Below are positions 1 through 64,000 of a stretch of 64,000 nt of DNA, in pieces; position 1 is the first letter of the stretch, and each line of letters starts with the position of its first letter. The stretch comes from Bacteroidota bacterium (GTDB lineage: Bacteria > Bacteroidota > Bacteroidia > Bacteroidales > Tenuifilaceae): the NCBI GenBank assembly GCA_029560875.1, contig JAKQKB010000178.1, forward strand, positions 45,387 through 109,386, given 5' to 3'. The translations under genes and the position numbers were made by a program. Under the pieces are notes generated by a model that saw nothing but the letters and a program-made list of their open reading frames with translations, was not told the DNA's origin and searched no databases.

Positions 1-121
1 CTAAGCTGAACATAAGGTAGATATTAAAGGGAGCAAAAGTAATTAAAAGATTCTACTAAAATTATCTCCGTAAAATCTTTTTACTCGGATGAATTTCAGA
101 ATAATTAGACTCTGAGAATTG

Positions 122-2155
122 TTAAACCTTTAAACCCATTACTAGAATGTCATCAGTTTGGTCGCAGCGTTTACCTTTCCAATCTTGAAACATCTCATTT
201 ATTTTAATCTTCTGGTTCGAAAGAGGCATAGGTGAAATTCGGGTTAAAAACTCAATTAAGTTTTTGCGTAAAAATTTCTTCCCAGTTTCACAACCTATTT
301 GGTCGCTTATGCCATCGGTAAATAGGTATATAATATCATTTTTCTCCAAGGAAACTTCTGTGAGATTAAATGCGCTCTCTTTCATTGATAAACCAATAGA
401 CATTTTATCGGCAGGAAATTCTTGCGTTTTTCCATTCCTGCATATCCAAAGTGATATTTTTGCTCCACTAAAGATTAGTTTATTTGTTTTAGGATTATAA
501 CTAATCATCGCTATTTCAACACCTTCCTTTCGGAGGTCGTTTGGAGATTGCTTAAAAATTGATTTAACGGCTAGTCTAAGTTCATCTAGAACTTTGTCGG
601 GTTGAGTTAGATTATTTGTTCCAATAATTTCATTAAGGTAAGAAATCCCCATTATACTTAGCAACGAGCCAGGAACCCCATGTCCAGTACAATCGGCCAC
701 GGCAATAATAACGGAATCATCTTTTTCCTTAATCCAGTAAAAATCGCCACTAACAACATCTCTGGGTTTGTAAAAAACAAAATAATCGGAGAAGTAATTG
801 CCAATAATATCCTCCGAAGGTAGCATTGCCGATTGTATAATACTTGCATATGCTATGCTATCGGTAATTTTTCGGTGGTTAAATTCAATTAACTCTTTCT
901 GATTCTGAATGGCAACATTCGCTTGCTGAAGGTTTTCGGCCTGAGTTTGTACTTCCTCTTTTTGCTGTTGAAGTTCACTATTGAGTGTAATTAAAGTCAA
1001 ATTAGCGTTTCGGATTTTTCGTCTACTATTATATATGTTTAATGCAAGGCCAGCGCCTAGTATAAATAATATCAACAAACCGTATAGTGATATTTTTTGC
1101 ACTCTGTTTTGCTCAATCAATAATTGGTTTTCCTTCTCTTTTTTCTCCGTATCAAATTTCGTTTGCAATTCAATTATCTGAGCAGTTTTCTCGGAGTTCA
1201 ACAAGGTATCCTTAATTCTTAGCAGTTCTCTGTGGGCTTTTAGTGCTAAGGAATAATTCCTAATAGAGTCGTAAAGATTGGTTTGTGTTTCCAGTGCATA
1301 GGCTAGTTGGTGATATGCCTTTATTTTGTAGTTTATATCGATTGTTTTGCTTAGGTATAGCTGGGCTGAGTCCATTTCGCCTAACTTCCTGTAGCATTCA
1401 GCTAATCTCAAGTATCCGTCGGAAAGGGTACTACTATCCATCAATGCAGCAGAAATTCGAATTGCCTCTTTCGCGTTCTTTTTTGCATCAAAGAGTTTAT
1501 CCATCGTGAGATAAATACTAGCGATTGAAATATGGGAAATTGCAATTCCACGCTTATTATCCTTTTTCTTTTCAAGTTCAAGTCCTTTGTATTGATACTC
1601 CAATGCTTTATCGAACTGGTATGTTTCCTGATAAATCAACCCTAAGTTCCCCAAACACGAGGCAATACCTGTTTCCTCGTTGTGTTTTTCGTATATTTTA
1701 AGGGCATTTTCAAAATACTCTACCGCTTTTGGGAAATTGTTAAGAAAGTAGTATATGTTACCCATTCCTCCATAGCATTTCGCAACACCACTTTCATTTC
1801 CAATTTCTTGGTAAATGCTTGAAGAGTTAATCATTAGTCCCATCGATTCTTGATAATTCCCCTCAAATGCCTCCGCAATTGCTTTGGAGTAAAGTGCATC
1901 GGCCTCTCCTTTTTTAAATTTCAACAATTGGGCTTCCTGGATTGCATCATCAAGAATTTTCTTTGACTTTGAAGGGTTTACATAGGCAAGTTCTCCGGCA
2001 TAAGATATTTTATACCAAAGTTTAAGGGTGTCGTTTTTCGCATTATCAATAAGTACCTGAATTGAATCAAGTGTTGGTGTTTGAGAATATGCTTTACCCA
2101 AGAGGAACACAAAAATCAACGCAATACAGTAATATTTACACCGAGCCATATGCAA
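122..2155 (-). CDS. TPR-containing SpoIIE-type (PP2C) serine phosphatase, membrane-anchored
   Basis: This 677-residue protein has a signal peptide (about 1-25), tetratricopeptide repeats (about 30-330), one membrane segment (about 356-375), a glutamine-rich coiled coil (about 375-425) and a C-terminal SpoIIE/PP2C phosphatase domain (about 455-677). The phosphatase metal-site motifs are visible: GDFYW at about 470, ADCTGHGVPG at about 487, TDG at about 613 and DDI near the end. This is a common Bacteroidota signalling architecture: periplasmic repeats sense a ligand and the cytoplasmic phosphatase dephosphorylates a Ser/Thr protein, often an anti-sigma antagonist, though no partner lies nearby. 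A CAAATATA sequence at 2167-2174 (TATATTTG on the gene strand) could be its -7 box. The substrate is unknown. Confidence 0.9.
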   Translation of the reverse strand: MHMARCKYYCIALIFVFLLGKAYSQTPTLDSIQVLIDNAKNDTLKLWYKISYAGELAYVNPSKSKKILDDAIQEAQLLKFKKGEADALYSKAIAEAFEGNYQESMGLMINSSSIYQEIGNESGVAKCYGGMGNIYYFLNNFPKAVEYFENALKIYEKHNEETGIASCLGNLGLIYQETYQFDKALEYQYKGLELEKKKDNKRGIAISHISIASIYLTMDKLFDAKKNAKEAIRISAALMDSSTLSDGYLRLAECYRKLGEMDSAQLYLSKTIDINYKIKAYHQLAYALETQTNLYDSIRNYSLALKAHRELLRIKDTLLNSEKTAQIIELQTKFDTEKKEKENQLLIEQNRVQKISLYGLLILFILGAGLALNIYNSRRKIRNANLTLITLNSELQQQKEEVQTQAENLQQANVAIQNQKELIEFNHRKITDSIAYASIIQSAMLPSEDIIGNYFSDYFVFYKPRDVVSGDFYWIKEKDDSVIIAVADCTGHGVPGSLLSIMGISYLNEIIGTNNLTQPDKVLDELRLAVKSIFKQSPNDLRKEGVEIAMISYNPKTNKLIFSGAKISLWICRNGKTQEFPADKMSIGLSMKESAFNLTEVSLEKNDIIYLFTDGISDQIGCETGKKFLRKNLIEFLTRISPMPLSNQKIKINEMFQDWKGKRCDQTDDILVMGLKV

Positions 2156-2237
2156 ACATTTTCTATCAAATATAGATTTTTATTGCAAAAAACTGATATT
2201 TTTCGAAGATTTTAATCTTGTAATTTGATAGAAAATC

Positions 2238-2675
2238 ATGAGCGAAAAAAACTACGACCCCCGGATGCACACAGCCGAGCATATTCTGAACCAAACAATG
2301 GTTCGTAAATATAGTTGCGGCAGGGCGTTCAGCAGCCATATTGAAAAGAAAAAGTCGAAATGCGATTATCGGATTAGCAGAGCCCTTTCAACCGAAGACA
2401 TATCAGAAATTGAAAATGCGGTAAACAGCATTATTGAAAGCAATGTTGATGTTACCGAAGGGTTTGTTAACAAGTTGGAAGCCGCCCAATTTCTAGACCT
2501 AAGCAAACTGCCCGCCGATGCTCCGGATTCTATAAGAGTAATAAGGGTTGGCGACTATGATGCCTGTGCCTGCATTGGTCCTCATGTTAAGAACACCAGC
2601 GAAATAGGTAAATTCAAAATAATATCGTCGGATTTTAACGAAGGTGTTGTAAGGTTGAGATATAAACTAGAGTAA
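2238..2675 (+). CDS. AlaX-like alanyl/threonyl-tRNA editing domain protein
   Basis: A 145-residue stand-alone homologue of the second additional domain of threonyl- and alanyl-tRNA synthetases. The editing-site zinc motifs are present: HTAEH near the N-terminus (HxxxH) and a CIGPH element near residue 113 (CxxxH). Such proteins hydrolyse mischarged tRNA, classically Ser-tRNA(Ala), in trans. It is shorter than full AlaX proteins and lacks the N-terminal OB-like region, so the exact tRNA and amino acid cannot be named. It is divergent from the SpoIIE phosphatase gene and has no obvious operon partner. Confidence 0.8.
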   Translation: MSEKNYDPRMHTAEHILNQTMVRKYSCGRAFSSHIEKKKSKCDYRISRALSTEDISEIENAVNSIIESNVDVTEGFVNKLEAAQFLDLSKLPADAPDSIRVIRVGDYDACACIGPHVKNTSEIGKFKIISSDFNEGVVRLRYKLE

Positions 2676-2687
2676 TTGATGAAACCG

Positions 2688-2996
2688 TTAACTTCTGTTT
2701 GGGTATTTCTCACCCATACTTATTAACCTTTCCCGTATAAATGGATATACAAGTATTGCCACCGTTGATAGAACGAACATTGACATAATCCAGAATACTT
2801 TATTGTAGATTTTGTTATTTAAAATATCGACAAAAATTATAATCCAAAGAACGAGGCCATAGCCACCTGCAGCAAAAACAACAGGTACAAGCATTTCGCT
2901 TGAAACTAAGAATATGGTGGTTAATAGTATTAAGTATATAATAATCAGAATTTTAATGGTGTTAAAGGTGATTGTAATGTTAATTTTCGACTCCAT
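2688..2996 (-). CDS. Small multi-pass membrane protein, unknown function
   Basis: A 102-residue protein with three or four strongly hydrophobic segments (about 10-30, 35-58, 65-90) and a short basic C-terminal tail. No family is recognised. It converges on the AlaX-like gene with only 12 bases between the stops. The opening SKINITITFNTIKI segment is polar, so it has no cleavable signal peptide. It is probably real because the hydrophobic pattern is regular. Confidence 0.55.
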   Translation of the reverse strand: MESKINITITFNTIKILIIIYLILLTTIFLVSSEMLVPVVFAAGGYGLVLWIIIFVDILNNKIYNKVFWIMSMFVLSTVAILVYPFIRERLISMGEKYPNRS

Positions 2997-3120
2997 AATT
3001 TATACTTTTAATTTGGTCGTTATTGTTTGATAATATCGTTTTTATTGGTCAATAAGAATTTTCCTTTGTAAAAGCGGACTTATTCATGTTCCGAACAATT
3101 CCAACGATTTAATAATGCTT

Positions 3121-4197
3121 TCACTTAACCTGAAGATATGCAGCCTTATTAACATCCTCCAAATTTTTAATTGGCTTTGGAGGGTTTAGGTATGTGGCCA
3201 AAAACTTATAGATTTTAACCCTTATTTGGCGTGCTGCTTTAGTGTCTATTCTGTCGAATGAGTGTCCCCCTGGCATTTCTTTGAAAATCTCGTACTCAAA
3301 TTTTTTCCCTTCTGCCTTTAACGATTTGATTAAATGCTCAACCTCCAACACGTAGACATCATCATCGTTTGTATTGGTGTGGATTAGCAATGGGGTTTGC
3401 AACTTGTGTGCTTGCCATGCAGGCGAGCGCTTGCGGTACTCCTCAATGTTTTCGCGGGGTGTTTTCCCTATGTGATAATCGGCATCGTAAAGTTCACGGT
3501 AACCATCAGTAGCATAACCATACCGAGCAATCATATCCGAAACAGGAACTCCTGCAAATGCACAAGCATAATCTTTTGGATGTTCAAAAATGTTATGAAG
3601 AGCTATCATTCCTCCATGGCTCCAGCCAATTATGCCAACTCTTGACCCATCAATAAAATCGTAATTTTCCACCATATAATTACGGCTAGCAAAAACATCC
3701 TCGTTCTCTAGTCCGCCATAATCAATATTACGCCAAAATCCTTCTCCATAGCCTGTACTACCCCTATACTCGGGGGCTACAACCACGTAACCCTGCGCAA
3801 TCATCTCTCTAACAATATGAGTATAGTATGTGGTAAAATCGGCATGAACACCTCCGTGCGGGAATACTAATAATGGATACTTCTTGTTGTAATCTATATT
3901 TTTAGGGATAAAAACATAAGTCCAAAACTTTACGGGATTATTTGCTCCTACTGCTGTTGGGTTTTTAATATTTGCAGGAGGAGGACCATAAATAAAAGTT
4001 TTATCAATAAAAGCCACATCGCCTATACGGTTAAACCATAAAACATCATCAACGAGTTTTTGAACCTCATCAAGTCTATGATTTAGGCTAGCGTTTTCTT
4101 CTATTAGTTGATTGACCTTTTTCTCTAAACTCTCGGTTTCTTGAGCAAAAACTGACATTCCAACCAATATCAGCGCTAGTAAAAAAGAATTTCTCAT
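3121..4197 (-). CDS. Secreted alpha/beta hydrolase, prolyl oligopeptidase (S9) family
   Basis: A 358-residue protein with a signal peptide cleaved after about Gln19, then a short heptad-like coiled coil (20-52) and a single alpha/beta-hydrolase domain. The nucleophile elbow GWSHGG at 191-196 gives Ser193. The NDDD segment at about 277-280 offers the catalytic Asp and GGHSF at 310-314 the His, and HGG at about 114 is a likely oxyanion-hole element. It lacks the beta-propeller of full S9 peptidases, so it may be a peptidase-like esterase rather than an oligopeptidase. It is flanked by unrelated genes and probably acts in the periplasm. Confidence 0.82.
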   Translation of the reverse strand: MRNSFLLALILVGMSVFAQETESLEKKVNQLIEENASLNHRLDEVQKLVDDVLWFNRIGDVAFIDKTFIYGPPPANIKNPTAVGANNPVKFWTYVFIPKNIDYNKKYPLLVFPHGGVHADFTTYYTHIVREMIAQGYVVVAPEYRGSTGYGEGFWRNIDYGGLENEDVFASRNYMVENYDFIDGSRVGIIGWSHGGMIALHNIFEHPKDYACAFAGVPVSDMIARYGYATDGYRELYDADYHIGKTPRENIEEYRKRSPAWQAHKLQTPLLIHTNTNDDDVYVLEVEHLIKSLKAEGKKFEYEIFKEMPGGHSFDRIDTKAARQIRVKIYKFLATYLNPPKPIKNLEDVNKAAYLQVK

Positions 4198-4344
4198 GAC
4201 ACGTTATTTTTCAGTGTGATTCTTCAAAAGATTAATGGTTTAAAGATAGAAATTGGATTAAAACAACGAAAAAATAATAGCATTTATTTTGTCAAACAAT
4301 TATGCTTGAAACGCATGGATTAGCATCCGTTTAATTATTATTAC

Positions 4345-4352
4345 TAGTTTTG
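4345..4352 (+). promoter_or_regulatory. Candidate -7 promoter box for the YhcH-family gene
   Basis: TAGTTTTG matches the Bacteroidota -7 consensus TAnnTTTG and ends 26 bases before the ATG at 4379. No TTG lies at the usual upstream distance, so the match rests on one box. Confidence 0.4.
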
Positions 4353-4378
4353 TAATCATTACAGTAAATCCTAAAGCA

Positions 4379-4837
4379 ATGATAGTAGCACCATTAAATG
4401 AGTTCGGAACATATATTAACCTTCACCCACTATTCGAGAAAGTTGAGCAGGCGTTAATTACTTTGGATTTTAGCAATCCAGGTGAACGCGTTTATATTGA
4501 TGGCGAAAATCTATTCGCAATTCCATCGTTCAACAAGGCGAAAACTAAGGAAGAGGCATTGCTAGAGGCTCACGATAGGTATATCGATATTCAGATTTGC
4601 CTTCAGGGCGAAGAGACTATGGGTTGGCGAAGTCGAGAGGACTGCCGCTCACCACAAGCCCCTTTCGACAAGGAAAAAGATTACGTTTTTTTCGATGATA
4701 AGCCCATTAACTACTTTAAGGTACCGACCAACTACTTCGCAATTTTTTTTCCCAATGATGCACACGCTCCGCTTATTGGCGAAGGTGTTATTAAGAAAGT
4801 GGTTTTTAAGGTGTTAGTGACCGATGGTGACGTGTAA
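4379..4837 (+). CDS. YhcH/YjgK/YiaL (DUF386) family protein
   Basis: A 152-residue single-domain protein of the DUF386 cupin-like family (YhcH, YjgK, YiaL, EbgC). Members are linked to sialic acid or sugar handling as suspected isomerases or epimerases. Recognisable features are the DIQICLQGEE strand at about 71-80, the FDDKP segment, and the AIFFPNDAHAP region whose His is a probable metal ligand. The length agrees with the family. No sugar-catabolic genes lie next to it, so the substrate is not predictable from context. Confidence 0.85.
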   Translation: MIVAPLNEFGTYINLHPLFEKVEQALITLDFSNPGERVYIDGENLFAIPSFNKAKTKEEALLEAHDRYIDIQICLQGEETMGWRSREDCRSPQAPFDKEKDYVFFDDKPINYFKVPTNYFAIFFPNDAHAPLIGEGVIKKVVFKVLVTDGDV

Positions 4838-4866
4838 TAAGTGACACCTAATTAGTTAAGCAACTC

Positions 4867-4889
4867 AATAACTTAATAACTTAATAACA
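4867..4889. repeat. Short AT-rich tandem repeat
   Basis: The octamer ACTTAATA is repeated about 2.5 times in the gap between the YhcH-family and thioesterase genes. No function is apparent. Confidence 0.4.
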
Positions 4890-4912
4890 AATCATCTCAA
4901 TATACCCAAAAC

Positions 4913-5308
4913 ATGGAAGTATACGAACTAGAATTTGAAGTACGCGATTACGAGTGTGATTTACAAGGAATTGTTAATAACTCAGTCTACCTTAACTATT
5001 TAGAGCATGCTCGACATAAATACTTGCTCGACAAAGGAATTGATTTTGCAAAACTACACAACGAGGGGATTGATTTGGTTGTATCGCGAATCGAGATTGA
5101 CTACAAACATTCCCTTACTAGCGGCGACAAATTTATGGTTAGGCTAAAAACTAGGCGAGAGGGACATTTAAGGATGATTTTTGAGCAGGAGGCCATTAAA
5201 TTACCCGAAGGTAAAACCGCTGTTAAGGCTGATGTTATTGGAGTTGGACTTAGAAATGGCCGACCTATGAAAATTGATGATATACCTGGACTTAAGGAAT
5301 TTATTTAA
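4913..5308 (+). CDS. Acyl-CoA thioesterase, 4-hydroxybenzoyl-CoA/YbgC hotdog family
   Basis: A 131-residue hotdog-fold protein. The N-terminal RDYECDLQGIVNNSVYLNYLEH region is the family signature, with an active-site Asp, the Gly-Ile-Val-Asn turn and the helix around Tyr-Leu-Glu-His. It should hydrolyse acyl-CoA thioesters in the cytosol, but chain length cannot be read from sequence. It sits 75 bases after the YhcH-family gene in the same direction. Confidence 0.88.
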   Translation: MEVYELEFEVRDYECDLQGIVNNSVYLNYLEHARHKYLLDKGIDFAKLHNEGIDLVVSRIEIDYKHSLTSGDKFMVRLKTRREGHLRMIFEQEAIKLPEGKTAVKADVIGVGLRNGRPMKIDDIPGLKEFI

Positions 5309-5364
5309 ACATGGTTTCTGGCATAAAAAATGTTATTGAAAATTGTAATCATTACATTCTAACT

Positions 5365-5952
5365 ATGAAATCATACTTAAGTTTAAGCCTAATTCTTATT
5401 GCAGTTTTTTTTTACGGATGTATTTCAACCTCTGTATTGGACCATTATCAGTACAAAAACTACAACGACGAATACAAAAAGACGAATCGTTCATCCTATT
5501 CTTTTGCATTAAGTCCCGATGAATGGAATAGTGGTATTGAATCCACCGAAATATCTTTTGTAAGAGAAAAAGGAGTTGATTTTGATATAGTAAAAGTATA
5601 CTGGGTTATTGAGCGCTCTTCATCAACTTTTTCAAGAGATACCAATGCATATGCAAAAGCGATGTTCAAAATATTTCCTTTGGAGATAAACTCTAACACC
5701 TCGGATTTTAGGCAACAAAAAGTAACCAAGCAATCATCAACCTCAAGTACTGACACATTATCGAAAAATGTAAAAGTAGTTGATAAATTATGGTACGAAG
5801 ATAAGTTTATATCAACTTTACAGCCAGAATTAGTTAATGCCATTAAAAACACCGGAGAACTTAACTTCCGATTTTACTACGGATCCAAAGTAGTTACCTT
5901 TACCATCAAAGGTGATAAACTAAAGAAAATCAAGAGCATTCTATTTGAGTAA
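5365..5952 (+). CDS. Predicted lipoprotein, unknown function
   Basis: I place the start at the ATG at 5365 because it gives a classic lipoprotein signal (hydrophobic 5-17, lipobox ending Tyr-Gly-Cys19). The in-frame ATG at 5311 adds 18 residues that do not look like a signal. The 195-residue product is polar after Cys19, rich in Ser, Thr and Lys, with beta-strand-like stretches, and ends in a basic segment. No family is recognised. It ends just before a strong palindrome at 5954-5987 that may stop transcription. Confidence 0.65.
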   Translation: MKSYLSLSLILIAVFFYGCISTSVLDHYQYKNYNDEYKKTNRSSYSFALSPDEWNSGIESTEISFVREKGVDFDIVKVYWVIERSSSTFSRDTNAYAKAMFKIFPLEINSNTSDFRQQKVTKQSSTSSTDTLSKNVKVVDKLWYEDKFISTLQPELVNAIKNTGELNFRFYYGSKVVTFTIKGDKLKKIKSILFE

Positions 5953-5953
5953 A

Positions 5954-5987
5954 ATCCCTTCAAGGGTTTTTGAACCCTTAAAGGGAT
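5954..5987. repeat. Near-perfect palindrome, terminator-like, related to 44752-44784
   Basis: Two 15-base arms (5954-5968 and 5973-5987) pair with one G-T-type mismatch around a 4-base loop, between two convergent genes. The inner arm AAGGGTT/AACCCTT is shared with the element at 44752. It lacks a long T-run, so it may be a dispersed palindrome serving as a bidirectional stop. Confidence 0.65.
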
Positions 5988-6004
5988 AAACTATATAATG
6001 TTAA

Positions 6005-6901
6005 TCAATACACTTCTGGTACAAAATTCTGGTCAGTAATTGGTGGCCGAATATAAGAATTATCCTCCCTGCGAGGCTCAAGTTTAATTGGAGGTGGAGT
6101 TAAATCCTCGTATGGAATTAGACTTAAAAGATGGCTAATACAGTTTAGCCTTGCTCTGCGCTTATCGTCGGCACGTACAACCCACCAAGGGGCTTGTTTT
6201 ATATCGGTATGAGCAAACATCTCATCCTTGGCTTTTGAGTATTCCACCCAACGGTTGCGCGACTCAACATCCATAGGACTTAACTTCCACCGCTTGGTAG
6301 GATCTTCAATCCTCTCATGGAACCGACGTTCCTGCTCTATATCGCTTACCGAAAACCAATATTTAATGAGAATTATATCGGAACGCACCAACATTCGCTC
6401 ATACTCTGGACACGACCTCAAAAACTCTAAGTACTCCTCCTCATTACAGAATCCCATGACTTTTTCGACCCCAGCCCTATTGTACCAACTCCTGTCAAAA
6501 AGGACCATTTCGCCTGCAGCAGGTAAATGAGCAACGTAGCGTTGAAAATACCATTGAGTTTTTTCTTTCTCAGTAGGAACGCCTAATGCAACAATTCTGC
6601 ATGAGCGAGGATTAAGTCTTTCGGAGATAGTTTTAATAACACCACCTTTTCCCGCAGCATCGCGCCCCTCAAAAATTAGCACAACTTTCAACTTTTTGAA
6701 CTTAATCCATTCTAAAAGTTTGTTGAGTTCAATATGGAGTCGTTCTATCTCCTTTTCGTAGAATTTTTTGTCAATCTTTTCGGGATGCGACTCAACAAGT
6801 TCGTAATGATCGTCTAACGATAGAACAGCATGTTTTTTTCCCTTATGCTTATTCTCATCCTTATCCTTTTTATGCTTCTTTTCTTTTTTATCCTTGCTCA
6901 T
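6005..6901 (-). CDS. ppk2: Polyphosphate kinase 2 (PPK2) family protein
   Basis: A 298-residue PPK2 enzyme, which uses polyphosphate to phosphorylate nucleotides (NDP to NTP or NMP to NDP depending on subtype). The Walker A GRDAAGKGG is at 79-87, the Walker B-like LFDRSWYNR at about 134-142, and the lid region is rich in Arg. The C-terminal WWVVRADDKRRARLN segment is typical. The first 25 residues are a very Lys-rich tail, perhaps for polyphosphate or nucleic acid contact. One domain only, so it is the short form. It converges on the upstream lipoprotein gene across the palindrome at 5954. Confidence 0.93.
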   Translation of the reverse strand: MSKDKKEKKHKKDKDENKHKGKKHAVLSLDDHYELVESHPEKIDKKFYEKEIERLHIELNKLLEWIKFKKLKVVLIFEGRDAAGKGGVIKTISERLNPRSCRIVALGVPTEKEKTQWYFQRYVAHLPAAGEMVLFDRSWYNRAGVEKVMGFCNEEEYLEFLRSCPEYERMLVRSDIILIKYWFSVSDIEQERRFHERIEDPTKRWKLSPMDVESRNRWVEYSKAKDEMFAHTDIKQAPWWVVRADDKRRARLNCISHLLSLIPYEDLTPPPIKLEPRREDNSYIRPPITDQNFVPEVY

Positions 6902-7072
6902 TGTTTTACGTGTTAAATTTCTGAGAGTGAATGAAATTTACAAAAATTTAGATACAACGCAAAATATTAAGAAATAAGTTCATAGTTCCAACCTAGTTCT
7001 TTGTTAATATTTATACATCCTCTTTGTTAACTAAATTCTTAATTCAAAAAGTATCTCCGATTAAATAATAAT

Positions 7073-7080
7073 TATTTTTG
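7073..7080 (+). promoter_or_regulatory. Candidate -7 promoter box for the ABC transporter
   Basis: TATTTTTG matches TAnnTTTG and ends 18 bases before the ATG at 7099, giving a very short leader. No TTG box is seen at the right distance. Confidence 0.4.
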
Positions 7081-7098
7081 CTAGGTAAATAACATTTT

Positions 7099-10000
7099 AT
7101 GAGCGAATCGTTGCTGAAAGCATTAATGAAACTCTTTGCCTTTGTGATTAGTATCGATCGCAAAGGCGCAGCACGACTTACTGCCGATGTGCTTGAGGAT
7201 TATTTACTACACGATTTTGGGAAAGAGCAAACCAACATCTTCCTTACCAAGTTCAGAGAATACATCAATTTATATCAATTAGAACAGAATTCCGATCTAG
7301 ACTTTGTTGTAGATTCTGATGTAATTAAAACAATAGTTGAATCCATAAATACAGAGTTTGAGCAGAATCAGAAAGTTTGGCTTATACTTCAACTTATTGA
7401 ATTTATTGGCGATAGTAAAATTAGCACTCCGTTACGCATTGAATTTGTTAAAGATGTTGCAACGCTATTCAACATTAGAGAGTTTGAGTTTGAGAATGGC
7501 AAAGATTTTATTCTGAGCGAAAGCAATAGCCAAATACCATGGAATCAGCAAGTTTTACTTATTGATTCGAACAAAGACTTTGCCACTTCAGAAATAAAAC
7601 ATATTACCAATGAACGTTTAAATGGACAAATTTACGTTCTCCGAATTTCGAGTACAAACACATTCTTAATCAAATACTTCGGCGATAGCGAGTTATTCTT
7701 AAATAGCAGGAATATCAAACCTGGAAGAACTTACATTTTTGGAGCAGGATCTGTTATTCGAGGCGAAAGAATTTCCCCCATATACTATAGTCGGGTTTCA
7801 TCGGCCTTTATTCAGGATCCGAACCGCCCTTTTGTATCAATGGTGGTTAAGGATATTGAGTATCAGCACAAAGGAAGTAAGAATGGGATATACCCATTCT
7901 CTTTCACAGCCTATTCTGGACAGTTAATTGGTATAATGGGTGGAAGTGGTGTAGGAAAATCAACCCTTTTGAATCTACTAAATGGGAATTTAAAACCAGC
8001 CAATGGTAAAGTTTTAATAAACGGTTACGATATTAATGAGAACAAGGCCGAACTTGAAGGTGTAATTGGATATGTCCCTCAGGATGACCTATTGGTTGAT
8101 GAACTTACAGTTTACCAAAACCTATACTACAACGCATCGCTCTGCTTTAGCAATATAGACAAGCAAGCGCTTAGCGAACTAATTGATAAGACATTAAATG
8201 ATTTTGACCTTGTTGAGGCAAGGGATTTGAGAGTAGGCGACCCACTAAACAAGTACATCAGTGGAGGACAGCGAAAGCGATTAAATATGGCCATGGAACT
8301 AATGCGTGAGCCATCGGTTCTATTTGTCGATGAACCCACCTCGGGTTTATCGTCGATGGACTCGGAGCGCATTATGCTTTTGCTAAAGAAGCAATCGTTT
8401 AAAGGGAAGATTGTTTTTGCCAATATCCACCAGCCCTCCTCGGATGTATTTAAGTTGTTCGATAAGATTATTGTTCTTGACCATGGTGGAAGACCAATAT
8501 TCCAAGGAAACCCAATGGATGCGGTGGTTTACTTCAAGCAAATGGGAAATTTCCTTAAGCCCGAGGAGAGCGAATGTATTACCTGCGGTAACGTAAATAC
8601 CGATATTATTCTAAGGGTAGTTGAGGCTCGTGTTGTAAATGAGTACGGCAAACTTACCCGAAAGAGAAAACGTTCAGCCCGTGAGTGGTACGACTTATAC
8701 CTAAATAATATTGAAAAGAAACTGAATATCTACTTACCACCTTGTGTAAGTCCAATTCCACCTAATAATTTCAAAATTCCTTCGCGACCCAAGCAGATGT
8801 GGATTTACTTTAGGCGTAACCTCCGAAGTAAACTCGCCAATTCTCAGTTTATCAATATCAGTTTAATCGCCGCTCCTATTCTAGCGGTTATTATTGGGTA
8901 TTTTACCAAATATCTTCATGGAACCCTTACAGACCCAAACGCGTACCTTTTCAGTGAAAACGACAATATTCCAAGTTTTCTCTTTATGAGCGTTGTGGCC
9001 ATGATGTTTTTAGGTCTAACCATAAGCGCTGAGGAGATTATAAAAGATAGAAAAATTCTGTACCGCGAAAAATTCCTGAATCTCAGCTACTTTAGTTATA
9101 TCAACTCAAAGATTATTGTCCTTTTCATTTTTTCGGCATTACAATCGTTAATGTTTGTAGTTATAGGGCATGGAATTCTTGAGATAAAAGGGATGTTCTG
9201 GAGCCACTGGCTTATACTCTTTTCTACAGCCTTTTGCTCAAACCTAATTGGCCTGAACCTGTCGGCAGCATTGAATTCAGTTGTAGCCATTTATGTTCTT
9301 ATACCAATAGTACTAGTGCCACAACTCTTATTTAGCGGGGTTATTGTGAATTTTAATAAACTCCATAAAACAATTTCGCATCCTGAATTTGTTCCAGTTG
9401 TTGGCGATATTATGCTTAGCCGCTGGTCGTACGAAGCCCTTTGTGTTCAACAGTTTAAAACCAACAAGTATAATAGAGAATTTTTTGATTTAAACACACA
9501 GTTAAGCAACAGCAACTATAACTCTTCCTTTTTGATCCCAAAATTGCAATCGCTTGTTAACGAGGTATCGGTTGATTTAACCCTAAGCCGCAAAACACCA
9601 AGAATTGATAAAGACCTAAGTATTATTAGAAACGAAGTGAGTTTATTAGAAGAAAACTTCCCAATTCATGGTTTTTCATACCCAAATACAACTTTTCTAT
9701 ATCCAGAAACTGTTAATGTTGATTACCTCAACATTACAAACCAAAAACTCGACACACTCAAAAATCACTTCAATATTGTATATAGGGAGATTATTGAAAA
9801 GAGAGATGATAAATTAAAAACTCTTGCTGTGAAGCTGGGCAGCAACGATGCCGTTTTTGAGTTAAGCAGGAATTACCATAATAAAGGCGTGGAAAATCTT
9901 GTTACCAACCGTAACGAAATTCAGAAAATAGAAGTGGTTGGGGATAGATTGATGAGACGCTACGAACCTATTTATGCCATCCCATCATCAAAAATAGGAC

Positions 10001-10203
10001 GAGCTCAACTTTTTGCTGCGTATAAACGTATTGGATCAATTTATATTTCAACCTTTTGGTTCAACCTATTTGCCATTTGGATAATGACAGGGTTATTCTA
10101 CTTTACTCTTTGGAGCGATATGTTTAGGGTAGTTAACAAGTTTGTGGAGCGATTCAAGTTCAGGAAACTTACCAATAGAATATCAAGATATCTACCAAGC
10201 TAA
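7099..10203 (+). CDS. Large ABC transporter, fused ATPase and permease (ABCG/White-like)
   Basis: A 1034-residue half-transporter in the order ATPase then permease. Residues 1-110 form an alpha-helical region that resembles a TerB-like domain. About 130-240 is a beta-rich, FHA-like stretch. The ATPase runs about 245-480, with Walker A GGSGVGKST at 281-289, signature ISGGQ at 387-391 and Walker B LFVDEPTSG at about 408. Membrane helices start at about residue 587, a long soluble insert follows the fifth or sixth helix (about 780-975), and one more helix lies near the C-terminus. A C-X2-C pair sits just after the ATPase. The substrate is unknown. Similar long ABCG-like proteins are common in Bacteroidota. 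Confidence 0.85.
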   Translation: MSESLLKALMKLFAFVISIDRKGAARLTADVLEDYLLHDFGKEQTNIFLTKFREYINLYQLEQNSDLDFVVDSDVIKTIVESINTEFEQNQKVWLILQLIEFIGDSKISTPLRIEFVKDVATLFNIREFEFENGKDFILSESNSQIPWNQQVLLIDSNKDFATSEIKHITNERLNGQIYVLRISSTNTFLIKYFGDSELFLNSRNIKPGRTYIFGAGSVIRGERISPIYYSRVSSAFIQDPNRPFVSMVVKDIEYQHKGSKNGIYPFSFTAYSGQLIGIMGGSGVGKSTLLNLLNGNLKPANGKVLINGYDINENKAELEGVIGYVPQDDLLVDELTVYQNLYYNASLCFSNIDKQALSELIDKTLNDFDLVEARDLRVGDPLNKYISGGQRKRLNMAMELMREPSVLFVDEPTSGLSSMDSERIMLLLKKQSFKGKIVFANIHQPSSDVFKLFDKIIVLDHGGRPIFQGNPMDAVVYFKQMGNFLKPEESECITCGNVNTDIILRVVEARVVNEYGKLTRKRKRSAREWYDLYLNNIEKKLNIYLPPCVSPIPPNNFKIPSRPKQMWIYFRRNLRSKLANSQFINISLIAAPILAVIIGYFTKYLHGTLTDPNAYLFSENDNIPSFLFMSVVAMMFLGLTISAEEIIKDRKILYREKFLNLSYFSYINSKIIVLFIFSALQSLMFVVIGHGILEIKGMFWSHWLILFSTAFCSNLIGLNLSAALNSVVAIYVLIPIVLVPQLLFSGVIVNFNKLHKTISHPEFVPVVGDIMLSRWSYEALCVQQFKTNKYNREFFDLNTQLSNSNYNSSFLIPKLQSLVNEVSVDLTLSRKTPRIDKDLSIIRNEVSLLEENFPIHGFSYPNTTFLYPETVNVDYLNITNQKLDTLKNHFNIVYREIIEKRDDKLKTLAVKLGSNDAVFELSRNYHNKGVENLVTNRNEIQKIEVVGDRLMRRYEPIYAIPSSKIGRAQLFAAYKRIGSIYISTFWFNLFAIWIMTGLFYFTLWSDMFRVVNKFVERFKFRKLTNRISRYLPS

Positions 10204-10206
10204 AAG

Positions 10207-10235
10207 AAAGAGCGGAATTAACTTCCGCTCTTTTT
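10207..10235. terminator. Bidirectional intrinsic terminator
   Basis: An 11-bp perfect stem (10207-10217 with 10223-10233) and 5-base loop, A-rich on one side and T-rich on the other. It lies between the convergent ABC transporter and DUF4249 genes and overlaps the stop codon of the latter. Confidence 0.85.
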
Positions 10236-11132
10236 GCCCATTAGTTTGTTTTTGGTATCGATATCGGATTGCTTAACAATATAGGAACTTCGAATTACAG
10301 CGTATGCTGAGAAATATCCTATAGCTCCATTATTTAAATTTGTTCGTGCATTTGCAGGAGGAGCACTAAACAAAGGTATTTGAGGTTGAGAACTTGTTTG
10401 TATTTCGGTTATAAACCTGAAGTAATCCTCAGGTATTACAGATAACTCCAATGTAACCTTGTAGCCAGGTTTTAGAGTGTCGGGGTCTTCAATAAAATAA
10501 AGGGCTGCTCCATTAGTTGAAGTTCCATTTATAAGTTTATCGTCCGAGATAATTATATTGTTTAAGGAATCGCTATAAAGTACATCGTTTATGTAAACCT
10601 TAAACATATAGAAGTTCTTTTGGTCCTCGGGTTCGTTAGCCCAACCGTTTACATACCAACCATCCCATTGAGTGTTATACAAAACGTTTATTGAGTCCAA
10701 GTATTTGGTTTGATAATCTGCATCCAAGGATGGAATTGCTGATTCTGCGGTTAAGTCATATACCACATCATCGCCAACCATAGCAACATTTTCAGCAGTA
10801 AGAGTGTAGGTCTTGCCTAGTTCACCATAAACATCGGGTTGTGTATAGTAGTTCCCAGGCTCAGTAATACTTTCAGTTAAAGGAAAAACATTTACACCAT
10901 CGGAAATGCTTAGGGTTGCTCCTGATATTAATTGAGAAGGATTATTGCTAAAGTAATCTGCAGTTTGAACAATTCTAATTTTGTGAGCTATTGTATCGGT
11001 AGTAATACTTCCGTAAACCACTATTTTAGGAGGAATACTATCTAACTCAATACTCATTCTCTCGGTACACGATGTAATAGCAAACATCGATATTGTTAGG
11101 TAGATATATTTTGTAATTTTCATACGTTTCAT
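10218..11132 (-). CDS. DUF4249 family lipoprotein
   Basis: A 304-residue outer-envelope lipoprotein with lipobox Ile-Thr-Ser-Cys22, followed by the Bacteroidota DUF4249 domain (beta-rich, Ig-like start IVVYGSITTD). These proteins occur next to TonB-dependent receptors and are thought to act as surface partners in nutrient capture. Here the receptor gene ends 12 bases upstream, so the two are almost certainly one transcript ending at the terminator at 10207. A second in-frame Met at residue 4 is an alternative start. Confidence 0.85.
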   Translation of the reverse strand: MKRMKITKYIYLTISMFAITSCTERMSIELDSIPPKIVVYGSITTDTIAHKIRIVQTADYFSNNPSQLISGATLSISDGVNVFPLTESITEPGNYYTQPDVYGELGKTYTLTAENVAMVGDDVVYDLTAESAIPSLDADYQTKYLDSINVLYNTQWDGWYVNGWANEPEDQKNFYMFKVYINDVLYSDSLNNIIISDDKLINGTSTNGAALYFIEDPDTLKPGYKVTLELSVIPEDYFRFITEIQTSSQPQIPLFSAPPANARTNLNNGAIGYFSAYAVIRSSYIVKQSDIDTKNKLMGKKSGS

Positions 11133-11144
11133 GGCAAGCCTAGT

Positions 11145-13487
11145 TTAAAATTTTAAATTGTAAGTGAACGAAGGAATCATTGGAAAATAAATCATCTCAG
11201 CATAAGTTTTATTTGGGTCATCTTTATCCTGAAGGAACATTATTGTCCAAGGGTTTTTCCGATTATATGCGTTTATCACGGAGAAGTTCCATTCACCTTG
11301 GTATCGTCTATTGAAATTCTTTTTCGATTTTATTGTCAACGACATATCCAAGCGGTGGTATAAAGGAAATCGTCCATCATTCCTTTCAGAGTAAAGAGGA
11401 ATGATAACCTTCTCTATTTCGGCACGAGCAACGGGTTTTGAGTAGGCTTTGCCCGTTGATAGCTGCCAGTTGGCCGATAGGCTAACCCGCTTGTTGAAAT
11501 TATAACTAAAAACAACGGATAGGTTATGTGGCTTATCGTACGAAGCCTTGTAGGTATTTCCAAGGTTTACCTCTGGAGTTTCCCTAAATGTTCTGGAGAA
11601 GGTGTAGCTAACCCAGCCATCAAACTTTTCACGCGCAAACCTACTGTAGAGTTCAAATCCATAGGAATGGCCTTTTCCTGCACGGATATCGGCCTCAATT
11701 TCATCGTTGAGCAATAGTTGTGCAAAGTCCTTGAAATCTATCAGGTTATCCATTTTTTTGTAGAAAATCTCGGCAGAAGTTTCCAGAGAGTTGTCAAAAA
11801 AGTTTCGGAAATACCCAACCGCCCATTGGTCGGCAACTTGTGGTTTAATATTTGGCGATGCTGCAAACCATACATCCAAAGGGCTACCTGCATTGGAGTT
11901 TGATGCTTGCTGAAGATACTGAACAGTATGCGAATAACTTGTTTTTACGGAACTGTAATCGTTAATTAGGTATGTAATACCAAGACGTGGTTCTGGACTA
12001 ATGTAAGTGTGGTATATCTCGCCCGATTTATAGGAGTTTTTACCAATCACTTTGTAATTATTATCGAGTATTAGCGATTCAGCTTCACCCATATTCTGGA
12101 ACGCAGAAACGCGTAAACCGTACTTAAAAATAAATTTTGATACTTTTTGTTCATTCGATATATATATGGCATGCTCTAATCCATAACTCTCAGGCATTTC
12201 CCATCTTTTAATAAACGATTCATCATTGGTACCCTTTACAATTCCTGGGCTAAATGATAGTAATGATGAACTAACTCCAAACTTGATGCTGTTATTAGAG
12301 TTAGCATTATAGGTAAAGTCTAATTTGACAGTGGTTTCCTTCATCTCAGAATCCCACTGGAAAGCATTAGCATCGTTTGAGTCGGCACCTAAAAAATAGT
12401 TATAGTTACTTCTTAGTAGGGTTAAATTCATAAACAGGCTGTTGCCAAAAATATGGTTCCAGCGAGTGGTAAATGTTCTATTGCCGTAACCAAACCCCAT
12501 CATTCCATTCTTAAACAAATCGCGACCAAAATACCCCGATACAAAAATTCGGTTATTGCTGTTGATTGTATAGTTAACTTTGGCATTTAGGTCGTAGAAG
12601 TACATTTTATTGTCGCGCATATCCTCGTTGGAAAGGAACGGAAACATTAAATCCAAGTAGGTTCTTCGGCCTGCAATCATAAAGGAACTTTTATCCTTAA
12701 CAATTGGTCCTTCCAAAGTTAACCTGCTCGATAGCGTTCCTATGCCGCCAGTAACTGCAAATTGCTTAGAGTTACCTTCCTTCATTCTAATATCGAGCAC
12801 CGATGCCAAACGGCCACCCATTGATGCAGGCATATCGCCCTTGTAGAGCTTAACATCCTTTATTGCATCGTTGTTGAATACAGAAAAAAATCCCAAAAGG
12901 TGAGATGCGTTGTAAACTGTGGCTTCATCTAAAAGAATAAGGTTGTGGTCAATTGCGCCACCACGCACGCTGAATCCTGATGAACCCTCGGCAGCACTCA
13001 CTACCCCAGGTAAAAGTTGTATGGCTTTTATAACATCCACTTCGCCCATCAGTGCAGGGATTTGACGTATTTTCTTCATCTCCAACTTAACCACGCTCAT
13101 CTCCGGACGGGCAACGTTGGCATTAGCCTTTTCGCGCTTAATTACAACCTCGCCAATTTGAACGCTCTCGGGCTGTAATTCAATATCAATTTGGGTTCCT
13201 TTGTTTAGCGAAATTTCTTTCTCAATATTGTTGTAGCTGATGTAGCTAAAGACTACGGTATAGTCACCTTTAGGTAGGTTTAGCGAGTAGAAACCGTAAC
13301 TATTGGTAGATGTTCCAATATTAGTTCCTTTAATGTAAATAGTTGCTCCAATTAATGCCTCGCCTGTACTAGAATCCTTTAGATATCCACTTATACCAAA
13401 CTTGTCTTGTGAAAAAATTAAACTAGAACTTAGCGAGAAGAATAAAAGAAGTAGTAATTTTTGAATAGTAGCTCTAATGTTTTGCAT
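11145..13487 (-). CDS. TonB-dependent receptor with carboxypeptidase-like N-terminal domain
   Basis: A 780-residue outer-membrane receptor. It has a signal peptide (about 1-26), a CarboxypepD_reg-like beta-sandwich (about 30-115), a plug (about 120-235, with the conserved FSVRGGAIDHNLILLDEA-type segment near 172-190) and a 22-strand barrel ending in the aromatic NLKF terminus required for outer-membrane insertion. No SusD partner is present; the downstream DUF4249 lipoprotein is its probable partner instead. The ligand is unknown. A candidate -7 box lies at 13545-13552. Confidence 0.92.
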   Translation of the reverse strand: MQNIRATIQKLLLLLFFSLSSSLIFSQDKFGISGYLKDSSTGEALIGATIYIKGTNIGTSTNSYGFYSLNLPKGDYTVVFSYISYNNIEKEISLNKGTQIDIELQPESVQIGEVVIKREKANANVARPEMSVVKLEMKKIRQIPALMGEVDVIKAIQLLPGVVSAAEGSSGFSVRGGAIDHNLILLDEATVYNASHLLGFFSVFNNDAIKDVKLYKGDMPASMGGRLASVLDIRMKEGNSKQFAVTGGIGTLSSRLTLEGPIVKDKSSFMIAGRRTYLDLMFPFLSNEDMRDNKMYFYDLNAKVNYTINSNNRIFVSGYFGRDLFKNGMMGFGYGNRTFTTRWNHIFGNSLFMNLTLLRSNYNYFLGADSNDANAFQWDSEMKETTVKLDFTYNANSNNSIKFGVSSSLLSFSPGIVKGTNDESFIKRWEMPESYGLEHAIYISNEQKVSKFIFKYGLRVSAFQNMGEAESLILDNNYKVIGKNSYKSGEIYHTYISPEPRLGITYLINDYSSVKTSYSHTVQYLQQASNSNAGSPLDVWFAASPNIKPQVADQWAVGYFRNFFDNSLETSAEIFYKKMDNLIDFKDFAQLLLNDEIEADIRAGKGHSYGFELYSRFAREKFDGWVSYTFSRTFRETPEVNLGNTYKASYDKPHNLSVVFSYNFNKRVSLSANWQLSTGKAYSKPVARAEIEKVIIPLYSERNDGRFPLYHRLDMSLTIKSKKNFNRRYQGEWNFSVINAYNRKNPWTIMFLQDKDDPNKTYAEMIYFPMIPSFTYNLKF

Positions 13488-13544
13488 TTAATTTTTAATG
13501 GTTTGAATTAGTAATAGTTGTTAGTCAGTAAGGTAACGAAAATA

Positions 13545-13552
13545 CAAACTTA
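13545..13552 (-). promoter_or_regulatory. Candidate -7 promoter box for the TonB receptor/DUF4249 operon
   Basis: CAAACTTA on the plus strand reads TAAGTTTG on the gene strand, a full match to TAnnTTTG, about 58 bases before the start. The TTG spacing is not ideal. Confidence 0.4.
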
Positions 13553-13677
13553 CGAGCTCCAAGCATACAAAATGTATACCAACTATTAAATAAAGCTTAA
13601 GGGATGGTTAAATGAGAGAGAAAATAATATATTATTAAAACCCTTATTAGTAAAGAATAGTTATCTTTTTTGATGCC

Positions 13678-14634
13678 TTACTCAATTTCTTCTCCAAAAT
13701 CTTCTTTAATAATCTCATGATAGTGCTCTAAGTTTTCGCTTATTTCTTTCCACATTATGATATTTTTTTCAACTTCTGCATATTTATAGAATGTTAAATT
13801 TATCTTACCTGAGTCTAAGTCCTGCTTATCAAGTTCTACAATATATAAACGAGTTAGTTTTAAGTTGTTTTCCACAAAATTTGGTTGCATTGCTAAGTTT
13901 ACACCCTTAAATAGTGTTTGAACACTAGGATACATAAGAACATCTGTACGAAAGTTATGGTTAGCATATAATGCTCTATAGGCTAAAGTTGCAGAAAGCG
14001 AATAATTATTGTCAGAAATAAAGCAACTATCCAAATATTTTAGATATTCCAGTAACCCCTCTTCCCTTTCCTTATCAAGTTTTTGATTAAAACTCTTTTC
14101 AAATGGAAGGTTGATTTTTTCTTGTATTTTTTCCTTTAGCATATTAAAATTGTTCTCTTTTGGCAATTCTACCTGAAGAAAACTCTCAAAAAGTAACTCC
14201 TCTTCAGTTTTAATTAACTCCCATTTGGAAATACAAAATTTCTTATTTTTATTCTTATAATTCTTGATTACTTCTATTAAAGCCGTAAAGGCATTATTTG
14301 AACAGTAAAATACAGGGTACTTTGGGAAATTACATCTCCCCATTCCAACAATATCAATGGGCGGATAACTATGTTCTCTAATAAAGTTTATGCTAGATAT
14401 TGCATCTAATTCTCTTGCTCGAAAGAATTTCGTCAGAAAACTATTACACTTAAACGGTTGCTTAATATTTGGAATTAAATTAAATTCTCTTTCTAAGATA
14501 TTTGAAATTATAGAAACGAAATCTTCTACATTTTCTCCATTATATCTTGGAAATTCAGTTTGTTTTAACTTTCTAATTGATTGTTTTACTTTGTCAATCT
14601 TGGGGATGTTCTCAAATTCATGAATATTTTCCAT
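13678..14634 (-). CDS. RES-domain protein (predicted NAD+-consuming enzyme family)
   Basis: A 318-residue protein with the order of motifs expected of a RES domain: FFRAR at 70-74 (Arg), a Gly-Arg turn at 99-100, YCSNNAFTALIEV at 110-122 (Glu121), and YPSVQ at 235-239 (Ser237) followed by a Gly-Val-Asn-Leu segment. RES toxins of type II toxin-antitoxin systems degrade NAD+ by phosphorolysis. This protein is longer than those toxins (about 150-230 residues) because of a 65-residue N-terminal extension and a charged helical insert (about 125-200). No Xre-type antitoxin is adjacent. Upstream on the same strand, 21 bases away, is a caspase-like gene. The gene is noticeably more AT-rich than its neighbours, suggesting transfer. 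The activity is inferred from family only. Confidence 0.65.
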   Translation of the reverse strand: MENIHEFENIPKIDKVKQSIRKLKQTEFPRYNGENVEDFVSIISNILEREFNLIPNIKQPFKCNSFLTKFFRARELDAISSINFIREHSYPPIDIVGMGRCNFPKYPVFYCSNNAFTALIEVIKNYKNKNKKFCISKWELIKTEEELLFESFLQVELPKENNFNMLKEKIQEKINLPFEKSFNQKLDKEREEGLLEYLKYLDSCFISDNNYSLSATLAYRALYANHNFRTDVLMYPSVQTLFKGVNLAMQPNFVENNLKLTRLYIVELDKQDLDSGKINLTFYKYAEVEKNIIMWKEISENLEHYHEIIKEDFGEEIE

Positions 14635-14655
14635 AATTTAAAATTTATCAACCAT

Positions 14656-15954
14656 CTACCTAACCAGCACCCAACTATTCAAATCCTCATTACTATCAAT
14701 ACCTAACTTATTGGTTGGAGTTTGCTCCTTATTGTTGAGCAGAACGGATTGGAGTGGGATTACATCCGACAGGTATTCCACCAACTCTTGGTACGAAATG
14801 TTACCCTTGGTTTCCTTTAACTTTTTAAGTAAGTAGTATGTGAAAAATCCATGTTTCTTATCCTTGTATGGTAGTGCGGTTTGGTCGCCGGAGGTGGCGG
14901 ATAGTATGGCTATATTGCCACGCAAAACTCCTTCGGCAGGGCGTACCTTAACACCTCTTGCTGCAACTAATGCTTTATTACGCGCTCCACCTGAAAAACA
15001 TGCATCAATAAACACCACAACCCTTTTAGCGGGATGCTCGGTTAGCTTACCGTACAAATCGTATAGCTTAATTCCATCCTTAGCGTTTTGTCCCGATATA
15101 TCAACAGGCATAATGTATGGCTCGCGAGTAACCTCATCGGGTAAACCATGGCCAGCATAGTAAACAAACAGTTCGCCCTTACCTTTGGCATTCTTCATAA
15201 TTAGGTTCATTCGGGCAATAGCTTGATTCATTTGGCCAGTAGTGGCATCGAGTAGTAATGTGATATTCTGTTCAGGAATACCCAAAATATTCATTGCATA
15301 CTCCCTAAAAGCAGAGGCATCGTTACGGGCATAATCAACATTTACCTCAGCGGTTAAATCAACCTGCTTGGAGCTATAGTCCTCATTACCCACAATTAGA
15401 GCAAAGCGGAAAGGATTTTCGTATCCATTGTTTGGTATATCCTTATCAACATCGGATAGCCTCTCAAAAACATAACCCTTGTTATCGGGCGATTGAACAT
15501 AGACAACCTGTTGCTTTACAACAGTATCGCGAATAACCACATAGCCCGACTCTTTCTGTAAAGTTGCAAGAACATCCTTGTCGTAATAGTATGCCCCTCC
15601 CGAAATAAAATCGACACCAAACGCTGGAATTGCTGCAACATTTAGAATCAGGTTCAACCATATCTTTCCGCTTACCTCAGCCTTATCGGTATAGGTGTAA
15701 GGTACAAAACCGTCCTTACGAAACTCATATATATACTGATTTTTAGAATTTACCTGACCCTTTTGAACCTTCCGTTTTACCCACACGTTGCATGGTGTAG
15801 TTTTACCTGTACTAACATTGTTTATGTACACCTCTGCACCAACAGGATTCGATGTAAGGGATACCTTTTGTTTTGTGGAGTTAAGCATGGTTGCGCAAGC
15901 ACTTACAATTAGTGCCAAACCAAATAAGATTATAAAGTTGAATATTCTGGTCAT
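14656..15954 (-). CDS. Caspase-like (C14) peptidase lipoprotein with PEGA domain
   Basis: A 432-residue lipoprotein (lipobox Val-Ser-Ala-Cys20) with a PEGA-type surface domain (about 28-100), a linker, and a C-terminal caspase fold (about 180-410). The catalytic dyad is visible as YYAGHG (His269) and DACFSG (Cys319). The fold begins with the FALIVGNEDY strand. It is therefore predicted to be active, in contrast to pseudo-caspases. Lipidation implies action in the periplasm or at the outer membrane, and the substrate is unknown. A well-formed promoter lies at 15976-16006, and the RES-domain gene follows after 21 bases, so the two are probably co-transcribed. Confidence 0.88.
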   Translation of the reverse strand: MTRIFNFIILFGLALIVSACATMLNSTKQKVSLTSNPVGAEVYINNVSTGKTTPCNVWVKRKVQKGQVNSKNQYIYEFRKDGFVPYTYTDKAEVSGKIWLNLILNVAAIPAFGVDFISGGAYYYDKDVLATLQKESGYVVIRDTVVKQQVVYVQSPDNKGYVFERLSDVDKDIPNNGYENPFRFALIVGNEDYSSKQVDLTAEVNVDYARNDASAFREYAMNILGIPEQNITLLLDATTGQMNQAIARMNLIMKNAKGKGELFVYYAGHGLPDEVTREPYIMPVDISGQNAKDGIKLYDLYGKLTEHPAKRVVVFIDACFSGGARNKALVAARGVKVRPAEGVLRGNIAILSATSGDQTALPYKDKKHGFFTYYLLKKLKETKGNISYQELVEYLSDVIPLQSVLLNNKEQTPTNKLGIDSNEDLNSWVLVR

Positions 15955-15975
15955 AACGAAAGTTTTTTATCTATA

Positions 15976-16006
15976 CAAAATTAAACCAAATGAATTCTTA
16001 AGTCAA
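15976..16006 (-). promoter_or_regulatory. Bacteroidota-type promoter for the caspase/RES operon
   Basis: On the gene strand this reads TTG, 20 bases, TAATTTTG, matching the -33/-7 consensus exactly in both boxes and spacing. It lies in the 70-base gap after the MFS permease gene, about 22 bases before the caspase start. Confidence 0.65.
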
Positions 16007-16024
16007 TTTAAAACATAATCGATT

Positions 16025-17293
16025 CTATCGCCAATTCCTAAGTTTATAACCCCAAACCGAATAGTACAGAATAATCAAATATGAAGGAATTAAAACTAAA
16101 TAAGCAATTTGAGGATTATACATATCGCTTATTTTTCCCCATATCAACGGCAATAAAGCGCCACCAGCAATAGCCATAATTAGTATAGCGGAACCTGTTT
16201 TAATGAATTTGCCAAGGTCATGTATTGCTAAAGGCCATATTGCTGGCCAAACTAAGGCATTGGCAAGTCCCATCAGCGCTAAAAAGAAAATTGATGTTGA
16301 ACCATCAGTAAATATAACTCCAAATGTGAATAAAATGCCTAACACAGCAGAGGTTAAAAGTGCTACACGTTGCGATATGTATTTGGGAATAAGCACAATT
16401 CCAATTAAGTATCCAAATATCATTGCAAAAAGAGTGTAGGACGTGAATGCTTTAGCAGTAGATATTTCGATGCCTTGCGACATACCGTATCGAATAATTG
16501 TATCGCCTGCCACCACTTCGGCTCCAACGTAAAAGAAAAGCGCAATGGCACCTAAAATTAACTGTGGAAATTGGAAAATGCTTGTTTTTGTATCCAGTTT
16601 ATCGTTCGCAACCTCTGAATCTTGCTCTAAATCCACTTCTGGCAGGGGTGCGTAACGGACAAATATTCCTAAAAGTACCAAAATTGAGGTCATAACAATA
16701 TAAGGTCCTATAACCCTTTGGGCAAGACTATCGAGTGCTGTGCTCTTTTCAGCATCGCTTAAATTACTTAACGATTGAACAAACGAGTCGCCATCTTGCA
16801 AAATGAAGTAAGCCAGAATAAGCGGAGCAATAGCCCCTGCGAGTTTGTTGCATATCCCCATAATACTTATGCGTTTTGCAGCACTCTCACGTGGGCCAAT
16901 AATGGTTATGTATGGATTCGATGCGGTTTGAAGCAGCGCTAATCCTGCTCCCATAACAAACAATCCTAACAAGAACATCCAGTAAACTCGTTCAAAAGCA
17001 GCAGGCACAAAAATAAGCGTACCAACAGCCATTACGAGCAATCCCACTGACATTCCCTTGTGGAATCCAGTCTTCTTCAAAACCCACGATGCGGGCAAAG
17101 CCATAATAGTATAGGATATATAAAAAGCAAAAGCAACAAAGGTGGCTTGAAAATCGGTAAGTTCACAGGAAATTTTAAAGTATGGAATCAGAATTCCGTT
17201 TAGCCACGTTACAAATCCAAAAATAAAGAATAATGCACCAATAATGAGCATTGGCAATATGTAACTTTGATTTGTTTTAGATTTTAGGTTCAT
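16025..17293 (-). CDS. Sugar MFS transporter, fucose/glucose-galactose permease family
   Basis: A 422-residue permease with 12 predicted membrane helices. The N-terminal half carries GALFFIFGFVTWLNGIL and the central LQTASNPYITIIGP segment, which is the signature of the FucP/GluP group of proton-sugar symporters. A cytoplasmic loop of about 40 residues, rich in Asp and Glu, separates the halves. No sugar catabolic gene is adjacent, so the particular sugar cannot be told. It is divergent from the antiporter gene. A TACATTTG -7 box candidate lies at 17322-17329 on the gene strand. Confidence 0.9.
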   Translation of the reverse strand: MNLKSKTNQSYILPMLIIGALFFIFGFVTWLNGILIPYFKISCELTDFQATFVAFAFYISYTIMALPASWVLKKTGFHKGMSVGLLVMAVGTLIFVPAAFERVYWMFLLGLFVMGAGLALLQTASNPYITIIGPRESAAKRISIMGICNKLAGAIAPLILAYFILQDGDSFVQSLSNLSDAEKSTALDSLAQRVIGPYIVMTSILVLLGIFVRYAPLPEVDLEQDSEVANDKLDTKTSIFQFPQLILGAIALFFYVGAEVVAGDTIIRYGMSQGIEISTAKAFTSYTLFAMIFGYLIGIVLIPKYISQRVALLTSAVLGILFTFGVIFTDGSTSIFFLALMGLANALVWPAIWPLAIHDLGKFIKTGSAILIMAIAGGALLPLIWGKISDMYNPQIAYLVLIPSYLIILYYSVWGYKLRNWR

Positions 17294-17464
17294 TGTTTTT
17301 GGTTTAATCTTGTTAAGGACTCAAATGTATTAAAAGTTCGTATTTAATTTGAATTCAATGTTGATTTTTTAAACTATAGCAAGAAACTAATGGGGTTTTT
17401 AACTTGCTGGAAAATCAACAATAGAAGAATTTTGTATATTGCCACAACTATTTTTGAGAAGAAT

Positions 17465-19582
17465 ATGCTTACCCTATCAACGCCTATTTTATCTTCATTG
17501 AGTTATTTAAGTTGCTTATCATTACCCAGTTCTGATTTAAATGGAGTATTCTCGCTCCCCTTTCACGAGCCTGTAATTGTATTCTGCATAACACTTCTAG
17601 TAATTCTTATAGTTCCATTTATCTTCACAAAATTTAAAATGCCAGGTATTATTGGGTTAATACTATCGGGCATGCTACTTGGCAGTTCAGGTTTTAATAT
17701 TCTTGAAAGTAGTGGGAGCATTGCACTACTAGGAAATGTTGGACTGATGTACTTAATGTTCCTAGCAGGGTTGGAGCTGGACATGAATACTTTTGTTCAG
17801 AATAAAAATAGAAACTTGGTTTTTGGTGCATTAACTTTTACAATTCCCTTTATAGTTGGGTTCTGGGTTTGTAGGCATATCCTAAACTACGAGATACTAC
17901 CATCGCTACTGGTATCTAGTATGTTTTCCACTCAAACCCTCATAGCTTATCCAATTGTATCGCGATTAAGGTTAACCAAAACAGAACCTGTAGGGGTGGC
18001 AATTGGTGGAACTATCATTACAGATACCTTAGTTCTACTTCTTCTTATACTTATTGTTGCTCTAAAAAATGGCGAGAATTCATCCAATTTTTGGTTTATA
18101 CTAAGCGGTTCTATTGTCGTTTACTTCTTTTTTATTCTATACATATTCCCTAGGATTACAAAATGGTTCTTTAAAAATACATCAACCGATATTATTGCAC
18201 AGTATGTTTTTGTGCTCTCCATGGTATTTCTTGCTGGAACATTAGCCAAACTAATTAGGCTTGAGCCTATTATCGGTGCTTTTATGGCCGGAATTGTTTT
18301 AAACCGACAAATCCCCCATTCATCAACATTAATGAGCAGAATAGAGTTTGTTGGTAATGCTATTTTTATCCCGATTTTCCTATTGTATGTTGGAATGCTT
18401 ATCGATTTAAAAGCATTTATTAGCGGCTGGGAATCACTTAAATTATCAATTATTTTAATAGTTTTTGCAATATCGAGCAAATGGCTGGCAGCATACGTTA
18501 CCCAAAAAATATTTTTATACAAAACAATTGAACGCCAGTTAATATTTGGTTTGAGCACTGCACACGCAGCAGCAACAATTGCAATTATTCTTATTGGATA
18601 CCAAATGGGAATTATTGATATTAATGTGCTGAATGCCACAATTGTTGTGATTTTCGCATCGTGCATAGTTAGTGCCATTGTAACGGAACGTACTGCTAAA
18701 AAGATTGTCCTTAAAGAAACGCCACAACAATTCCATGCAGAAAAGAGCGATAGGATATTAATCCCAGTATCGAATCCAACAAATATTTTACCGCTTATTG
18801 AGTATGCCAATTTAATAAGAACTCTGAGCAAAAAAAGTCCTATATATATCCTTAACGTAGTTAAGGATGAGAATGAAATATCTACGAAACTATCCAAAAA
18901 TATAGAGGAACTTTCCACTACTTCCGAAATTCATACTGAATTTGTAGTACGAATGGATATTAATATTTCATCGGGCATTGTTAGGGCAGCCAAGGAGATT
19001 ATGGCTTCAAAGATTATCATGGGATGGAATGGAAGTTACAGTACAAAGCAATGGATATTTGGGACAATACTCGAGGGTGTTTTAAGGGACTCCAGACAAC
19101 CCATTTATGTTGTAAGTTTTAAATCTCCTATTGTAAGTATCAAGGAGATTGAAGTTGTAGTTCCCCCGATTGCAGAGTTTGAACCAAACTTCAGTGGTTG
19201 GCTACAATCCTTATCACATTATGCAAAGCAAACCAACGCTAAAATTACTTTTCGTACCACACCCGAACATCGGGATAGCTTCGAGAATGCATTGTTGGCA
19301 AATGGGTTTAAGGTGAGGCACACAGTTGATAGTTCTGCTGATTGGTATTCATCCTTCGACAATATATCTCAAAAGGGAGTTGATAGTTTAATTATTATAA
19401 TTTCAGCCCGGAAAGGGTCTATCTCCCATAGTTCTAGGATTGATTTAATTCCTCGATTAGTATCGAAAAAGTTGAAGGACAAAAATTTCGTAATAATATA
19501 TCCCGCACAGTTAGAATCAACCACCGCCGACACAAGAGCCTTTCTTTCTGGAACAGGGCAAGTGAGTATTGAGGAAAATTGA
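17465..19582 (+). CDS. CPA2-family cation:proton antiporter with C-terminal Usp-like domain
   Basis: A sodium/proton exchanger domain of about 12 membrane helices (residues about 30-410) is followed by a soluble tail (about 430-705) resembling one or two universal stress protein domains. The core motif region LMYLMFLAGLELDM and the IGAFMAGIVLNRQ helix are typical of the KefB/NhaS3-like CPA2 group. I start at the ATG at 17465 (705 residues). An in-frame ATG at 17390 would add 25 residues that do not resemble the family. The Usp tail may bind nucleotide and gate transport. The ion (Na+ or K+) is not decidable here. Confidence 0.85.
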   Translation: MLTLSTPILSSLSYLSCLSLPSSDLNGVFSLPFHEPVIVFCITLLVILIVPFIFTKFKMPGIIGLILSGMLLGSSGFNILESSGSIALLGNVGLMYLMFLAGLELDMNTFVQNKNRNLVFGALTFTIPFIVGFWVCRHILNYEILPSLLVSSMFSTQTLIAYPIVSRLRLTKTEPVGVAIGGTIITDTLVLLLLILIVALKNGENSSNFWFILSGSIVVYFFFILYIFPRITKWFFKNTSTDIIAQYVFVLSMVFLAGTLAKLIRLEPIIGAFMAGIVLNRQIPHSSTLMSRIEFVGNAIFIPIFLLYVGMLIDLKAFISGWESLKLSIILIVFAISSKWLAAYVTQKIFLYKTIERQLIFGLSTAHAAATIAIILIGYQMGIIDINVLNATIVVIFASCIVSAIVTERTAKKIVLKETPQQFHAEKSDRILIPVSNPTNILPLIEYANLIRTLSKKSPIYILNVVKDENEISTKLSKNIEELSTTSEIHTEFVVRMDINISSGIVRAAKEIMASKIIMGWNGSYSTKQWIFGTILEGVLRDSRQPIYVVSFKSPIVSIKEIEVVVPPIAEFEPNFSGWLQSLSHYAKQTNAKITFRTTPEHRDSFENALLANGFKVRHTVDSSADWYSSFDNISQKGVDSLIIIISARKGSISHSSRIDLIPRLVSKKLKDKNFVIIYPAQLESTTADTRAFLSGTGQVSIEEN

Positions 19583-19699
19583 GAGTGCAAAAGAGTTTGA
19601 AAAAAATTTACTCAATGTGAATTATGGTTAAACCAATGGTTTGTTTATTCTTTTGGCAAATGTTTTGATTAAACTTAACAAACCTTTTAACTAAACAAT

Positions 19700-20518
19700 A
19701 TGAAAAAGTTGAATCACTTTCTTTTTCCATCAATTACTCTATTAATATTTTTGAGTTCATGTGCTACACCTAACCCCGTTGTTCGATTAGTTCCAAAAGA
19801 AAATCAAACAACATGGGAACAGGGAAAACAGTTTGTGAGTTATCAAAAAAACGACTTCACTATTCATTGTGCCTACCATGGTATCGATTCAAAGTATCTT
19901 ATTTTTGACGTGGAGGTTATAAATAATAGTCCAAAGGACTTCCTCCTAGCACCTGAGCAATTCGTTATGTATACCGACAGTGGGAAGTGGGACCCTAATT
20001 CAAACCAATTGGTCTATAGCACATTCCCCATTAAAGCAGCCGACCCTGAGTATGAACTCTTAAAACTCGAAATGCAGGAGTCTGTTACCATTGCAAAAAT
20101 GAAGAATAATCAAACCGCTGCAGCTGTCGTTGCAATTGCAGCAATCCCCGTTATAGCCGCTGCAGCAATTTCCGATGCAAATGACTCAAAAAACAATGAG
20201 GACGATGGAGATGATGTATCACGTACAGAAGTTGCTGCAACCACTACCGTTGTTACTCTAGATGTTATTAATGATGGACAGACTAATCATCTATATAATA
20301 TGGGTACTATTAGCGATAACCAAAATGTTTGGCAGCAATACGCTTTGAGGAAGACAACACTTGGGCCTGGGGAATCGCTTCGAGGATTAATTTACTTTCT
20401 AAAGCCAAATCTCGAATTATACAAGGATTTAAGGATTGAAGCACCAATACTAAATAACAACATATATTTTAATTACAGTGTAATACTTTACTATCCTAGT
20501 ATAAATCAACACCAGTAA
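19700..20518 (+). CDS. Predicted lipoprotein, unknown function
   Basis: A 272-residue protein with lipobox Leu-Ser-Ser-Cys21. The mature part has a beta-rich N-terminal half (about 40-130), an Ala/Ile-rich hydrophobic stretch (about 134-155) that could be a membrane-active or buried helix, an acidic Asp/Glu linker (about 158-170) and a second beta-rich part. No family is recognised. It stands alone between the antiporter gene and a strong terminator at 20564. Confidence 0.65.
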   Translation: MKKLNHFLFPSITLLIFLSSCATPNPVVRLVPKENQTTWEQGKQFVSYQKNDFTIHCAYHGIDSKYLIFDVEVINNSPKDFLLAPEQFVMYTDSGKWDPNSNQLVYSTFPIKAADPEYELLKLEMQESVTIAKMKNNQTAAAVVAIAAIPVIAAAAISDANDSKNNEDDGDDVSRTEVAATTTVVTLDVINDGQTNHLYNMGTISDNQNVWQQYALRKTTLGPGESLRGLIYFLKPNLELYKDLRIEAPILNNNIYFNYSVILYYPSINQHQ

Positions 20519-20563
20519 ATTAATTTTGGTCCTGGTTTAATCACTATTCAATCCTTATATTTG

Positions 20564-20599
20564 AAAAGGGTGCAATTCATTTAGGTTGCATCCTTTTTT
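20564..20599 (+). terminator. Intrinsic terminator after the lipoprotein gene
   Basis: Arms 20564-20575 and 20586-20597 form a 12-bp stem with one mismatch and a 10-base loop, ending in a T-run. It is 46 bases after the stop at 20518. Confidence 0.8.
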
Positions 20600-20777
20600 A
20601 TTTATCTTAAACTCCTTTAAACACCTCTCTCTATTAACTCCAATTTGCTAATTTTTTCATTATTAAATTTTTAATTGAACTAAATCACTGCAATTTGGTT
20701 TTTAATAAAGATAGTTTGCAAACTATTGCTTTGCTATTAGAAATGGAGTAATTTTAGTAAAACATCAATTTTATATT

Positions 20778-21836
20778 ATGGTTATTTTCAAAAGCATAGC
20801 TCTTTTTCTTGTCTTGAACTTAGTTTCAATTGCTCACTCCTTTTGCTTAACTTATTCCTATTCTTTGAACAATGAATTGCTCAACAAAGTTGATGTTGAA
20901 ATTAGAAGTGGAGTGTATGGCAAAGTAACGGGTATTGTTGTGCTCGGACAATCGGGCAAACTTCTTCACGAGCAATACTATGGTTTTACGAGCAAGAGTA
21001 CTATAAATCCAATTAGTTCAGTCACAAAAAGCCTAACATCCTTACTTGTGGGGATATGCCTAGAACAAGGTTATATAAAATCGATAGATACTCCAATTTA
21101 TTCATACTTTCCAGAGTATGCTAACATTTTCAAGAACGATAACCTGAAAAAGAAAATTACGCTTCGGCATCTTTTAAACCAAACAACAGGTTTGGCTTGG
21201 GAAGAGTGGAGATACCCTTACAATTATGTGTCGAACAGCTTAATAGCACTACTCGAAACCAATGGAAACTGGGTTGAGACATTTTTTAAATTACCTGTTG
21301 AAACTGAGCCCGGCTTAAGGTTTAAGTACAATAGTTTGGCATCGCAAGTTGTTGCAGAGGTGTTAAGTAGGGCATCAGGAATGTCATTCGAGGAATTAAC
21401 AAAACAGTATTTGTTTAAACCATTACATATAAACACCTATTACTGGGATAATTATCCCAATAATAGTCTACCAGCTTGGGGTGGAATTGCACTAACAACT
21501 CAAGATATGGCTAAGTTTGGTATGCTGATTTTGAATGATGGGAAGTATTCAGAAAAACAAATAGTTTCAAAAAAGTGGATTGAGGAGTCAGTTAAGCAGT
21601 CCGTTAGTTACACCGACAGTGTTGGTTACGGTTTGCACTGGTGGGTCAGAAAACAAACGAATCGCAAACCGCTTATTTATGCTGCGGGATATGGCGACCA
21701 ATATGTTTACATAGCTCCAGATAAAGGCTTGGTAATTGCTATTAACTCACAAAATTTTTCGGATTACCGTTGGCCTAAGGGAGTGGATGATTTGGTTAAT
21801 TCTATTCTTTCGTCAATTAGCGAAACAAGTATTTAA
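20778..21836 (+). CDS. Secreted beta-lactamase-fold serine hydrolase
   Basis: A 352-residue class C/AmpH-type serine hydrolase. A signal peptide covers about 1-21. The SxxK motif SVTK at 81-84 gives the nucleophile Ser81 and base Lys84, and the YxN motif KYNS gives Tyr184 and Asn186-type positions. The third box is a Gly-rich AAGYGDQ strand near residue 315, in place of a KTG. Such proteins are esterases, D-peptidases or beta-lactamases, and the family is broad, so resistance should not be assumed. It is followed after 8 bases by the dihydroorotate dehydrogenase-like gene, probably in one transcript. Confidence 0.85.
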   Translation: MVIFKSIALFLVLNLVSIAHSFCLTYSYSLNNELLNKVDVEIRSGVYGKVTGIVVLGQSGKLLHEQYYGFTSKSTINPISSVTKSLTSLLVGICLEQGYIKSIDTPIYSYFPEYANIFKNDNLKKKITLRHLLNQTTGLAWEEWRYPYNYVSNSLIALLETNGNWVETFFKLPVETEPGLRFKYNSLASQVVAEVLSRASGMSFEELTKQYLFKPLHINTYYWDNYPNNSLPAWGGIALTTQDMAKFGMLILNDGKYSEKQIVSKKWIEESVKQSVSYTDSVGYGLHWWVRKQTNRKPLIYAAGYGDQYVYIAPDKGLVIAINSQNFSDYRWPKGVDDLVNSILSSISETSI

Positions 21837-21856
21837 CCCTTAAAATGATAAAAACC

Positions 21857-22870
21857 ATGTCAAAATTAAAAACATCCTACTTGGGACTGGATTTAAAGAA
21901 CCCGCTAATTGTGGGTGCATCGTCCCTTACATCGAATTTAGACACTTTAAAAGCCATTGAGGCTGCCGGTGCAGGAGCCGTTGTGTTTAAATCGCTTTTC
22001 GAGGAACAAATCCAGCTCGAAGCCTTGGAGTTAGAAAATGAGCTAGAGGAGTACAACGAGCGCCATGCCGAAATGGTTAGGTTGTTCCCTACACTCAAGC
22101 ATGCTGGACCAACAGAGCACTTAAGCAAACTAAAAAAAGCCAAAGAAACCCTTAACATCCCCGTTATTGCTAGTTTAAATGCTATGCACCCCGATACATG
22201 GGCTGAGTATGCCCTAGAGGTCGAAAACACCGGTGTTGATGCCATAGAGTTAAATTTTTACACAACCCCTAAAGACTTTGAAGTTGAAGGTAAAACCATT
22301 ATCCAATCGCAGGTTGATTTGCTTAGAAGCGTGAAGGAAAAAATCAAAATCCCTGTTAGTGTTAAGTTAAGTCCCTTTTATACCAACCCTCTTGATGTAA
22401 TTAGGCGGTTTGATGAAACAGAAGTACAAGGTTTCGTTATTTTCAACAGGTTGTTCCAACCCGATATTGATATTGATAAAGAGGAGTTGATTCAAACCAT
22501 TATTCTTAGCGAGCATAATGATATGCGACTATCGCTAAGATTTACGGGATTACTTTATGGTAATATTGCCGCCGATATATGTGCTAATACAGGAATTACC
22601 AATGGTGAAGATGCCATTAAAATGATACTTGCTGGGGCATCTTCGTTTCAGGTTGTTAGTACCTTATACACTAATGGTGTAGGGCATATCACTAAAATGT
22701 TAGGCGATATTGAGACTTGGATGAATAAGAAAGGCTATAAGTCGATTGATGATTTTAAGGGCAAATTATCCAAGAAAAATTTACACGATCCATTTGCATA
22801 TCGCAGAGCTCAATACGTTGACATTCTTTTACGTTCAAATGAAATTGTTAAAACCGCAGCGCTAAAATAA
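21857..22870 (+). CDS. Dihydroorotate dehydrogenase-like flavoprotein
   Basis: A 337-residue TIM-barrel protein beginning with the class 1 DHOD-type pattern KTSYLGLDLKNPLIVGASS. It has the FMN-contacting regions around VSVKLSPFYTN and LAGASSFQVVSTLYTNG. A Bacteroidota group called dihydroorotate dehydrogenase-like fits by length and these motifs. Whether it serves pyrimidine synthesis is unclear, since no other pyr genes are nearby and the electron acceptor cannot be deduced. I prefer the second ATG (21857) as start; the first at 21845 adds only four residues. It ends in a strong terminator at 22899. Confidence 0.82.
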   Translation: MSKLKTSYLGLDLKNPLIVGASSLTSNLDTLKAIEAAGAGAVVFKSLFEEQIQLEALELENELEEYNERHAEMVRLFPTLKHAGPTEHLSKLKKAKETLNIPVIASLNAMHPDTWAEYALEVENTGVDAIELNFYTTPKDFEVEGKTIIQSQVDLLRSVKEKIKIPVSVKLSPFYTNPLDVIRRFDETEVQGFVIFNRLFQPDIDIDKEELIQTIILSEHNDMRLSLRFTGLLYGNIAADICANTGITNGEDAIKMILAGASSFQVVSTLYTNGVGHITKMLGDIETWMNKKGYKSIDDFKGKLSKKNLHDPFAYRRAQYVDILLRSNEIVKTAALK

Positions 22871-22898
22871 ACATTGGGTTTTATGTAAAGTTATTATT

Positions 22899-22931
22899 AA
22901 GATTCTGGGCAAATACCAGAATCTTTTTTTT
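22899..22931 (+). terminator. Intrinsic terminator after the DHOD-like gene
   Basis: A perfect 10-bp stem (22899-22908 with 22916-22925) with a 7-base loop and an eight-T tail. Confidence 0.9.
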
Positions 22932-22994
22932 GGTAATTGAATTTGCTAGGTATTGAGTTTAACATTAAATTTACCAATAACCAATGTCAATGTG

Positions 22995-24359
22995 ATGTCG
23001 ACTAAATTGGAAATCAACAAACATCGGGTTAGGGAACTTAATAGTGGAGAATACTCTATTGGACCTGTTGTTTACTGGATGTCGCGCGACCAAAGGGTGG
23101 CCGATAATTGGGCATTAATTCATGCAATTTTAAAGTCGAATGAGATAAAAGCACCCTTGTACGTAATTTTCACACTTGCCCAAACATTCCCTGGTGCAAA
23201 CATTAGGCACTACGATTTTATGCTCCGCGGATTAAAAAAGGTTGAGAAGCGATTATTGAATTCTGGTATTAATTTTACACTTCTCAAGGGAGACCCAACA
23301 ACTACTCTGCCTGCCTTCATCAATAAAATATCGGCCTCGTTACTGGTGTCCGATTTTGACCCTTTAACAACAAAAAGGGAGTGGAAAAAAGCCATAAATG
23401 AATCCATTCAAATTACACATCATGAGGTTGATGCGCATAATATTGTTCCTTGTTGGTATGTGTCAGAAAAGTTAGAGTTTGGGGCATATACTATTCGTCC
23501 CAAAATTAAAAAGCATCTATCCTCATTCCTAGTCGATTTTCCTGATATAAAACTAAATAACCCTAAAATCATAGATTTAAAACATACGAATTGGCACGAA
23601 GCGTTATCTTGGTTGAATCCGTTTAGCCATATAAAACCTGTAGATTGGATTATTCCAGGAGAGGATGAGGCTTTAAAAGCATTGAGAATATTTTTAAAGG
23701 AGAAACTTAATGGCTACTCTACCAAGCGTAATAATCCGAATGAGAATGGACAATCAAACTTATCGCCATACTTACACTTCGGTCAACTCTCTGCCCAAAG
23801 AGTTGCCATAGAAGTTCTAAAAACAAATGCAAATGCAGAGGATAAGGAGGCATTTCTTGATGAATTAATTGTCCGCAGAGAACTTTCCGATAATTTTTGC
23901 AATTATAATCCAGCTTACTCGAGATTTTCAGGATTTCCAGATTGGGCTAAAGAAACACATAGAATACACAGATTCGATGTTCGCCAATACCTTTATACTC
24001 CTCAGGAGCTGGAGCATTGCAAAACCCACGACCCTCTCTGGAATGCAGCTCAATCCGAAATGATTATTAAGGGTAAAATGCATGGGTACCTGAGGATGTA
24101 CTGGGCAAAAAAAATTCTAGAATGGACAACCTGTCCCGAAGAAGCAATGAGAACCGCAATTTACCTTAACGATAAATACAGTATAGACGGCAGAGATCCC
24201 AACGGTTATGCTGGAATAGCTTGGTCTATTGGTGGTGTGCATGATAGAGCATGGCCCGAAAGGCCAATTTTTGGAAAAATCCGCTACATGAATTTCGAAG
24301 GTTGCAAGCGTAAATTCGATGTTGATTCTTATATTGCCAAACATTTGCACAAGTTCTAG
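22995..24359 (+). CDS. phr: Deoxyribodipyrimidine photolyase, class II CPD type
   Basis: A 454-residue class II cyclobutane pyrimidine dimer photolyase, which uses FAD and blue light to split thymine dimers. The N-terminal PVVYWMSRDQRVADNWAL segment is the class II Rossmann start. The FAD-binding helical domain has LSPYLHFGQ, ELIVRRELSDNF, a WNAAQSEM stretch, a MHGYLRMYWAKKILEW region and DPNGYAGIAWSIGG. I start at the ATG at 22995; 22953 adds 14 residues not expected in the family. The gene is 82 bases or more past the DHOD terminator, so it has its own promoter. Confidence 0.94.
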   Translation: MSTKLEINKHRVRELNSGEYSIGPVVYWMSRDQRVADNWALIHAILKSNEIKAPLYVIFTLAQTFPGANIRHYDFMLRGLKKVEKRLLNSGINFTLLKGDPTTTLPAFINKISASLLVSDFDPLTTKREWKKAINESIQITHHEVDAHNIVPCWYVSEKLEFGAYTIRPKIKKHLSSFLVDFPDIKLNNPKIIDLKHTNWHEALSWLNPFSHIKPVDWIIPGEDEALKALRIFLKEKLNGYSTKRNNPNENGQSNLSPYLHFGQLSAQRVAIEVLKTNANAEDKEAFLDELIVRRELSDNFCNYNPAYSRFSGFPDWAKETHRIHRFDVRQYLYTPQELEHCKTHDPLWNAAQSEMIIKGKMHGYLRMYWAKKILEWTTCPEEAMRTAIYLNDKYSIDGRDPNGYAGIAWSIGGVHDRAWPERPIFGKIRYMNFEGCKRKFDVDSYIAKHLHKF

Positions 24360-24414
24360 TTTGAACTATTTGGCAAATACTTTGTCTTACTATTTTAATC
24401 AATGTTCACAAGCC

Positions 24415-25638
24415 ATGAGAAAAGGTATTATAATATCCGTTCTTTTATTTTCAAGCATTATAACCTGCTTTAAATCCATTGCCCAAACTCAAACAAAAAA
24501 CGAAACTTATGTCCTTCTGATTTCTTTGGATGCGTATAGGTGGGATTATCCAAGCGTTTTTAACACACCAAATCTTAATAAAATTGCCGATGAAGGCGTT
24601 AAGGCTAAATCGTTAATTAGTTGCTATCCATCTAAAACGTTTCCGAACCATTACAGCATTGCAACGGGATTGCATCCAAATAATCATGGAATTGTAAACA
24701 ACTCTTTTTACGATAAGGAACTGGGCTATTATGCCATCGGAAATCGTAAAAGTGTTGAAAATGGCGAATTTTATTTGGGTGAACCAATATGGGTTACAGC
24801 CGAAAAGCAGGGAGTTAAGAGTGCATCTTACTTTTGGGTAGGTTCTGAGGCACCAATACAAGGAATTCAGCCAACCTATTGGAAGAAGTACAACCAGAAA
24901 ACTACTTTTGACCAAAAAATTGACACGGTCATACACTGGTTTTCCTTACCAGAGGAAGAACGCCCACATTTGGTTACATTTTACCACTACCAACCCGACT
25001 GGACAAGCCACGATTATGGCCCATTAGCAAAGGAAACACAACAAGTTGCAGAGCAACTGGATAGCTTGATTGGCGTTTTCATGAGTAAAATAGAGAAACT
25101 ACCAATTGCGGATAGAATCAATGTTATTGTACTTTCCGATCATGGAATGGCTGATGTTTCAAACGAAAGATATATAAATCTATCGCAATACATTAATAAG
25201 GATTGGTTTAGTTCTGTAACTGGAGGAAATCCAGTTTACTCCCTTCAACCAAAACCAGAGTATTATGATCAAACCATTAGTATACTTAAGAAAATTGATC
25301 ACCTAAAAGTCTGGGAAAGAAATGATATTCCCAAACGTTATGTTTATGGTTCAAACCCAAGAATAAACGATATTTTGGTTGAGGCAGATTTAGGCTGGAG
25401 CGTGGCATGGTCCGACGATAAAGAAAAATATAGCGGAGGAACCCACGGTTATGATAATTTGCTCCCTGAGATGCAAGGAATTTTCGTTGCTAAAGGACCT
25501 GCTTTTAAGAAGGGATATGTTCAGGAGTCATTCATGAACATAAACATTTATCCAATCATTGCAAAAATTCTAAAACTTCAACCTGCACAGGTCGATGGTA
25601 GTGTTGAAGAGGTGAAGGATATGTTTTTTAATAAATAG
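24415..25638 (+). CDS. Secreted nucleotide pyrophosphatase/phosphodiesterase (alkaline phosphatase superfamily)
   Basis: A 407-residue ENPP-like enzyme. The ATG at 24415 gives a clear signal peptide (1-24, ending Ile-Ala-Gln). The upstream ATG at 24319 overlaps the photolyase gene and spoils the signal. Two-zinc catalytic elements are present: Asp39 in SLDAYRWDY, the nucleophile Thr75 in PSKTFPNH, DWTSHDYGP at about 195, LSDHGM at about 241 and GTHGYDN at about 342. It should hydrolyse phosphodiester or pyrophosphate bonds of nucleotides or lipids in the periplasm. Confidence 0.9.
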   Translation: MRKGIIISVLLFSSIITCFKSIAQTQTKNETYVLLISLDAYRWDYPSVFNTPNLNKIADEGVKAKSLISCYPSKTFPNHYSIATGLHPNNHGIVNNSFYDKELGYYAIGNRKSVENGEFYLGEPIWVTAEKQGVKSASYFWVGSEAPIQGIQPTYWKKYNQKTTFDQKIDTVIHWFSLPEEERPHLVTFYHYQPDWTSHDYGPLAKETQQVAEQLDSLIGVFMSKIEKLPIADRINVIVLSDHGMADVSNERYINLSQYINKDWFSSVTGGNPVYSLQPKPEYYDQTISILKKIDHLKVWERNDIPKRYVYGSNPRINDILVEADLGWSVAWSDDKEKYSGGTHGYDNLLPEMQGIFVAKGPAFKKGYVQESFMNINIYPIIAKILKLQPAQVDGSVEEVKDMFFNK

Positions 25639-25669
25639 AATTTATTCCGATACACTGGATAACTATTTA

Positions 25670-26242
25670 CTAATCAATTTCTAAATCGTATTTGTTTAGG
25701 AGTCCCGGAAGTCCTTGTAAGGAGAATTTCGCTTTTTTGATTTGATTTAACTCAGGGTCAAAGCTGTAGTTGTAGGCAGTTCTAAAATCAGCCTTTTCGA
25801 GGTTTGTGTTTTCGAATATTGCTCCTTGCAGATTGCAATTGTCAAACTTTACAGTCGATAGATTTGCTTCGGTAAAATCAACCTCTTGTAGGTTTGAATT
25901 AACGAATTGTGTTGATTTTAGTTTGAGTTTATAGAAGGATGAAAAGTTAAGAATGCACGTGTCAAAACTTACTGAGAAAATTATGTTGTTACAACTGTTA
26001 AAATGCAATCCTAGCATTTTGCAGTTTTTAAACTTAACATCCTTGAACGATGCTTTGCTGATATTGGCCATGCTAATATTGCATCCCGTAAACTCGCATT
26101 CAGCAAAGTTAATTCCTGAAATATCCGCCTTTTCGAAGTTACAGTTAATAAAATTGCAACACTCGTAATCTGCAATTTTAAGTGGGGTAGAGGCAAAGTC
26201 TAGTTTTTCGAAAGTTGTATCAGGTACGAATAACCGTTCCAT
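25670..26242 (-). CDS. Pentapeptide-repeat protein, Qnr/McbG-like
   Basis: A 190-residue protein built almost wholly of pentapeptide repeats of the A(D/N)LXX type (for example FINCNF, FAECEF, FDNCNLQGAIF) forming a right-handed beta-helix. The C-terminal cap, with FDPELNQIKKAKF and a Leu-Pro-Gly loop, matches the layout of Qnr-type DNA mimics that protect gyrase. Length is somewhat shorter than QnrB/S (about 214-226). Resistance function is not shown by sequence alone. The gene directly abuts the DUF1456 gene with no space between them, so the two are translated together. Confidence 0.85.
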   Translation of the reverse strand: MERLFVPDTTFEKLDFASTPLKIADYECCNFINCNFEKADISGINFAECEFTGCNISMANISKASFKDVKFKNCKMLGLHFNSCNNIIFSVSFDTCILNFSSFYKLKLKSTQFVNSNLQEVDFTEANLSTVKFDNCNLQGAIFENTNLEKADFRTAYNYSFDPELNQIKKAKFSLQGLPGLLNKYDLEID

Positions 26243-26704
26243 TTATTTTTTGTGTTTTAGCTGTAGGCCATGCAGGAAATTTCGTAGAATTTGGTCGTTA
26301 CACGGACGGTACTGTGGCTGATTTGGATTGCGAAAAAAAGCGCTTAGCTCATGCTTGCTAATTTTCATCCCAGCCAGTTCTATTATCGACAGAATTTCTT
26401 CGTCTTTTAGATTAAGCCCAATACGAAGTTTTCGGAATATCATGTTGTTGTTTAAACGTTCTTCGGCAACAAGTTCCACTCCATCCTTTTTACCTCTATT
26501 ATTCACAATTAAACCGTTGAGGAATATTGCTAGTTGATTATCGGTGATTTTTACAAAATCGGGATTGTCATCCTTTTTTAGCCAATCGCTAATTTCTGCA
26601 CGAGTTACCGTTTGCCCACCAAGGGCAAAAAGTTCTATCATTTTAGAATCGTTAAAATCGAAAATGAATCGAATTCTCCGAATGATATCGTTCTGTGTAA
26701 TCAT
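26243..26704 (-). CDS. DUF1456 (YehS-like) family protein
   Basis: A 153-residue protein made of two similar helical halves (about 1-72 and 78-150), each with a pattern like ITQNDIIRRIRFIFDF / NNMIFRKLRIGLNL and a helix carrying Ser-(Asp/Ala)-Trp/Phe. The duplicated layout and length fit DUF1456. Its function is unknown. It is the first gene of a two-gene unit with the pentapeptide-repeat protein. Confidence 0.85.
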   Translation of the reverse strand: MITQNDIIRRIRFIFDFNDSKMIELFALGGQTVTRAEISDWLKKDDNPDFVKITDNQLAIFLNGLIVNNRGKKDGVELVAEERLNNNMIFRKLRIGLNLKDEEILSIIELAGMKISKHELSAFFRNPNQPQYRPCNDQILRNFLHGLQLKHKK

Positions 26705-26795
26705 ATTACCTATTTTGGTGCGAAAATAGTCCTTATTTTTTATTTCTCCACATCGGTATCAACACTTGTATAGATGAGTTAATGCTTCATCAATT

Positions 26796-27146
26796 TTATC
26801 CTATTCGTGTCCCATTCTTCACTTTTCGTTCTGGATGTATTAGAATTACTTCCTTGTTTTCTGCAACTGCTCCAAGTATCAAACATTCGCTCATAAAGTT
26901 AGCAATCTGCTTTGGAGGAAAGTTAATTACAGCTATTACTTGCTTGCCAATAATATCATTAGGGTTGTATAGCTTGGTAATTTGTGCCGATGATTTTAAC
27001 TTTCCATATTCTCCAAAATCGACAGTGATTTTATATGCAGGATTCCTAACTTCCTTGAAAATTTCAACGTTCAAAACTGTGCCAACCCTTATTTCAACTT
27101 TTTGGAATTCGTCCCATTTTAGGGTAGAGATGCTAGAGTCAATCAT
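26796..27146 (-). CDS. csaA: CsaA-like tRNA-binding domain protein
   Basis: A 116-residue stand-alone tRNA-binding OB-fold of the CsaA type. Key features are WDEFQKVEIRVGTV near the N-terminus, the AQITKLYNPNDIIGKQVIAVINF centre and the Gly-rich end. The protein usually forms a dimer and has chaperone-like activity for secretion in Bacillus. The length equals the family norm. It sits between the DUF1456 gene and the hybrid histidine kinase, all on one strand. Confidence 0.9.
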   Translation of the reverse strand: MIDSSISTLKWDEFQKVEIRVGTVLNVEIFKEVRNPAYKITVDFGEYGKLKSSAQITKLYNPNDIIGKQVIAVINFPPKQIANFMSECLILGAVAENKEVILIHPERKVKNGTRIG

Positions 27147-27162
27147 AGAATGTTCAGCTGTA

Positions 27163-28500
27163 TTATGATGTGTGTTTCTCTATTAAACTTATCAACTGTT
27201 GCTCATTAAAAGGTTTAGATATGTAGTCAATAAAACCTAAGCTTAGTGCTCGCTCTTTATCCTCGGCCATGGCAAACGCTGTTTGTGCAATAATTTTAAT
27301 TGATGGTCTAAATTTAAAAATCTCTTGTGCTGCTTCAAATCCATTCATTATAGGCATTTTAATATCCATAAGCACAAGGTCAATATCGCTATTTTGACGG
27401 CAAATTTCAACAGCCTGCACACCATTTCTGGCATAGAGGGTTTGAACTTGGATATTTTTAAGTAGTTCTTTTATGAATAGATAGTTGAACTCTTCATCTT
27501 CTGCAACTAGGATGGTTTTATTAGGGTTTAACGATTCGAATGAACTGTCCGAAGGATTGATAGTAACTTTATCCTCGATAGCATTATATGGAATTGAAAG
27601 GTAGAATGTAGCACCTTTTGCAATTTCTGAACAAACCCAAATTCTGCCATTTAGAAGCTTTGCATTACCTTTGCAAATGGCTAATCCCAAGCCTGTTCCT
27701 CCATATTGTCGAGTAATTTCAACCTCTGCTTGTGTAAATCTGTCGAATATTTTTTCTTGGAGAATTGGCTCGATGCCAATACCGCTATCCTGCACATAAA
27801 ACTCAATTTCATCACCTTTAAGGGCGTAACCAACAGTTATATGGCCGTTCTTAGTAAATTTTATAGCGTTATTGGTAAGGTTATTAAGAACCTGTCGGAG
27901 TTTGGTCTTGTCGGTAATTATAATACATTTATTGTTAGGTAACTCTTTTACAACTTTAAAGGTTACATTCTGTTTTACCGATGGAGAAAAGGATTGGTAG
28001 AGCTCATCTAGCATGCTATTTAAGTTCACAGACTCTAAGTTGGCGGTTATATTTCCCGATTCAATTAGCGAAATATCTAGCACATCATTTACTATGTTCA
28101 AAAGTTGATTGGAACTGCTAATTATAATGTTAACGTAAGTTTGTTTTTGCTGTTCTGTCAAATTGTCGCGATTAAGGAGCTGAGCAAATCCAATTATACC
28201 ATTCATTGGCGTCCTAATTTCATGCGATATATTCTGCAAAAATGCTGTTTTAAGTTTATCGCTTTCCTTCGCTTTGAACTCAGCATTTCTAATCTTTATA
28301 AGGTGTTTTTTTAGGTAAACGTAAAAAATTATTGCTGTTATAGCAACGTAAAACCATCCTTTGTAAGTTTGTGCTTGTGTTAGTATATCCGTATCGTTAA
28401 TAAATGCATGGATTAATTTATCGGAAAAGAGTATCCATAAACCACCAAGTAATAGATAGATAATAACAATCTGGTACTCAAACTTAAGTTTTCGAATCAT
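27163..28500 (-). CDS. Membrane hybrid histidine kinase with receiver domain
   Basis: A 445-residue sensor with two N-terminal membrane helices (about 10-28 and 48-64) and almost no periplasmic domain, about 20 residues between helices. It has a HisKA domain with phospho-acceptor His93 in NISHEIRTPMN, a HATPase domain with N-, G1- and G2-box motifs (NNLTNNAIKFT, DSGIGI, GGTGLGL), and a C-terminal REC domain with phospho-Asp379 in LVLMDIKMP and Lys429 in SKPF. No output response regulator is adjacent, so it feeds a distant regulator. It may sense a membrane or cytosolic cue. Confidence 0.92.
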   Translation of the reverse strand: MIRKLKFEYQIVIIYLLLGGLWILFSDKLIHAFINDTDILTQAQTYKGWFYVAITAIIFYVYLKKHLIKIRNAEFKAKESDKLKTAFLQNISHEIRTPMNGIIGFAQLLNRDNLTEQQKQTYVNIIISSSNQLLNIVNDVLDISLIESGNITANLESVNLNSMLDELYQSFSPSVKQNVTFKVVKELPNNKCIIITDKTKLRQVLNNLTNNAIKFTKNGHITVGYALKGDEIEFYVQDSGIGIEPILQEKIFDRFTQAEVEITRQYGGTGLGLAICKGNAKLLNGRIWVCSEIAKGATFYLSIPYNAIEDKVTINPSDSSFESLNPNKTILVAEDEEFNYLFIKELLKNIQVQTLYARNGVQAVEICRQNSDIDLVLMDIKMPIMNGFEAAQEIFKFRPSIKIIAQTAFAMAEDKERALSLGFIDYISKPFNEQQLISLIEKHTS

Positions 28501-28713
28501 GTTATCTTTGTTTACATCATTTTCAAAGTTAACTCAATATCAAAAAAAGTAATTTTATTTAACATCGAATTTTACATTTTTTGTATTGATATTCAACAAC
28601 TCAAAGTTTAAATGGTTGTATTGTGAAGTTGAATACTGTATATTGTCTGAATAATATTTTTTAATTTAAATCTATTTAATATTATCTTAAGTAATTTTGG
28701 TTTTATAGGAGTA

Positions 28714-28721
28714 TACCTTTG
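28714..28721 (+). promoter_or_regulatory. Candidate -7 promoter box for the thioesterase gene
   Basis: TACCTTTG is a full TAnnTTTG match 20 bases ahead of the ATG at 28742. An upstream TTG at 28697 is spaced only 14 bases away. Confidence 0.45.
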
Positions 28722-28741
28722 CACAACATAAAATATTAAAC

Positions 28742-29179
28742 ATGGAAAAAAGAATGGTTGAGCCCAAATCGGTTAGCACTACAAGGCTGGTTAAAAGTGA
28801 AGATTTAAATCATCACGGGACTTTATTTGCTGGCAGAACAGCAGAATGGTTCGTTGAATCGGGATTTATTGCTGCGGCAACAATTGTTAATCCTAAAAGT
28901 ATTGTTTGCTTACAGATACACGGGCTATACTTTAGCCAGCCCGCAAAACCAGGTGAAATATTGTCGTTTGTTTCAAAAGTGGTGTATGCTGGCAAGAGTA
29001 GCTTGGTCTCTTACATCCATGTTATAAAGGAGGGGCAGTCAGAACCATTTGTTAGTGGGTTTATTACTTTTATCAATGTTAATGAGGAAACAAAACCAAC
29101 AGCTCATAACATAGAGATTGTTCCGAAAACCGATGTGGATAAAGAACTTTACGAAAAGGCTCGAAATCTTAAAAAATAG
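28742..29179 (+). CDS. Acyl-CoA thioesterase, hotdog fold (cytosolic/BACH-like)
   Basis: A 145-residue hotdog thioesterase resembling the YciA/BACH group. The NHHGTLFAG segment (about 24-32) carries the signature start of the hotdog helix, and the PAKPGEILSFVSKV strand is typical. It hydrolyses acyl-CoA, probably medium or long chain. The group acts as a hexamer of single-domain subunits. It is divergent from the histidine kinase and converges with the SulP fusion gene, whose stop lies 20 bases away. Confidence 0.88.
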   Translation: MEKRMVEPKSVSTTRLVKSEDLNHHGTLFAGRTAEWFVESGFIAAATIVNPKSIVCLQIHGLYFSQPAKPGEILSFVSKVVYAGKSSLVSYIHVIKEGQSEPFVSGFITFINVNEETKPTAHNIEIVPKTDVDKELYEKARNLKK

Positions 29180-29198
29180 AGATTTTTTATATCGATTA

Positions 29199-31619
29199 TT
29201 ATTGTTGATTCTTGGGAAGTCTGCCAATATGTAACTCTTTTTGCGCTTGCGAAAGATATGCGAATATTGGTAGATTTCTTAATGCCTCAACCTCTTTCAT
29301 CTTGTTAACATTAACAATTACAATATTCCCCATTCCTTTACCGTACTCACCCCTAAAATCGTAGAATCCAGCGAGAACCGTTAGCTGTCCAGAATTAATT
29401 AGTTCTCTATACTTTTTGTAAGCAATATTCACCTGATAATCCAAGTTTTTTTCAATTACGTGTGAATGAAGATTGTCAAAATCCTTCACCTCTTTTTGTT
29501 CTTTGATTATAGGCTGTAAAAAGTCTAACTCGTGTTTGATTCCATATATCTCAGTATCGAATCCTTGAAGATACGACTTTATTGCATCGCAGTCGGAATG
29601 GCCAAGGAACATAAGAATAGGCGTTTTTAGATGGTAGATTCCATAATCAACTGAGCCCTCAGTTGAAAGAATTTGGTTCCCAATGTTTTGTATGGAAAAT
29701 ACTTTATTGGATGTGTCGGGCATTAGTGCATTAAGAGGCACGCGCGAGTCTGAACAAGTAACAAGAGTAATATATGGCTTTTGCTCAAAGCCAAAAGTCT
29801 CAAAGTATTCCCGTGGATGAGTTTGTGTAAAATAGTTGTTGCCAAGTACAATTTGTGTTACAATTTCTGGCGACAGTAAAACTTTAGGTTTAACAGGCGC
29901 TTTTTTAATATCGGGCTCAATTTCGCCAATGGCAGTTACAACCACATCGTGAAGCGTATCGCGACGGCTAACATGACCAAGTAGGTGCTCAATTTCTTCA
30001 AGCCTCAAAATATCCCTTACACCCGAGCGTGCTTCGGCAACTTTAAATTCAACTCCTTTTGCTTTAAGGTTTGTGTATATACGTTTAATAAGCCTTGCTC
30101 CACTGGAATCGATAGTGGCCGAAGAACTTAAATCGAGGATTACTGTTTTAAGCGTTGAATCCGAACTCTGAATTTTTGCCCAAACAGTATTATAAACATA
30201 AGCCACATTGAAGTATACAATTGGTGACTCAACTCTAAAAAGTAAAATTCCAGGTATTAACTCATTGTCTGGATGTCTCCTAATATCAGAATATCGATTT
30301 GTGCCGGGAATTCTGCCAAGAAAAGCAACATTAGGAGCCGATACATTCCTTATTATTAGGATTAGAGAGAATAATGCCGCAATTAACACACCTTGCAAAA
30401 TTCCAAATATTAGTACATTTACAAGAGCTGTCATTGCTATGATAAAATCAAACTTATTGACATTCCATAGGCGTTTTATCTCCTTTATATCGACAAGCCC
30501 TTTTATTGCCACCAAAACAATTGATGCAAGTATTACGGTGGGCAGGTTTTTGAGCAAACCCGTTAGAAACAAAAGGCACAAAGCGATTCCAAATGATGCT
30601 ACAGCCAGAGATATTGGAGTTTTTGCCCCAGCCTTATCGTTAACGGCCGATTGTGAAAGACCTCCGCTTGTTGGGTAGCCCTGTCCGAGCGATACTGCAA
30701 GATTTGCAACACCTAGTGCAAGTAACTCTTGCCTAGCATCTATATCGTAGCCATTTTGCTGAGCCAGAGTTTTTGCTGCGGAAACACTCTCAATATATGC
30801 CAAAAGGAAACAGGCAAATGCCAACGGAAGTACGTTGCCAATATCAACCAGATTTAAATCAGGAACTTGCAGTTTTGGAAGTCCACTGGGTATAATGCCC
30901 ACTGTTTTGAAACCCATTGCTCCAAGCGGAGTGAACGAAATTGTTAAAACCGATATTGCTACTACTATTATTGCTATTGGTTTGCCGGGTAAGAATTTCT
31001 CGCCCGTTAGCAATAGCAAAATTGCTACAATTCCAAAAGTTAAAACGACAGCATTTGTTGTTGACAATTGCTCTATTAAAGTAACCAGGCGTGTGTAAAA
31101 ATTCTCGCCACCTCCTGCAACTCCAAATAGTTTTGGTAGCTGTGTTAGTCCAATTGTAATTGCCGCACCTGCTTTAAATCCAAGCAATACGGTTTCACTA
31201 ATAAAGTTGATAATACTACTTAGTCTTAGGATATACGCCAAAACACTCATTCCGGCAAACAGCATTGCCGATAACGAGGCTAAATCGACCCATCGCTGAA
31301 TATCACCATTGGAAAGGCTCGAAAGGGTAACCCCAATCAGCATTGATATTGCCGATGTTGGTCCAATTGCCAGTTGCTTTCCTGTTCCAAGCATTGAGTA
31401 GAAAAGCCCACCAATCAAATAGCCATATACACCGTACTGTGGAGGTAATCCTGCTAGTGTTGCGTATGCCAACGAAACAGGAATTGCGTAAGCAGCAAGC
31501 GTAAGTCCTGCAATAATATCGTTACTTAAAAAACTTAACGAATAATCCGATAACCAATTAACAGCAGGAATATATTTGCCCAGCCTCGTTTTGATTGATT
31601 TGTGATTGTCCATAAACAA
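29199..31619 (-). CDS. SulP-family anion transporter fused to a beta-carbonic anhydrase
   Basis: An 806-residue three-part protein. A SulP permease (about 30-430, 12-14 helices) carries the typical GLTLAAYAIPVSLAYATLAG and ISMLIGVTLSS regions. A STAS domain (about 465-560) has the conserved DLSSSATIDSSG turn. A beta-carbonic anhydrase (about 580-795) shows the zinc ligands in CSDSR (Cys near 622) and the HSDC pair (near 671-674). Permease and anhydrase in one chain imply coupled bicarbonate uptake and CO2/bicarbonate interconversion. All catalytic elements are present, so both halves are likely active. It lies alone between two oppositely or independently transcribed genes. Confidence 0.9.
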   Translation of the reverse strand: MFMDNHKSIKTRLGKYIPAVNWLSDYSLSFLSNDIIAGLTLAAYAIPVSLAYATLAGLPPQYGVYGYLIGGLFYSMLGTGKQLAIGPTSAISMLIGVTLSSLSNGDIQRWVDLASLSAMLFAGMSVLAYILRLSSIINFISETVLLGFKAGAAITIGLTQLPKLFGVAGGGENFYTRLVTLIEQLSTTNAVVLTFGIVAILLLLTGEKFLPGKPIAIIVVAISVLTISFTPLGAMGFKTVGIIPSGLPKLQVPDLNLVDIGNVLPLAFACFLLAYIESVSAAKTLAQQNGYDIDARQELLALGVANLAVSLGQGYPTSGGLSQSAVNDKAGAKTPISLAVASFGIALCLLFLTGLLKNLPTVILASIVLVAIKGLVDIKEIKRLWNVNKFDFIIAMTALVNVLIFGILQGVLIAALFSLILIIRNVSAPNVAFLGRIPGTNRYSDIRRHPDNELIPGILLFRVESPIVYFNVAYVYNTVWAKIQSSDSTLKTVILDLSSSATIDSSGARLIKRIYTNLKAKGVEFKVAEARSGVRDILRLEEIEHLLGHVSRRDTLHDVVVTAIGEIEPDIKKAPVKPKVLLSPEIVTQIVLGNNYFTQTHPREYFETFGFEQKPYITLVTCSDSRVPLNALMPDTSNKVFSIQNIGNQILSTEGSVDYGIYHLKTPILMFLGHSDCDAIKSYLQGFDTEIYGIKHELDFLQPIIKEQKEVKDFDNLHSHVIEKNLDYQVNIAYKKYRELINSGQLTVLAGFYDFRGEYGKGMGNIVIVNVNKMKEVEALRNLPIFAYLSQAQKELHIGRLPKNQQ

Positions 31620-31716
31620 TGGTTTATTGGATATAGTGTGGTTAAGGCTAAGGTAATAAAATTCACACCATTATGCAATAGCGCAAAATGGTTGCATTAA
31701 ATATTTTAAAATCTTA

Positions 31717-32769
31717 TTAAGTCTTAATTGCCCAACGTAACTTGGCAGAACGTGCACGAGAGTTGGAATTGCATTCCTGCGCCGATGGACGTATTGGGTC
31801 GGGTGCAATTGCACTGTAAATTCCTTCACGGAAAAATTGCTGAAACGATTTTTTCACCCTACGGTCTTCGCCAGAATGAAACGATAGTATTGCAACCCTT
31901 CCTCCCGATGCAAGGGCATCTGGTAGTTTTTCCAAGAATTTATCCAAAACTTCAAACTCATCGTTAACCTCAATGCGGAGCGCCTGAAAAACTCGCTGGC
32001 ACGATTTTTTAGTTTCATCCTTACGTTGTTGCTTTGGAATAAATAGCAAAGCCTCCTCGATAAGTTCCTTGAGTTGAGTGGTGGTTTCTATTTTTATACC
32101 ACCCATTACTCTATTTATTACTGTTTCAGCAATAGGTTCAGCGTAGGGTTCGTCGGAGTTTAGGATTAGGATTGCCTCAAGCGTTTTTTTCGATACTGTG
32201 CTTAAGAGTTCCGATGCAGGGATTCCGTTTTTAGGGTTAAGCCTTAGGTCTAGAGGACCTTCAACCTTAAAGGAAAATCCCCTATCGGGGTTGTCGATTT
32301 GCATTGATGATACTCCGAGGTCGGCCAATACAAAATTCAACGGTCCCGATTCTGCTACAATAGCATCAATTTCGGAGAAGTTCATTTTTCTGATAAAAAG
32401 GGTGTCTTCTCCGTAGCCTAACGATCTTAGTCGTTGCTCTGTTTTTGGGAGTTCAAAAGGGTCAACGTCTGTGGCAAATAATCGACCACCTGGTTGAAGT
32501 CGTTTTAGTATTTCGAGACTATGACCACCATAACCCAAAGTAGCATCCATTCCTGTTTGTCCAGGCATTACGTTGAGGAACTCCATAATCTCATCAACGC
32601 AGATGGAACGATGCATACCCGCAGGAGTTTTGCCCTGCTCCTTGATTTTGGCAATATCGGCGGCGTACTGTTCAGGATTCAGCTCCTTATACTTTTCGTG
32701 GTAAGTTTTTGGGTGTGTACCTTTATATCGTATCCTACGAACGTGCTTGGGTTGTTCCTGATTTTCCAT
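31717..32769 (-). CDS. rsmH: RsmH-type 16S rRNA (cytosine-N4) methyltransferase, long variant
   Basis: A 350-residue class I methyltransferase of the RsmH/MraW family, which normally methylates C1402 of 16S rRNA. The SAM motif DATLGYGGHS (about 88-97), the DLGVSSMQID and PDRGFSF boxes, SCQRVFQALRIEVNDE and LSFHSGEDRRVK are all hallmark. It carries a 60-residue N-terminal extension with basic and Pro/Tyr residues that standard RsmH (about 300) lacks, and lies outside a cell-division (dcw) cluster. It may therefore be a second, specialised paralog. I start at 32769 because the promoter at 32798-32828 lies between it and the upstream in-frame ATG at 32835. Confidence 0.85.
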   Translation of the reverse strand: MENQEQPKHVRRIRYKGTHPKTYHEKYKELNPEQYAADIAKIKEQGKTPAGMHRSICVDEIMEFLNVMPGQTGMDATLGYGGHSLEILKRLQPGGRLFATDVDPFELPKTEQRLRSLGYGEDTLFIRKMNFSEIDAIVAESGPLNFVLADLGVSSMQIDNPDRGFSFKVEGPLDLRLNPKNGIPASELLSTVSKKTLEAILILNSDEPYAEPIAETVINRVMGGIKIETTTQLKELIEEALLFIPKQQRKDETKKSCQRVFQALRIEVNDEFEVLDKFLEKLPDALASGGRVAILSFHSGEDRRVKKSFQQFFREGIYSAIAPDPIRPSAQECNSNSRARSAKLRWAIKT

Positions 32770-32797
32770 TGATATTATGAGTTTTCTTAATGGTTTG

Positions 32798-32828
32798 CAA
32801 ATGTAAATAAATATGAGGTTTGCAACAA
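32798..32828 (-). promoter_or_regulatory. Bacteroidota-type promoter for the RsmH-type gene
   Basis: On the gene strand: TTTG, 20 bases (counted from the last G), TACATTTG. Both boxes match well. It rules out the far upstream start codon at 32835. Confidence 0.6.
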
Positions 32829-32865
32829 ATACCAATGCATGTTAGAAGAATAAGGCCGATTGGGT

Positions 32866-33345
32866 TTACGCTTGACAGTTTAAGTCGTCAATCTCTTTAA
32901 GGTGAAGTTTTAAATGGTCCAAGTAACTTAACACCATTTCTTTTAATGTGATACTTTTATTGGGTGCGGATATCCAAGCGTTATCTAATTTATCTGGATT
33001 GATATTATTTACTACGTGGACAAAGTGTTTGTTGAAATATTTCCAGAGTTGCACTAAATCCTCCCAGTTTTCGTCCTGATAATTCTGTATTGCAATCCAT
33101 CGGTCGTTATTGCCATTGGTTGCGTAGTTTGGAAACTCCAATGGGTTTTCTCTATACTGTAAATGAACAACTCTGTGATTGTTGTTAGATGCAGAATCGA
33201 CCAGATGACCTAGAATCTGCTTTATTGTTCGGCCTTGGCTGTTCTGTTTTTGAGTTATTACATCGGTTGGGAACGATAATAGCTTTGGCTCCCACTCATT
33301 AACTAATTGTAAAATCTCGTTATTATTTTTAATAAAGAATTCCAT
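32866..33345 (-). CDS. DinB-superfamily protein
   Basis: A 159-residue four-helix-bundle protein of the DinB/YfiT superfamily. The three probable metal-binding His positions are in HLVDSAS (about 47), the HRVVHLQ helix (about 57-61) and the C-terminal DHLKLHLKE (about 143-147). Such proteins are often thiol transferases (bacillithiol S-transferase) or of unknown role. It lies close to the TrpF-like gene (15 bases downstream of it), so probably co-transcribed. Confidence 0.8.
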   Translation of the reverse strand: MEFFIKNNNEILQLVNEWEPKLLSFPTDVITQKQNSQGRTIKQILGHLVDSASNNNHRVVHLQYRENPLEFPNYATNGNNDRWIAIQNYQDENWEDLVQLWKYFNKHFVHVVNNINPDKLDNAWISAPNKSITLKEMVLSYLDHLKLHLKEIDDLNCQA

Positions 33346-33360
33346 ATAACTTCTATTGGT

Positions 33361-34011
33361 TTATTGCATTACATTCTGGAAAAACTTTTCCAATTTAATA
33401 GAATCTAATTTTCCATTTGTCCTAACTCCGCTACATAAATCGAGTCCGAAAGGCTGAACTTGCTCTATGGCCATTCTTACATTATCGGCATTTAGACCAC
33501 CTGCGAGATAAACTGGCACTTTAGATTGCTCAACAATTTTACGGCTTAACGACCAATTGTGAACACGACCTGTTCCCCCCAGTTCTTTAACAGCAAGATT
33601 TGGATTCCCACTATCCAAAAGGAGGGCATCAACAAAGTGCGATATTCGAACAGCCTCCTCTACTGATTCTTCATCTATTACGTGAATTACCTGTACAATT
33701 TTTATTGCAGGAAGGGAATTTTTTAATTCCAAGTATGAACCATCCTTCAATTCATCAACTATTTGAATGGTGTTAGTAAGGGTGCGTTTGTGGTGGTTGA
33801 TAATTTTTTTAACAGAGGTTTCGCTTGTTAGCATAAAGGTAGAAACCCCTGGCGGAACTTTCTTGGCAATTTCGTGAATGAGTTCATCGGTAATAACTCC
33901 AGGACCACTGGGCATATTCCCAACCAACCCTAGTGCCGATGCTCCAAATCTTATTGCGGTTTGAGCCTCATCAACCGAACTTATGCAGCAGATTTTAACT
34001 CGCGGTATCAT
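33361..34011 (-). CDS. Phosphoribosylanthranilate isomerase-family protein (orphan TrpF-like)
   Basis: A 216-residue TIM-barrel protein of the TrpF family. It starts RVKICCISS where canonical TrpF has KICG. The catalytic Cys equivalent is present and a general-acid Asp is found in the DALLLDSG strand (about 130-136), followed by the GGTGRVHNW loop and the LAGGLNADNV phosphate-binding segment. No other trp genes are nearby, and the barrel has an unusual MPSGPGVITDE insertion near residue 33-43. It may act in another amino-sugar isomerisation, or be the dispersed TrpF of this genome. Confidence 0.75.
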   Translation of the reverse strand: MIPRVKICCISSVDEAQTAIRFGASALGLVGNMPSGPGVITDELIHEIAKKVPPGVSTFMLTSETSVKKIINHHKRTLTNTIQIVDELKDGSYLELKNSLPAIKIVQVIHVIDEESVEEAVRISHFVDALLLDSGNPNLAVKELGGTGRVHNWSLSRKIVEQSKVPVYLAGGLNADNVRMAIEQVQPFGLDLCSGVRTNGKLDSIKLEKFFQNVMQ

Positions 34012-34015
34012 AAAA

Positions 34016-34498
34016 CTATTTCAACATATCTTTTATACGCTTCATTTCTCCGAGCATTTCAGGATGAGCAAAAATTTCATCGTCGCTAATATCCTCGTTT
34101 TTCTCAGCAAGTTGAAAATCAATATTATCTATCATTAATGAGCAAATATCAACTATATGCTGATTGCTATTATCCTTTCGGTACTGTAAGAACTCAATAA
34201 CAACTTCAACAGCATTGGAAGCGTAGGACTCTTCCCAGGTCATCGTTTCCGTGGATTCAGGCATTAAATCGACAACCCTGCTTAGATAATCATCTAATTT
34301 GGCCGTTTCAACATTACTCAGTTTACAATAATCGATGGCTTCATTTAATAACAACACATCAACTTTATCGGTTGAATAGTTTTGATAGTGTGGAAAAAGC
34401 TTGTTGCAAATATCAATGGCAACATTCTTTTTTTTCTCAGCACTTGCAGCATTTACAAGTTCAACAAGTTCGTCAATAAAGTTTAAGTATACTTGCAT
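34016..34498 (-). CDS. Conserved-looking hypothetical protein, acidic
   Basis: A 160-residue mostly helical acidic protein without signal or membrane segments. I start at the ATG at 34498 (Met-Gln-Val-Tyr); the longer frame to 34576 begins with an unlikely, hydrophobic and Phe-rich stretch over the terminator region. Glu/Asp clusters dominate, and the C-terminus (AHPEMLGEMKRIKDML) is amphipathic. The stop lies 4 bases before the TrpF-like start, so the three genes 34498-32866 probably form an operon. No family is recognised. Confidence 0.6.
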   Translation of the reverse strand: MQVYLNFIDELVELVNAASAEKKKNVAIDICNKLFPHYQNYSTDKVDVLLLNEAIDYCKLSNVETAKLDDYLSRVVDLMPESTETMTWEESYASNAVEVVIEFLQYRKDNSNQHIVDICSLMIDNIDFQLAEKNEDISDDEIFAHPEMLGEMKRIKDMLK

Positions 34499-34574
34499 TT
34501 TTACAATTGATTTTTTTATAAAAGTAGTGCATATGTTTGGATGAAAAAAGAATGAGGGAATTTTAATCGACAGC

Positions 34575-34605
34575 AAAAAAACTCCAGAATAATTCCTGGA
34601 GTTTT
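34575..34605 (-). terminator. Intrinsic terminator of the sigma-factor operon
   Basis: A perfect 10-bp stem (34578-34587 with 34596-34605), 8-base loop, and a T-run on the minus strand. It ends the transcript of the genes 36663 to 34637. Confidence 0.85.
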
Positions 34606-34636
34606 CCTATTCTATTTTAGTAGCGGATTTAGTGCT

Positions 34637-35164
34637 TTACTTTTTCTCCGTTGATTTTGTTTCGAGTTTATCAACCCCTTCTAGTTCTTTTATATTCATT
34701 GTTTTTGAGAGTTTACTTATAGATTCTAGGTTGATATTTCCTGTAATACTTATCAGGAAATTATCCTTTCCTCCACCAATCATCAAGAACTCGCGGAATT
34801 TCCCGTTCTCTTTACGGATCATCATTCTGGTGTCTTGGCCTTTCTCTTTGATTACCATTAACTCCTCGTACTTGTCGAAGGGTAGGGTTGGTGCAAGTTC
34901 CTTGTATAGATTTAACTTGATGTTCAGTAACGAATCTTCAACCGACAGTATTTTGATAGATTCGAGCCCCGATATGATTTTTACAAAATCATCCTGCTCT
35001 GCTGCTTCGGAATTGGCAAAAAGGTTGAACATATACTTGGAGATATATACTGTTGTAAATCCTTCCTTCTCAGCATACTTGTCGAATACAGCATCGGTAG
35101 GCGATTTTTGAGCATACGCCCCAAACGCTATCAGGCTTAGCAGTAATATCTTAATTGTTTTCAT
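34637..35164 (-). CDS. DUF4252 family secreted protein (second copy)
   Basis: A 175-residue protein with signal peptide (1-19, ending Tyr-Ala-Gln) and a DUF4252 domain, recognised by the VFDKYAEKEGFTTVYISKYMF start, the pattern IKILSVEDSLLN and the later FLMIGGGKDNFLISITGN stretch. Function unknown. It is the last gene of the ECF-sigma operon and overlaps the upstream anti-sigma-like gene by 14 bases, which couples their translation. Paralog of the protein at 36163. Confidence 0.88.
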   Translation of the reverse strand: MKTIKILLLSLIAFGAYAQKSPTDAVFDKYAEKEGFTTVYISKYMFNLFANSEAAEQDDFVKIISGLESIKILSVEDSLLNIKLNLYKELAPTLPFDKYEELMVIKEKGQDTRMMIRKENGKFREFLMIGGGKDNFLISITGNINLESISKLSKTMNIKELEGVDKLETKSTEKK

Positions 35165-35678
35165 CTTTAATAGTGTTAAGTGATTTATCTATTTTCGACA
35201 GTTCATTACAGCGCTTAAGCGAGTTATCAATTTCGGATAAATGTTTCAAACTGGCTGTTTTACTATTCATTTTATTGGATATGAAAAGTAATACTTTTTT
35301 AGTTTCCTCGTATGCTTCCTGTGGGTCTTGGAACGAATCGGCCAAAACAACTGGGTTATCCTTTTTTTCGTAGTAAAGAATTCCCAACGCAACAATTAGC
35401 ACAGCAGCAACACTACCAGCCCATTTAAGAATGGTTGAGAATTTGAGTTTTGTTTCACGTTCCCATTCATTCTCTATCAAATTATCGAGTTGCTCGTTCA
35501 AATCAACAGGAATTTGGGTTTTGCTAGCAAGGAAGAAATCTACCAGATATTTATCTGCTAAATCTATGTCCGATGGACTATTCTTGCTGAAATATTCCTT
35601 CAATAAACTCTCCTCCTCCAGGGTTGTTTCGCCCTGATAGTATTTTTCCAGCAGCGTTTTAATCCTTTGCGACTCCAT
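35151..35678 (-). CDS. Single-pass membrane protein, putative anti-sigma factor
   Basis: A 175-residue protein with a cytosolic N-terminal part (about 1-84, beginning with the pattern LLEKYYQGETTLEEESLLKEYF seen in Bacteroidota anti-sigma-like proteins), one membrane helix (about 85-103) and an extracytosolic helical C-terminus. It directly follows and overlaps the ECF sigma gene by 20 bases, the classic arrangement for a cognate anti-sigma factor. Binding is inferred from position; the sequence has no zinc motif (HxxxCxxC), so it is not a ZAS-type anti-sigma. Confidence 0.75.
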   Translation of the reverse strand: MESQRIKTLLEKYYQGETTLEEESLLKEYFSKNSPSDIDLADKYLVDFFLASKTQIPVDLNEQLDNLIENEWERETKLKFSTILKWAGSVAAVLIVALGILYYEKKDNPVVLADSFQDPQEAYEETKKVLLFISNKMNSKTASLKHLSEIDNSLKRCNELSKIDKSLNTIKDENN

Positions 35679-36162
35679 AGCTGTATATTTTAGTTAACTC
35701 ATCCTTTATTTTCTTCCTTGCAATTGAGAGGCTGGCTCTAACGTTGTTTACTGAGAGATTTAGCGTATCAGCAATTTCCTCGAACTCGAACTCCTCAATA
35801 TCTCTCAACTCAATAATTAGCCTTTGCTGTTGTGGCAAATCCTGAATCAATTGGTGTATCAATACCTTACTCTCCATAAAATCGTAATTCGATTCTACTG
35901 TGGGGCTTGGCATCTCTTTCGATGATTCATTAATGCGCCTTACTTTCCTCAACTTATCTATACAAATGTTGCGCACAATAGTAAACGCAAAGGCCTGTAT
36001 ACTGTCAAGTTGTTTGAGCCTACCTCTGTTTTCCCATAATTTTAAGAACGATTCTTGAACACAATCCTTTGATAATTCAGTATCATTAAGAAGCCTAAAC
36101 GATAAACGATACATCTTCTCGCTCAGCGGTAATATCTCCTTTTTGAATTCCTCCTTATCCAT
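35659..36162 (-). CDS. ECF-type RNA polymerase sigma factor
   Basis: A 167-residue sigma-70 family ECF factor with region 2 (about 12-80, the SKDCVQESFLKLWEN helix and the FTIVRNICID stretch) and region 4 (about 105-160, a helix-turn-helix with EFEFEEIADTLNLSVNNVRASLSIARKK). Only these two regions are present, as expected of ECF. The gene directly abuts the upstream DUF4252 gene, whose stop ends one base before the ATG. Likely controls its own operon and others. Confidence 0.93.
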   Translation of the reverse strand: MDKEEFKKEILPLSEKMYRLSFRLLNDTELSKDCVQESFLKLWENRGRLKQLDSIQAFAFTIVRNICIDKLRKVRRINESSKEMPSPTVESNYDFMESKVLIHQLIQDLPQQQRLIIELRDIEEFEFEEIADTLNLSVNNVRASLSIARKKIKDELTKIYSYGVAKD

Positions 36163-36663
36163 TTAGTTGCTGCTATTCTCTAGTTCTCTTAGTTTGTGGG
36201 TTTGGGCTAAATCGTTCGAAATGCGTTTTGCCTCTGACAAAGATAAGCTTCCTTCCACATAAATCAACACATTATCCTCGCCTCCCGAAACAAGCACAAA
36301 CTCAGTAATAGCATTTTTCTCCTGCTTGCAGTACACCACAAAATCTTGTCCTTTACTTTTAACGGTCATCAACTGTTCGTAGTTACTTTTATCAAGGTTA
36401 GGGATTATTTCCTTGTAAAAATTGATTTTACCGTTCAGGATTGAATCGTCAACAGTAAGTATTTTTACCGATGATATTGAGCAGTCTTCGTTCTTTTCGC
36501 CTTCGTTAAACATTAAATTTAGGAGATTACCAGAGAAATCGACCGTAGTAATTCCGTCTTTCCCTGCATAGGCGTTAAATACCTTTTCGATAGATGCTGG
36601 TTGCGCAAATAGGTTGATGTTAAGAACTAACCCAATAGCAATTAATGTAAGTCTTGTTTTCAT
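36163..36663 (-). CDS. DUF4252 family secreted protein (first copy)
   Basis: A 166-residue DUF4252 protein with signal peptide (about 1-21, ending Phe-Ala-Gln) and the same domain layout as the copy at 34637 (VFNAYAGKDGITTVDFSGN; VKILTVDDSILN; FVLVSGGEDNVLIYVEGS). It is the promoter-proximal gene of the operon, and it abuts the sigma gene. Two DUF4252 proteins flanking the sigma/anti-sigma pair suggest an envelope sensing or autoregulated output. No clear -7 box is seen upstream. Confidence 0.88.
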   Translation of the reverse strand: MKTRLTLIAIGLVLNINLFAQPASIEKVFNAYAGKDGITTVDFSGNLLNLMFNEGEKNEDCSISSVKILTVDDSILNGKINFYKEIIPNLDKSNYEQLMTVKSKGQDFVVYCKQEKNAITEFVLVSGGEDNVLIYVEGSLSLSEAKRISNDLAQTHKLRELENSSN

Positions 36664-36965
36664 AGCAATAATTTTTAGTTAATGTTTTTTTTGATTTGTT
36701 TACATCTTAATGACGAAACAAGTCGAAAAACATTAAAAGGAAATATTGATTTTTTGTCAATATGTTAACAGTGAATGGTTTATCTTGAAAGAAATAAAAA
36801 GAGAATACATTAAATGCAGTTTTTGACCACAAAGTAACACAATGGATACACCAAGTTCACAAAGTTTTTAATACATAGTGTTCTTTGTGAAGTACTTTAA
36901 GCCCATTGTGGTTTATCTTTTTTATACAACATTATATTGGAGGTTAACAAAGTTCGAATTAATTC
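36664..36965. repeat. 302-base intergenic region with a degenerate palindromic element
   Basis: No gene is seen. The part at 36826-36912 is an imperfect inverted repeat: the left end ACCACAAAGTAACACAATGG pairs loosely with the right end CCATTGTGGTT, and inner CACAAAG / CTTTGTG blocks also pair. It resembles degenerate ACCACAAAG-type palindromes found scattered between genes in many bacteria. Confidence 0.5.
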
Positions 36966-38210
36966 TTAAATCAACTCACGTAACTTAAACTTCATCTTAA
37001 TTGTTTGGCCATTTCTTAAAACTGTCATTTTAATTGTTTTACCCTCTTTACTTTTTAAAATATTAGAGATGTCTGATATTTTCAATGTATTTGCAGAGGT
37101 GCCATTTATTGATTTAATCTCATCGTTTACCATTAATCCGCACTCCGATGCTGGGGTGTTACTTCCAACTGATAGGACTTTGTAAAAGGGTAAACCCTCA
37201 ACTATAGGGCCTATCTCAATTCCTGACATATCGTAGCGGAAAGGGTCGTCAAAATTCGAATTCTTTCTGAGTATTATTTGTTGATTGTGGTAATCAATTA
37301 CGACGTTAAATCGTCTAAATATTTCCGCACCAACGCTTCCATTTCTGCCATTATCGGTTATAGCGTCGCGAATAGCATTGGAATCGGGGAATGCAGTAAT
37401 CACATTGCTGAACTCGAATTTTCCTATTCTAAATTTTTCAACCCTTGAAATTTCACCTGAAAGATTTCCGTTTAGCCCTTGTCCTAGTACTTCTTGTCTA
37501 TGCACAGTGCTTGGTTTAATGTTTGAGTTGGTATAAGGGTCGAGCCATAATGCAAAACTCATTCCTGTGTCGAATAGCAATTTAACAGGAATATCTACTC
37601 CGTTTATTGTAACCATTGCGGTTATATATGGCTTTCCATCAATCAATTCAATTGGGATAATGTCTGCGTCTTTATGAATTTTTCGTTTATACTTATTGGG
37701 ATTGTAAAAGTGAACGGTTTGTTTGGTATAATTTATTTCCACCACGAATTGTTCAAATATTGAGCGTCCAATCACACCATTTATAGGATGTCCAACACGT
37801 GCGGTTAAATCAATAACCTTATTAGGAACAACCAGTAACTCTTGTGCCTTACCCTCAATTTTCCCCATTGAGAGTTTGTTGTTTTTGGAAATCAAACCGT
37901 CAACGGATTCATCAGTTCCAAGACCTCTCAGTTTAACTTTTCGTGCTTGGTTTAGCGAAACAATGTATGGGTTTGAGATTTCAGTAATAATTGTACGTCC
38001 AGCACCGGTATCAAAAATAAGGTTAAGCGAGTCGGAGCCATTAATTGCGAATGTTAAAACCATTAGATGCGAAGCAAGTGTGAAATTTGCTTTGTAGGAA
38101 TCATTCTTGCTGTTTAGGTAGAACATCGTACTCTCGGGCTTTTCAGCTAGCACTCCCGCCGCTATCAAAACTCCGATTAGTGTGGAGATTATGGTGTGTA
38201 GCGTTCTCAT
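36966..38210 (-). CDS. Periplasmic retropepsin-like aspartyl protease with PDZ domain
   Basis: A 414-residue protein with a signal peptide (about 1-22), two tandem aspartyl-protease (gag-pre-like) domains and a C-terminal PDZ domain (about 330-410, ending with KEGKTIKMTVLRNGQ). Catalytic Asp-Thr-Gly motifs are at 67-69 (IFDTGAG) and 214-216 (LFDTGMS), so both lobes of a pepsin-like active site are in one chain. Such proteins are common in Bacteroidota and are thought to process periplasmic substrates. The ligand and regulation are unknown. Confidence 0.88.
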   Translation of the reverse strand: MRTLHTIISTLIGVLIAAGVLAEKPESTMFYLNSKNDSYKANFTLASHLMVLTFAINGSDSLNLIFDTGAGRTIITEISNPYIVSLNQARKVKLRGLGTDESVDGLISKNNKLSMGKIEGKAQELLVVPNKVIDLTARVGHPINGVIGRSIFEQFVVEINYTKQTVHFYNPNKYKRKIHKDADIIPIELIDGKPYITAMVTINGVDIPVKLLFDTGMSFALWLDPYTNSNIKPSTVHRQEVLGQGLNGNLSGEISRVEKFRIGKFEFSNVITAFPDSNAIRDAITDNGRNGSVGAEIFRRFNVVIDYHNQQIILRKNSNFDDPFRYDMSGIEIGPIVEGLPFYKVLSVGSNTPASECGLMVNDEIKSINGTSANTLKISDISNILKSKEGKTIKMTVLRNGQTIKMKFKLRELI

Positions 38211-38372
38211 GGCAGTGGTTTTTAGGTTTTTACCTTTCGGTATCTCTGCTTTTATACATAAGATACCTAACCACTATGGCTACCCTATGAAATTAGGTGA
38301 AATGTTTATGATAAAAAACTCTATTAAGGTATTGTTTTCAACTTGGCAATTGTAAAAAAATATTTTTAGAAA

Positions 38373-38401
38373 TTGGATTTTGTTATTTTCTTTTAATTTT
38401 G
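38373..38401 (+). promoter_or_regulatory. Bacteroidota-type promoter ahead of the YgiB/YgiC-like cassette
   Basis: TTG at 38373-38375, 18 bases, TAATTTTG at 38394-38401. It is downstream of the in-frame ATG at 38380, which argues that translation starts at the GTG at 38443. Confidence 0.55.
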
Positions 38402-38442
38402 TGCGAACTCAAAATATTTATAATCATTTTAAAATTAAAATA

Positions 38443-38757
38443 GTGAAAATACTGTCTTTTTCGTTAACCGCATTCATCGGAATTTTGCTTTTGTCATGTA
38501 AGTCTGATATAGTAAAAGAAATATCAAAAGATAGATCAATTGAGACTTCGATTAGTATAGATCATTTAGACATTAATAGAGATATTATTAAGACTACTCA
38601 TAATGTTTGGGTGAAAGGCACTCTTGTAAAAAAGATTGTATACACCGATACTATTCCAGCATTAGGCAGGATTTCCCAAGAGGCTGAAAATAATCAGGGC
38701 GAAACAAGAATTGTATCTGTTCCAAAAGAATATGAGGTGTATATAACCGTTAAGTAG
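38443..38757 (+). CDS. Small lipoprotein of unknown function
   Basis: A 104-residue lipoprotein with GTG start at 38443, giving a clean signal (hydrophobic 4-17) and lipobox Leu-Leu-Ser-Cys19. An in-frame ATG at 38380 would start before the promoter and add a non-signal tail. The mature part is charged and rich in Thr, Ile and Val. The next gene begins 4 bases after the stop, so this is the first gene of the cassette with the YgiB-like and YgiC-like proteins. Confidence 0.6.
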   Translation: MKILSFSLTAFIGILLLSCKSDIVKEISKDRSIETSISIDHLDINRDIIKTTHNVWVKGTLVKKIVYTDTIPALGRISQEAENNQGETRIVSVPKEYEVYITVK

Positions 38758-38761
38758 CATT

Positions 38762-39082
38762 ATGAAAAAATCACGAATTATTCCTCTTGTTTTAGTTGCT
38801 GCCACTATATCATCTTGCTCTAATAAAAAAAACACCCCTAATAGGATGGTGTATATGCGTTCCGATAGTACTGCAAAATATAGTCCAGCAAGAAGTTCTG
38901 CAATACATGGGGGTGGGTTTTATGCATTTAGGCCCTATGGTATTTACACTCCAAGTGGCTATCAGCGCACAGGCTATTATTCATCGGGCATTCATGAAAG
39001 TTCAAACTACGGAACGAATCCAGCAAAGAGTTCTGTAACTCGCGGAGGTTTTGGACGTAGTGGTTTTCATGTGTCATCATAA
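38762..39082 (+). CDS. Small Gly/Ser/Tyr-rich lipoprotein, YgiB-like (by context)
   Basis: A 106-residue lipoprotein with lipobox Ile-Ser-Ser-Cys19 and a low-complexity C-terminus rich in Ser, Gly, Tyr and Arg that ends in a GGFGRSGFH pattern. This matches the style of the E. coli YgiB/YjfM (DUF1190) lipoproteins, which lie next to ygiC/yjfC-type ligases. The assignment is contextual: the domain is too short and divergent to be certain. The following gene is the YgiC-like ligase, 11 bases away. Confidence 0.55.
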   Translation: MKKSRIIPLVLVAATISSCSNKKNTPNRMVYMRSDSTAKYSPARSSAIHGGGFYAFRPYGIYTPSGYQRTGYYSSGIHESSNYGTNPAKSSVTRGGFGRSGFHVSS

Positions 39083-39093
39083 AAACATTGTAG

Positions 39094-40236
39094 ATGAGAA
39101 GACATATAATTTTACCCCGTTCAAATTGGCAGGAAAAGGTTGAAAGTATTGGGTTTAAGTTTCATTCATCAGATGCTACATACTGGGATGAGTCAGTTTA
39201 CTATGAGTTTACAATGGATGAAATAGAAACCATCGAAAAGGCTACATCTGAACTTTGGGACATGTGTCTTATTGCGGTGCAGTATGTGATTGACCATAAT
39301 CTCTATAATCTTTTCCATATTCCAGAATGGTTTGTTCCTCACATTGAATCTACCTGGAACAACGATGCTCCATCAATATACGGTCGTTTTGATTTTTCAT
39401 TTAACAATGGTGTTCCTAAATTACTAGAATTTAATGCCGATACCCCTACTTCTCTTTTTGAATCATCGGTAGTGCAGTGGTACTGGTTGCAAGATTTCGA
39501 TAAAAGCAAAGATCAGTTTAACTCAATTCACGAAAAATTAGTTGAATACTGGAAACACCTCAAAGATTATCTATATAACGATACGCTTTACTTTACTACC
39601 ATTAAGGATACCCTTGAGGATTTTACGACTACAGAATATCTCCGCGACTGCGCCATTCAAGCAGGATTAAATACTAAGTATATCTATATTGATGAAATTG
39701 GCTGGGACAATGAAAGTAATGTGTTTGTTGATTTAGAAAATAAAACCATACGCAATATTTTTAAACTATATCCTTATGAATGGCTAGTTAATGAAGAATT
39801 TGGAAAGAATATTACAATTGATAGAAACAATACACATTGGATTGAACCAAGTTGGAAAATGCTCCTATCAAACAAAGCCATACTGCCAATTCTATGGCAA
39901 TTAAATAAAGGCCATAAAAATTTGCTAGAGTGCTATTTTGAGAAAGATAAGAATCGCATTGGATTTAACTATGTTAAAAAGCCAATTTTATCAAGAGAAG
40001 GAGCGAATATTCAAATAGTTAAGCATGGAAACATTATTCAAGAGTCGGCAGGTGAATACGGTGATGAAGGCTTTATTTATCAGGAACTATCCATACTTCC
40101 TGAATTCAGCAATAACTATGCATTAATTGGGAGTTGGATTGTTGGACAGGAACCTGCAGGTATTGGAATCCGTGAGAGTAAAGATTTAATTACAGGAAAT
40201 TTAAGCAGGTTTGTACCTCATTTAATTTATAGATAA
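39094..40236 (+). CDS. Glutathionylspermidine synthase-like ATP-grasp ligase (YgiC/YjfC family)
   Basis: A 380-residue ATP-grasp ligase of the GSP_synth family. Features are the FDFSFNNGVPKLLEFNADTPTSLFE segment (the substrate and ATP region), a Lys-rich SREGANIQI loop and a C-terminal YEYIGSWIV-type strand. Classical GspS has a second amidase domain, but this protein has only the ligase, as in YgiC/YjfC, whose substrate is unknown. It forms a three-gene set with two small lipoproteins (38443, 38762). Confidence 0.82.
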   Translation: MRRHIILPRSNWQEKVESIGFKFHSSDATYWDESVYYEFTMDEIETIEKATSELWDMCLIAVQYVIDHNLYNLFHIPEWFVPHIESTWNNDAPSIYGRFDFSFNNGVPKLLEFNADTPTSLFESSVVQWYWLQDFDKSKDQFNSIHEKLVEYWKHLKDYLYNDTLYFTTIKDTLEDFTTTEYLRDCAIQAGLNTKYIYIDEIGWDNESNVFVDLENKTIRNIFKLYPYEWLVNEEFGKNITIDRNNTHWIEPSWKMLLSNKAILPILWQLNKGHKNLLECYFEKDKNRIGFNYVKKPILSREGANIQIVKHGNIIQESAGEYGDEGFIYQELSILPEFSNNYALIGSWIVGQEPAGIGIRESKDLITGNLSRFVPHLIYR

Positions 40237-40454
40237 TTCAGGCAGTCTTAGAAGAAAATAATAGAATGATTTGTAGAAGTGCCTATCTTATTCCATTTTA
40301 CAATGTAAAACGATAGTGTATTAGATAAATCTTGCTTGTACTCATAAAACAAACTCAACCACATCTTATGAGCCAATTAGGGGTGGTATAATTACAAATG
40401 CACCCCAAATAGGTAAAAAAGATTGAGCAATGACAACATATTTCCAATTATGAA

Positions 40455-40565
40455 ATGGAATGTAGCAAGATTTGCGGCAAACAATTTGAATTCGTTGAGG
40501 AGCATTCCGAGTTTATTAAGAGCGGAGGCTGCCAAAAATTAATTGAAACACTAGGTTGTAGGTAA
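40455..40565 (+). CDS. Possible 36-residue Cys-rich small ORF
   Basis: In a 360-base gap between the ligase and RsgA terminators lies a small reading frame from ATG 40455 to TAA 40563. Its 36 residues include four Cys (positions 3, 7, 26 and 35), a His and a Gly-Gly pair, a pattern like a small zinc-binding domain. It could equally be the tail of a decayed gene. Upstream in frame a TGA falls before position 40434. No other gene is seen in the remainder of the gap. Confidence 0.3.
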   Translation: MECSKICGKQFEFVEEHSEFIKSGGCQKLIETLGCR

Positions 40566-40590
40566 AAAAAAGCGAGGATTTCCTCGCTTT
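40566..40590 (-). terminator. Intrinsic terminator of rsgA
   Basis: A perfect 10-bp stem (40569-40578 with 40581-40590) with a 2-base loop as written (likely 4 in practice), followed by eight T on the minus strand just past the rsgA stop at 40597. Confidence 0.85.
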
Positions 40591-40596
40591 AAAGTT

Positions 40597-41664
40597 TTAC
40601 AAATCGTTCCGTTTCATATCCTTCTTATAGTTTTTCAGAATCTTTCCAAACATTTTTTCTTTGCGTTTCTTCTCCGTTTGGCTGGTTTCGAAGAAAGTGC
40701 GTTCTCGCACCATTTTCAGGTAATTCTCGTACGATGCTCGGTCGATTTCGCCATTTTCAACGGCCTCAATTACTGCACAACCAGCCTCGTGTGTGTGCTG
40801 GCAATCGGCGTACTTACAGTCTGAAGCGTATTTTAGGATATCATCAAAGGTGATTTCAAGACCATTAGCAGAATCGGCTATCCCAACCTCTCGCATACCA
40901 GGATTGTCAATTAGTACACCACCATTCTCGAGCAGAATTAACTCCCGGTGAGTAGTTATGTGCTTCCCACGATTGCTTGTCTCACTAATTGAATCGGTAC
41001 GCATAATCTCTTTTCCAGTAAGAGAATTGATTAACGTTGATTTTCCAACACCCGATGAGCCCATTAAACAGTATGTTTTGCCTCTCTCAATTAACTCTTT
41101 TACTTTATCAACACCAATGTTGGTGTAATTACTAATGGCTATAATTTTGGTATGTTTAACACGATGCTCAATTCTATCAGTAATTTCATTAAGTGTTGCA
41201 CTATCAATCAAATCAACCTTTGTTAAAATAATAATTGGGTTAACCTTTGATGTGTTACAAATAGTAAGGTATCGCTCAATTCTGTTGATGTTAAAATCCC
41301 TATCAACTGCCTGCACAATAAACGCATAATCAATATTGGTTGCTATAATCTGTGTTTCGCCATATTTTCCTATGGCATTCCTTTCTACAGTTGTTTTGCG
41401 AGGGAGAATTGCGTGAATAAGTAGTTTGTCCTTATCATATTCGCTAACAGCAACCCAATCGCCTACAGCAGGGAAATCGGTACGACTATTTGCAGTAAAC
41501 CTAATATTGCCAATTATTTCTGCATCAAAATCACCATTAACTGTTCTTACCTCATATCGTTCCTTATGTTCGGCAATAACCCTCCCTATATCAAACTGAG
41601 AAAGATTATTTTCTTTTCTGTAGGTTTCAATTTCAATATTATATCCCAATTCTTCCAGTTGCAT
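40597..41664 (-). CDS. rsgA: Ribosome small-subunit GTPase A
   Basis: A 355-residue RsgA/YjeQ: an OB-fold domain, a circularly permuted GTPase and a zinc-binding C-terminus. The G1 loop GSSGVGKST is visible at about 202-210, the G3 region reads DNPGMRE, and Cys-Cys-His-Cys zinc ligands appear in the CKYADCQHTHEAGC segment (about 286-299). It matures the 30S subunit. The length is slightly longer than the usual (about 290-350). A good promoter lies at 41682-41711, and the gene ends at the terminator 40566. Confidence 0.95.
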   Translation of the reverse strand: MQLEELGYNIEIETYRKENNLSQFDIGRVIAEHKERYEVRTVNGDFDAEIIGNIRFTANSRTDFPAVGDWVAVSEYDKDKLLIHAILPRKTTVERNAIGKYGETQIIATNIDYAFIVQAVDRDFNINRIERYLTICNTSKVNPIIILTKVDLIDSATLNEITDRIEHRVKHTKIIAISNYTNIGVDKVKELIERGKTYCLMGSSGVGKSTLINSLTGKEIMRTDSISETSNRGKHITTHRELILLENGGVLIDNPGMREVGIADSANGLEITFDDILKYASDCKYADCQHTHEAGCAVIEAVENGEIDRASYENYLKMVRERTFFETSQTEKKRKEKMFGKILKNYKKDMKRNDL

Positions 41665-41681
41665 TTTTTTATTTTTTGTAA

Positions 41682-41711
41682 CAAAGTTACTGTTTTGTTG
41701 ATTATCAGCAA
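41682..41711 (-). promoter_or_regulatory. Bacteroidota-type promoter for rsgA
   Basis: On the gene strand: TTG, 19 bases, TAACTTTG; both boxes and spacing fit. It lies 18 bases before the start codon. Confidence 0.65.
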
Positions 41712-41728
41712 TCTGTTAAAAATAAAAT

Positions 41729-41755
41729 AACCCCGCAACTATTTATTGCGGGGTT
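41729..41755 (-). terminator. Intrinsic terminator after the HmuY-like gene
   Basis: A perfect 10-bp GC-rich stem (41729-41738 with 41746-41755) with a 7-base loop, followed on the minus strand by a T-rich stretch. It closes the hmuY/hmuR transcript. Confidence 0.8.
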
Positions 41756-41776
41756 GTTTCTGGTGTAAATGAAAGT

Positions 41777-42379
41777 TTAGAATTGTCTACTTCCGCTTGC
41801 CTGATAAACGTACTTCATTGTAATATGCCCACTTTGGCTTTGTTTATTGAAGTAGTTTGTCAGCCAAATTTTCGCATACTTACCCTTTGCTGTTCTTATA
41901 ACATAAATATTATCGCTATAGTTATAGGTTGGAGGTGCAGTGTTGCTTGTGGTTATAGTCATCCACTTGCTTACCAATGTGTCGCCAGGAGCGGTTACGT
42001 AAACTGGAGGCATAGTGTACGATTCTAGTATATTGATAGTAGTGTTGAGCGAGTATCTATCGGCTGGAGCTTCGGTAACAGAATTGAAGTTGATTTTACC
42101 CATATTGTATGAGCCACCTTGACCAGGGCCGGCTTGACCGCAGTTTACCCTTACATCGGAACGATGAAACGCAATGTCCCAATCGGTTGAGGTAGTGTAG
42201 TTGGTTATGTTTACAACGGTGTCCTCATCGAATGAGAAGTAGGTCCAAGCATTGTACGCCGATGCATTTATTTCTATAACTTTTCCACTTTTGGGTGATG
42301 TTTCATCCTTTTCACAGGAAATTAAAAATGTGACTGCTGCCAATGCAAACGCTGTGAATAGTGTTGTTTTCTTAATCAT
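41777..42379 (-). CDS. HmuY family lipoprotein (heme-binding)
   Basis: A 200-residue lipoprotein (lipobox Leu-Ile-Ser-Cys22) with the HmuY fold signature: NAWTYFSFDEDTVV, TDWDIAFHRSDVRVN, and KGKYAKIW followed by KYVYQ. In Porphyromonas HmuY captures heme at the surface and passes it to the receptor HmuR. Here the gene lies 35 bases downstream of a TonB-dependent receptor on the same strand, reproducing the hmuR-hmuY pair with reversed order. Whether heme is the ligand is inferred. Confidence 0.85.
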   Translation of the reverse strand: MIKKTTLFTAFALAAVTFLISCEKDETSPKSGKVIEINASAYNAWTYFSFDEDTVVNITNYTTSTDWDIAFHRSDVRVNCGQAGPGQGGSYNMGKINFNSVTEAPADRYSLNTTINILESYTMPPVYVTAPGDTLVSKWMTITTSNTAPPTYNYSDNIYVIRTAKGKYAKIWLTNYFNKQSQSGHITMKYVYQASGSRQF

Positions 42380-42414
42380 AGTTAAGTTGTTTTAAGTGAT
42401 TATTTGTGTTGTAT

Positions 42415-44664
42415 TTAGAAATCATAACCTATAGCAATAAAAAAGCGTTGTCCAACGGTTGGAGTTGTATAAAAACTATGAATTGGAGCAACGTAGCTGA
42501 ACAGATTCTTTACACCAATGCTAAGCGAATAATTCCTTTTAAATCGCTGGTTAATGTTAATGTTCACTAATGAGTAATTAGGATATTCCATTATGTAGAA
42601 GTTATTGTTATCTATATCCAATTCGCGCACCTTCTTTTTCCCAATAAACTTCAGGGCGATATTTGCATTTAACTCATACCAACCCTTTGTTAAGTTATAG
42701 TCCAGCTGGGCTGTCAGATTGTGTGGACTAGTCGTAGATAGCAGCGTAATGCTTTCGTCCTCGGGTATATGGGTGTAAGCGTAGCCCCCTTTAACCTGTA
42801 AAGACTTAAGTATTTTCCAGCGGGCAAGGAGTTCTGCGTTAAACACACTGTATTCGTAACCATTTTTGTAATGGTACTCCGTTTGATTTGCAGTCCATAT
42901 ACCCCCAATTTTATTTTTGATACTATTATATGAGAGTGAACCCGTTATGCTTAAACGCTTACTGATGTTTACGTACTCGGTTGATAAAGCAAAATAGTTG
43001 CTAGTTTCGGCCTTTAGATTTTTGTCGCCATAAATTGTAAATAATGTTAGATGTTGCCAGTTCATATAAAGTTCCTTAAGTGTTGGCGACCTAAATCCAC
43101 GCGCATACGATACTCTGTAGTTGAAATCGCCATTGCTTACTTTAATGGTTAGCGAAGGTGATAAATGCAGACTATGGGCTGAGTGATAACCGCTTCGCAA
43201 CCCACCAACTATTGTTGTTTTGGAATTTACTGAGTATTCATCCTGAATAATTATTACTGCATCGTTAACTGAGTGAGTTTCTTGTGCCGATGAAAACCTG
43301 TCGCTTTTTAATATTTCATTGAATATTTCAGCGCCAAACAGTAACTTGTGATTTGTATATTGTTCGTTGGAATATGTAGCCCTAAAATGATTAAAGATGT
43401 TGCCATAGCTCTTCTCCTTGACTTCGTCTATCTCATTAAATAAATATTTATTGTAAACATCGTGGTTGAACGATATTTTGACAGTGTTTCTTTGGCCTAA
43501 ATTACGTTCCAGAAAACCTCCTGCAGTGTAGTTAGTATAAATGTTATGCTTGTTGTCACGCTCAAAATCAAACTCCTCGTGGTTATAGAAATTACCCCTC
43601 AGTTCCCCGCTCCAATTTTTAGTGTTAAAGCCTGTTTTATTGGAAAAAGCATAATCAGCAAAGCCAAAAATATTGGTTGAAGTAGTGCTGATGCCCTCGT
43701 TAGCAGTTGAATCAAGCTCAGGGTAGTACTTCACAGTCTCCTTGGTGTTGAATAGCTTGTAAGCATCGCGACATTTGTAACCAAAGTAAGTTTGGGAGTA
43801 AACAGAATTCATTTTAAACCCAACCGAGATATCGGAGTTTATGTTTTGTCTATCCCAGTTTCGCAGAAATTTTCTCATATATTGCTCGTCGTGCAACTCA
43901 ATTTCAGCATCGGATGTGTTTTTCTGATTAGGTTCGGCATACCTAAAACTTGCTGAGACCTCGAACTTTTTACTAGGCTTTTTGGTGATAATATTTATTA
44001 CACTACCAATGGCGTTTGAGCCATATAGCGCAGAGCTGGCCCCTTTCACAATTTCAACCTGTTCAATGTTGGCTGCATTAATCCTCGAAAAGTCAACATT
44101 TCCATCATTCTCACCTGCCATTCGCTCACCATCAATAAGCACCAAGGTGTATTTACCCTCCAACCCTTGCGACGATAAGGCTGCACCATAACCGTGCAAA
44201 TTCATCTCAACGCTTGGGATTTCCATCTCAAGAATATCATTGACTGTTGTTGCCTTAATGCCCGAAATATCTTTCCGACTTACCAGTTGAGTAAGCACAG
44301 GAGTTTCTTTCAAACTTCGAGGAGTGCGTGTGCCAGTAACCGTAACCTGCTCTAGATTTAGTATATCTTCCTCAAGGTAAATTGTAACTAGGTTAGATGT
44401 TGAAATCGTATCGGTGTAAGTTTTATACCCTATACACGATGCGGTAATAGTTATAATGCCCTCCGTCGATGCTAGCGTAGCAATACCCTTACTGTTGGTT
44501 GTTGCGCCTCCTTTGCTCTTGTTTATTGCACTTTTCCATTGAATATTTACATTGGGAACTCCCTGCTTGGTATATGAATCCTTTACTTCTATTGTTTGTG
44601 AATGCAACTTTAATGAAAAGGCAATGCAAATGCTTGTAAGTATTATTAACTTCAAGTAATTCAT
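42415..44664 (-). CDS. TonB-dependent receptor, HmuR-like
   Basis: A 749-residue outer-membrane receptor with signal peptide (1-22), a CarboxypepD_reg-like domain (about 22-105), a TonB plug (about 115-230, with TGTRTPRSLKETPV near the start) and a barrel ending in GYDF. The barrel segment SYARGFRSPTLKELY resembles the FRSP/NPDL-type heme-receptor box. It precedes an HmuY-type lipoprotein by 35 bases, so heme or a related porphyrin is the likely ligand. Confidence 0.9.
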   Translation of the reverse strand: MNYLKLIILTSICIAFSLKLHSQTIEVKDSYTKQGVPNVNIQWKSAINKSKGGATTNSKGIATLASTEGIITITASCIGYKTYTDTISTSNLVTIYLEEDILNLEQVTVTGTRTPRSLKETPVLTQLVSRKDISGIKATTVNDILEMEIPSVEMNLHGYGAALSSQGLEGKYTLVLIDGERMAGENDGNVDFSRINAANIEQVEIVKGASSALYGSNAIGSVINIITKKPSKKFEVSASFRYAEPNQKNTSDAEIELHDEQYMRKFLRNWDRQNINSDISVGFKMNSVYSQTYFGYKCRDAYKLFNTKETVKYYPELDSTANEGISTTSTNIFGFADYAFSNKTGFNTKNWSGELRGNFYNHEEFDFERDNKHNIYTNYTAGGFLERNLGQRNTVKISFNHDVYNKYLFNEIDEVKEKSYGNIFNHFRATYSNEQYTNHKLLFGAEIFNEILKSDRFSSAQETHSVNDAVIIIQDEYSVNSKTTIVGGLRSGYHSAHSLHLSPSLTIKVSNGDFNYRVSYARGFRSPTLKELYMNWQHLTLFTIYGDKNLKAETSNYFALSTEYVNISKRLSITGSLSYNSIKNKIGGIWTANQTEYHYKNGYEYSVFNAELLARWKILKSLQVKGGYAYTHIPEDESITLLSTTSPHNLTAQLDYNLTKGWYELNANIALKFIGKKKVRELDIDNNNFYIMEYPNYSLVNININQRFKRNYSLSIGVKNLFSYVAPIHSFYTTPTVGQRFFIAIGYDF

Positions 44665-44751
44665 TTTGAATTAAATAATTGCTAAAAAAGATTTTTTTGT
44701 TTTGTTAGATAGATGTGTGGATATGATTACTAATATTTAGCAAGCATCCAT

Positions 44752-44784
44752 AACCCCTCAAGGGTTCAAAACCCTTGAGGGGTT
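44752..44784. repeat. Perfect palindrome, terminator-like
   Basis: Two identical 15-base arms (44752-44766 with 44770-44784) with a 3-base loop form a strong hairpin between the hypothetical gene at 44819 and the receptor. There is no T-run. The arms share their inner sequence with the palindrome at 5954-5987. Confidence 0.7.
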
Positions 44785-44818
44785 CTAAATATCAAACTAA
44801 CTGAAAAGTAGTTTTGTA

Positions 44819-45172
44819 CTATAAATATTGTGGAGGTCCCCTTTTTATGGGGTTAATCAGAAAAATGTCAGTTAAAGGAATGTCAACACAGAATTTCCGC
44901 CAACAGTTCAAAATAACAAAATGGCGGGGTGCTTGGGCTGATGCTAAAAAATCATCGAAAAACTTGTGATAATGGTAGGCCTTAGCAACTTTTGTTTTGC
45001 TGGTCTTGTACTCAATAACTTTAGCCTTTGTATCAGATTCGTTGGTTTTGGTGTTTTTGGCAGTGGCATTACCAACAAATATCCACGCAAAAAGTATTGC
45101 GAGAATATAGGGGAGAATGCTACACGAAAAACCAACAAAAAACATAAAGGCAGAATGAAAATTCAGGTGCAA
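44819..45172 (-). CDS. Hypothetical single-pass membrane protein upstream of the HmuR-like receptor
   Basis: A 117-residue protein with one membrane helix (about 10-33), a Lys/Thr/Asp-rich middle, and a C-terminal half rich in aromatic residues, His and Cys (a His-Tyr-His-Lys-Phe-Phe-Asp-Asp pattern, then Cys at about 92 and 96 and an Arg-Gly-Pro-Pro tail). I do not recognise it. Position upstream of the heme receptor hints at a metal- or heme-related role, but no family supports this. The palindrome at 44752 separates it from the receptor. Confidence 0.45.
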   Translation of the reverse strand: MHLNFHSAFMFFVGFSCSILPYILAILFAWIFVGNATAKNTKTNESDTKAKVIEYKTSKTKVAKAYHYHKFFDDFLASAQAPRHFVILNCWRKFCVDIPLTDIFLINPIKRGPPQYL

Positions 45173-45211
45173 ATATAAACTTTAACACCTAAATAAATGG
45201 AGAAGTAATGG

Positions 45212-45646
45212 TTATCTATTAAATTTTTTCTCGGTGTATCGTTTAAAATTAACAAGAATAGAGTGCCAACCATCTCTTTGTAAATCTATTGAGTTCTCAC
45301 TTTCGGCTTCAAATATTTCAGTTACTATGGTATGGTTGTTAATTAACAAAAACTCTACTTTGACTTTTCTTCCATCATCAATTGTATATTCAATTACTTT
45401 ATTTGGGATTACATTGAAGTATGTTCCTGTAAAATCAAACCCGAAACTACCATCTTTCGCCTCCATTCTATAATTAAATGATCCGCCAATTCGCAAATCA
45501 TTAATTGCGGATGTAGTATGCCAATCGTCCGATGCGTTATTCCATTGAGAAATATCCTCTGGTGTAGTCCAGCATTTCCAAACAAAATCAATTGGCGCAT
45601 CAATACTCAACGTTAACGTTATAGTAACTTTATCATTTAATTCCAT
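45212..45646 (-). CDS. SRPBCC-family protein (AHSA1-like START/Bet v1 fold)
   Basis: A 144-residue protein of the SRPBCC superfamily, close to the AHSA1/activator of Hsp90 ATPase group, with DAPIDFVWKCWTTPEDISQWN near the N-terminus and the FDFTGTYFNVIPN and VIEYTID strands. It should bind a hydrophobic ligand; no more can be said. I choose the ATG at 45646; the upstream ATG at 45667 overlaps the preceding VOC gene by 14 bases. Confidence 0.82.
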   Translation of the reverse strand: MELNDKVTITLTLSIDAPIDFVWKCWTTPEDISQWNNASDDWHTTSAINDLRIGGSFNYRMEAKDGSFGFDFTGTYFNVIPNKVIEYTIDDGRKVKVEFLLINNHTIVTEIFEAESENSIDLQRDGWHSILVNFKRYTEKKFNR

Positions 45647-45653
45647 AGCATAA

Positions 45654-46097
45654 TTACTTTTCCACACAATTGAACATCCAATTTACTCCAAATCTATCAG
45701 TACAGCTACCATACAATGCACCCCAAAACATATCTTGAAGTTCCATCGTAACTGTTCCCTTATCGGATAAAGCCTTGAATAAACGTTTTGTCTCCTCACG
45801 TGTATCGGGCTCAAGGTTGATGTAAATGTTATTACCAAAATTCACCTTAAATCCCATGGATTCTGGTGCATCGGTTCCCATTAACTTGTGACCTCCAAGA
45901 ATTGGTAACTCTATGTGCATAATTAGGTTTTTGTCCTCCTCGGCCAAAGGGGGCATTCCTTCGGTTGCAGGTATATCGCTAAAACGAGCAACGCCTCCGC
46001 CTGAGAACTCTCCACCAAACACCGATTTGTAAAAATTGAACGCTTCCTCAGTATTTCTTTGAAAGTTGAGGTATGTACTAACCTGTGCCATAACCAT
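45654..46097 (-). CDS. VOC-family protein (PhnB/glyoxalase-like)
   Basis: A 147-residue vicinal-oxygen-chelate protein of the PhnB/DUF1428-like group: STYLNFQRNTEEAFNFYKSVFGGEF at the start, then FMHIELPILGGHKLMGTDAPE-type strands, and a C-terminal FWGALYGSCTDRFGVNWMFN. Metal ligands of typical glyoxalases are not all conserved, so catalytic activity is not assured. Start at 46097 is preferred over 46142 because the extra 15 residues are unlike the family. The SRPBCC gene follows closely on the same strand. Confidence 0.85.
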   Translation of the reverse strand: MVMAQVSTYLNFQRNTEEAFNFYKSVFGGEFSGGGVARFSDIPATEGMPPLAEEDKNLIMHIELPILGGHKLMGTDAPESMGFKVNFGNNIYINLEPDTREETKRLFKALSDKGTVTMELQDMFWGALYGSCTDRFGVNWMFNCVEK

Positions 46098-46168
46098 TAT
46101 TTTTTTGTTTATACTTATTGATAAACAAAAGTTCAAAACCATTGTTCGGACAAGACTTTTAAGGCATA

Positions 46169-47212
46169 TTATGTTTTATACCTATACCTTCTCCAGAATG
46201 GAAGTTTGGTTAATGATGTGTATGTGATAAGAAAATTGATGAATTTGAATCGAAGTAGAAAATGAAGAATTCTATACCCAAAGAATACAATGGTAAATCC
46301 AAGTATAATCTGCAATATGGTATAGATTGTGTTAATGTATTTTGATAACTCTGCACTCAAAACTCCATTGTTTGTCAATAGGTTAATAATAAGCATTGGC
46401 AAAAGAAAGAATGCTGCCCACCACACTAAAAAACTAAAACCGTGTGCAGTTTCAATGGCTCCTTGCTTGCAAGTGTTCATACAATGCATACAGCTCTCGC
46501 AACTAAACTTCCAGTAAGGACGATTATCCACCATATCAATTGCCTTTACTGCACATTGTTTAGCACATATACCGCACGAATTACACTTGTTGGATGCAAA
46601 GAATGTTTTAGCAATCATAAAACGACCCATAAAGTAGTACGGAATGGCTATTGGAGCCACCATTATATCGAGTGGGAAAAAAGCAAGCCAACGATAATCG
46701 GTTTTTCCATTAATCAATTTATTCGCAAACCTATGGCTAATTCTTTCGCATCGAGCAGTAATGGATTGGGTGACTTTTTTTCTAAGTCCTGGATGCAGCG
46801 ATATCCAGTTCGACGGCATATCCATTGGTCGGATGTTTACGCATCGGTACCCTTTCAATCGAAGAATGAGTGCTGGCAAAAACAGCGCAATTCCGCTTAA
46901 TCCGGGCATAAAAACTTTATAGAGTTTCATCCCAGCCTGCGTGTTTAACACAAAGAATTTGGCCTTCACGGTTTTGGGAAACTTTGCAATAAAATCGAGT
47001 ACTACTGGAGGAGCATTGAATCCGTGAGTAGGGTAACAAAAACCAACGAGAGTATTGGAATTTATTGTCGACACATCTGGAGTTAGTCCTTTTTTAATCT
47101 CGATGATTTGCGTTGGAATGCTTTTTTCTTGGAAAGTTTCATTTATCCAATTAGCAACTGCTTTAGCGTTTCCAGTGCCCGAAAAGTAAAATATGACAAG
47201 GTTTTTATACAT
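46169..47212 (-). CDS. EFR1-family protein: flavodoxin fold plus two 4Fe-4S clusters
   Basis: A 347-residue protein of the EFR1 (flavodoxin-ferredoxin) type. The flavodoxin part (about 1-170) begins with the FMN phosphate loop FSGTGNAKA (about 10-18). A bacterial-type ferredoxin (about 205-255) has two CX2CX2CX3C motifs: Cys210, 213, 216, 220 and Cys238, 241, 244, 248. The C-terminus (about 265-325) has two membrane helices, so the protein is membrane-tethered. It probably transfers electrons, partner unknown. Confidence 0.88.
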   Translation of the reverse strand: MYKNLVIFYFSGTGNAKAVANWINETFQEKSIPTQIIEIKKGLTPDVSTINSNTLVGFCYPTHGFNAPPVVLDFIAKFPKTVKAKFFVLNTQAGMKLYKVFMPGLSGIALFLPALILRLKGYRCVNIRPMDMPSNWISLHPGLRKKVTQSITARCERISHRFANKLINGKTDYRWLAFFPLDIMVAPIAIPYYFMGRFMIAKTFFASNKCNSCGICAKQCAVKAIDMVDNRPYWKFSCESCMHCMNTCKQGAIETAHGFSFLVWWAAFFLLPMLIINLLTNNGVLSAELSKYINTIYTILQIILGFTIVFFGYRILHFLLRFKFINFLITYTSLTKLPFWRRYRYKT

Positions 47213-47228
47213 AACTTCTTATTGTGGA

Positions 47229-48140
47229 TCACTTTCTTAATCTTTGAATTACTGTGGTTTCAAAGTTATAATTTCCAATGCTAAAGTGTTTAACATTAAA
47301 CTTCTTCTTTTCTAAATAATTTTCAATAAAATGTATTGATGGAGCGTAATGAAATTTGCCTCCATTCTTTAATGAGTTTAGAATCTGCATATACTTTTTG
47401 GCGTATTCTAAAAAATTACCATCATTCCGTAAATGGTGATGATAAAAATGGTTAGAGAAACCAAGATTACTAATAATAGTTCCCCATTTCGAAGTGCCGT
47501 AACGATATTCTAACCAATCGGCAAACGATAAAAAAGATTCTGGTTGTACTAATCTATCTATTCCATATGCTTCAATTCCATTACTTCGGAAATACTTAAC
47601 TAGTAAGCCTTGAACACCACAGCCGATATCAAGAACAGGTGAATTAATTTCCGTAATATTAATTTTCAAAATATCAAGTTGAAGTTCAGCACTATATTCT
47701 GCACATGTAATTGGTTCAATTAATTCGTCTTGGTCAACATAGACATCTTGTGCAAAGGAGTTTGTTTTGGTTAACCAGTCTTTTAAATTATTATAGTGGT
47801 TTTCGGCAATTATCTCTATAGGTTTACTTTGATTCTTAATTGTAGTAAAAAGGTCAGAGTATAGATTTCTTAAATTCTTTTTAGCCTCGCTATTAAAGGA
47901 AAAGTATTGATTTATCCTGCAGAACTCTCGTAAGCACTTATCAGTTGTATAATCGATAATCAACCTTTCTGTTTCCTTATCAATTAATGATAACCCTTGA
48001 ATAGATTTTACGGTATCTTCAATAAACTTCATCGAATTCAAGGATTCGATATTAAATAGATTTTTTCCCCTATTGAAGTCAATTTGTTTGTCGATTCGTT
48101 TCCGTAAATTATCCATTAAATGATGAAATACATTTAACAA
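47229..48140 (-). CDS. SAM-dependent methyltransferase-like protein
   Basis: A 303-residue protein with a class I methyltransferase core (SAM loop LDIGCGVQG at about 174-182) and a helical N-terminal region (1-130) which is not a standard catalytic module. The post-motif AYGIDRL matches motif II. The substrate is unknown. A second ATG at 48116 (residue 9) is an alternative start. It starts 5 bases after the stop of the upstream membrane protein, suggesting co-transcription. Confidence 0.7.
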   Translation of the reverse strand: MLNVFHHLMDNLRKRIDKQIDFNRGKNLFNIESLNSMKFIEDTVKSIQGLSLIDKETERLIIDYTTDKCLREFCRINQYFSFNSEAKKNLRNLYSDLFTTIKNQSKPIEIIAENHYNNLKDWLTKTNSFAQDVYVDQDELIEPITCAEYSAELQLDILKINITEINSPVLDIGCGVQGLLVKYFRSNGIEAYGIDRLVQPESFLSFADWLEYRYGTSKWGTIISNLGFSNHFYHHHLRNDGNFLEYAKKYMQILNSLKNGGKFHYAPSIHFIENYLEKKKFNVKHFSIGNYNFETTVIQRLRK

Positions 48141-48145
48141 TAAAT

Positions 48146-48601
48146 CTATAGTTTTTCGATATGTAAACCTAACGATAACTTTTCAATTTCAGCATTAACT
48201 TTTTCAAGGGTTTCTGCTTTAAATAGAGGTATAACTTCTTTTTTCGATTCAAAAAGATATATTCTATAGTTCTTATCAGCAGTGTCAAGGGTTCTATTCC
48301 CTTTGCTATAGGTTCGCCAGGCCAAATTTGTTTTTTTAATTCCCAACTTCATTCCCGATGAAATTGGAATCCAATTTCCAACGCTAAAAATACCGAAAAG
48401 GTTGGTCGATAATTTTAATTTTCTATTATCAAAATCAATATGCACAAGTGTTCCCGTGAATCCAACAAATGCTCCTAGTAAAATTAACGCAATGCCTGCA
48501 AAGGAATAAAACAGAACATAAATTCCAACCATAAATATGGTTACCCCAGCAATTGTGCCAACAGGGCCAAAGGTTTTGTCGAGTTTGTAGTGTTTTATCA
48601 T
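48146..48601 (-). CDS. Small two-helix membrane protein, unknown function
   Basis: A 151-residue protein with two membrane helices (about 13-32 and 35-55) near the N-terminus, followed by a soluble Lys/Ser/Thr-rich domain. No family is recognised. It is the first gene of a probable pair with the methyltransferase-like gene. Confidence 0.55.
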   Translation of the reverse strand: MIKHYKLDKTFGPVGTIAGVTIFMVGIYVLFYSFAGIALILLGAFVGFTGTLVHIDFDNRKLKLSTNLFGIFSVGNWIPISSGMKLGIKKTNLAWRTYSKGNRTLDTADKNYRIYLFESKKEVIPLFKAETLEKVNAEIEKLSLGLHIEKL

Positions 48602-48650
48602 AAGGCAATACTTTCAGTATTTTTAAGAAAGATAACAAACTTTTGAGAGT

Positions 48651-48675
48651 AAAAAAAGCACCTAATAGGTGCTTT
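48651..48675 (-). terminator. Intrinsic terminator of the methylglyoxal synthase gene
   Basis: A 9-bp perfect stem (48655-48663 with 48667-48675) with a 3-base loop and seven T on the minus strand, between mgsA and the downstream membrane protein. Confidence 0.85.
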
Positions 48676-48731
48676 ACAATATGAATGTGTTCTTTTGTAA
48701 CTTATCACTCAATTCAAGTCCCTTGTTACCT

Positions 48732-49196
48732 CTAAATGCTCCTATTAATATACTTACTGTAATCCTTCAATTTTGGGTTGTACTCTTGTTCAATTAGTGG
48801 AGAACTAATCATAAAATCGGCAGTGGAACGGTTTGTTGCAGTTGGGATGTTGTAAACTGTTGCAATACGAAGCAATGCCTTTACATCCACATCGTGAGGT
48901 TGTGCTTGCATTGGATCCCAGAAGAATATTAGAATATCTATTTTTCCTTCGGAAATATATGCACCAAGTTGCTGGTCACCACCAAGTGGCCCCGATTTAA
49001 GTCGGGTTAGTTGTAAATGATCTTCGGCGTGTTTTCCAACTTTAGCAGTCAAGGCCTCTTCAACCAAACGCCCTGTTGTGCCTGTACAAATCAATTTATG
49101 CTTAAGCAGTTTTTCCCAATTCCATTCCACCCACTCAACCATATCGGCTTTGCGGTTATCGTGTGCCACAAGGGCAATAGTTTTATACTTATTCAC
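48732..49196 (-). CDS. mgsA: Methylglyoxal synthase
   Basis: A 154-residue MgsA. The start KTIALVAHDNRKADMVEWVEW, the phosphate-binding TGTTGRL loop (about 38-44), the GPLGGDQQLGA segment with the catalytic Asp, and FFWDPM are diagnostic. It converts dihydroxyacetone phosphate to methylglyoxal, bypassing lower glycolysis under phosphate limitation. It is free-standing, with terminator at 48651 and divergent from the MFS gene. A TATTTTTG -7 box candidate lies at 49220-49227 on the gene strand. Confidence 0.96.
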   Translation of the reverse strand: MNKYKTIALVAHDNRKADMVEWVEWNWEKLLKHKLICTGTTGRLVEEALTAKVGKHAEDHLQLTRLKSGPLGGDQQLGAYISEGKIDILIFFWDPMQAQPHDVDVKALLRIATVYNIPTATNRSTADFMISSPLIEQEYNPKLKDYSKYINRSI

Positions 49197-49398
49197 TTTA
49201 TCAACATTTTAATTCATCACAAAAATAACAATTATAATAAACATCAGTATTTAGTAAATTGTTAAGAAATTATAAGAGATGTATTGCGACTTAAAGTACA
49301 AATCCTAACTCTTTAAAAAAGTCATTTTACATTAAACTTTTGGATGTACTGTTACTCCAACTGCTAAATAAATTCTTCGGATTTGCGAAAAAATCCAT

Positions 49399-49406
49399 TA
49401 GCTTTG
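49399..49406 (+). promoter_or_regulatory. Candidate -7 promoter box for the MFS exporter
   Basis: TAGCTTTG matches TAnnTTTG, 17 bases before the start at 49423. No correctly spaced TTG is seen. Confidence 0.4.
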
Positions 49407-49422
49407 CAGTGATTTTGAAGTT

Positions 49423-50682
49423 ATGTTTCGATACCTCGATATAAATTCGTATTTTCAGAAAGTTGGATTTGCTTTTCGTGCCTTGAAAAGTCCAAACTTT
49501 AAGTTGTTCTTTTATGGTCAAATTGTATCGTTGCTAGGTACATTTATTCAGAACCTTGCGCTTGGTTGGCTTATATATAGGTTAACAGACTCTCCTTTCC
49601 TTTTAGGTGTTATTGGTTTTGCTGGTCAAATACCTTCGTTAGTTTTAACTCCTTTTGCGGGTGTTTTTGCTGATAGATTGAATAGACGCAAAGTTCTTAT
49701 TACCACGCAGGCAATATCTATGGTAATGGCCTTTCTGTTGACTTTTCTTTTCTTTACTGACAGAATTGAAATTTGGCATATCATTGCCATATCCATTGTG
49801 AATGGAATGTCTCTTGCATTCGATACACCTTTCCGACATGCATTTCTTGTCGAAATGGTTGGTAATAAGGATTTACTACCCAATGCTATTGCATTGAATT
49901 CAACGTTAATTAATTCTGCCCGTTTTGTTGGGCCAACTGTTGGTGGATTTCTGATAGCTTGGTTTGGCGAAGGGTATTGCTTTTTAATTAATGGAGTGAG
50001 CTTTTTAGCGGTTATTGGATCGCTAATGGCAATGAAGGTTATACCCTTGAACAAGGGAAAGCATCGAGGGTCTATAATGTTCGAAATGGTTGAGGGTTTT
50101 AAATATTCATTTAACTTTAAACCAATTCGGTACTTAATACTTTTTGTAGTAGCAATGGGCTTTTTTGGACTTCCATTTCAGGTTTTTTTACCAGTATTTG
50201 CAAAGGATATTCTGCATGGCGATTCGCAAATGTTGGGTTATCTTACTGGTTCAATGGGAGCCGGTGCACTGTTGGGCGCTTTTTACCTTGCCTCCCAAAA
50301 AGGTGTTTCTGGAATTCCAAAATCAATACTTTACACGTCGTTTGCAGCAAGTTTTGGGTTGATTGCATTCTCTCTATCAAACAATCCTATACTCTCAATT
50401 ATACTTATTTTCTTTACAGGCTTTGGCATGATAGCCCAGTTTGCGGCTACTAACACACTTCTACAACATATTGTTGACGACGATAAGCGTGGACGCGTTG
50501 TGGCACTGTATGGAATGTCTTTTATGGGAATTACGCCTCTGGGCAGTTTACTGCTAGGCTCAATAAGCCCGTGGGTAGGAGTGCAAATTACTCTGGTTGC
50601 ATCGGGTGTGTTTTGTCTGCTTGCTGCACTTATTTATGCCAAACGATTACCAATCATTAGAAAAGAAGTTAGCGAAAATTAA
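49423..50682 (+). CDS. MFS transporter (MFS_3/EntS-like exporter family)
   Basis: A 419-residue 12-helix major facilitator. The start FRALKSPNFKLFFYGQIVSLLGTF, the PFAGVFADRLNRRKVL loop between helices 2 and 3, and the FDTPFRHAF segment are typical of the enterobactin exporter-like MFS_3 group. Substrate unknown. The stop overlaps the beginning of a short dispersed repeat (50681-50720). The RiPP cluster starts about 130 bases later. Confidence 0.9.
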   Translation: MFRYLDINSYFQKVGFAFRALKSPNFKLFFYGQIVSLLGTFIQNLALGWLIYRLTDSPFLLGVIGFAGQIPSLVLTPFAGVFADRLNRRKVLITTQAISMVMAFLLTFLFFTDRIEIWHIIAISIVNGMSLAFDTPFRHAFLVEMVGNKDLLPNAIALNSTLINSARFVGPTVGGFLIAWFGEGYCFLINGVSFLAVIGSLMAMKVIPLNKGKHRGSIMFEMVEGFKYSFNFKPIRYLILFVVAMGFFGLPFQVFLPVFAKDILHGDSQMLGYLTGSMGAGALLGAFYLASQKGVSGIPKSILYTSFAASFGLIAFSLSNNPILSIILIFFTGFGMIAQFAATNTLLQHIVDDDKRGRVVALYGMSFMGITPLGSLLLGSISPWVGVQITLVASGVFCLLAALIYAKRLPIIRKEVSEN

Positions 50683-50720
50683 TCTGTGAAAACCTGTCTA
50701 ATCCGTGTCATCTGTGTTCT
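50681..50720. repeat. Dispersed ATCTGTG-type repeat element
   Basis: Three loosely spaced copies of an ATC(T/C)GTG core (near 50682, 50701 and 50710) form a short direct-repeat tract that resembles intergenic repeats seen in other Bacteroidota and unrelated genomes. It lies between the MFS gene and the RiPP cluster. Confidence 0.4.
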
Positions 50721-50764
50721 ATTATTTTTCAAAACATAGGTAACCATTCCACCCCTATCGGTAT

Positions 50765-50809
50765 TAAACATAAGAACGAGGTAAAATTCCCTCATTAATC
50801 TTATGTTTA
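50765..50809 (+). promoter_or_regulatory. Large stem-loop directly upstream of the HTH gene
   Basis: An 11-bp perfect outer stem (50765-50775 with 50799-50809) contains an inner GAGG/CCTC pair and ends six bases ahead of the ATG at 50816. It could be a 5-prime leader structure or an operator for the HTH protein. Confidence 0.45.
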
Positions 50810-50815
50810 GTTGAT

Positions 50816-51109
50816 ATGAATTTTATTGAATCAAAACGACTTATCGAGTATCTCGATTTTCTTTTACAGCAGGGCAACGCTGGAACTGCACCCGAAATTG
50901 CCGATAAGCTTGGAGTGAGCGAACGCACCGTGCGCAACTATTTTGAACAGTTAGAGAGTATAAAAGTACCCGTGGAGTACAATGCTATACTCAGAACCTG
51001 GAAGTATTCTCGCCCTGGTAGGCTTACCCTTTGCTTTATTGAGGATGAAACTAATAACCTAATTACTGATACCTCAAACTTTCCCCCCCCCCCCATAAGT
51101 ATGTTATAG
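50816..51109 (+). CDS. Small HTH protein at the head of the RiPP cluster, with a C12 tract
   Basis: A 97-residue protein with a DeoR/HTH_11-type helix-turn-helix at about 20-45 (APEIADKLGVSERTVRNYFEQLE) and a short beta tail. Such small HTH proteins often sit beside double-glycine peptide clusters in Bacteroidota, probably as regulators. Near the C-terminus the gene has a run of 12 C (51083-51094) coding Pro-Pro-Pro-Pro. One base more or less changes the reading frame: 11 C stops at once, and 13 C adds a 25-residue tail. Slipped-strand variation or a sequencing artefact are both possible. Confidence 0.75.
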   Translation: MNFIESKRLIEYLDFLLQQGNAGTAPEIADKLGVSERTVRNYFEQLESIKVPVEYNAILRTWKYSRPGRLTLCFIEDETNNLITDTSNFPPPPISML

Positions 51110-51124
51110 AACACAAAATCATTC

Positions 51125-51153
51125 ACAGGTCGGAAGTGTGGCTGCCGACCTGT
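51125..51153 (+). terminator. Hairpin between the HTH gene and the precursor gene
   Basis: A 9-bp perfect GC-rich stem (51125-51133 with 51145-51153), 11-base loop. It could end the HTH transcript. A partial -7 box (TACTTTG, 51159-51165) follows directly and may serve the precursor. Confidence 0.5.
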
Positions 51154-51238
51154 CCGTTTACTTTGTATTAACCAATCCATTAAAGTAAACTGCGCAGGAT
51201 GTATTGTGTTTATTATTAATTTTAAAAACTAGATTAAA

Positions 51239-51439
51239 ATGAAAACATTAAATGAAAATCTTTTGGGTGATTTTAAACTTCAAAATGCAGAGATGAAGTC
51301 TTTAAAAGGAGGATTACCAACTGTTGTTGATGTTATAACAACTTCAGGTAAGCATGGCAACGGTATGTGTGTTAACGATAAGCATACGTTCTATGATAAT
51401 GGTAGAAGTTCTTTTGAATGGGTTTACACTCAGTGTTAG
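51239..51439 (+). CDS. RiPP precursor peptide, double-glycine leader type
   Basis: A 66-residue peptide. Residues 1-25 are a leader with a Leu/Met-rich helix ending MKSLKGG, the natural-product-precursor double-glycine motif of Bacteroidota (TIGR04149-like), so cleavage after Gly25 by the C39 peptidase of the exporter at 55066 is predicted. The 41-residue core (26-66) has two Cys (44 and 66, the last residue), two His, acidic residues at 31, 47, 53 and 60, and several Ser/Thr/Lys that could act as partners in ester or amide crosslinks. It begins the modification genes of the grasp-with-spasm cluster, and its high-expression promoter is not clear. Confidence 0.85.
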   Translation: MKTLNENLLGDFKLQNAEMKSLKGGLPTVVDVITTSGKHGNGMCVNDKHTFYDNGRSSFEWVYTQC

Positions 51440-51538
51440 AGATGTCAAAGTAATTTAAGGAGGCTGTCTGTAAAGTATTTTTATGTCTCTGAGAATTGAA
51501 TATTTGAAAACTTCTAAGATAGGAGTACAAATAAAAAT

Positions 51539-51566
51539 AGGGTGTCTAGGATTTTTTAGACACCCT
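51539..51566 (+). terminator. Hairpin between precursor and modification genes (possible attenuator)
   Basis: A 10-bp perfect stem (51539-51548 with 51557-51566) with an 8-base loop sits in the 143-base gap after the precursor and just before the next gene. No T-run follows, so partial termination or mRNA protection of the precursor transcript is more likely than full termination. Confidence 0.5.
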
Positions 51567-51582
51567 AAATAAAAATTAATAT

Positions 51583-52740
51583 ATGAAAAGGATACAATTA
51601 TTTTTGATATGTTTCTTTGCTTTTAATGCTTTTGGTCAGTCTCAAGAAAGTTTTATTAATTATCATAATTCAGTCAATAAAATTGAAATTTTTGTTCGGA
51701 AGCAACTATATTCGGAAGCAATTTCTATGTATGAACAATTACAAAAGGAATATCCGCGCTTTTTTTACAAGGATTTACACAATTTGAGTATCTGCTACTT
51801 AAAGGTTGAAAAATTAGACAGCGCAATTAGTATTGCTCGCCGATTGGTTCTTCAAGGCTACACTTTTGATGATTTTTATAAATACAATGAGTATAATTGT
51901 ATTACTAATAACCCCTTGTGGGGTAATTTTTTAGCCACCTATCCTAGGTTACGTTTTGAATACGAAAAGACGATTGATCATACATTCGTTGATATGGTTA
52001 ATAGGGCTATAGCGTTTGACCAGCAGTATCAGGATAGCAGTGATGCAAAACGAGATTCTGTTTACTACTATCAGGGAGTAAACCTGTTCAATTATATGTT
52101 TAAGCATGGTTTCCCCAATTTCTACTTAAACAGAGAGAATGTAAACGCAAATCGTTTGATGGGTATGCTTAGGCATTTCTTTTATATGTCTCAGATTTTG
52201 GAGAATGATCCCGATTTATCTATTACCAAGCCATATTCTAATATGGTTATTGATAAAAAATATGAAGAATTATTATATAATGCAATTGTTGAAGGGAAAT
52301 TACCTCCATCAATCTTTGTTGATATAATGTATCGATTTGATAGTAGCCCTTATGGTTTTCTTGGAATTACTTTCGATTTCGATAAAGAGATTACTTATAT
52401 CGATTTAAGTTTGGGCAGTAGTTCAACTGTTGAGGATATAAACTTAAAGCGAAGATCTATAGGTTTGTTTGAGATTGATACGCTATCATCTGCTAATGTA
52501 GAGGGGACATGGTACGGTCAGGTTTCGGTTAGGGAAATGAAGGAGGCTATGCTGAATTGTGATACTTGTAATACTGTTTATGATTATTTTGATGTTGCAA
52601 GGCCAATTAGGGAGAAAATACAATTTTCTTATGAGAATAAGGAGTTATCCAGTTTTATTTTAAATTATGATCCTGCAAATCTTAACCATGCTCAGATGAA
52701 AAATTCTACAAAATATATGAAAAATCTAAAAAAGAAATAG
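51583..52740 (+). CDS. Secreted TPR-like protein within the RiPP cluster
   Basis: A 385-residue protein with a signal peptide (1-18, ending Ala-Phe-Gly) and TPR-like helical repeats in the first 130 residues. A longer helical-and-beta C-terminal half carries a Cys-Asp-Thr-Cys pair at about 325-328. No catalytic motif is recognised. Its place between the precursor and the ligase, in the same strand and within a few bases of the next genes, suggests a role in the peptide's fate: immunity, periplasmic handling, or a receptor. The function is unknown. Confidence 0.65.
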   Translation: MKRIQLFLICFFAFNAFGQSQESFINYHNSVNKIEIFVRKQLYSEAISMYEQLQKEYPRFFYKDLHNLSICYLKVEKLDSAISIARRLVLQGYTFDDFYKYNEYNCITNNPLWGNFLATYPRLRFEYEKTIDHTFVDMVNRAIAFDQQYQDSSDAKRDSVYYYQGVNLFNYMFKHGFPNFYLNRENVNANRLMGMLRHFFYMSQILENDPDLSITKPYSNMVIDKKYEELLYNAIVEGKLPPSIFVDIMYRFDSSPYGFLGITFDFDKEITYIDLSLGSSSTVEDINLKRRSIGLFEIDTLSSANVEGTWYGQVSVREMKEAMLNCDTCNTVYDYFDVARPIREKIQFSYENKELSSFILNYDPANLNHAQMKNSTKYMKNLKKK

Positions 52741-52778
52741 CATGAAATTGTTAATCATTCCAAATTATTCCGCTGTAA

Positions 52779-53765
52779 ATGATATTAGTTTTGAGCGAAA
52801 CATTAGATATTACCACCGATAGAGTTATTGATTGGTTATATAGTTTTGGTTATAAAGATGTGCTAAGAATTAATGACGGGACACCTATCTATGTAAAACA
52901 CATAAGTATTGGTTCCCCAAAAAGTGAGATAATTCTTTGTGCAAACGATCGTGTTTTTAATATTGAGGAAGTCTGTTTTTATTGGTATAGGAGGGGGCTT
53001 TTTTCTTTTGATATTTTACCATCAATAGACTTCGAGTTAAATTCAAATCTTGATAAGTTATTGTGGTTTCATAAAAACGAGTGGTATCCAATAAGAAATT
53101 ACATAATTAATAAATTTGAGTTAAAACCACATATTGGAAATTTACACAAATCAATTAGCAATAAGATAATCAACCTAGAAATAGCAAGGGCGTGTGGTTT
53201 AAAAATACCCCAAACTAGTATTTCTAATTATTCTGAGATATTAAGACAACAGATGTTGGATTCAAAAGAGTATATATGTAAGCCTGTTAGCGAATTTATT
53301 GATTTTGTTGATACGGACTATGAGTATAGCACTTTTACTCGTAAACTTAGTACTGAGGAATTACTTGAACCCTCTCATTATTCTTCACCTCAATTAATAC
53401 AAGAGTACATTGATAAATGGATAGAATTAAGGGTGTTTATTTTGAAAGATAAGGTTTTTTCTATGGCAATTTTTTCGCAAAAATACCAAGATACTAGTGT
53501 CGATTTTAGAGCAGGGGATTTAGATTCCCAATATAGAGTTGCTCCTTTTGAATTACCAGAAGAAATTACCCAAAAGTTGTTACAATTTATGAGTAATGCT
53601 GGTTTGGATAATGGTTCCATAGATCTAATACTAACTAATGATGGAGAATATGTTTTCCTTGAAGTAAACCCTATTGGTATAATTGATATGGTTTCGAAGC
53701 CATGTAATTACCATATTGAAAGAGAAATAGCTTTGCAAATAATTCAATCAATAGATGAAGCATAA
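52779..53765 (+). CDS. gwsG: Grasp-with-spasm ATP-grasp peptide maturase
   Basis: A 328-residue ATP-grasp ligase of the GwsG group (MdnC/RiPP-type). Visible parts are an N-terminal pre-ATP-grasp region (ILVLSETLDITTDRVIDW), the ATP-binding Lys in YICKPVSEF, the IQEYIDKWIELRVF loop, and the metal-binding DNGSIDLILTNDG with LEVNPIG at about 295. Members activate a carboxylate of the precursor with ATP and join it to Ser/Thr or Lys, making ester or amide crosslinks. It ends with an overlap of 11 bases to the small ORF at 53755. Confidence 0.85.
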   Translation: MILVLSETLDITTDRVIDWLYSFGYKDVLRINDGTPIYVKHISIGSPKSEIILCANDRVFNIEEVCFYWYRRGLFSFDILPSIDFELNSNLDKLLWFHKNEWYPIRNYIINKFELKPHIGNLHKSISNKIINLEIARACGLKIPQTSISNYSEILRQQMLDSKEYICKPVSEFIDFVDTDYEYSTFTRKLSTEELLEPSHYSSPQLIQEYIDKWIELRVFILKDKVFSMAIFSQKYQDTSVDFRAGDLDSQYRVAPFELPEEITQKLLQFMSNAGLDNGSIDLILTNDGEYVFLEVNPIGIIDMVSKPCNYHIEREIALQIIQSIDEA

Positions 53766-53919
53766 TTGTAATAAGATAAATCAACCGTCTCTCTGCTTGA
53801 AAAGGACTGAGGTTATAAAAGGTCAGGATATTATTCCTGTATTTATTAACTGTAAAAGGGTGCAAAATCCTAAAAGATTTTTAATTTCTCATAATCGAAT
53901 TATTTCTACTGTTTTCTAA
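53755..53919 (+). CDS. 54-residue basic small protein between gwsG and gwsS
   Basis: The frame runs ATG 53755 to TAA 53917-53919. It starts inside the last codons of gwsG (11-base overlap) and ends two bases before the gwsS ATG at 53922, the geometry of a translationally coupled gene. The product is very basic (10 Lys/Arg against two acidic residues), with Cys at 5, 14 and 33 and a Ile-Pro-Val-Phe-Ile-Asn-Cys block followed by Asn-Pro-Lys-Arg-Phe. No homolog or family is recognised, and no signal or membrane segment is present. It may be a missed component: a leader-binding helper, a regulator of the maturases, or an unannotated peptide. Confidence 0.6.
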   Translation: MKHNCNKINQPSLCLKRTEVIKGQDIIPVFINCKRVQNPKRFLISHNRIISTVF

Positions 53920-53921
53920 AT

Positions 53922-55028
53922 ATGAGTAATCTTCAAAAGTCAAAACATTATTCAAAGTTTGCTAATTGTATTGCTGTGAAAGGCTATTTGCATGGAATAG
54001 TTATGGATCTTCAGCGAAAACAATATTTATTTGTGCCTATTAATACAATAGGAGTTTTGGAGAAGAAATCTTTTTGTGCAGATGAATTTAGCCCAGAATA
54101 TAACAAGTTTATTGACTTTTTAGAACAAAATGAAATTATCTTTCCAATAAATAAAAAGAATGTAGATTGTTTTCCATCTTTCAATATGGATTTCCTAACA
54201 CCATCAATTATTGATAATTCAATAATTGATGCTGATGAGTTAACTCTAAATGATGTTTTTTTATTTATTAATCAATTAGATACGCTATTATGTAATTCGG
54301 TGCAGTTCAGGTTTTATAGTAAGCCTGAGAAATATTGTTTGTTATCTATATTAGATGCAATTAATGCAAGTTCAATTGAATCTGTGGAGATATTAATGCC
54401 AGAGGTAGAGTGGTTAAATGATTCAGCTCTAAAGGAGTTTGCTTTTAATAATAAAAAATTAACATCATTATTTTTTCATTCAGCAAAGAAGGATAATAAA
54501 AATTATTACAATCAAACAACGGTAACAAGGTTTGTTCATCCAATAAAATCGTTTCAAAATTGTGGGAATGTTAAACTGGGTTATTTTTATGTTGATATAG
54601 GATTAACTACATTGTCTTATTCTTATAACACTTGTCTTTTCAAAAAAATATCCATAGATGCACAGGGCTATATCAAAAACTGCCCATCCTGTACCCAATC
54701 ATTTGGAAATATAAAAAACACCACATTGAAGCAAGCTTTGGAGCATCCCGATTTTAAAAAGTTATGGAGTATAACAAAAGACCAAGTTGATGTTTGCAAG
54801 GACTGTGAGTTTCGCCATATGTGTACCGATTGCCGTGTTTACATAAAAGACCCCGAGAATATTTATTCTCAGCCATCCAAATGTACCTACAACCCATACA
54901 TTGCCAAATGGCAAGGAGAAGATGGGTATGTCCCTGTTGAGGAGTGTGGCACTTACTCCCGTGAAAAAGGTTTTGTTGTAAACCATGAACGAGTTGCTGA
55001 ACTAAACGCTCAAATTTGGGGTGAGTGA
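53922..55028 (+). CDS. gwsS: Grasp-with-spasm SPASM-domain peptide maturase
   Basis: A 368-residue protein with a C-terminal SPASM domain carrying the iron-sulfur Cys set (Cys238, 254, 257, 292, 295, 301, 304, 321 and 342). Its N-terminal region (1-230) shows no CX3CX2C radical-SAM motif: Cys occur singly at 16, 52, 83, 124, 139 and 214. So it is a SPASM protein without a visible radical-SAM cluster, and it more likely binds the precursor or supports the ligase than runs SAM chemistry. The stop overlaps the GTG codon at 55021 of the exporter frame. Confidence 0.85.
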   Translation: MSNLQKSKHYSKFANCIAVKGYLHGIVMDLQRKQYLFVPINTIGVLEKKSFCADEFSPEYNKFIDFLEQNEIIFPINKKNVDCFPSFNMDFLTPSIIDNSIIDADELTLNDVFLFINQLDTLLCNSVQFRFYSKPEKYCLLSILDAINASSIESVEILMPEVEWLNDSALKEFAFNNKKLTSLFFHSAKKDNKNYYNQTTVTRFVHPIKSFQNCGNVKLGYFYVDIGLTTLSYSYNTCLFKKISIDAQGYIKNCPSCTQSFGNIKNTTLKQALEHPDFKKLWSITKDQVDVCKDCEFRHMCTDCRVYIKDPENIYSQPSKCTYNPYIAKWQGEDGYVPVEECGTYSREKGFVVNHERVAELNAQIWGE

Positions 55029-55065
55029 TATAAATTGTTACTTTAGCTCTTCAAAATTACAAAAA

Positions 55066-57261
55066 ATGCTTTCTTTCCCCCATTATTCCCAGTACGATGC
55101 CATGGATTGCGGTCCAACATGCCTGCGTATAGTTGCAAAGTACTATGGCAAGCACTATAAGTTGGATACTCTGCGCAATCGTAGCCATATCACCCGCGAG
55201 GGTGTTAGCCTTTTGGGTATTAGCCGTGCGGCAGAGAGTATAGGTTTCCGTACAATGGGCGTTAAAATTAGCTTTGAGCAATTTAAAACTGAGGCTCCGC
55301 TACCAGCCATTGTGCACTGGAACCAGAACCACTTTGTGGTGGTTTATAAAATTACTGGCAAAAAAGGGCAGGAGGTTGTGCATGTTTCCGACCCTGCCGC
55401 GGGTTTAATTAAGTACCCCGTAAACGAGTTTTTGAACTGCTGGCAATCCACAACAGAGGGTGATGAGAAGCAGGGCGTGGCGTTGCTCCTAGAGCCCTCA
55501 CCCGATTTTTACTCCTCGGCCGATGAAAAGTTGAATAAACGTAGTCTATCTTATATTTTTAAATATTTACAGCCCTTCCGTAGGTTAATTGTACAGCTAT
55601 TCCTTGGTTTGTTATTAGGGAGTTTGCTGCAATTGCTTTTGCCTTTCCTAACGCAGAGCATAGTAGACCAAGGTATTGGCAATAGGAATATCAGTTTTAT
55701 ATACTTGGTGCTAATTGCGCAGTTGGTGTTAACGCTAAGCCGCGTTTCGGTTGAGTTTATCAGGGGGTGGATTCTCCTACATCTGGGAACACGGGTTAAT
55801 GTATCGCTAATCTCCGATTTTCTGGCTAAGTTAATGCGCCTACCAATGCGCTTTTTCGATACCAAAATGACTGGCGATTTAATGCAACGTATTGGCGACC
55901 ATAAACGTATCGAGAGTTTTCTGACTGGAACTTCGCTGAACGTTATATTTTCGTTTGTCAATGTAATAATCTTTGGTTTTGTATTGTTGATTTACAGTTA
56001 CAAGATTTTTGCGGTATTCTTTATAGGTAGTGCGCTTTACGCATTGTGGGTGGTGCTGTTCCTTAAAAAACGTGCCGAGTTGGATAATCGTAGGTTTGCG
56101 CAGATGTCGGCAAACCAGAGTAATGTTATTCAGCTTATCCAGGGAATGCAGGAGATTAAGTTGAATGGTTGCGAGCAGCAGAAACGGTGGGAGTGGGAGA
56201 ATATTCAGGCAAAACTGTTCCGTGTTAGCGTAAAGGGATTGGCTTTAAGCCAGTATCAGCAGAGTGGGGCTTTTTTGCTGAACGAAACTAAAAATATCAT
56301 TATAACAATTCTTGCAGCTAAAAGCGTGGTGGATGGTAATATGACTTTGGGTATGATGTTGGCTGTACAGTACATTATTGGTCAGCTAAACAGTCCCATT
56401 GAGCAGCTTATTAGTTTCTTCAATGCTATGCAGGATGCAAAAATTAGTTTGGAGCGTTTAAGCGAGATTCACCTTCGCGACGATGAGGAGAAATTGGAGG
56501 ATAACCTTGTTGCAGATATTCCCTCCGATGCCGATTTAAGCGTCGAGAATCTTTCGTTCCGTTACGAGGGTCCCGATAGCGAGTTGGTGCTAAACAATAT
56601 CAACATAAAAATCCCTGTTGGTAAGCAGACAGCCATTGTGGGAACATCAGGGAGTGGAAAAACCACTTTGGTGAAGCTACTACTTGGTTTTTACCCACCA
56701 AGTTCAGGCGAAATACTGCTAGGCCAAAATAATATTGATACATACAGCATCCGCCATTGGCGCGAGGAGTGTGGAGTGGTTATGCAGGATGGTTTTATCT
56801 TTTCCGATACCATTGCACATAACATAGCACCTGGCGCGGAGAGTATCGATAAGCAGCAGTTGATAAGAGCTGCTAAAATTGCCAATATCTACGATTTTAT
56901 AACATCGTTGCCACTTGGTTTCAACACTAAGATTGGAGGCGAAGGACACGGATTAAGTCAAGGACAGAAACAGCGAATACTAATTGCACGTTCGGTATAC
57001 AAGAATCCCAAGTATATTTTCTTCGATGAGGCCACCAACTCATTGGATGCAAGTAACGAGCGAATGATACTTGAGAATATGCAGGAATTTTTTAAGGGCA
57101 GAACGGCTGTTGTTGTGGCGCATAGACTGAGCACTGTGAAGAATGCCGACCAAATTATAGTACTGGAAAAAGGCAATGTTGTGGAGGTTGGTACTCATAA
57201 GGAATTAACGGCTAGCAAAGGTGCTTACTATACATTGGTAAAAAATCAACTCGAATTGTAG
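55066..57261 (+). CDS. C39 peptidase-containing ABC exporter (PCAT)
   Basis: A 731-residue bifunctional exporter. An N-terminal C39 peptidase (about 1-135) has the DAMDCGPTCL catalytic Cys15, the HWNQNHFVVV His region and a following SDPAAG Asp. A six-helix ABC membrane domain (about 160-440) follows, then an ATPase domain with Walker A GTSGSGKTT (about 528), the LSQGQKQR signature and Walker B IFFDEATNSLD. It removes the leader after Gly-Gly and exports the core. I start at the ATG 55066; the GTG at 55021 overlaps gwsS and lacks family similarity. Confidence 0.9.
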   Translation: MLSFPHYSQYDAMDCGPTCLRIVAKYYGKHYKLDTLRNRSHITREGVSLLGISRAAESIGFRTMGVKISFEQFKTEAPLPAIVHWNQNHFVVVYKITGKKGQEVVHVSDPAAGLIKYPVNEFLNCWQSTTEGDEKQGVALLLEPSPDFYSSADEKLNKRSLSYIFKYLQPFRRLIVQLFLGLLLGSLLQLLLPFLTQSIVDQGIGNRNISFIYLVLIAQLVLTLSRVSVEFIRGWILLHLGTRVNVSLISDFLAKLMRLPMRFFDTKMTGDLMQRIGDHKRIESFLTGTSLNVIFSFVNVIIFGFVLLIYSYKIFAVFFIGSALYALWVVLFLKKRAELDNRRFAQMSANQSNVIQLIQGMQEIKLNGCEQQKRWEWENIQAKLFRVSVKGLALSQYQQSGAFLLNETKNIIITILAAKSVVDGNMTLGMMLAVQYIIGQLNSPIEQLISFFNAMQDAKISLERLSEIHLRDDEEKLEDNLVADIPSDADLSVENLSFRYEGPDSELVLNNINIKIPVGKQTAIVGTSGSGKTTLVKLLLGFYPPSSGEILLGQNNIDTYSIRHWREECGVVMQDGFIFSDTIAHNIAPGAESIDKQQLIRAAKIANIYDFITSLPLGFNTKIGGEGHGLSQGQKQRILIARSVYKNPKYIFFDEATNSLDASNERMILENMQEFFKGRTAVVVAHRLSTVKNADQIIVLEKGNVVEVGTHKELTASKGAYYTLVKNQLEL

Positions 57262-57265
57262 AAGA

Positions 57266-58567
57266 ATGCAAGAAGAACCACAAATAAATATCCGTTCCGA
57301 AGAAATTAACGAGATTCTAGGAGTGCCTCCACGGTGGATTATCCGTTGGGGTATCACCGTTATTTTCATAGTAATTGGTACTGTTTTTACAGGAAGTTTC
57401 TTCTTTAAATATCCCGATATTGTTACAGCAACAGCAGTTATTACGGCAGAGAATCCTCCCTCGGTGGTTGTGGCTCGTACTACAGGAAAACCTCAGTTGA
57501 ACGTAGCTAAGGACGGGATTCTGGTTAACAAAGGCGATACCTTGGGGGTAATTGAGAATCCTGCAAACTTTGAGCATATAGTGCGATTATCAAATATTAT
57601 TAAGATTTTTAATGTCGATAGCGCTTTAAATGAGAATTCTTTAGGTCAGTTTAATGCGCTCAATTTAATGTTGGGAGATGTCCAGAGCAACTACTCGAAC
57701 TTTACAATAGCATTAACCAATTACATCCTTTTTCACAAGCAGAAATACCATTTGCAAAAGATAGATGCACTAGAGGGTGAACTAAAGGGGTACACTAATC
57801 ATTTAAAACTTCTCAATAAACAGTACAAACTTTTGCTCAAGGAGTACGACTTGACCTTGAAGCAGTTTAAGCGCGACTCTGTTTTGTTACAAGGAAAAGT
57901 TATTGCGCAGGCCGATTTCGAAAAATCACAATCCACAATACTGGCAAAGCAACAGAACTTGGAGAGTTCCAAGTTGACGATTTCCAATACATCAATTTCC
58001 ATTGAGAAGTTGAAGCAAACCATAGCTGAAACAAAGCTCGATTTCGAAACCCAGAAGCAAAAGGTTTACGATGATGTTGTAAACACATTTAACCAGTTGA
58101 AAAGCACCTTGGCAACCTGGGAAAAGAATTATTTGTTGGTAGCACCATCTTCAGGAAAACTATCGTTTATGGGTGTTTGGAGCGATTTGCAGGAAGTGAA
58201 GGCTGGTGAACCAATTTTTGCCATAATTCCCGAGAATTTGGGCGAAATTCAAGTGCGTATGGTTGTTCCTTTTGAGGGAGCAGGTAAGGTAAAGGTTAAT
58301 CAACGTGTGAACATTAAACTCGATGGATACCCCTACATTGAGTATGGAATGGTTGAGGGTGTTTTATCGTCGATATCATCGGGATATAATGAGAATGGAT
58401 TTCCTGCAATGGCAAAACTACCCAATGGAGCTGTAACATCATACGGAACAACATTAAACCTCGAAAGAGAGTTGCGAGGAACGGCCGAGATATCGACCGA
58501 GGAACTTACAGTTTTCCAACGATTATTCAACCACTTCAAGTATTTGTACAAGGAAAAGGTTAAATAG
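57266..58567 (+). CDS. HlyD-family secretion adaptor of the RiPP exporter
   Basis: A 433-residue membrane-fusion protein: cytosolic N-terminus, one membrane helix (about 28-50), a biotinyl-lipoyl-like beta part with TGKPQLNVAKDGILVNKGDTLG (about 73-95), a long coiled coil (about 165-275) and the beta-barrel end with QVRMVVPFEGAGKV. It joins the inner-membrane exporter to an outer-membrane channel. Only four bases separate it from the exporter gene. No TolC-type gene is seen in the window, so an outer-membrane partner must be elsewhere. Confidence 0.9.
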   Translation: MQEEPQINIRSEEINEILGVPPRWIIRWGITVIFIVIGTVFTGSFFFKYPDIVTATAVITAENPPSVVVARTTGKPQLNVAKDGILVNKGDTLGVIENPANFEHIVRLSNIIKIFNVDSALNENSLGQFNALNLMLGDVQSNYSNFTIALTNYILFHKQKYHLQKIDALEGELKGYTNHLKLLNKQYKLLLKEYDLTLKQFKRDSVLLQGKVIAQADFEKSQSTILAKQQNLESSKLTISNTSISIEKLKQTIAETKLDFETQKQKVYDDVVNTFNQLKSTLATWEKNYLLVAPSSGKLSFMGVWSDLQEVKAGEPIFAIIPENLGEIQVRMVVPFEGAGKVKVNQRVNIKLDGYPYIEYGMVEGVLSSISSGYNENGFPAMAKLPNGAVTSYGTTLNLERELRGTAEISTEELTVFQRLFNHFKYLYKEKVK

Positions 58568-58587
58568 GTATAGATTGCAATTTTTTT

Positions 58588-58647
58588 GTCACACTGAACT
58601 TGTTTCAGGGTCTCATTATTATGATTTTGAAACAAGTTCAGCATGAC
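58588..58647. repeat. 20-base inverted repeat in the pdxB upstream region
   Basis: Arms 58588-58607 and 58628-58647 pair with two mismatches around a 20-base spacer (core CTGAACTTGTTTCA). The type is seen as a widespread dispersed palindrome in Bacteroidota. It lies upstream of the pdxB promoter. Confidence 0.6.
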
Positions 58648-58681
58648 TTGCAACATACCTTAACTAAATTGAATATCTTTG
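58648..58681 (+). promoter_or_regulatory. Probable promoter for pdxB
   Basis: TTG at 58648-58650, 23 bases, TATCTTTG at 58674-58681. Spacing is slightly long. It lies 15 bases before the preferred ATG at 58696. Confidence 0.5.
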
Positions 58682-58695
58682 TACAAAACACAGTT

Positions 58696-59790
58696 ATGCG
58701 TCTTATTGCCGACAAAAATATTCCATTTCTGAAAGGTGTTTTAGAGCCTTTCTTTGATGTTGAATATTACTCTGGTTCTGAGATTACATCTGAAATTGTT
58801 CGCAATGCTGATGCATTAATTATTCGTACACGGACAATTTGCGATTCAAATCTTCTATCTGGCTCCAAGGTTAAGTTTATTGGCTCTGCCACAATTGGGT
58901 TCGACCATATCGATACAAATTACTGTGCTAACAACAACATCACTTGGGTAAATGCTCCTGGTTGTAACTCCGACGGGGTACAGCAGTGGGTCGCTACAGC
59001 GCTTATTCATTGGGCAGAGTTAAATTCAATGAATTTATCAGGATTGACCATTGGTGTTGTAGGTGTTGGAAATGTTGGGAAAAAAGTGGTTGACCTTGCT
59101 AGGGTTTTAGGAATGAAAGTCCTTTGCTGCGACCCACCGCGAAAAAGAAACGAGGATTTAACTGATTATGTCGATTTTGAGACCGTTCTAAAGGAATCAG
59201 ATATTATCACCTTTCACGTTCCTCTAAATTACGAAGGGATTGATAGAACCTTCCATATGCTGAACTCTCATTTCATAGCATTCTGTAGGCCCAATGTGTA
59301 CATAGTCAATTCCTCTAGGGGCGAGGTTATTAATACTGAGGGATTAATCTCGTTTTTGGAATCTAATCCTAAAGCGCAGGCTGCTTTGGATGTTTGGGAG
59401 AACGAGCCTCATTTATCGGTTGATTTGCTTCGCAAAACAATAATTGCTACGCCTCACATCGCAGGCTACTCATTGGAAGGAAAGGTAATGGGGACAAAAA
59501 TGGTTATTGACTCCTTAAGTCAGTCTTTTAATCTTGGTATTAGCCCTTGGTTCCCCACGCCAAATCCATTAATTGAAAAGTTAAGGGTGAGTAATCCCAC
59601 CAACATTGCTTCAGCAATTAAATCAACCTATAGTATTTTGGGCGATGACTTAAGGAATACCTTTGAGAGTTTCGAGAATCTGAGAAATAACTATAACTAT
59701 CGCCGCGATTTTAGCGGTCACATTGTGGATAATAACTCCAAGTATTCCCAGGATTTAAACAGAATAGGCTTCTCGGTTAGTAAGGAATAA
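58696..59790 (+). CDS. pdxB: 4-phosphoerythronate dehydrogenase
   Basis: A 364-residue D-2-hydroxyacid dehydrogenase of the PdxB type, the second step of the DXP-dependent pyridoxal phosphate pathway. The start MRLIADKNIPFLKG, the NAD-binding GVVGVGNVGKKVV (about 119-131), the conserved SSRGEVINTEGL segment and the GYSLEGKVMGT helix are characteristic of PdxB and not of other family members. I use the ATG at 58696: the earlier start at 58600 lies within the palindrome and upstream of the promoter. Confidence 0.93.
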   Translation: MRLIADKNIPFLKGVLEPFFDVEYYSGSEITSEIVRNADALIIRTRTICDSNLLSGSKVKFIGSATIGFDHIDTNYCANNNITWVNAPGCNSDGVQQWVATALIHWAELNSMNLSGLTIGVVGVGNVGKKVVDLARVLGMKVLCCDPPRKRNEDLTDYVDFETVLKESDIITFHVPLNYEGIDRTFHMLNSHFIAFCRPNVYIVNSSRGEVINTEGLISFLESNPKAQAALDVWENEPHLSVDLLRKTIIATPHIAGYSLEGKVMGTKMVIDSLSQSFNLGISPWFPTPNPLIEKLRVSNPTNIASAIKSTYSILGDDLRNTFESFENLRNNYNYRRDFSGHIVDNNSKYSQDLNRIGFSVSKE

Positions 59791-60235
59791 CCCAAAGCAC
59801 CCTTTCCTCTTCAATGCACATATCTACTAAACGCATTAAATGACGATTAACCTGTATAATCTTGCGCATATGGCTACGCCAGTGTTTTTCGTAGGTTGGG
59901 TCAAAATCGCTTAGCACTTTCAGCAAATCTTTTCCGAGGAAAATACCCGAAAGGTAACTCTGGAATTGTGCAATATTGTTGATTGCTAAAAGAGTTTCGA
60001 GGTTAACAAGTAGTTCGTTTCTTAGTGGAATAAATTTTCTACTATTATATAGGGTAGGAGCTACAAAGTCAAAAAGATGATTGCTTCGCTCAAAGCAACT
60101 GGCAAAAATATTGAACACGTCAGCCCCTAGGTATAACGATTCATCGTCGCACCTATTGTAGTTTTCAGCATCGCCAGTTATGTTAAACTCAACGAAATCA
60201 ATGATTTCGCTTTTCTTCATTAAGCTTAACCGCAT
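59777..60235 (-). CDS. Hypothetical helical protein
   Basis: A 152-residue mostly helical soluble protein with no recognised motif; it has several aromatic residues and a Cys pair about 29 and 47. The 3-prime end overlaps the pdxB stop by 14 bases in convergent arrangement. Two possible starts (Met1 and Met6). It may be a Bacteroidota orphan, so confidence in its being real is moderate. Confidence 0.6.
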   Translation of the reverse strand: MRLSLMKKSEIIDFVEFNITGDAENYNRCDDESLYLGADVFNIFASCFERSNHLFDFVAPTLYNSRKFIPLRNELLVNLETLLAINNIAQFQSYLSGIFLGKDLLKVLSDFDPTYEKHWRSHMRKIIQVNRHLMRLVDMCIEEERVLWVIPY

Positions 60236-60421
60236 ACAAATACACCAATTTCATTTTCAACTTACTGAGGATTAGCAAATAAGTTGAAATTCATTAATCA
60301 ATAATTTCATTCATATTTTTATCAAAGTTAATATTTTTTGAAATTGTCGCAATTTTTTACTCTTAAATGAAAGCAATTACACATCCTTGGTATATTTTAG
60401 CACTTTATTGAAAATCAAGAT

Positions 60422-61099
60422 ATGATTGGAACTATTATTAACGCTGCGGCAATTATTGCGGGTGGAGCATTGGGATTAATTCTTAACAATAAACTTCCCA
60501 AAAAGTATATCGCAATTTTTTTTCAGGTAATAGGTATATTTACTTTACTGCTAGGTTTCTCCATGGGATTAAAAACAGAGAAGCCCCTATTGCTAGTATT
60601 CAGTTTAATCCTTGGTGCTTTGGTTGGAACGGCTATTAATCTCCAATCAATTGTTGAGGGCTGGGGCGACAAAATTAAAAATCGATTCAACCTTAAAGGC
60701 GATAAATTCTCCGAAGGGATGGTGGTTGCCTTTTTGATGTACTGTATGGGTTCTTTAACCATACTGGGGGCAATAGAGGAGGGGACAGGCGGTGAACCAA
60801 AACTTTTCTACGTGAAAAGTTTGATGGATGGTTTCTCATCCATTGCATTGGCTTCATCTTTAGGTTTTGGTGTTCTGTTTTCTATTGTACCATTAATAAT
60901 ATATCAGGGTGGTCTTACATTCTTAGCTTCGTTGATAGGAGAGAGCCTTACACCATTAATGATTGGTGAACTATCCGCAGTAGGAGGAGTTCTACTCATT
61001 GGTTTAGGATTGAACATTCTTGATATCAAAAAGATTGAAGTGCTCAATATTTTACCAGCATTACTTTTTATTATACCTTTAGTTTATCTGTTTGGATAG
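60422..61099 (+). CDS. DUF554 family membrane protein
   Basis: A 225-residue protein with about seven membrane helices. The GTIINAAAIIAGGALGLIL start, Ala/Gly-rich helix and the MVVAFLMYCMGSLTILGAIEEG block are typical of DUF554 (YdfK-like). Function is unknown, probably transport-related. Its start is preceded by AT-rich DNA with no clear promoter. Confidence 0.9.
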   Translation: MIGTIINAAAIIAGGALGLILNNKLPKKYIAIFFQVIGIFTLLLGFSMGLKTEKPLLLVFSLILGALVGTAINLQSIVEGWGDKIKNRFNLKGDKFSEGMVVAFLMYCMGSLTILGAIEEGTGGEPKLFYVKSLMDGFSSIALASSLGFGVLFSIVPLIIYQGGLTFLASLIGESLTPLMIGELSAVGGVLLIGLGLNILDIKKIEVLNILPALLFIIPLVYLFG

Positions 61100-61143
61100 T
61101 TTTTCTTTTTTCAACTTTTCACTTTATAACTTTAAACTTCAAG

Positions 61144-62550
61144 ATGAATCAACATATTAATAGTATAGTTCAACTTTACGAGAGTAATTTTAAGGTAAAA
61201 CCCGATAGAGTGGAGATGCTTCCTGCGTCAGGTTCGCCACGTATTTATTTTCGGTTGTATAAGGATGGCAACACGCTGATTGGTGCTTTTAATAATGACA
61301 TTGATGAGAATAGAGCTTTTTTCTACTTATCGAAACATTTTTCGAATAAGAAGTTAAATGTACCCGAGGTTGTAGCAATCTCACCGTGCGAAAAGTACTA
61401 CCTTCAAACCGATTTAGGTTCAGTTTCTCTGTTCGATTTGATAACCAAAAACAGCATCAGTTCAAATTCCGATGATTTATTGGAAAGAACCGTTAGGCAG
61501 TTAGTTCACTTTCAGGTGAAGGGTTTCGAGGGGTTAGATTCATCAAAGTGTTTTCCAATTCCCTCGTTCGATAAACGCTCTGTAATGTGGGATTTAAACT
61601 ACTTCAAGTATAATTTTCTCAAGCCAAGCGGACTTACTTTCAGCGAAGTTAAACTGGAGGATGAGTTCAATCGCCTTGCCGATATTCTTTTAGCTGAGGA
61701 TTTAAACTACTTTCACTATCGCGACTTTCAGTCAAGGAATATAATGGTTAAGGATAACCAATTGTACTTTATCGATTTTCAGGGAGGACGCTTAGGACCA
61801 TGCTTGTACGATTTGGCATCGTTCCTTTATCAGGCAAAGGCCGGTTTTTCATCTGAGTTAAGGCAAAAGTTATTTCACGTTTATATAGATGAACTCGCAA
61901 TCCATCGACGGATTGATACTGAGCATTTGAAGAGTATTTTCCCATTTATGGTGATGTTCAGAATTGTTCAGACACTTGGAGCGTATGGTTTTAGGGGCTT
62001 TTTTGAGAAGAAAACTCATTTTATTCAAAGCATACCCAACGCTGTTACAAATTATTTGGATTTAGCGGGCACAACCCGTGTTGGCGAGTTTGGTTACATC
62101 GCATCTTTGCTCAAGGAGTATAGTAATCTTATAGCAAATGATAATGTAGATGAACCCGAAGGTTTAACTGTATCTATTACAAGTTTTTCTTTTAAGAAAG
62201 GTTATCCTGAGATTCATCCCGAACACGGAGGTGGTTTTATATTCGATTGTCGATTTTTACCAAACCCAGGCAGAATAGATAGGTATAAGCCGCTCACAGG
62301 GTTTGATAAGGATGTTGCCGATTATTTAAGTGAGATAGAAGAGGTTGATGTGTTTAATAATCGTGTGTTCGATATAGTTTCCTCTGCAATAGATAATTAC
62401 ATAGAGCGAGATTTTAAGCACCTTGCTATAGCTTTTGGATGTACAGGAGGTCAGCATCGTTCTGTTTACTGCACAAATTTATTGGGAAAAAAACTTTCTG
62501 AGCATTACAATGTTAATATCGTTGTAAAACATCGCGAAATTAACAGATAG
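61144..62550 (+). CDS. Sugar kinase (AmgK-like phosphotransferase) fused to a RapZ C-terminal domain
   Basis: A 468-residue two-domain protein. Residues about 1-335 are an aminoglycoside-phosphotransferase-type kinase with the catalytic HYRDFQSRN (about 195-203) and the IDFQGGRLGPCLYDLAS metal loop, resembling AmgK, which phosphorylates MurNAc or GlcNAc at C1. Residues about 343-468 match the RapZ C-terminal domain (DCRFLPNPG, FGCTGGQHRS), which binds glucosamine-6-phosphate in E. coli. With the MurU-like gene at 62778 this suggests cell-wall amino-sugar recycling with a built-in sugar-phosphate sensor. The fusion and the substrate are inferred. Confidence 0.8.
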   Translation: MNQHINSIVQLYESNFKVKPDRVEMLPASGSPRIYFRLYKDGNTLIGAFNNDIDENRAFFYLSKHFSNKKLNVPEVVAISPCEKYYLQTDLGSVSLFDLITKNSISSNSDDLLERTVRQLVHFQVKGFEGLDSSKCFPIPSFDKRSVMWDLNYFKYNFLKPSGLTFSEVKLEDEFNRLADILLAEDLNYFHYRDFQSRNIMVKDNQLYFIDFQGGRLGPCLYDLASFLYQAKAGFSSELRQKLFHVYIDELAIHRRIDTEHLKSIFPFMVMFRIVQTLGAYGFRGFFEKKTHFIQSIPNAVTNYLDLAGTTRVGEFGYIASLLKEYSNLIANDNVDEPEGLTVSITSFSFKKGYPEIHPEHGGGFIFDCRFLPNPGRIDRYKPLTGFDKDVADYLSEIEEVDVFNNRVFDIVSSAIDNYIERDFKHLAIAFGCTGGQHRSVYCTNLLGKKLSEHYNVNIVVKHREINR

Positions 62551-62554
62551 ATTT

Positions 62555-62686
62555 ATGCCAAAGAAAAAGTGTGAGAAAGGTAAAGCAAAGGAGAAGCCCG
62601 ATAATAAAGAGTTCTATTGTGGTAAGTGTGGTGCTGCATCAAACAGTAAGGATAAACTCTGCAAACCTAAAAAAGCAGATAGTTGA
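62555..62686 (+). CDS. 43-residue basic zinc-ribbon-like small protein
   Basis: A short frame (ATG 62555 to TGA) starting 4 bases after the kinase-RapZ gene. The product is very Lys-rich with Cys at 6, 22, 25 and 36, including a CGKC knuckle (22-25). It resembles tiny zinc-ribbon proteins seen in Bacteroidota. Its position suggests translation coupling. Function is unknown. Confidence 0.65.
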   Translation: MPKKKCEKGKAKEKPDNKEFYCGKCGAASNSKDKLCKPKKADS

Positions 62687-62721
62687 TTTTTAAATTAACC
62701 TTTTTTAATGGCACCAATCAC

Positions 62722-62750
62722 TTGTCTCAATTCACAATTGATTATCTTTA
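62722..62750 (+). promoter_or_regulatory. Possible promoter for the MurU-like gene
   Basis: TTG at 62722-62724, 18 bases, TATCTTTA at 62743-62750 (one mismatch to TAnnTTTG), 27 bases ahead of the ATG at 62778. The gene may also be read from the upstream transcript. Confidence 0.4.
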
Positions 62751-62777
62751 GATACATTAAAGCATACAGATACTGGA

Positions 62778-63506
62778 ATGAAAGCAATGATTCTTGCTGC
62801 TGGTCTAGGAACCAGATTAATGCCTTTAACTGCCGATAAACCCAAAGCTCTTGTTGAGGTTGGAGGCAAATCCTTACTGGAATATTGTATCGATAACCTT
62901 ATTTCGCAAGGTTTTAATTATATAGTAATCAATGTGCATCACTTTGCACCGATGATTTACGAGTTCTTATCTAAAAAGAAGTTCAATGCATCAATATATA
63001 TATCCGATGAGTCCGATAGATTATTGGATACAGGAGGAGGAATAATTCACGCACGTCAGTTTCTCGATGGCGATGAGCCTTTTCTAGTTCACAATGTCGA
63101 TATTATTTCCGACATCAATCTGAAAGGATTAGTTGAAATTCATAAGACAAAAGATGCTTTAGCAACCCTCGCAGTTAGCCGTCGCGAATCATCTAGGGTA
63201 TTTTTATTCGATGAAGATATGCTTTTATCGGGTTGGCGTAATATGCTAACGGGGAAATCTATATTTCCCAATATGCACAAAACTGTTCTCGATGCTTATG
63301 CATTTGCCGGAATTCACGTAATATCACCACAAATATTTGAGTTGATATCAACTCAAGGAGTGTTTTCCATAGTCGATGCCTACCTAAATCTTTGTAAAGA
63401 TAACCGCATTATAGGAGTCAATCTCAACGAAAATTTCATTCTTGATGTTGGTAAACCCGATGCCTTAAAACTCGCCGAGGAATTTTTATTGACTCGACAC
63501 TTATAA
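62778..63506 (+). CDS. Nucleotidyltransferase, MurU-like (sugar-1-phosphate NTP transferase)
   Basis: A 242-residue enzyme of the NTP_transferase family with the Mg/NTP loop AGLGTRLMPLT (about 8-18), KPKALVEVGGKSLLEY and the C-terminal metal-site LDVGKPDALKLAEE. The small size and neighbouring AmgK-like kinase fit MurU, which makes UDP-MurNAc from MurNAc-1-phosphate. Other sugars (mannose-1-phosphate, glucose-1-phosphate) are possible. It closes the set before the rRNA leader. Confidence 0.82.
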   Translation: MKAMILAAGLGTRLMPLTADKPKALVEVGGKSLLEYCIDNLISQGFNYIVINVHHFAPMIYEFLSKKKFNASIYISDESDRLLDTGGGIIHARQFLDGDEPFLVHNVDIISDINLKGLVEIHKTKDALATLAVSRRESSRVFLFDEDMLLSGWRNMLTGKSIFPNMHKTVLDAYAFAGIHVISPQIFELISTQGVFSIVDAYLNLCKDNRIIGVNLNENFILDVGKPDALKLAEEFLLTRHL

Positions 63507-63638
63507 TAAGGTATGAGTTTTTCATTGCAATTCTCATCTTTTTAAGTTTTTTAAAAATAAATTGAAAATTATTTTACTGAGAATCAGTTTAATTTAATTT
63601 AAAATTGATTTTTTGTAAAAAAAATATTAATTTGCCCC

Positions 63639-63669
63639 TTGCGTATTAAAAAAATGAATTCTATATTTG
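63639..63669 (+). promoter_or_regulatory. rRNA promoter P1 (probable)
   Basis: TTG at 63639-63641, 20 bases, TATATTTG at 63662-63669; full matches to both boxes with standard spacing. Confidence 0.6.
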
Positions 63670-63749
63670 CACCCGCTTTGAAGGAGTAGCGACGTTCTGG
63701 GAAGGTTGATGGGGCTGAGAAAAAAGAAAAAATTTTTTTGGCAAAAGAG

Positions 63750-63779
63750 TTGGACGGAAGGAAAAAGTTGCTACCTTTG
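63750..63779 (+). promoter_or_regulatory. rRNA promoter P2 (probable)
   Basis: TTG at 63750-63752, 19 bases, TACCTTTG at 63772-63779. It lies 110 bases after P1 and directly before the GC-rich leader. Confidence 0.65.
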
Positions 63780-64000
63780 CGCTCCCGAACCGAAGGAACG
63801 GGGGAAGAAAAGAAGTTGACAGGGTAAAACACGCCGCCGGCGGAGGCCGGGGGTGAGAGATACAGGCGGACGGAAGTCCGCGCGTTCTTTGACGCGATGG
63901 TACCGAGAAAGAAAGAACAGGAAAGCAAGCGTACAGCGAGACGGAAGTCTTGAGGTATATTTTTTTAGGAAAGATAGCGCAAATTAACCCTGGGCGAGAG

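Follow-up and report, generated by a model that had tools for sequence, protein, structure and literature searches.

The window, by which we mean the whole stretch of 64,000 nucleotides of Bacteroidota (Bacteroidales) DNA that was analysed, carries on its plus strand genes for an HTH protein, a double-glycine precursor, a secreted TPR-like protein, an ATP-grasp ligase, a small ORF, a SPASM protein, a C39-ABC exporter and a HlyD adaptor, in this order. All eight ORFs were found where the original prediction had placed them. The features, numbered from the first nucleotide of the window, are the following.

50726..51201, + strand: 5′ unit (HTH gene and leader) that recurs ahead of cassettes; 76–83% DNA identity to units of the related genome G002
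50816..51109, + strand: HTH protein (HTH_11), probable cassette regulator; PF08279, 37.2 bits (cut-off 25)
51126..51152, + strand: inverted repeat in the leader ahead of the precursor; 8 pairs, 4 with two-sided changes
51239..51439, + strand: precursor peptide, 66 aa; from its sequence and homologues, TIGR04149 being below cut-off
51583..52740, + strand: secreted TPR-like protein, predicted recognition or immunity protein; model, profile comparison and relatives
52779..53765, + strand: GwsG, ATP-grasp peptide ligase; TIGR04192, 249 bits, and PDB relatives
53755..53919, + strand: small ORF at the LPL protein position; 54 aa, 98% identical in G002
53922..55028, + strand: GwsS, SPASM protein without CX3CX2C; TIGR04193, 248 bits, alignment, model and motif
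54645..55031, + strand: constant 3′ part of gwsS, which tracks the exporter locus; 87% identical in DNA to a gwsS of G002
55021..57261, + strand: ABC exporter with C39 peptidase domain, start probably at ATG 55066; PF03412, PF00664 and PF00005
57266..58567, + strand: HlyD-type adaptor; PF13437, 39.5 bits

The array had been taken for a grasp-with-spasm RiPP cluster with its export set, and the profile searches support this reading, as TIGR04192, TIGR04193 and the Pfam domains for C39, ABC, SPASM and HlyD_3 all scored above their thresholds. GwsG reached 249.3 bits with TIGR04192 (cut-off 230), and its nearest PDB chains are 5ig9, 5ig8, 7m4s (AMdnB) and 7mgv (CdnC), which bears out its assignment as an ATP-grasp peptide maturase. 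GwsS reached 248.3 bits with TIGR04193 (cut-off 175). The third profile proposed for checking the prediction, TIGR04149, did not follow suit: the precursor scored 13.2 bits, under the curated cut-off of 25, and the label was rejected for it. Searching the window's own genome with TIGR04149 returned two matches, both below the cut-off; because of this, and because chance matches occurred in 6 of 14 control genomes, the search was left unused. The small ORF matched nothing in the TIGR and Pfam profile searches; it lies directly upstream of the SPASM gene, the position in which Makarova et al (2022) place the LPL protein, and several relatives have ORFs of similar size between ligase and SPASM gene. 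The exporter carries PF03412, PF00664 and PF00005, and HlyD_3 was found in the adaptor, each over threshold. The alignment of most relatives begins only near residue 12–17 of the longer exporter frame, which makes ATG 55066 a more likely start than GTG 55021.

The precursor has a double-glycine-type leader (MKSLKGG, residues 19–25 of 66) and adjoins maturase genes. Homologues were found next to matching genes elsewhere, as the original prediction implied, one of them (at locus L037) with KGEG in place of GG. Among seven precursors compared, Asp53 is invariant; Cys44, which with Cys66 lies in the predicted 41-residue core, is absent from two. Upstream, the unit comprising the HTH gene and leader resembles three to four units of G002, which precede different cassettes, and four of the eight pairs of its inverted repeat are changed on both sides (8 sequences from 5 genomes). 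The secreted TPR-like protein gave no direct Pfam match up to an E-value of 1, DUF6624 (PF20329) included. When its profile was compared with four PF20329 proteins, the result was 97.5% (E 5.5e-12, 271 columns); at the level of profiles, the protein appears to be a remote relative of DUF6624. Its model had no Foldseek match at E 0.001, and the rows returned were TPR-like only, mostly covering residues 18–125.

The model of GwsS has the predicted fold of a radical-SAM/SPASM maturase; the fold assignment rests on this model, as a profile search with GwsS matched no PDB sequence with E < 0.2. The motif CX3CX2C is missing from GwsS and occurred in none of 21 aligned family members and none of 78 named loci (two sets that overlap by at least nine loci). 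On this ground, the view of GwsS as a radical SAM enzyme was rejected, and there is no reason to assume a second, radical cross-link; GwsS, like every relative checked in lacking the motif, is probably a leader-binding partner. That GwsS itself modifies the peptide, for example via SPASM iron–sulfur clusters, adding a second modification such as a thioether, is improbable to us. Most of the 21 aligned members retain the SPASM cysteines, the window's precursor core holds two cysteines, and the family is called radical SAM enzymes in the part of PMC8939145 available; set against this, besides the motif missing from every sequence checked, are the loss of several SPASM cysteines at loci L048 and L050 and the lack of Cys44 in two of seven precursors. 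With the motif missing, the role of the SPASM protein becomes a question that simple co-expression can address.

Precursor, TPR protein, ligase and SPASM gene recur jointly and in the same order at 3 of 20 loci compared (L032 in G002, L036 in G005 and L037 in G016), so the array is not a product of chance. Most of the gene set is ∼93% identical to its copy in the related species G002, the ligase and SPASM genes 97–98%, whereas the compared flank genes differ far more. At fourfold sites, identity is 97% for gwsS (112 sites) and 93% for gwsG (84 sites), compared with 42% for the exporter (243 sites), 35% for the HlyD gene (124 sites) and 38% for 16 flank genes pooled (799/2089). In G002, the window-type cassette has no adjoining exporter; the exporter lies 55 kb away. 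For the comparison with G002, movement of the whole cluster as one block was rejected, given that exporter and HlyD resemble the flank genes while the cassette does not, and that ligase and SPASM genes have diverged less than the HTH gene, the precursor and the TPR gene in its 3′ half. A cassette near-identical to that of G002 amid strongly diverged flanks suggests that such gene sets are likely exchanged as cassettes ahead of a shared exporter. As judged by these comparisons, the gene set acts as an exchangeable cassette, not as a fixed operon, which corrects the original prediction.

The gwsS gene itself is a mosaic, the last third of which goes with the exporter locus. A second gwsS of G002 is 87% identical to that of the window in the 3′ part of the DNA, and only 19–44% identical in protein over the 5′ part. 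Two observations here tell against exchange: fourfold identity of these two tails (41–60%) is like that of the exporter, which shows co-inheritance with the exporter locus, not a recent event, and in two of the pairs compared (G021/G018 and G005/G016), there is no jump in identity along gwsS. Tails of gwsS without a body occur at eight places in 6 of 27 family genomes, four of them behind radical-SAM-type genes and seven just ahead of an exporter start (the exception, in G010, is not beside an exporter). Such findings could also arise if the gwsS tail and the exporter start were kept by function, for example as exporter promoter or docking tail, the sharp change in identity then reflecting selection instead of recombination. 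The frequent position of the tail just ahead of the exporter and the equal divergence of tail and exporter between window and G002 would fit this explanation. Between G023 and G018, in contrast, the tails are 92–100% identical at fourfold sites (12 and 9 sites) and the exporter 76%; moreover, tails also precede stubs where no exporter gene is present, and frameshifts occur in several of the tails. We regard conservation by function as unlikely, if somewhat less so than catalysis by GwsS.

Exporter 5′ stubs, 14 in total, were found in 8 of the 27 family genomes; these relatives are mostly draft genomes, and two of the stubs end at contig ends. In G023, a 329-bp repeat made up of a gwsS 3′ end and an exporter 5′ end follows a TIGR04150 gene; a second copy, 97% identical, follows the next ATP-grasp cassette. 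The stubs, together with the orphan gwsS ends behind radical-SAM-type genes, indicate from gene content that one exporter family carries cassettes of several chemistries; against this, 6 of 18 exporters had no typed cassette. An ordinary RiPP locus subject to tandem duplication and decay, in which repeats, stubs and tails are the remains of copies of the same cluster and no different cassettes were imported, is the least probable explanation considered here. It would account for the duplicated TPR–precursor unit of G018 (L044), 83% identical and with a cut ligase gene, and for the partly degenerate state of the arrays. It does not account for unrelated neighbours across near-identical repeats (in G023 a TIGR04150 and an ATP-grasp cassette, in G002 an ATP-grasp and a radical SAM cassette), nor for cassette and exporter differing so much in fourfold identity between the same two genomes.

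Our main reading, to which we assign a probability of roughly 0.7, is that the window holds a grasp-with-spasm (graspetide-type) RiPP cassette directly before a C39-ABC/HlyD pair, that it likely yields an exported, side-chain cross-linked peptide, and that recombination near the gwsS end and the exporter start is likely how it arrived. GwsG would join Asp53 to the side chain of a Ser, Thr or Lys, with GwsS and the small ORF as putative leader-binding partners; the C39 domain would cut after Gly25 during export, and the secreted TPR protein may recognise the product, perhaps conferring immunity. If a cassette is inserted by a single crossover where gwsS 3′ meets exporter 5′, the older cassette would then lie behind a gwsS tail plus a stub of the exporter. 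Beyond this, and at little better than even odds, the exporter may be an unchanging platform on which cassettes are exchanged. Cassettes that differ entirely in chemistry (ATP-grasp/SPASM, radical SAM with pseudo-radical-SAM, CefB-like radical SAM, and double-glycine peptides without a recognised maturase) would be inserted at that junction, and exporter stubs would have the displaced ones in reserve behind them; one recombination would then let a strain change its secreted-peptide chemistry.

The pneumococcal blp locus works alike, in that variable peptide genes beside a constant exporter are changed by recombination, but it is Gram-positive and its bacteriocins are unmodified; we know of no maturase swap or exporter stub there. 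In polymorphic toxin loci, displaced orphan modules persist beside a stub of the constant gene, which provides homology. Unlike in those loci, no toxin protein is involved here, and the constant gene is the exporter. Our literature search, restricted in library and wording, returned nothing on exporter stubs or on the exchange of cassettes at such loci, and no paper with the term grasp-with-spasm.

The locus type is already known: it is that of the branch 5 (Bacteroidetes) graspetide loci, which carry a SPASM protein, an LPL protein and a cluster 23 protein (Makarova et al, 2022; PMC8939145, here and below as far as the text was available). These loci share with the window the ligase and SPASM families, precursors of the double-glycine type, a small gene immediately before the SPASM gene, genes for C39-ABC and HlyD, and diverse precursors beside similar ligases. 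Beyond this go the lack of CX3CX2C in GwsS, in a family labelled radical SAM there, and the likely exchange of genes as a cassette; where the accessible text describes exchange, it concerns chryseoviridin loci (whole locus and precursors), and exporter stubs, gwsS tails and replacement by radical-SAM cassettes do not feature in it. According to the available part of Carter et al (2026; PMC13097080), group 14 graspetides always co-occur with a SPASM protein, and the ligases of rosaritide and corallotide need a partner protein; GwsS is not among the partners characterised, of which one is a peptidyl-prolyl isomerase-type protein and the other an oxygenase partner. The Bacteroidales clusters with radical SAM and pseudo-radical-SAM proteins (TIGR04148/TIGR04150), as covered in the accessible text of PMC10352776, likewise have double-glycine peptides, C39 exporters and, in the pseudo-radical-SAM protein, a presumed partner, but a different maturase. 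In the genomes compared here, cassettes of this very type and graspetide cassettes share one exporter family. Whole-cassette exchange at a shared exporter, if true, would help explain why unrelated precursors stand beside similar ligases in Bacteroidetes graspetide loci (PMC8939145), and gwsS tails and exporter stubs would then be a sequence marker for hidden RiPP cassettes.

All eight ORFs of the array claimed in the original prediction (HTH protein, 66-residue precursor, secreted TPR-like protein, ATP-grasp ligase GwsG, small basic ORF, SPASM protein GwsS, C39-ABC exporter and HlyD) were recovered in place. Both maturases were borne out by profile search, GwsG exceeding the cut-off of TIGR04192 (249 bits versus 230) and GwsS that of TIGR04193 (248 versus 175). 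C39, ABC membrane and ATPase domains were found in the proposed exporter, directly downstream of which a HlyD-type adaptor is encoded. The precursor, in turn, stayed below the cut-off of the precursor profile TIGR04149 (13.2 bits versus 25). PDB chains aligning with GwsG include 5ig9 and 5ig8 (named ATP grasp ligase), AMdnB and CdnC, which we take to be microviridin-type ligases, and the FLEVNPIG stretch is kept in GwsG. Profile scores, domains and the PDB alignment of GwsG identify the cluster, at the level of sequence, as a grasp-with-spasm system, a kind already described, with predicted chemistry and activity. The TIGR04193 cut-off was exceeded in 11 of 99 relatives. The draft genome itself (G000, 237 contigs) contains two grasp-with-spasm loci; in the second (L031, contig C150), GwsS is without the C-terminal tail, and no window-type exporter was found within the 17 kb of sequence examined. 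A further C39-ABC exporter of G000 (L141, contig C220) is 56% identical and has a CefB-like radical SAM gene upstream.

In the same-genus genome G002 (a single contig), the cassette is present at 3,844,977–3,849,095 in the order HTH, precursor, TPR, ligase, small ORF and SPASM. The sole full window-type exporter (within the 100 kb examined) lies ∼55 kb off, behind other cassettes, and no cluster was found in G002 at the position matching that in the window. Window positions 51565–55076 and the G002 cassette are 93.2% identical over 3,515 columns, with identity differing by gene as follows.

Identity between the window and G002 (nucleotides; fourfold sites, number of sites)
gwsS: 98%; 97% (112)
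gwsG: 97%; 93% (84)
TPR gene: 85%; 74% (84)
Precursor gene: 81%; 61% (18)
Exporter gene: 79%; 42% (243)
HlyD gene: 68%; 35% (124)

Within the TPR gene, fourfold identity was 32/34 for residues 40–175 and 25/44 for residues 176–385. For flank genes (16 genes of the window that lie outside the cluster, encode at least 250 aa and have matches in the G002 stretches examined; one, at 31% aa identity, is probably a paralogue), it amounted to 799/2089 (38% pooled, range 29–55%). As fourfold identity is high in the cassette core and low in the exporter and flanks, the comparison argues that the core has moved between the window and G002 lineages, later than the divergence of the rest. A 100-bp scan resolved blocks of 97–100% identity, with diverged patches at the HTH gene, at the precursor gene and in the 3′ part of the TPR gene. 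Because patches fall at the latter two, the precursor varies together with the C-terminal half of the TPR protein, which fits a predicted recognition or immunity role. In G001, of the same genus, an exporter with 92% DNA identity occupies the window's position, preceded by ∼20 codons of gwsS and then the contig end; codon 584 of the exporter frame is a stop. Window 3125–50681 shows inverted gene order relative to the G002 loci L088/L089, one end being at the cluster site.

The gwsS gene is itself mosaic. GwsS of the window and that of the second G002 gwsS are 19–44% identical per 40-column block to column 240 and 85–95% beyond, and the last 387 bp of the genes share 87% DNA identity. Between G023 and G018, identity jumps at column 321, fourfold sites being 92% and 100% identical in the tail (12 and 9 sites) versus 76% in the exporter (299 sites). 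Jumps near the tail were also seen in the gwsS pairs inside G016 and inside G038; none was found for G021 versus G018 or G005 versus G016.

When the 27 family genomes were searched with GwsS residues 316–368, 25 matches were obtained in 12 genomes, 15 of them inside frames of at least 317 aa. The other 10 represent eight places in six genomes where the frame does not exceed 56 aa and the gwsS tail is orphaned from its body. All but one (in G010) lie within ∼125 bp 5′ of an exporter start. The exporter behind the tail is full in G001, G003 and G008 and a 5′ stub in G002 and G023 (two each). Four of these seven tails are preceded by radical-SAM-type genes (G003, G008 and both in G023), the two in G002 by a TPR gene and by a 271-aa protein, and that of G001 by the contig end; several orphan tails are frameshifted or contain stops. 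Exporter stubs number 14, in 8 of the 27 genomes (four in G021, three in G002, two in G023, and one each in G003, G010, G011, G015 and G018), those of G003 and G018 being cut by the contig end and another contig-end stub of G018 left uncounted. With ATG 55066 as the start, just the start codon and some four further codons would remain in the G002 stubs. Of 393 genomes sampled from the order, 15 contain the gwsS tail.

Of the 27 family genomes, 18 have a close exporter (66% identity or more in a 97-aa query, frame no shorter than 588 aa), behind different cassettes.

Cassettes upstream of the close exporter
ATP-grasp and SPASM: three genomes (G000, G018, G023)
Radical SAM and pseudo-radical-SAM: three genomes (G007, G008, G019; the G019 cassette is separated from the exporter by a 543-aa protein and a double-glycine peptide)
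CefB-like radical SAM: three genomes (G002, G003, G010)
Double-glycine peptides and a ∼500–540-aa protein, without recognised maturase: three genomes (G021, G022, G024)
Not typed or mixed: six genomes (G001, G005, G009, G011, G015, G016)

Enzymes of loci L042, L043 and L033 were typed by profile, all others by tblastn similarity to those. The profile scan gave 458 bits for TIGR04148 (cut-off 300) and 364 and 262 bits for TIGR04150 (cut-off 250); the best TIGR04463 score, 166, was below the cut-off of 525. At L033 of G002 (5489–6116), a tandem of three double-glycine peptides whose end is rich in CxCxC adjoins an S41 peptidase and a CefB-like radical SAM enzyme. At L139 (8615–12568), 5′ of the G022 exporter, a 542-aa protein stands beside seven double-glycine peptides, whose leaders are near-identical and whose Cys-rich cores differ.

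In G023 (L043), a 329-bp repeat, 97% identical and consisting of the gwsS 3′ end and the exporter 5′ end, stands behind a TIGR04150 gene and again behind the ATP-grasp cassette that follows. Plain duplication would not give this layout, because the two cassettes are unrelated; a single-crossover insertion at the gwsS-3′/exporter-5′ junction would yield it.

An inverted repeat in the HTH-to-precursor region was found in eight sequences from five genomes. In the alignment, 89% of cells pair versus at most 50% with partners slid, and in four of the eight pairs both partners are changed; these paired changes occur in two G002 sequences and may go back to a single event. The repeat stands in front of graspetide cassettes in G000 and G002 and also of a radical-SAM cassette in G002, suggesting common control. 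Inside the HTH gene 3′ end, a C12 run (51083–51094), one of just two homopolymer runs of at least 9 in the window, is a possible slippage (phase-variation) tract; of 13 other HTH regions checked, 7 have a C or G run of 6–14 at this place, and in L133, next to the run and an N gap, the HTH homology is divided between two frames.

The precursor matched three clusters in a set of 5.8 billion proteins, and remote homologues are encoded at L036, L037 (with KGEG in place of KGG) and L125. Among seven precursor sequences, G42, V45, D53, G55 and C66 are invariant and Cys44 is missing in two; owing to its invariance, Asp53 would be the best candidate acid for a cross-link. Between the precursor and TPR genes, a strong hairpin (51538–51567; −18.6 kcal/mol, z −5.8), behind which a T run was looked for on the + strand and was absent, is possibly an attenuator setting precursor excess. 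The secreted protein has TPR-like helices in its predicted structure (pLDDT 83.4), and profile comparison relates it to four DUF6624 proteins (97.5%, E 5.5e-12), two of them encoded directly behind a SPASM gene (L282, L040).

The literature searched yielded no description of the exchange architecture of such clusters. According to excerpts of PMC13097080, DUF6624 is highly frequent in certain graspetide groups. Judging by the excerpted text of Makarova et al (2022; PMC8939145), the window cluster has its ligase and SPASM families in common with branch 5, where a cluster 23 protein is usual and precursors are highly diverse. There, a small LPL gene lies immediately 5′ of the SPASM gene, the place occupied in the window by the small basic ORF.
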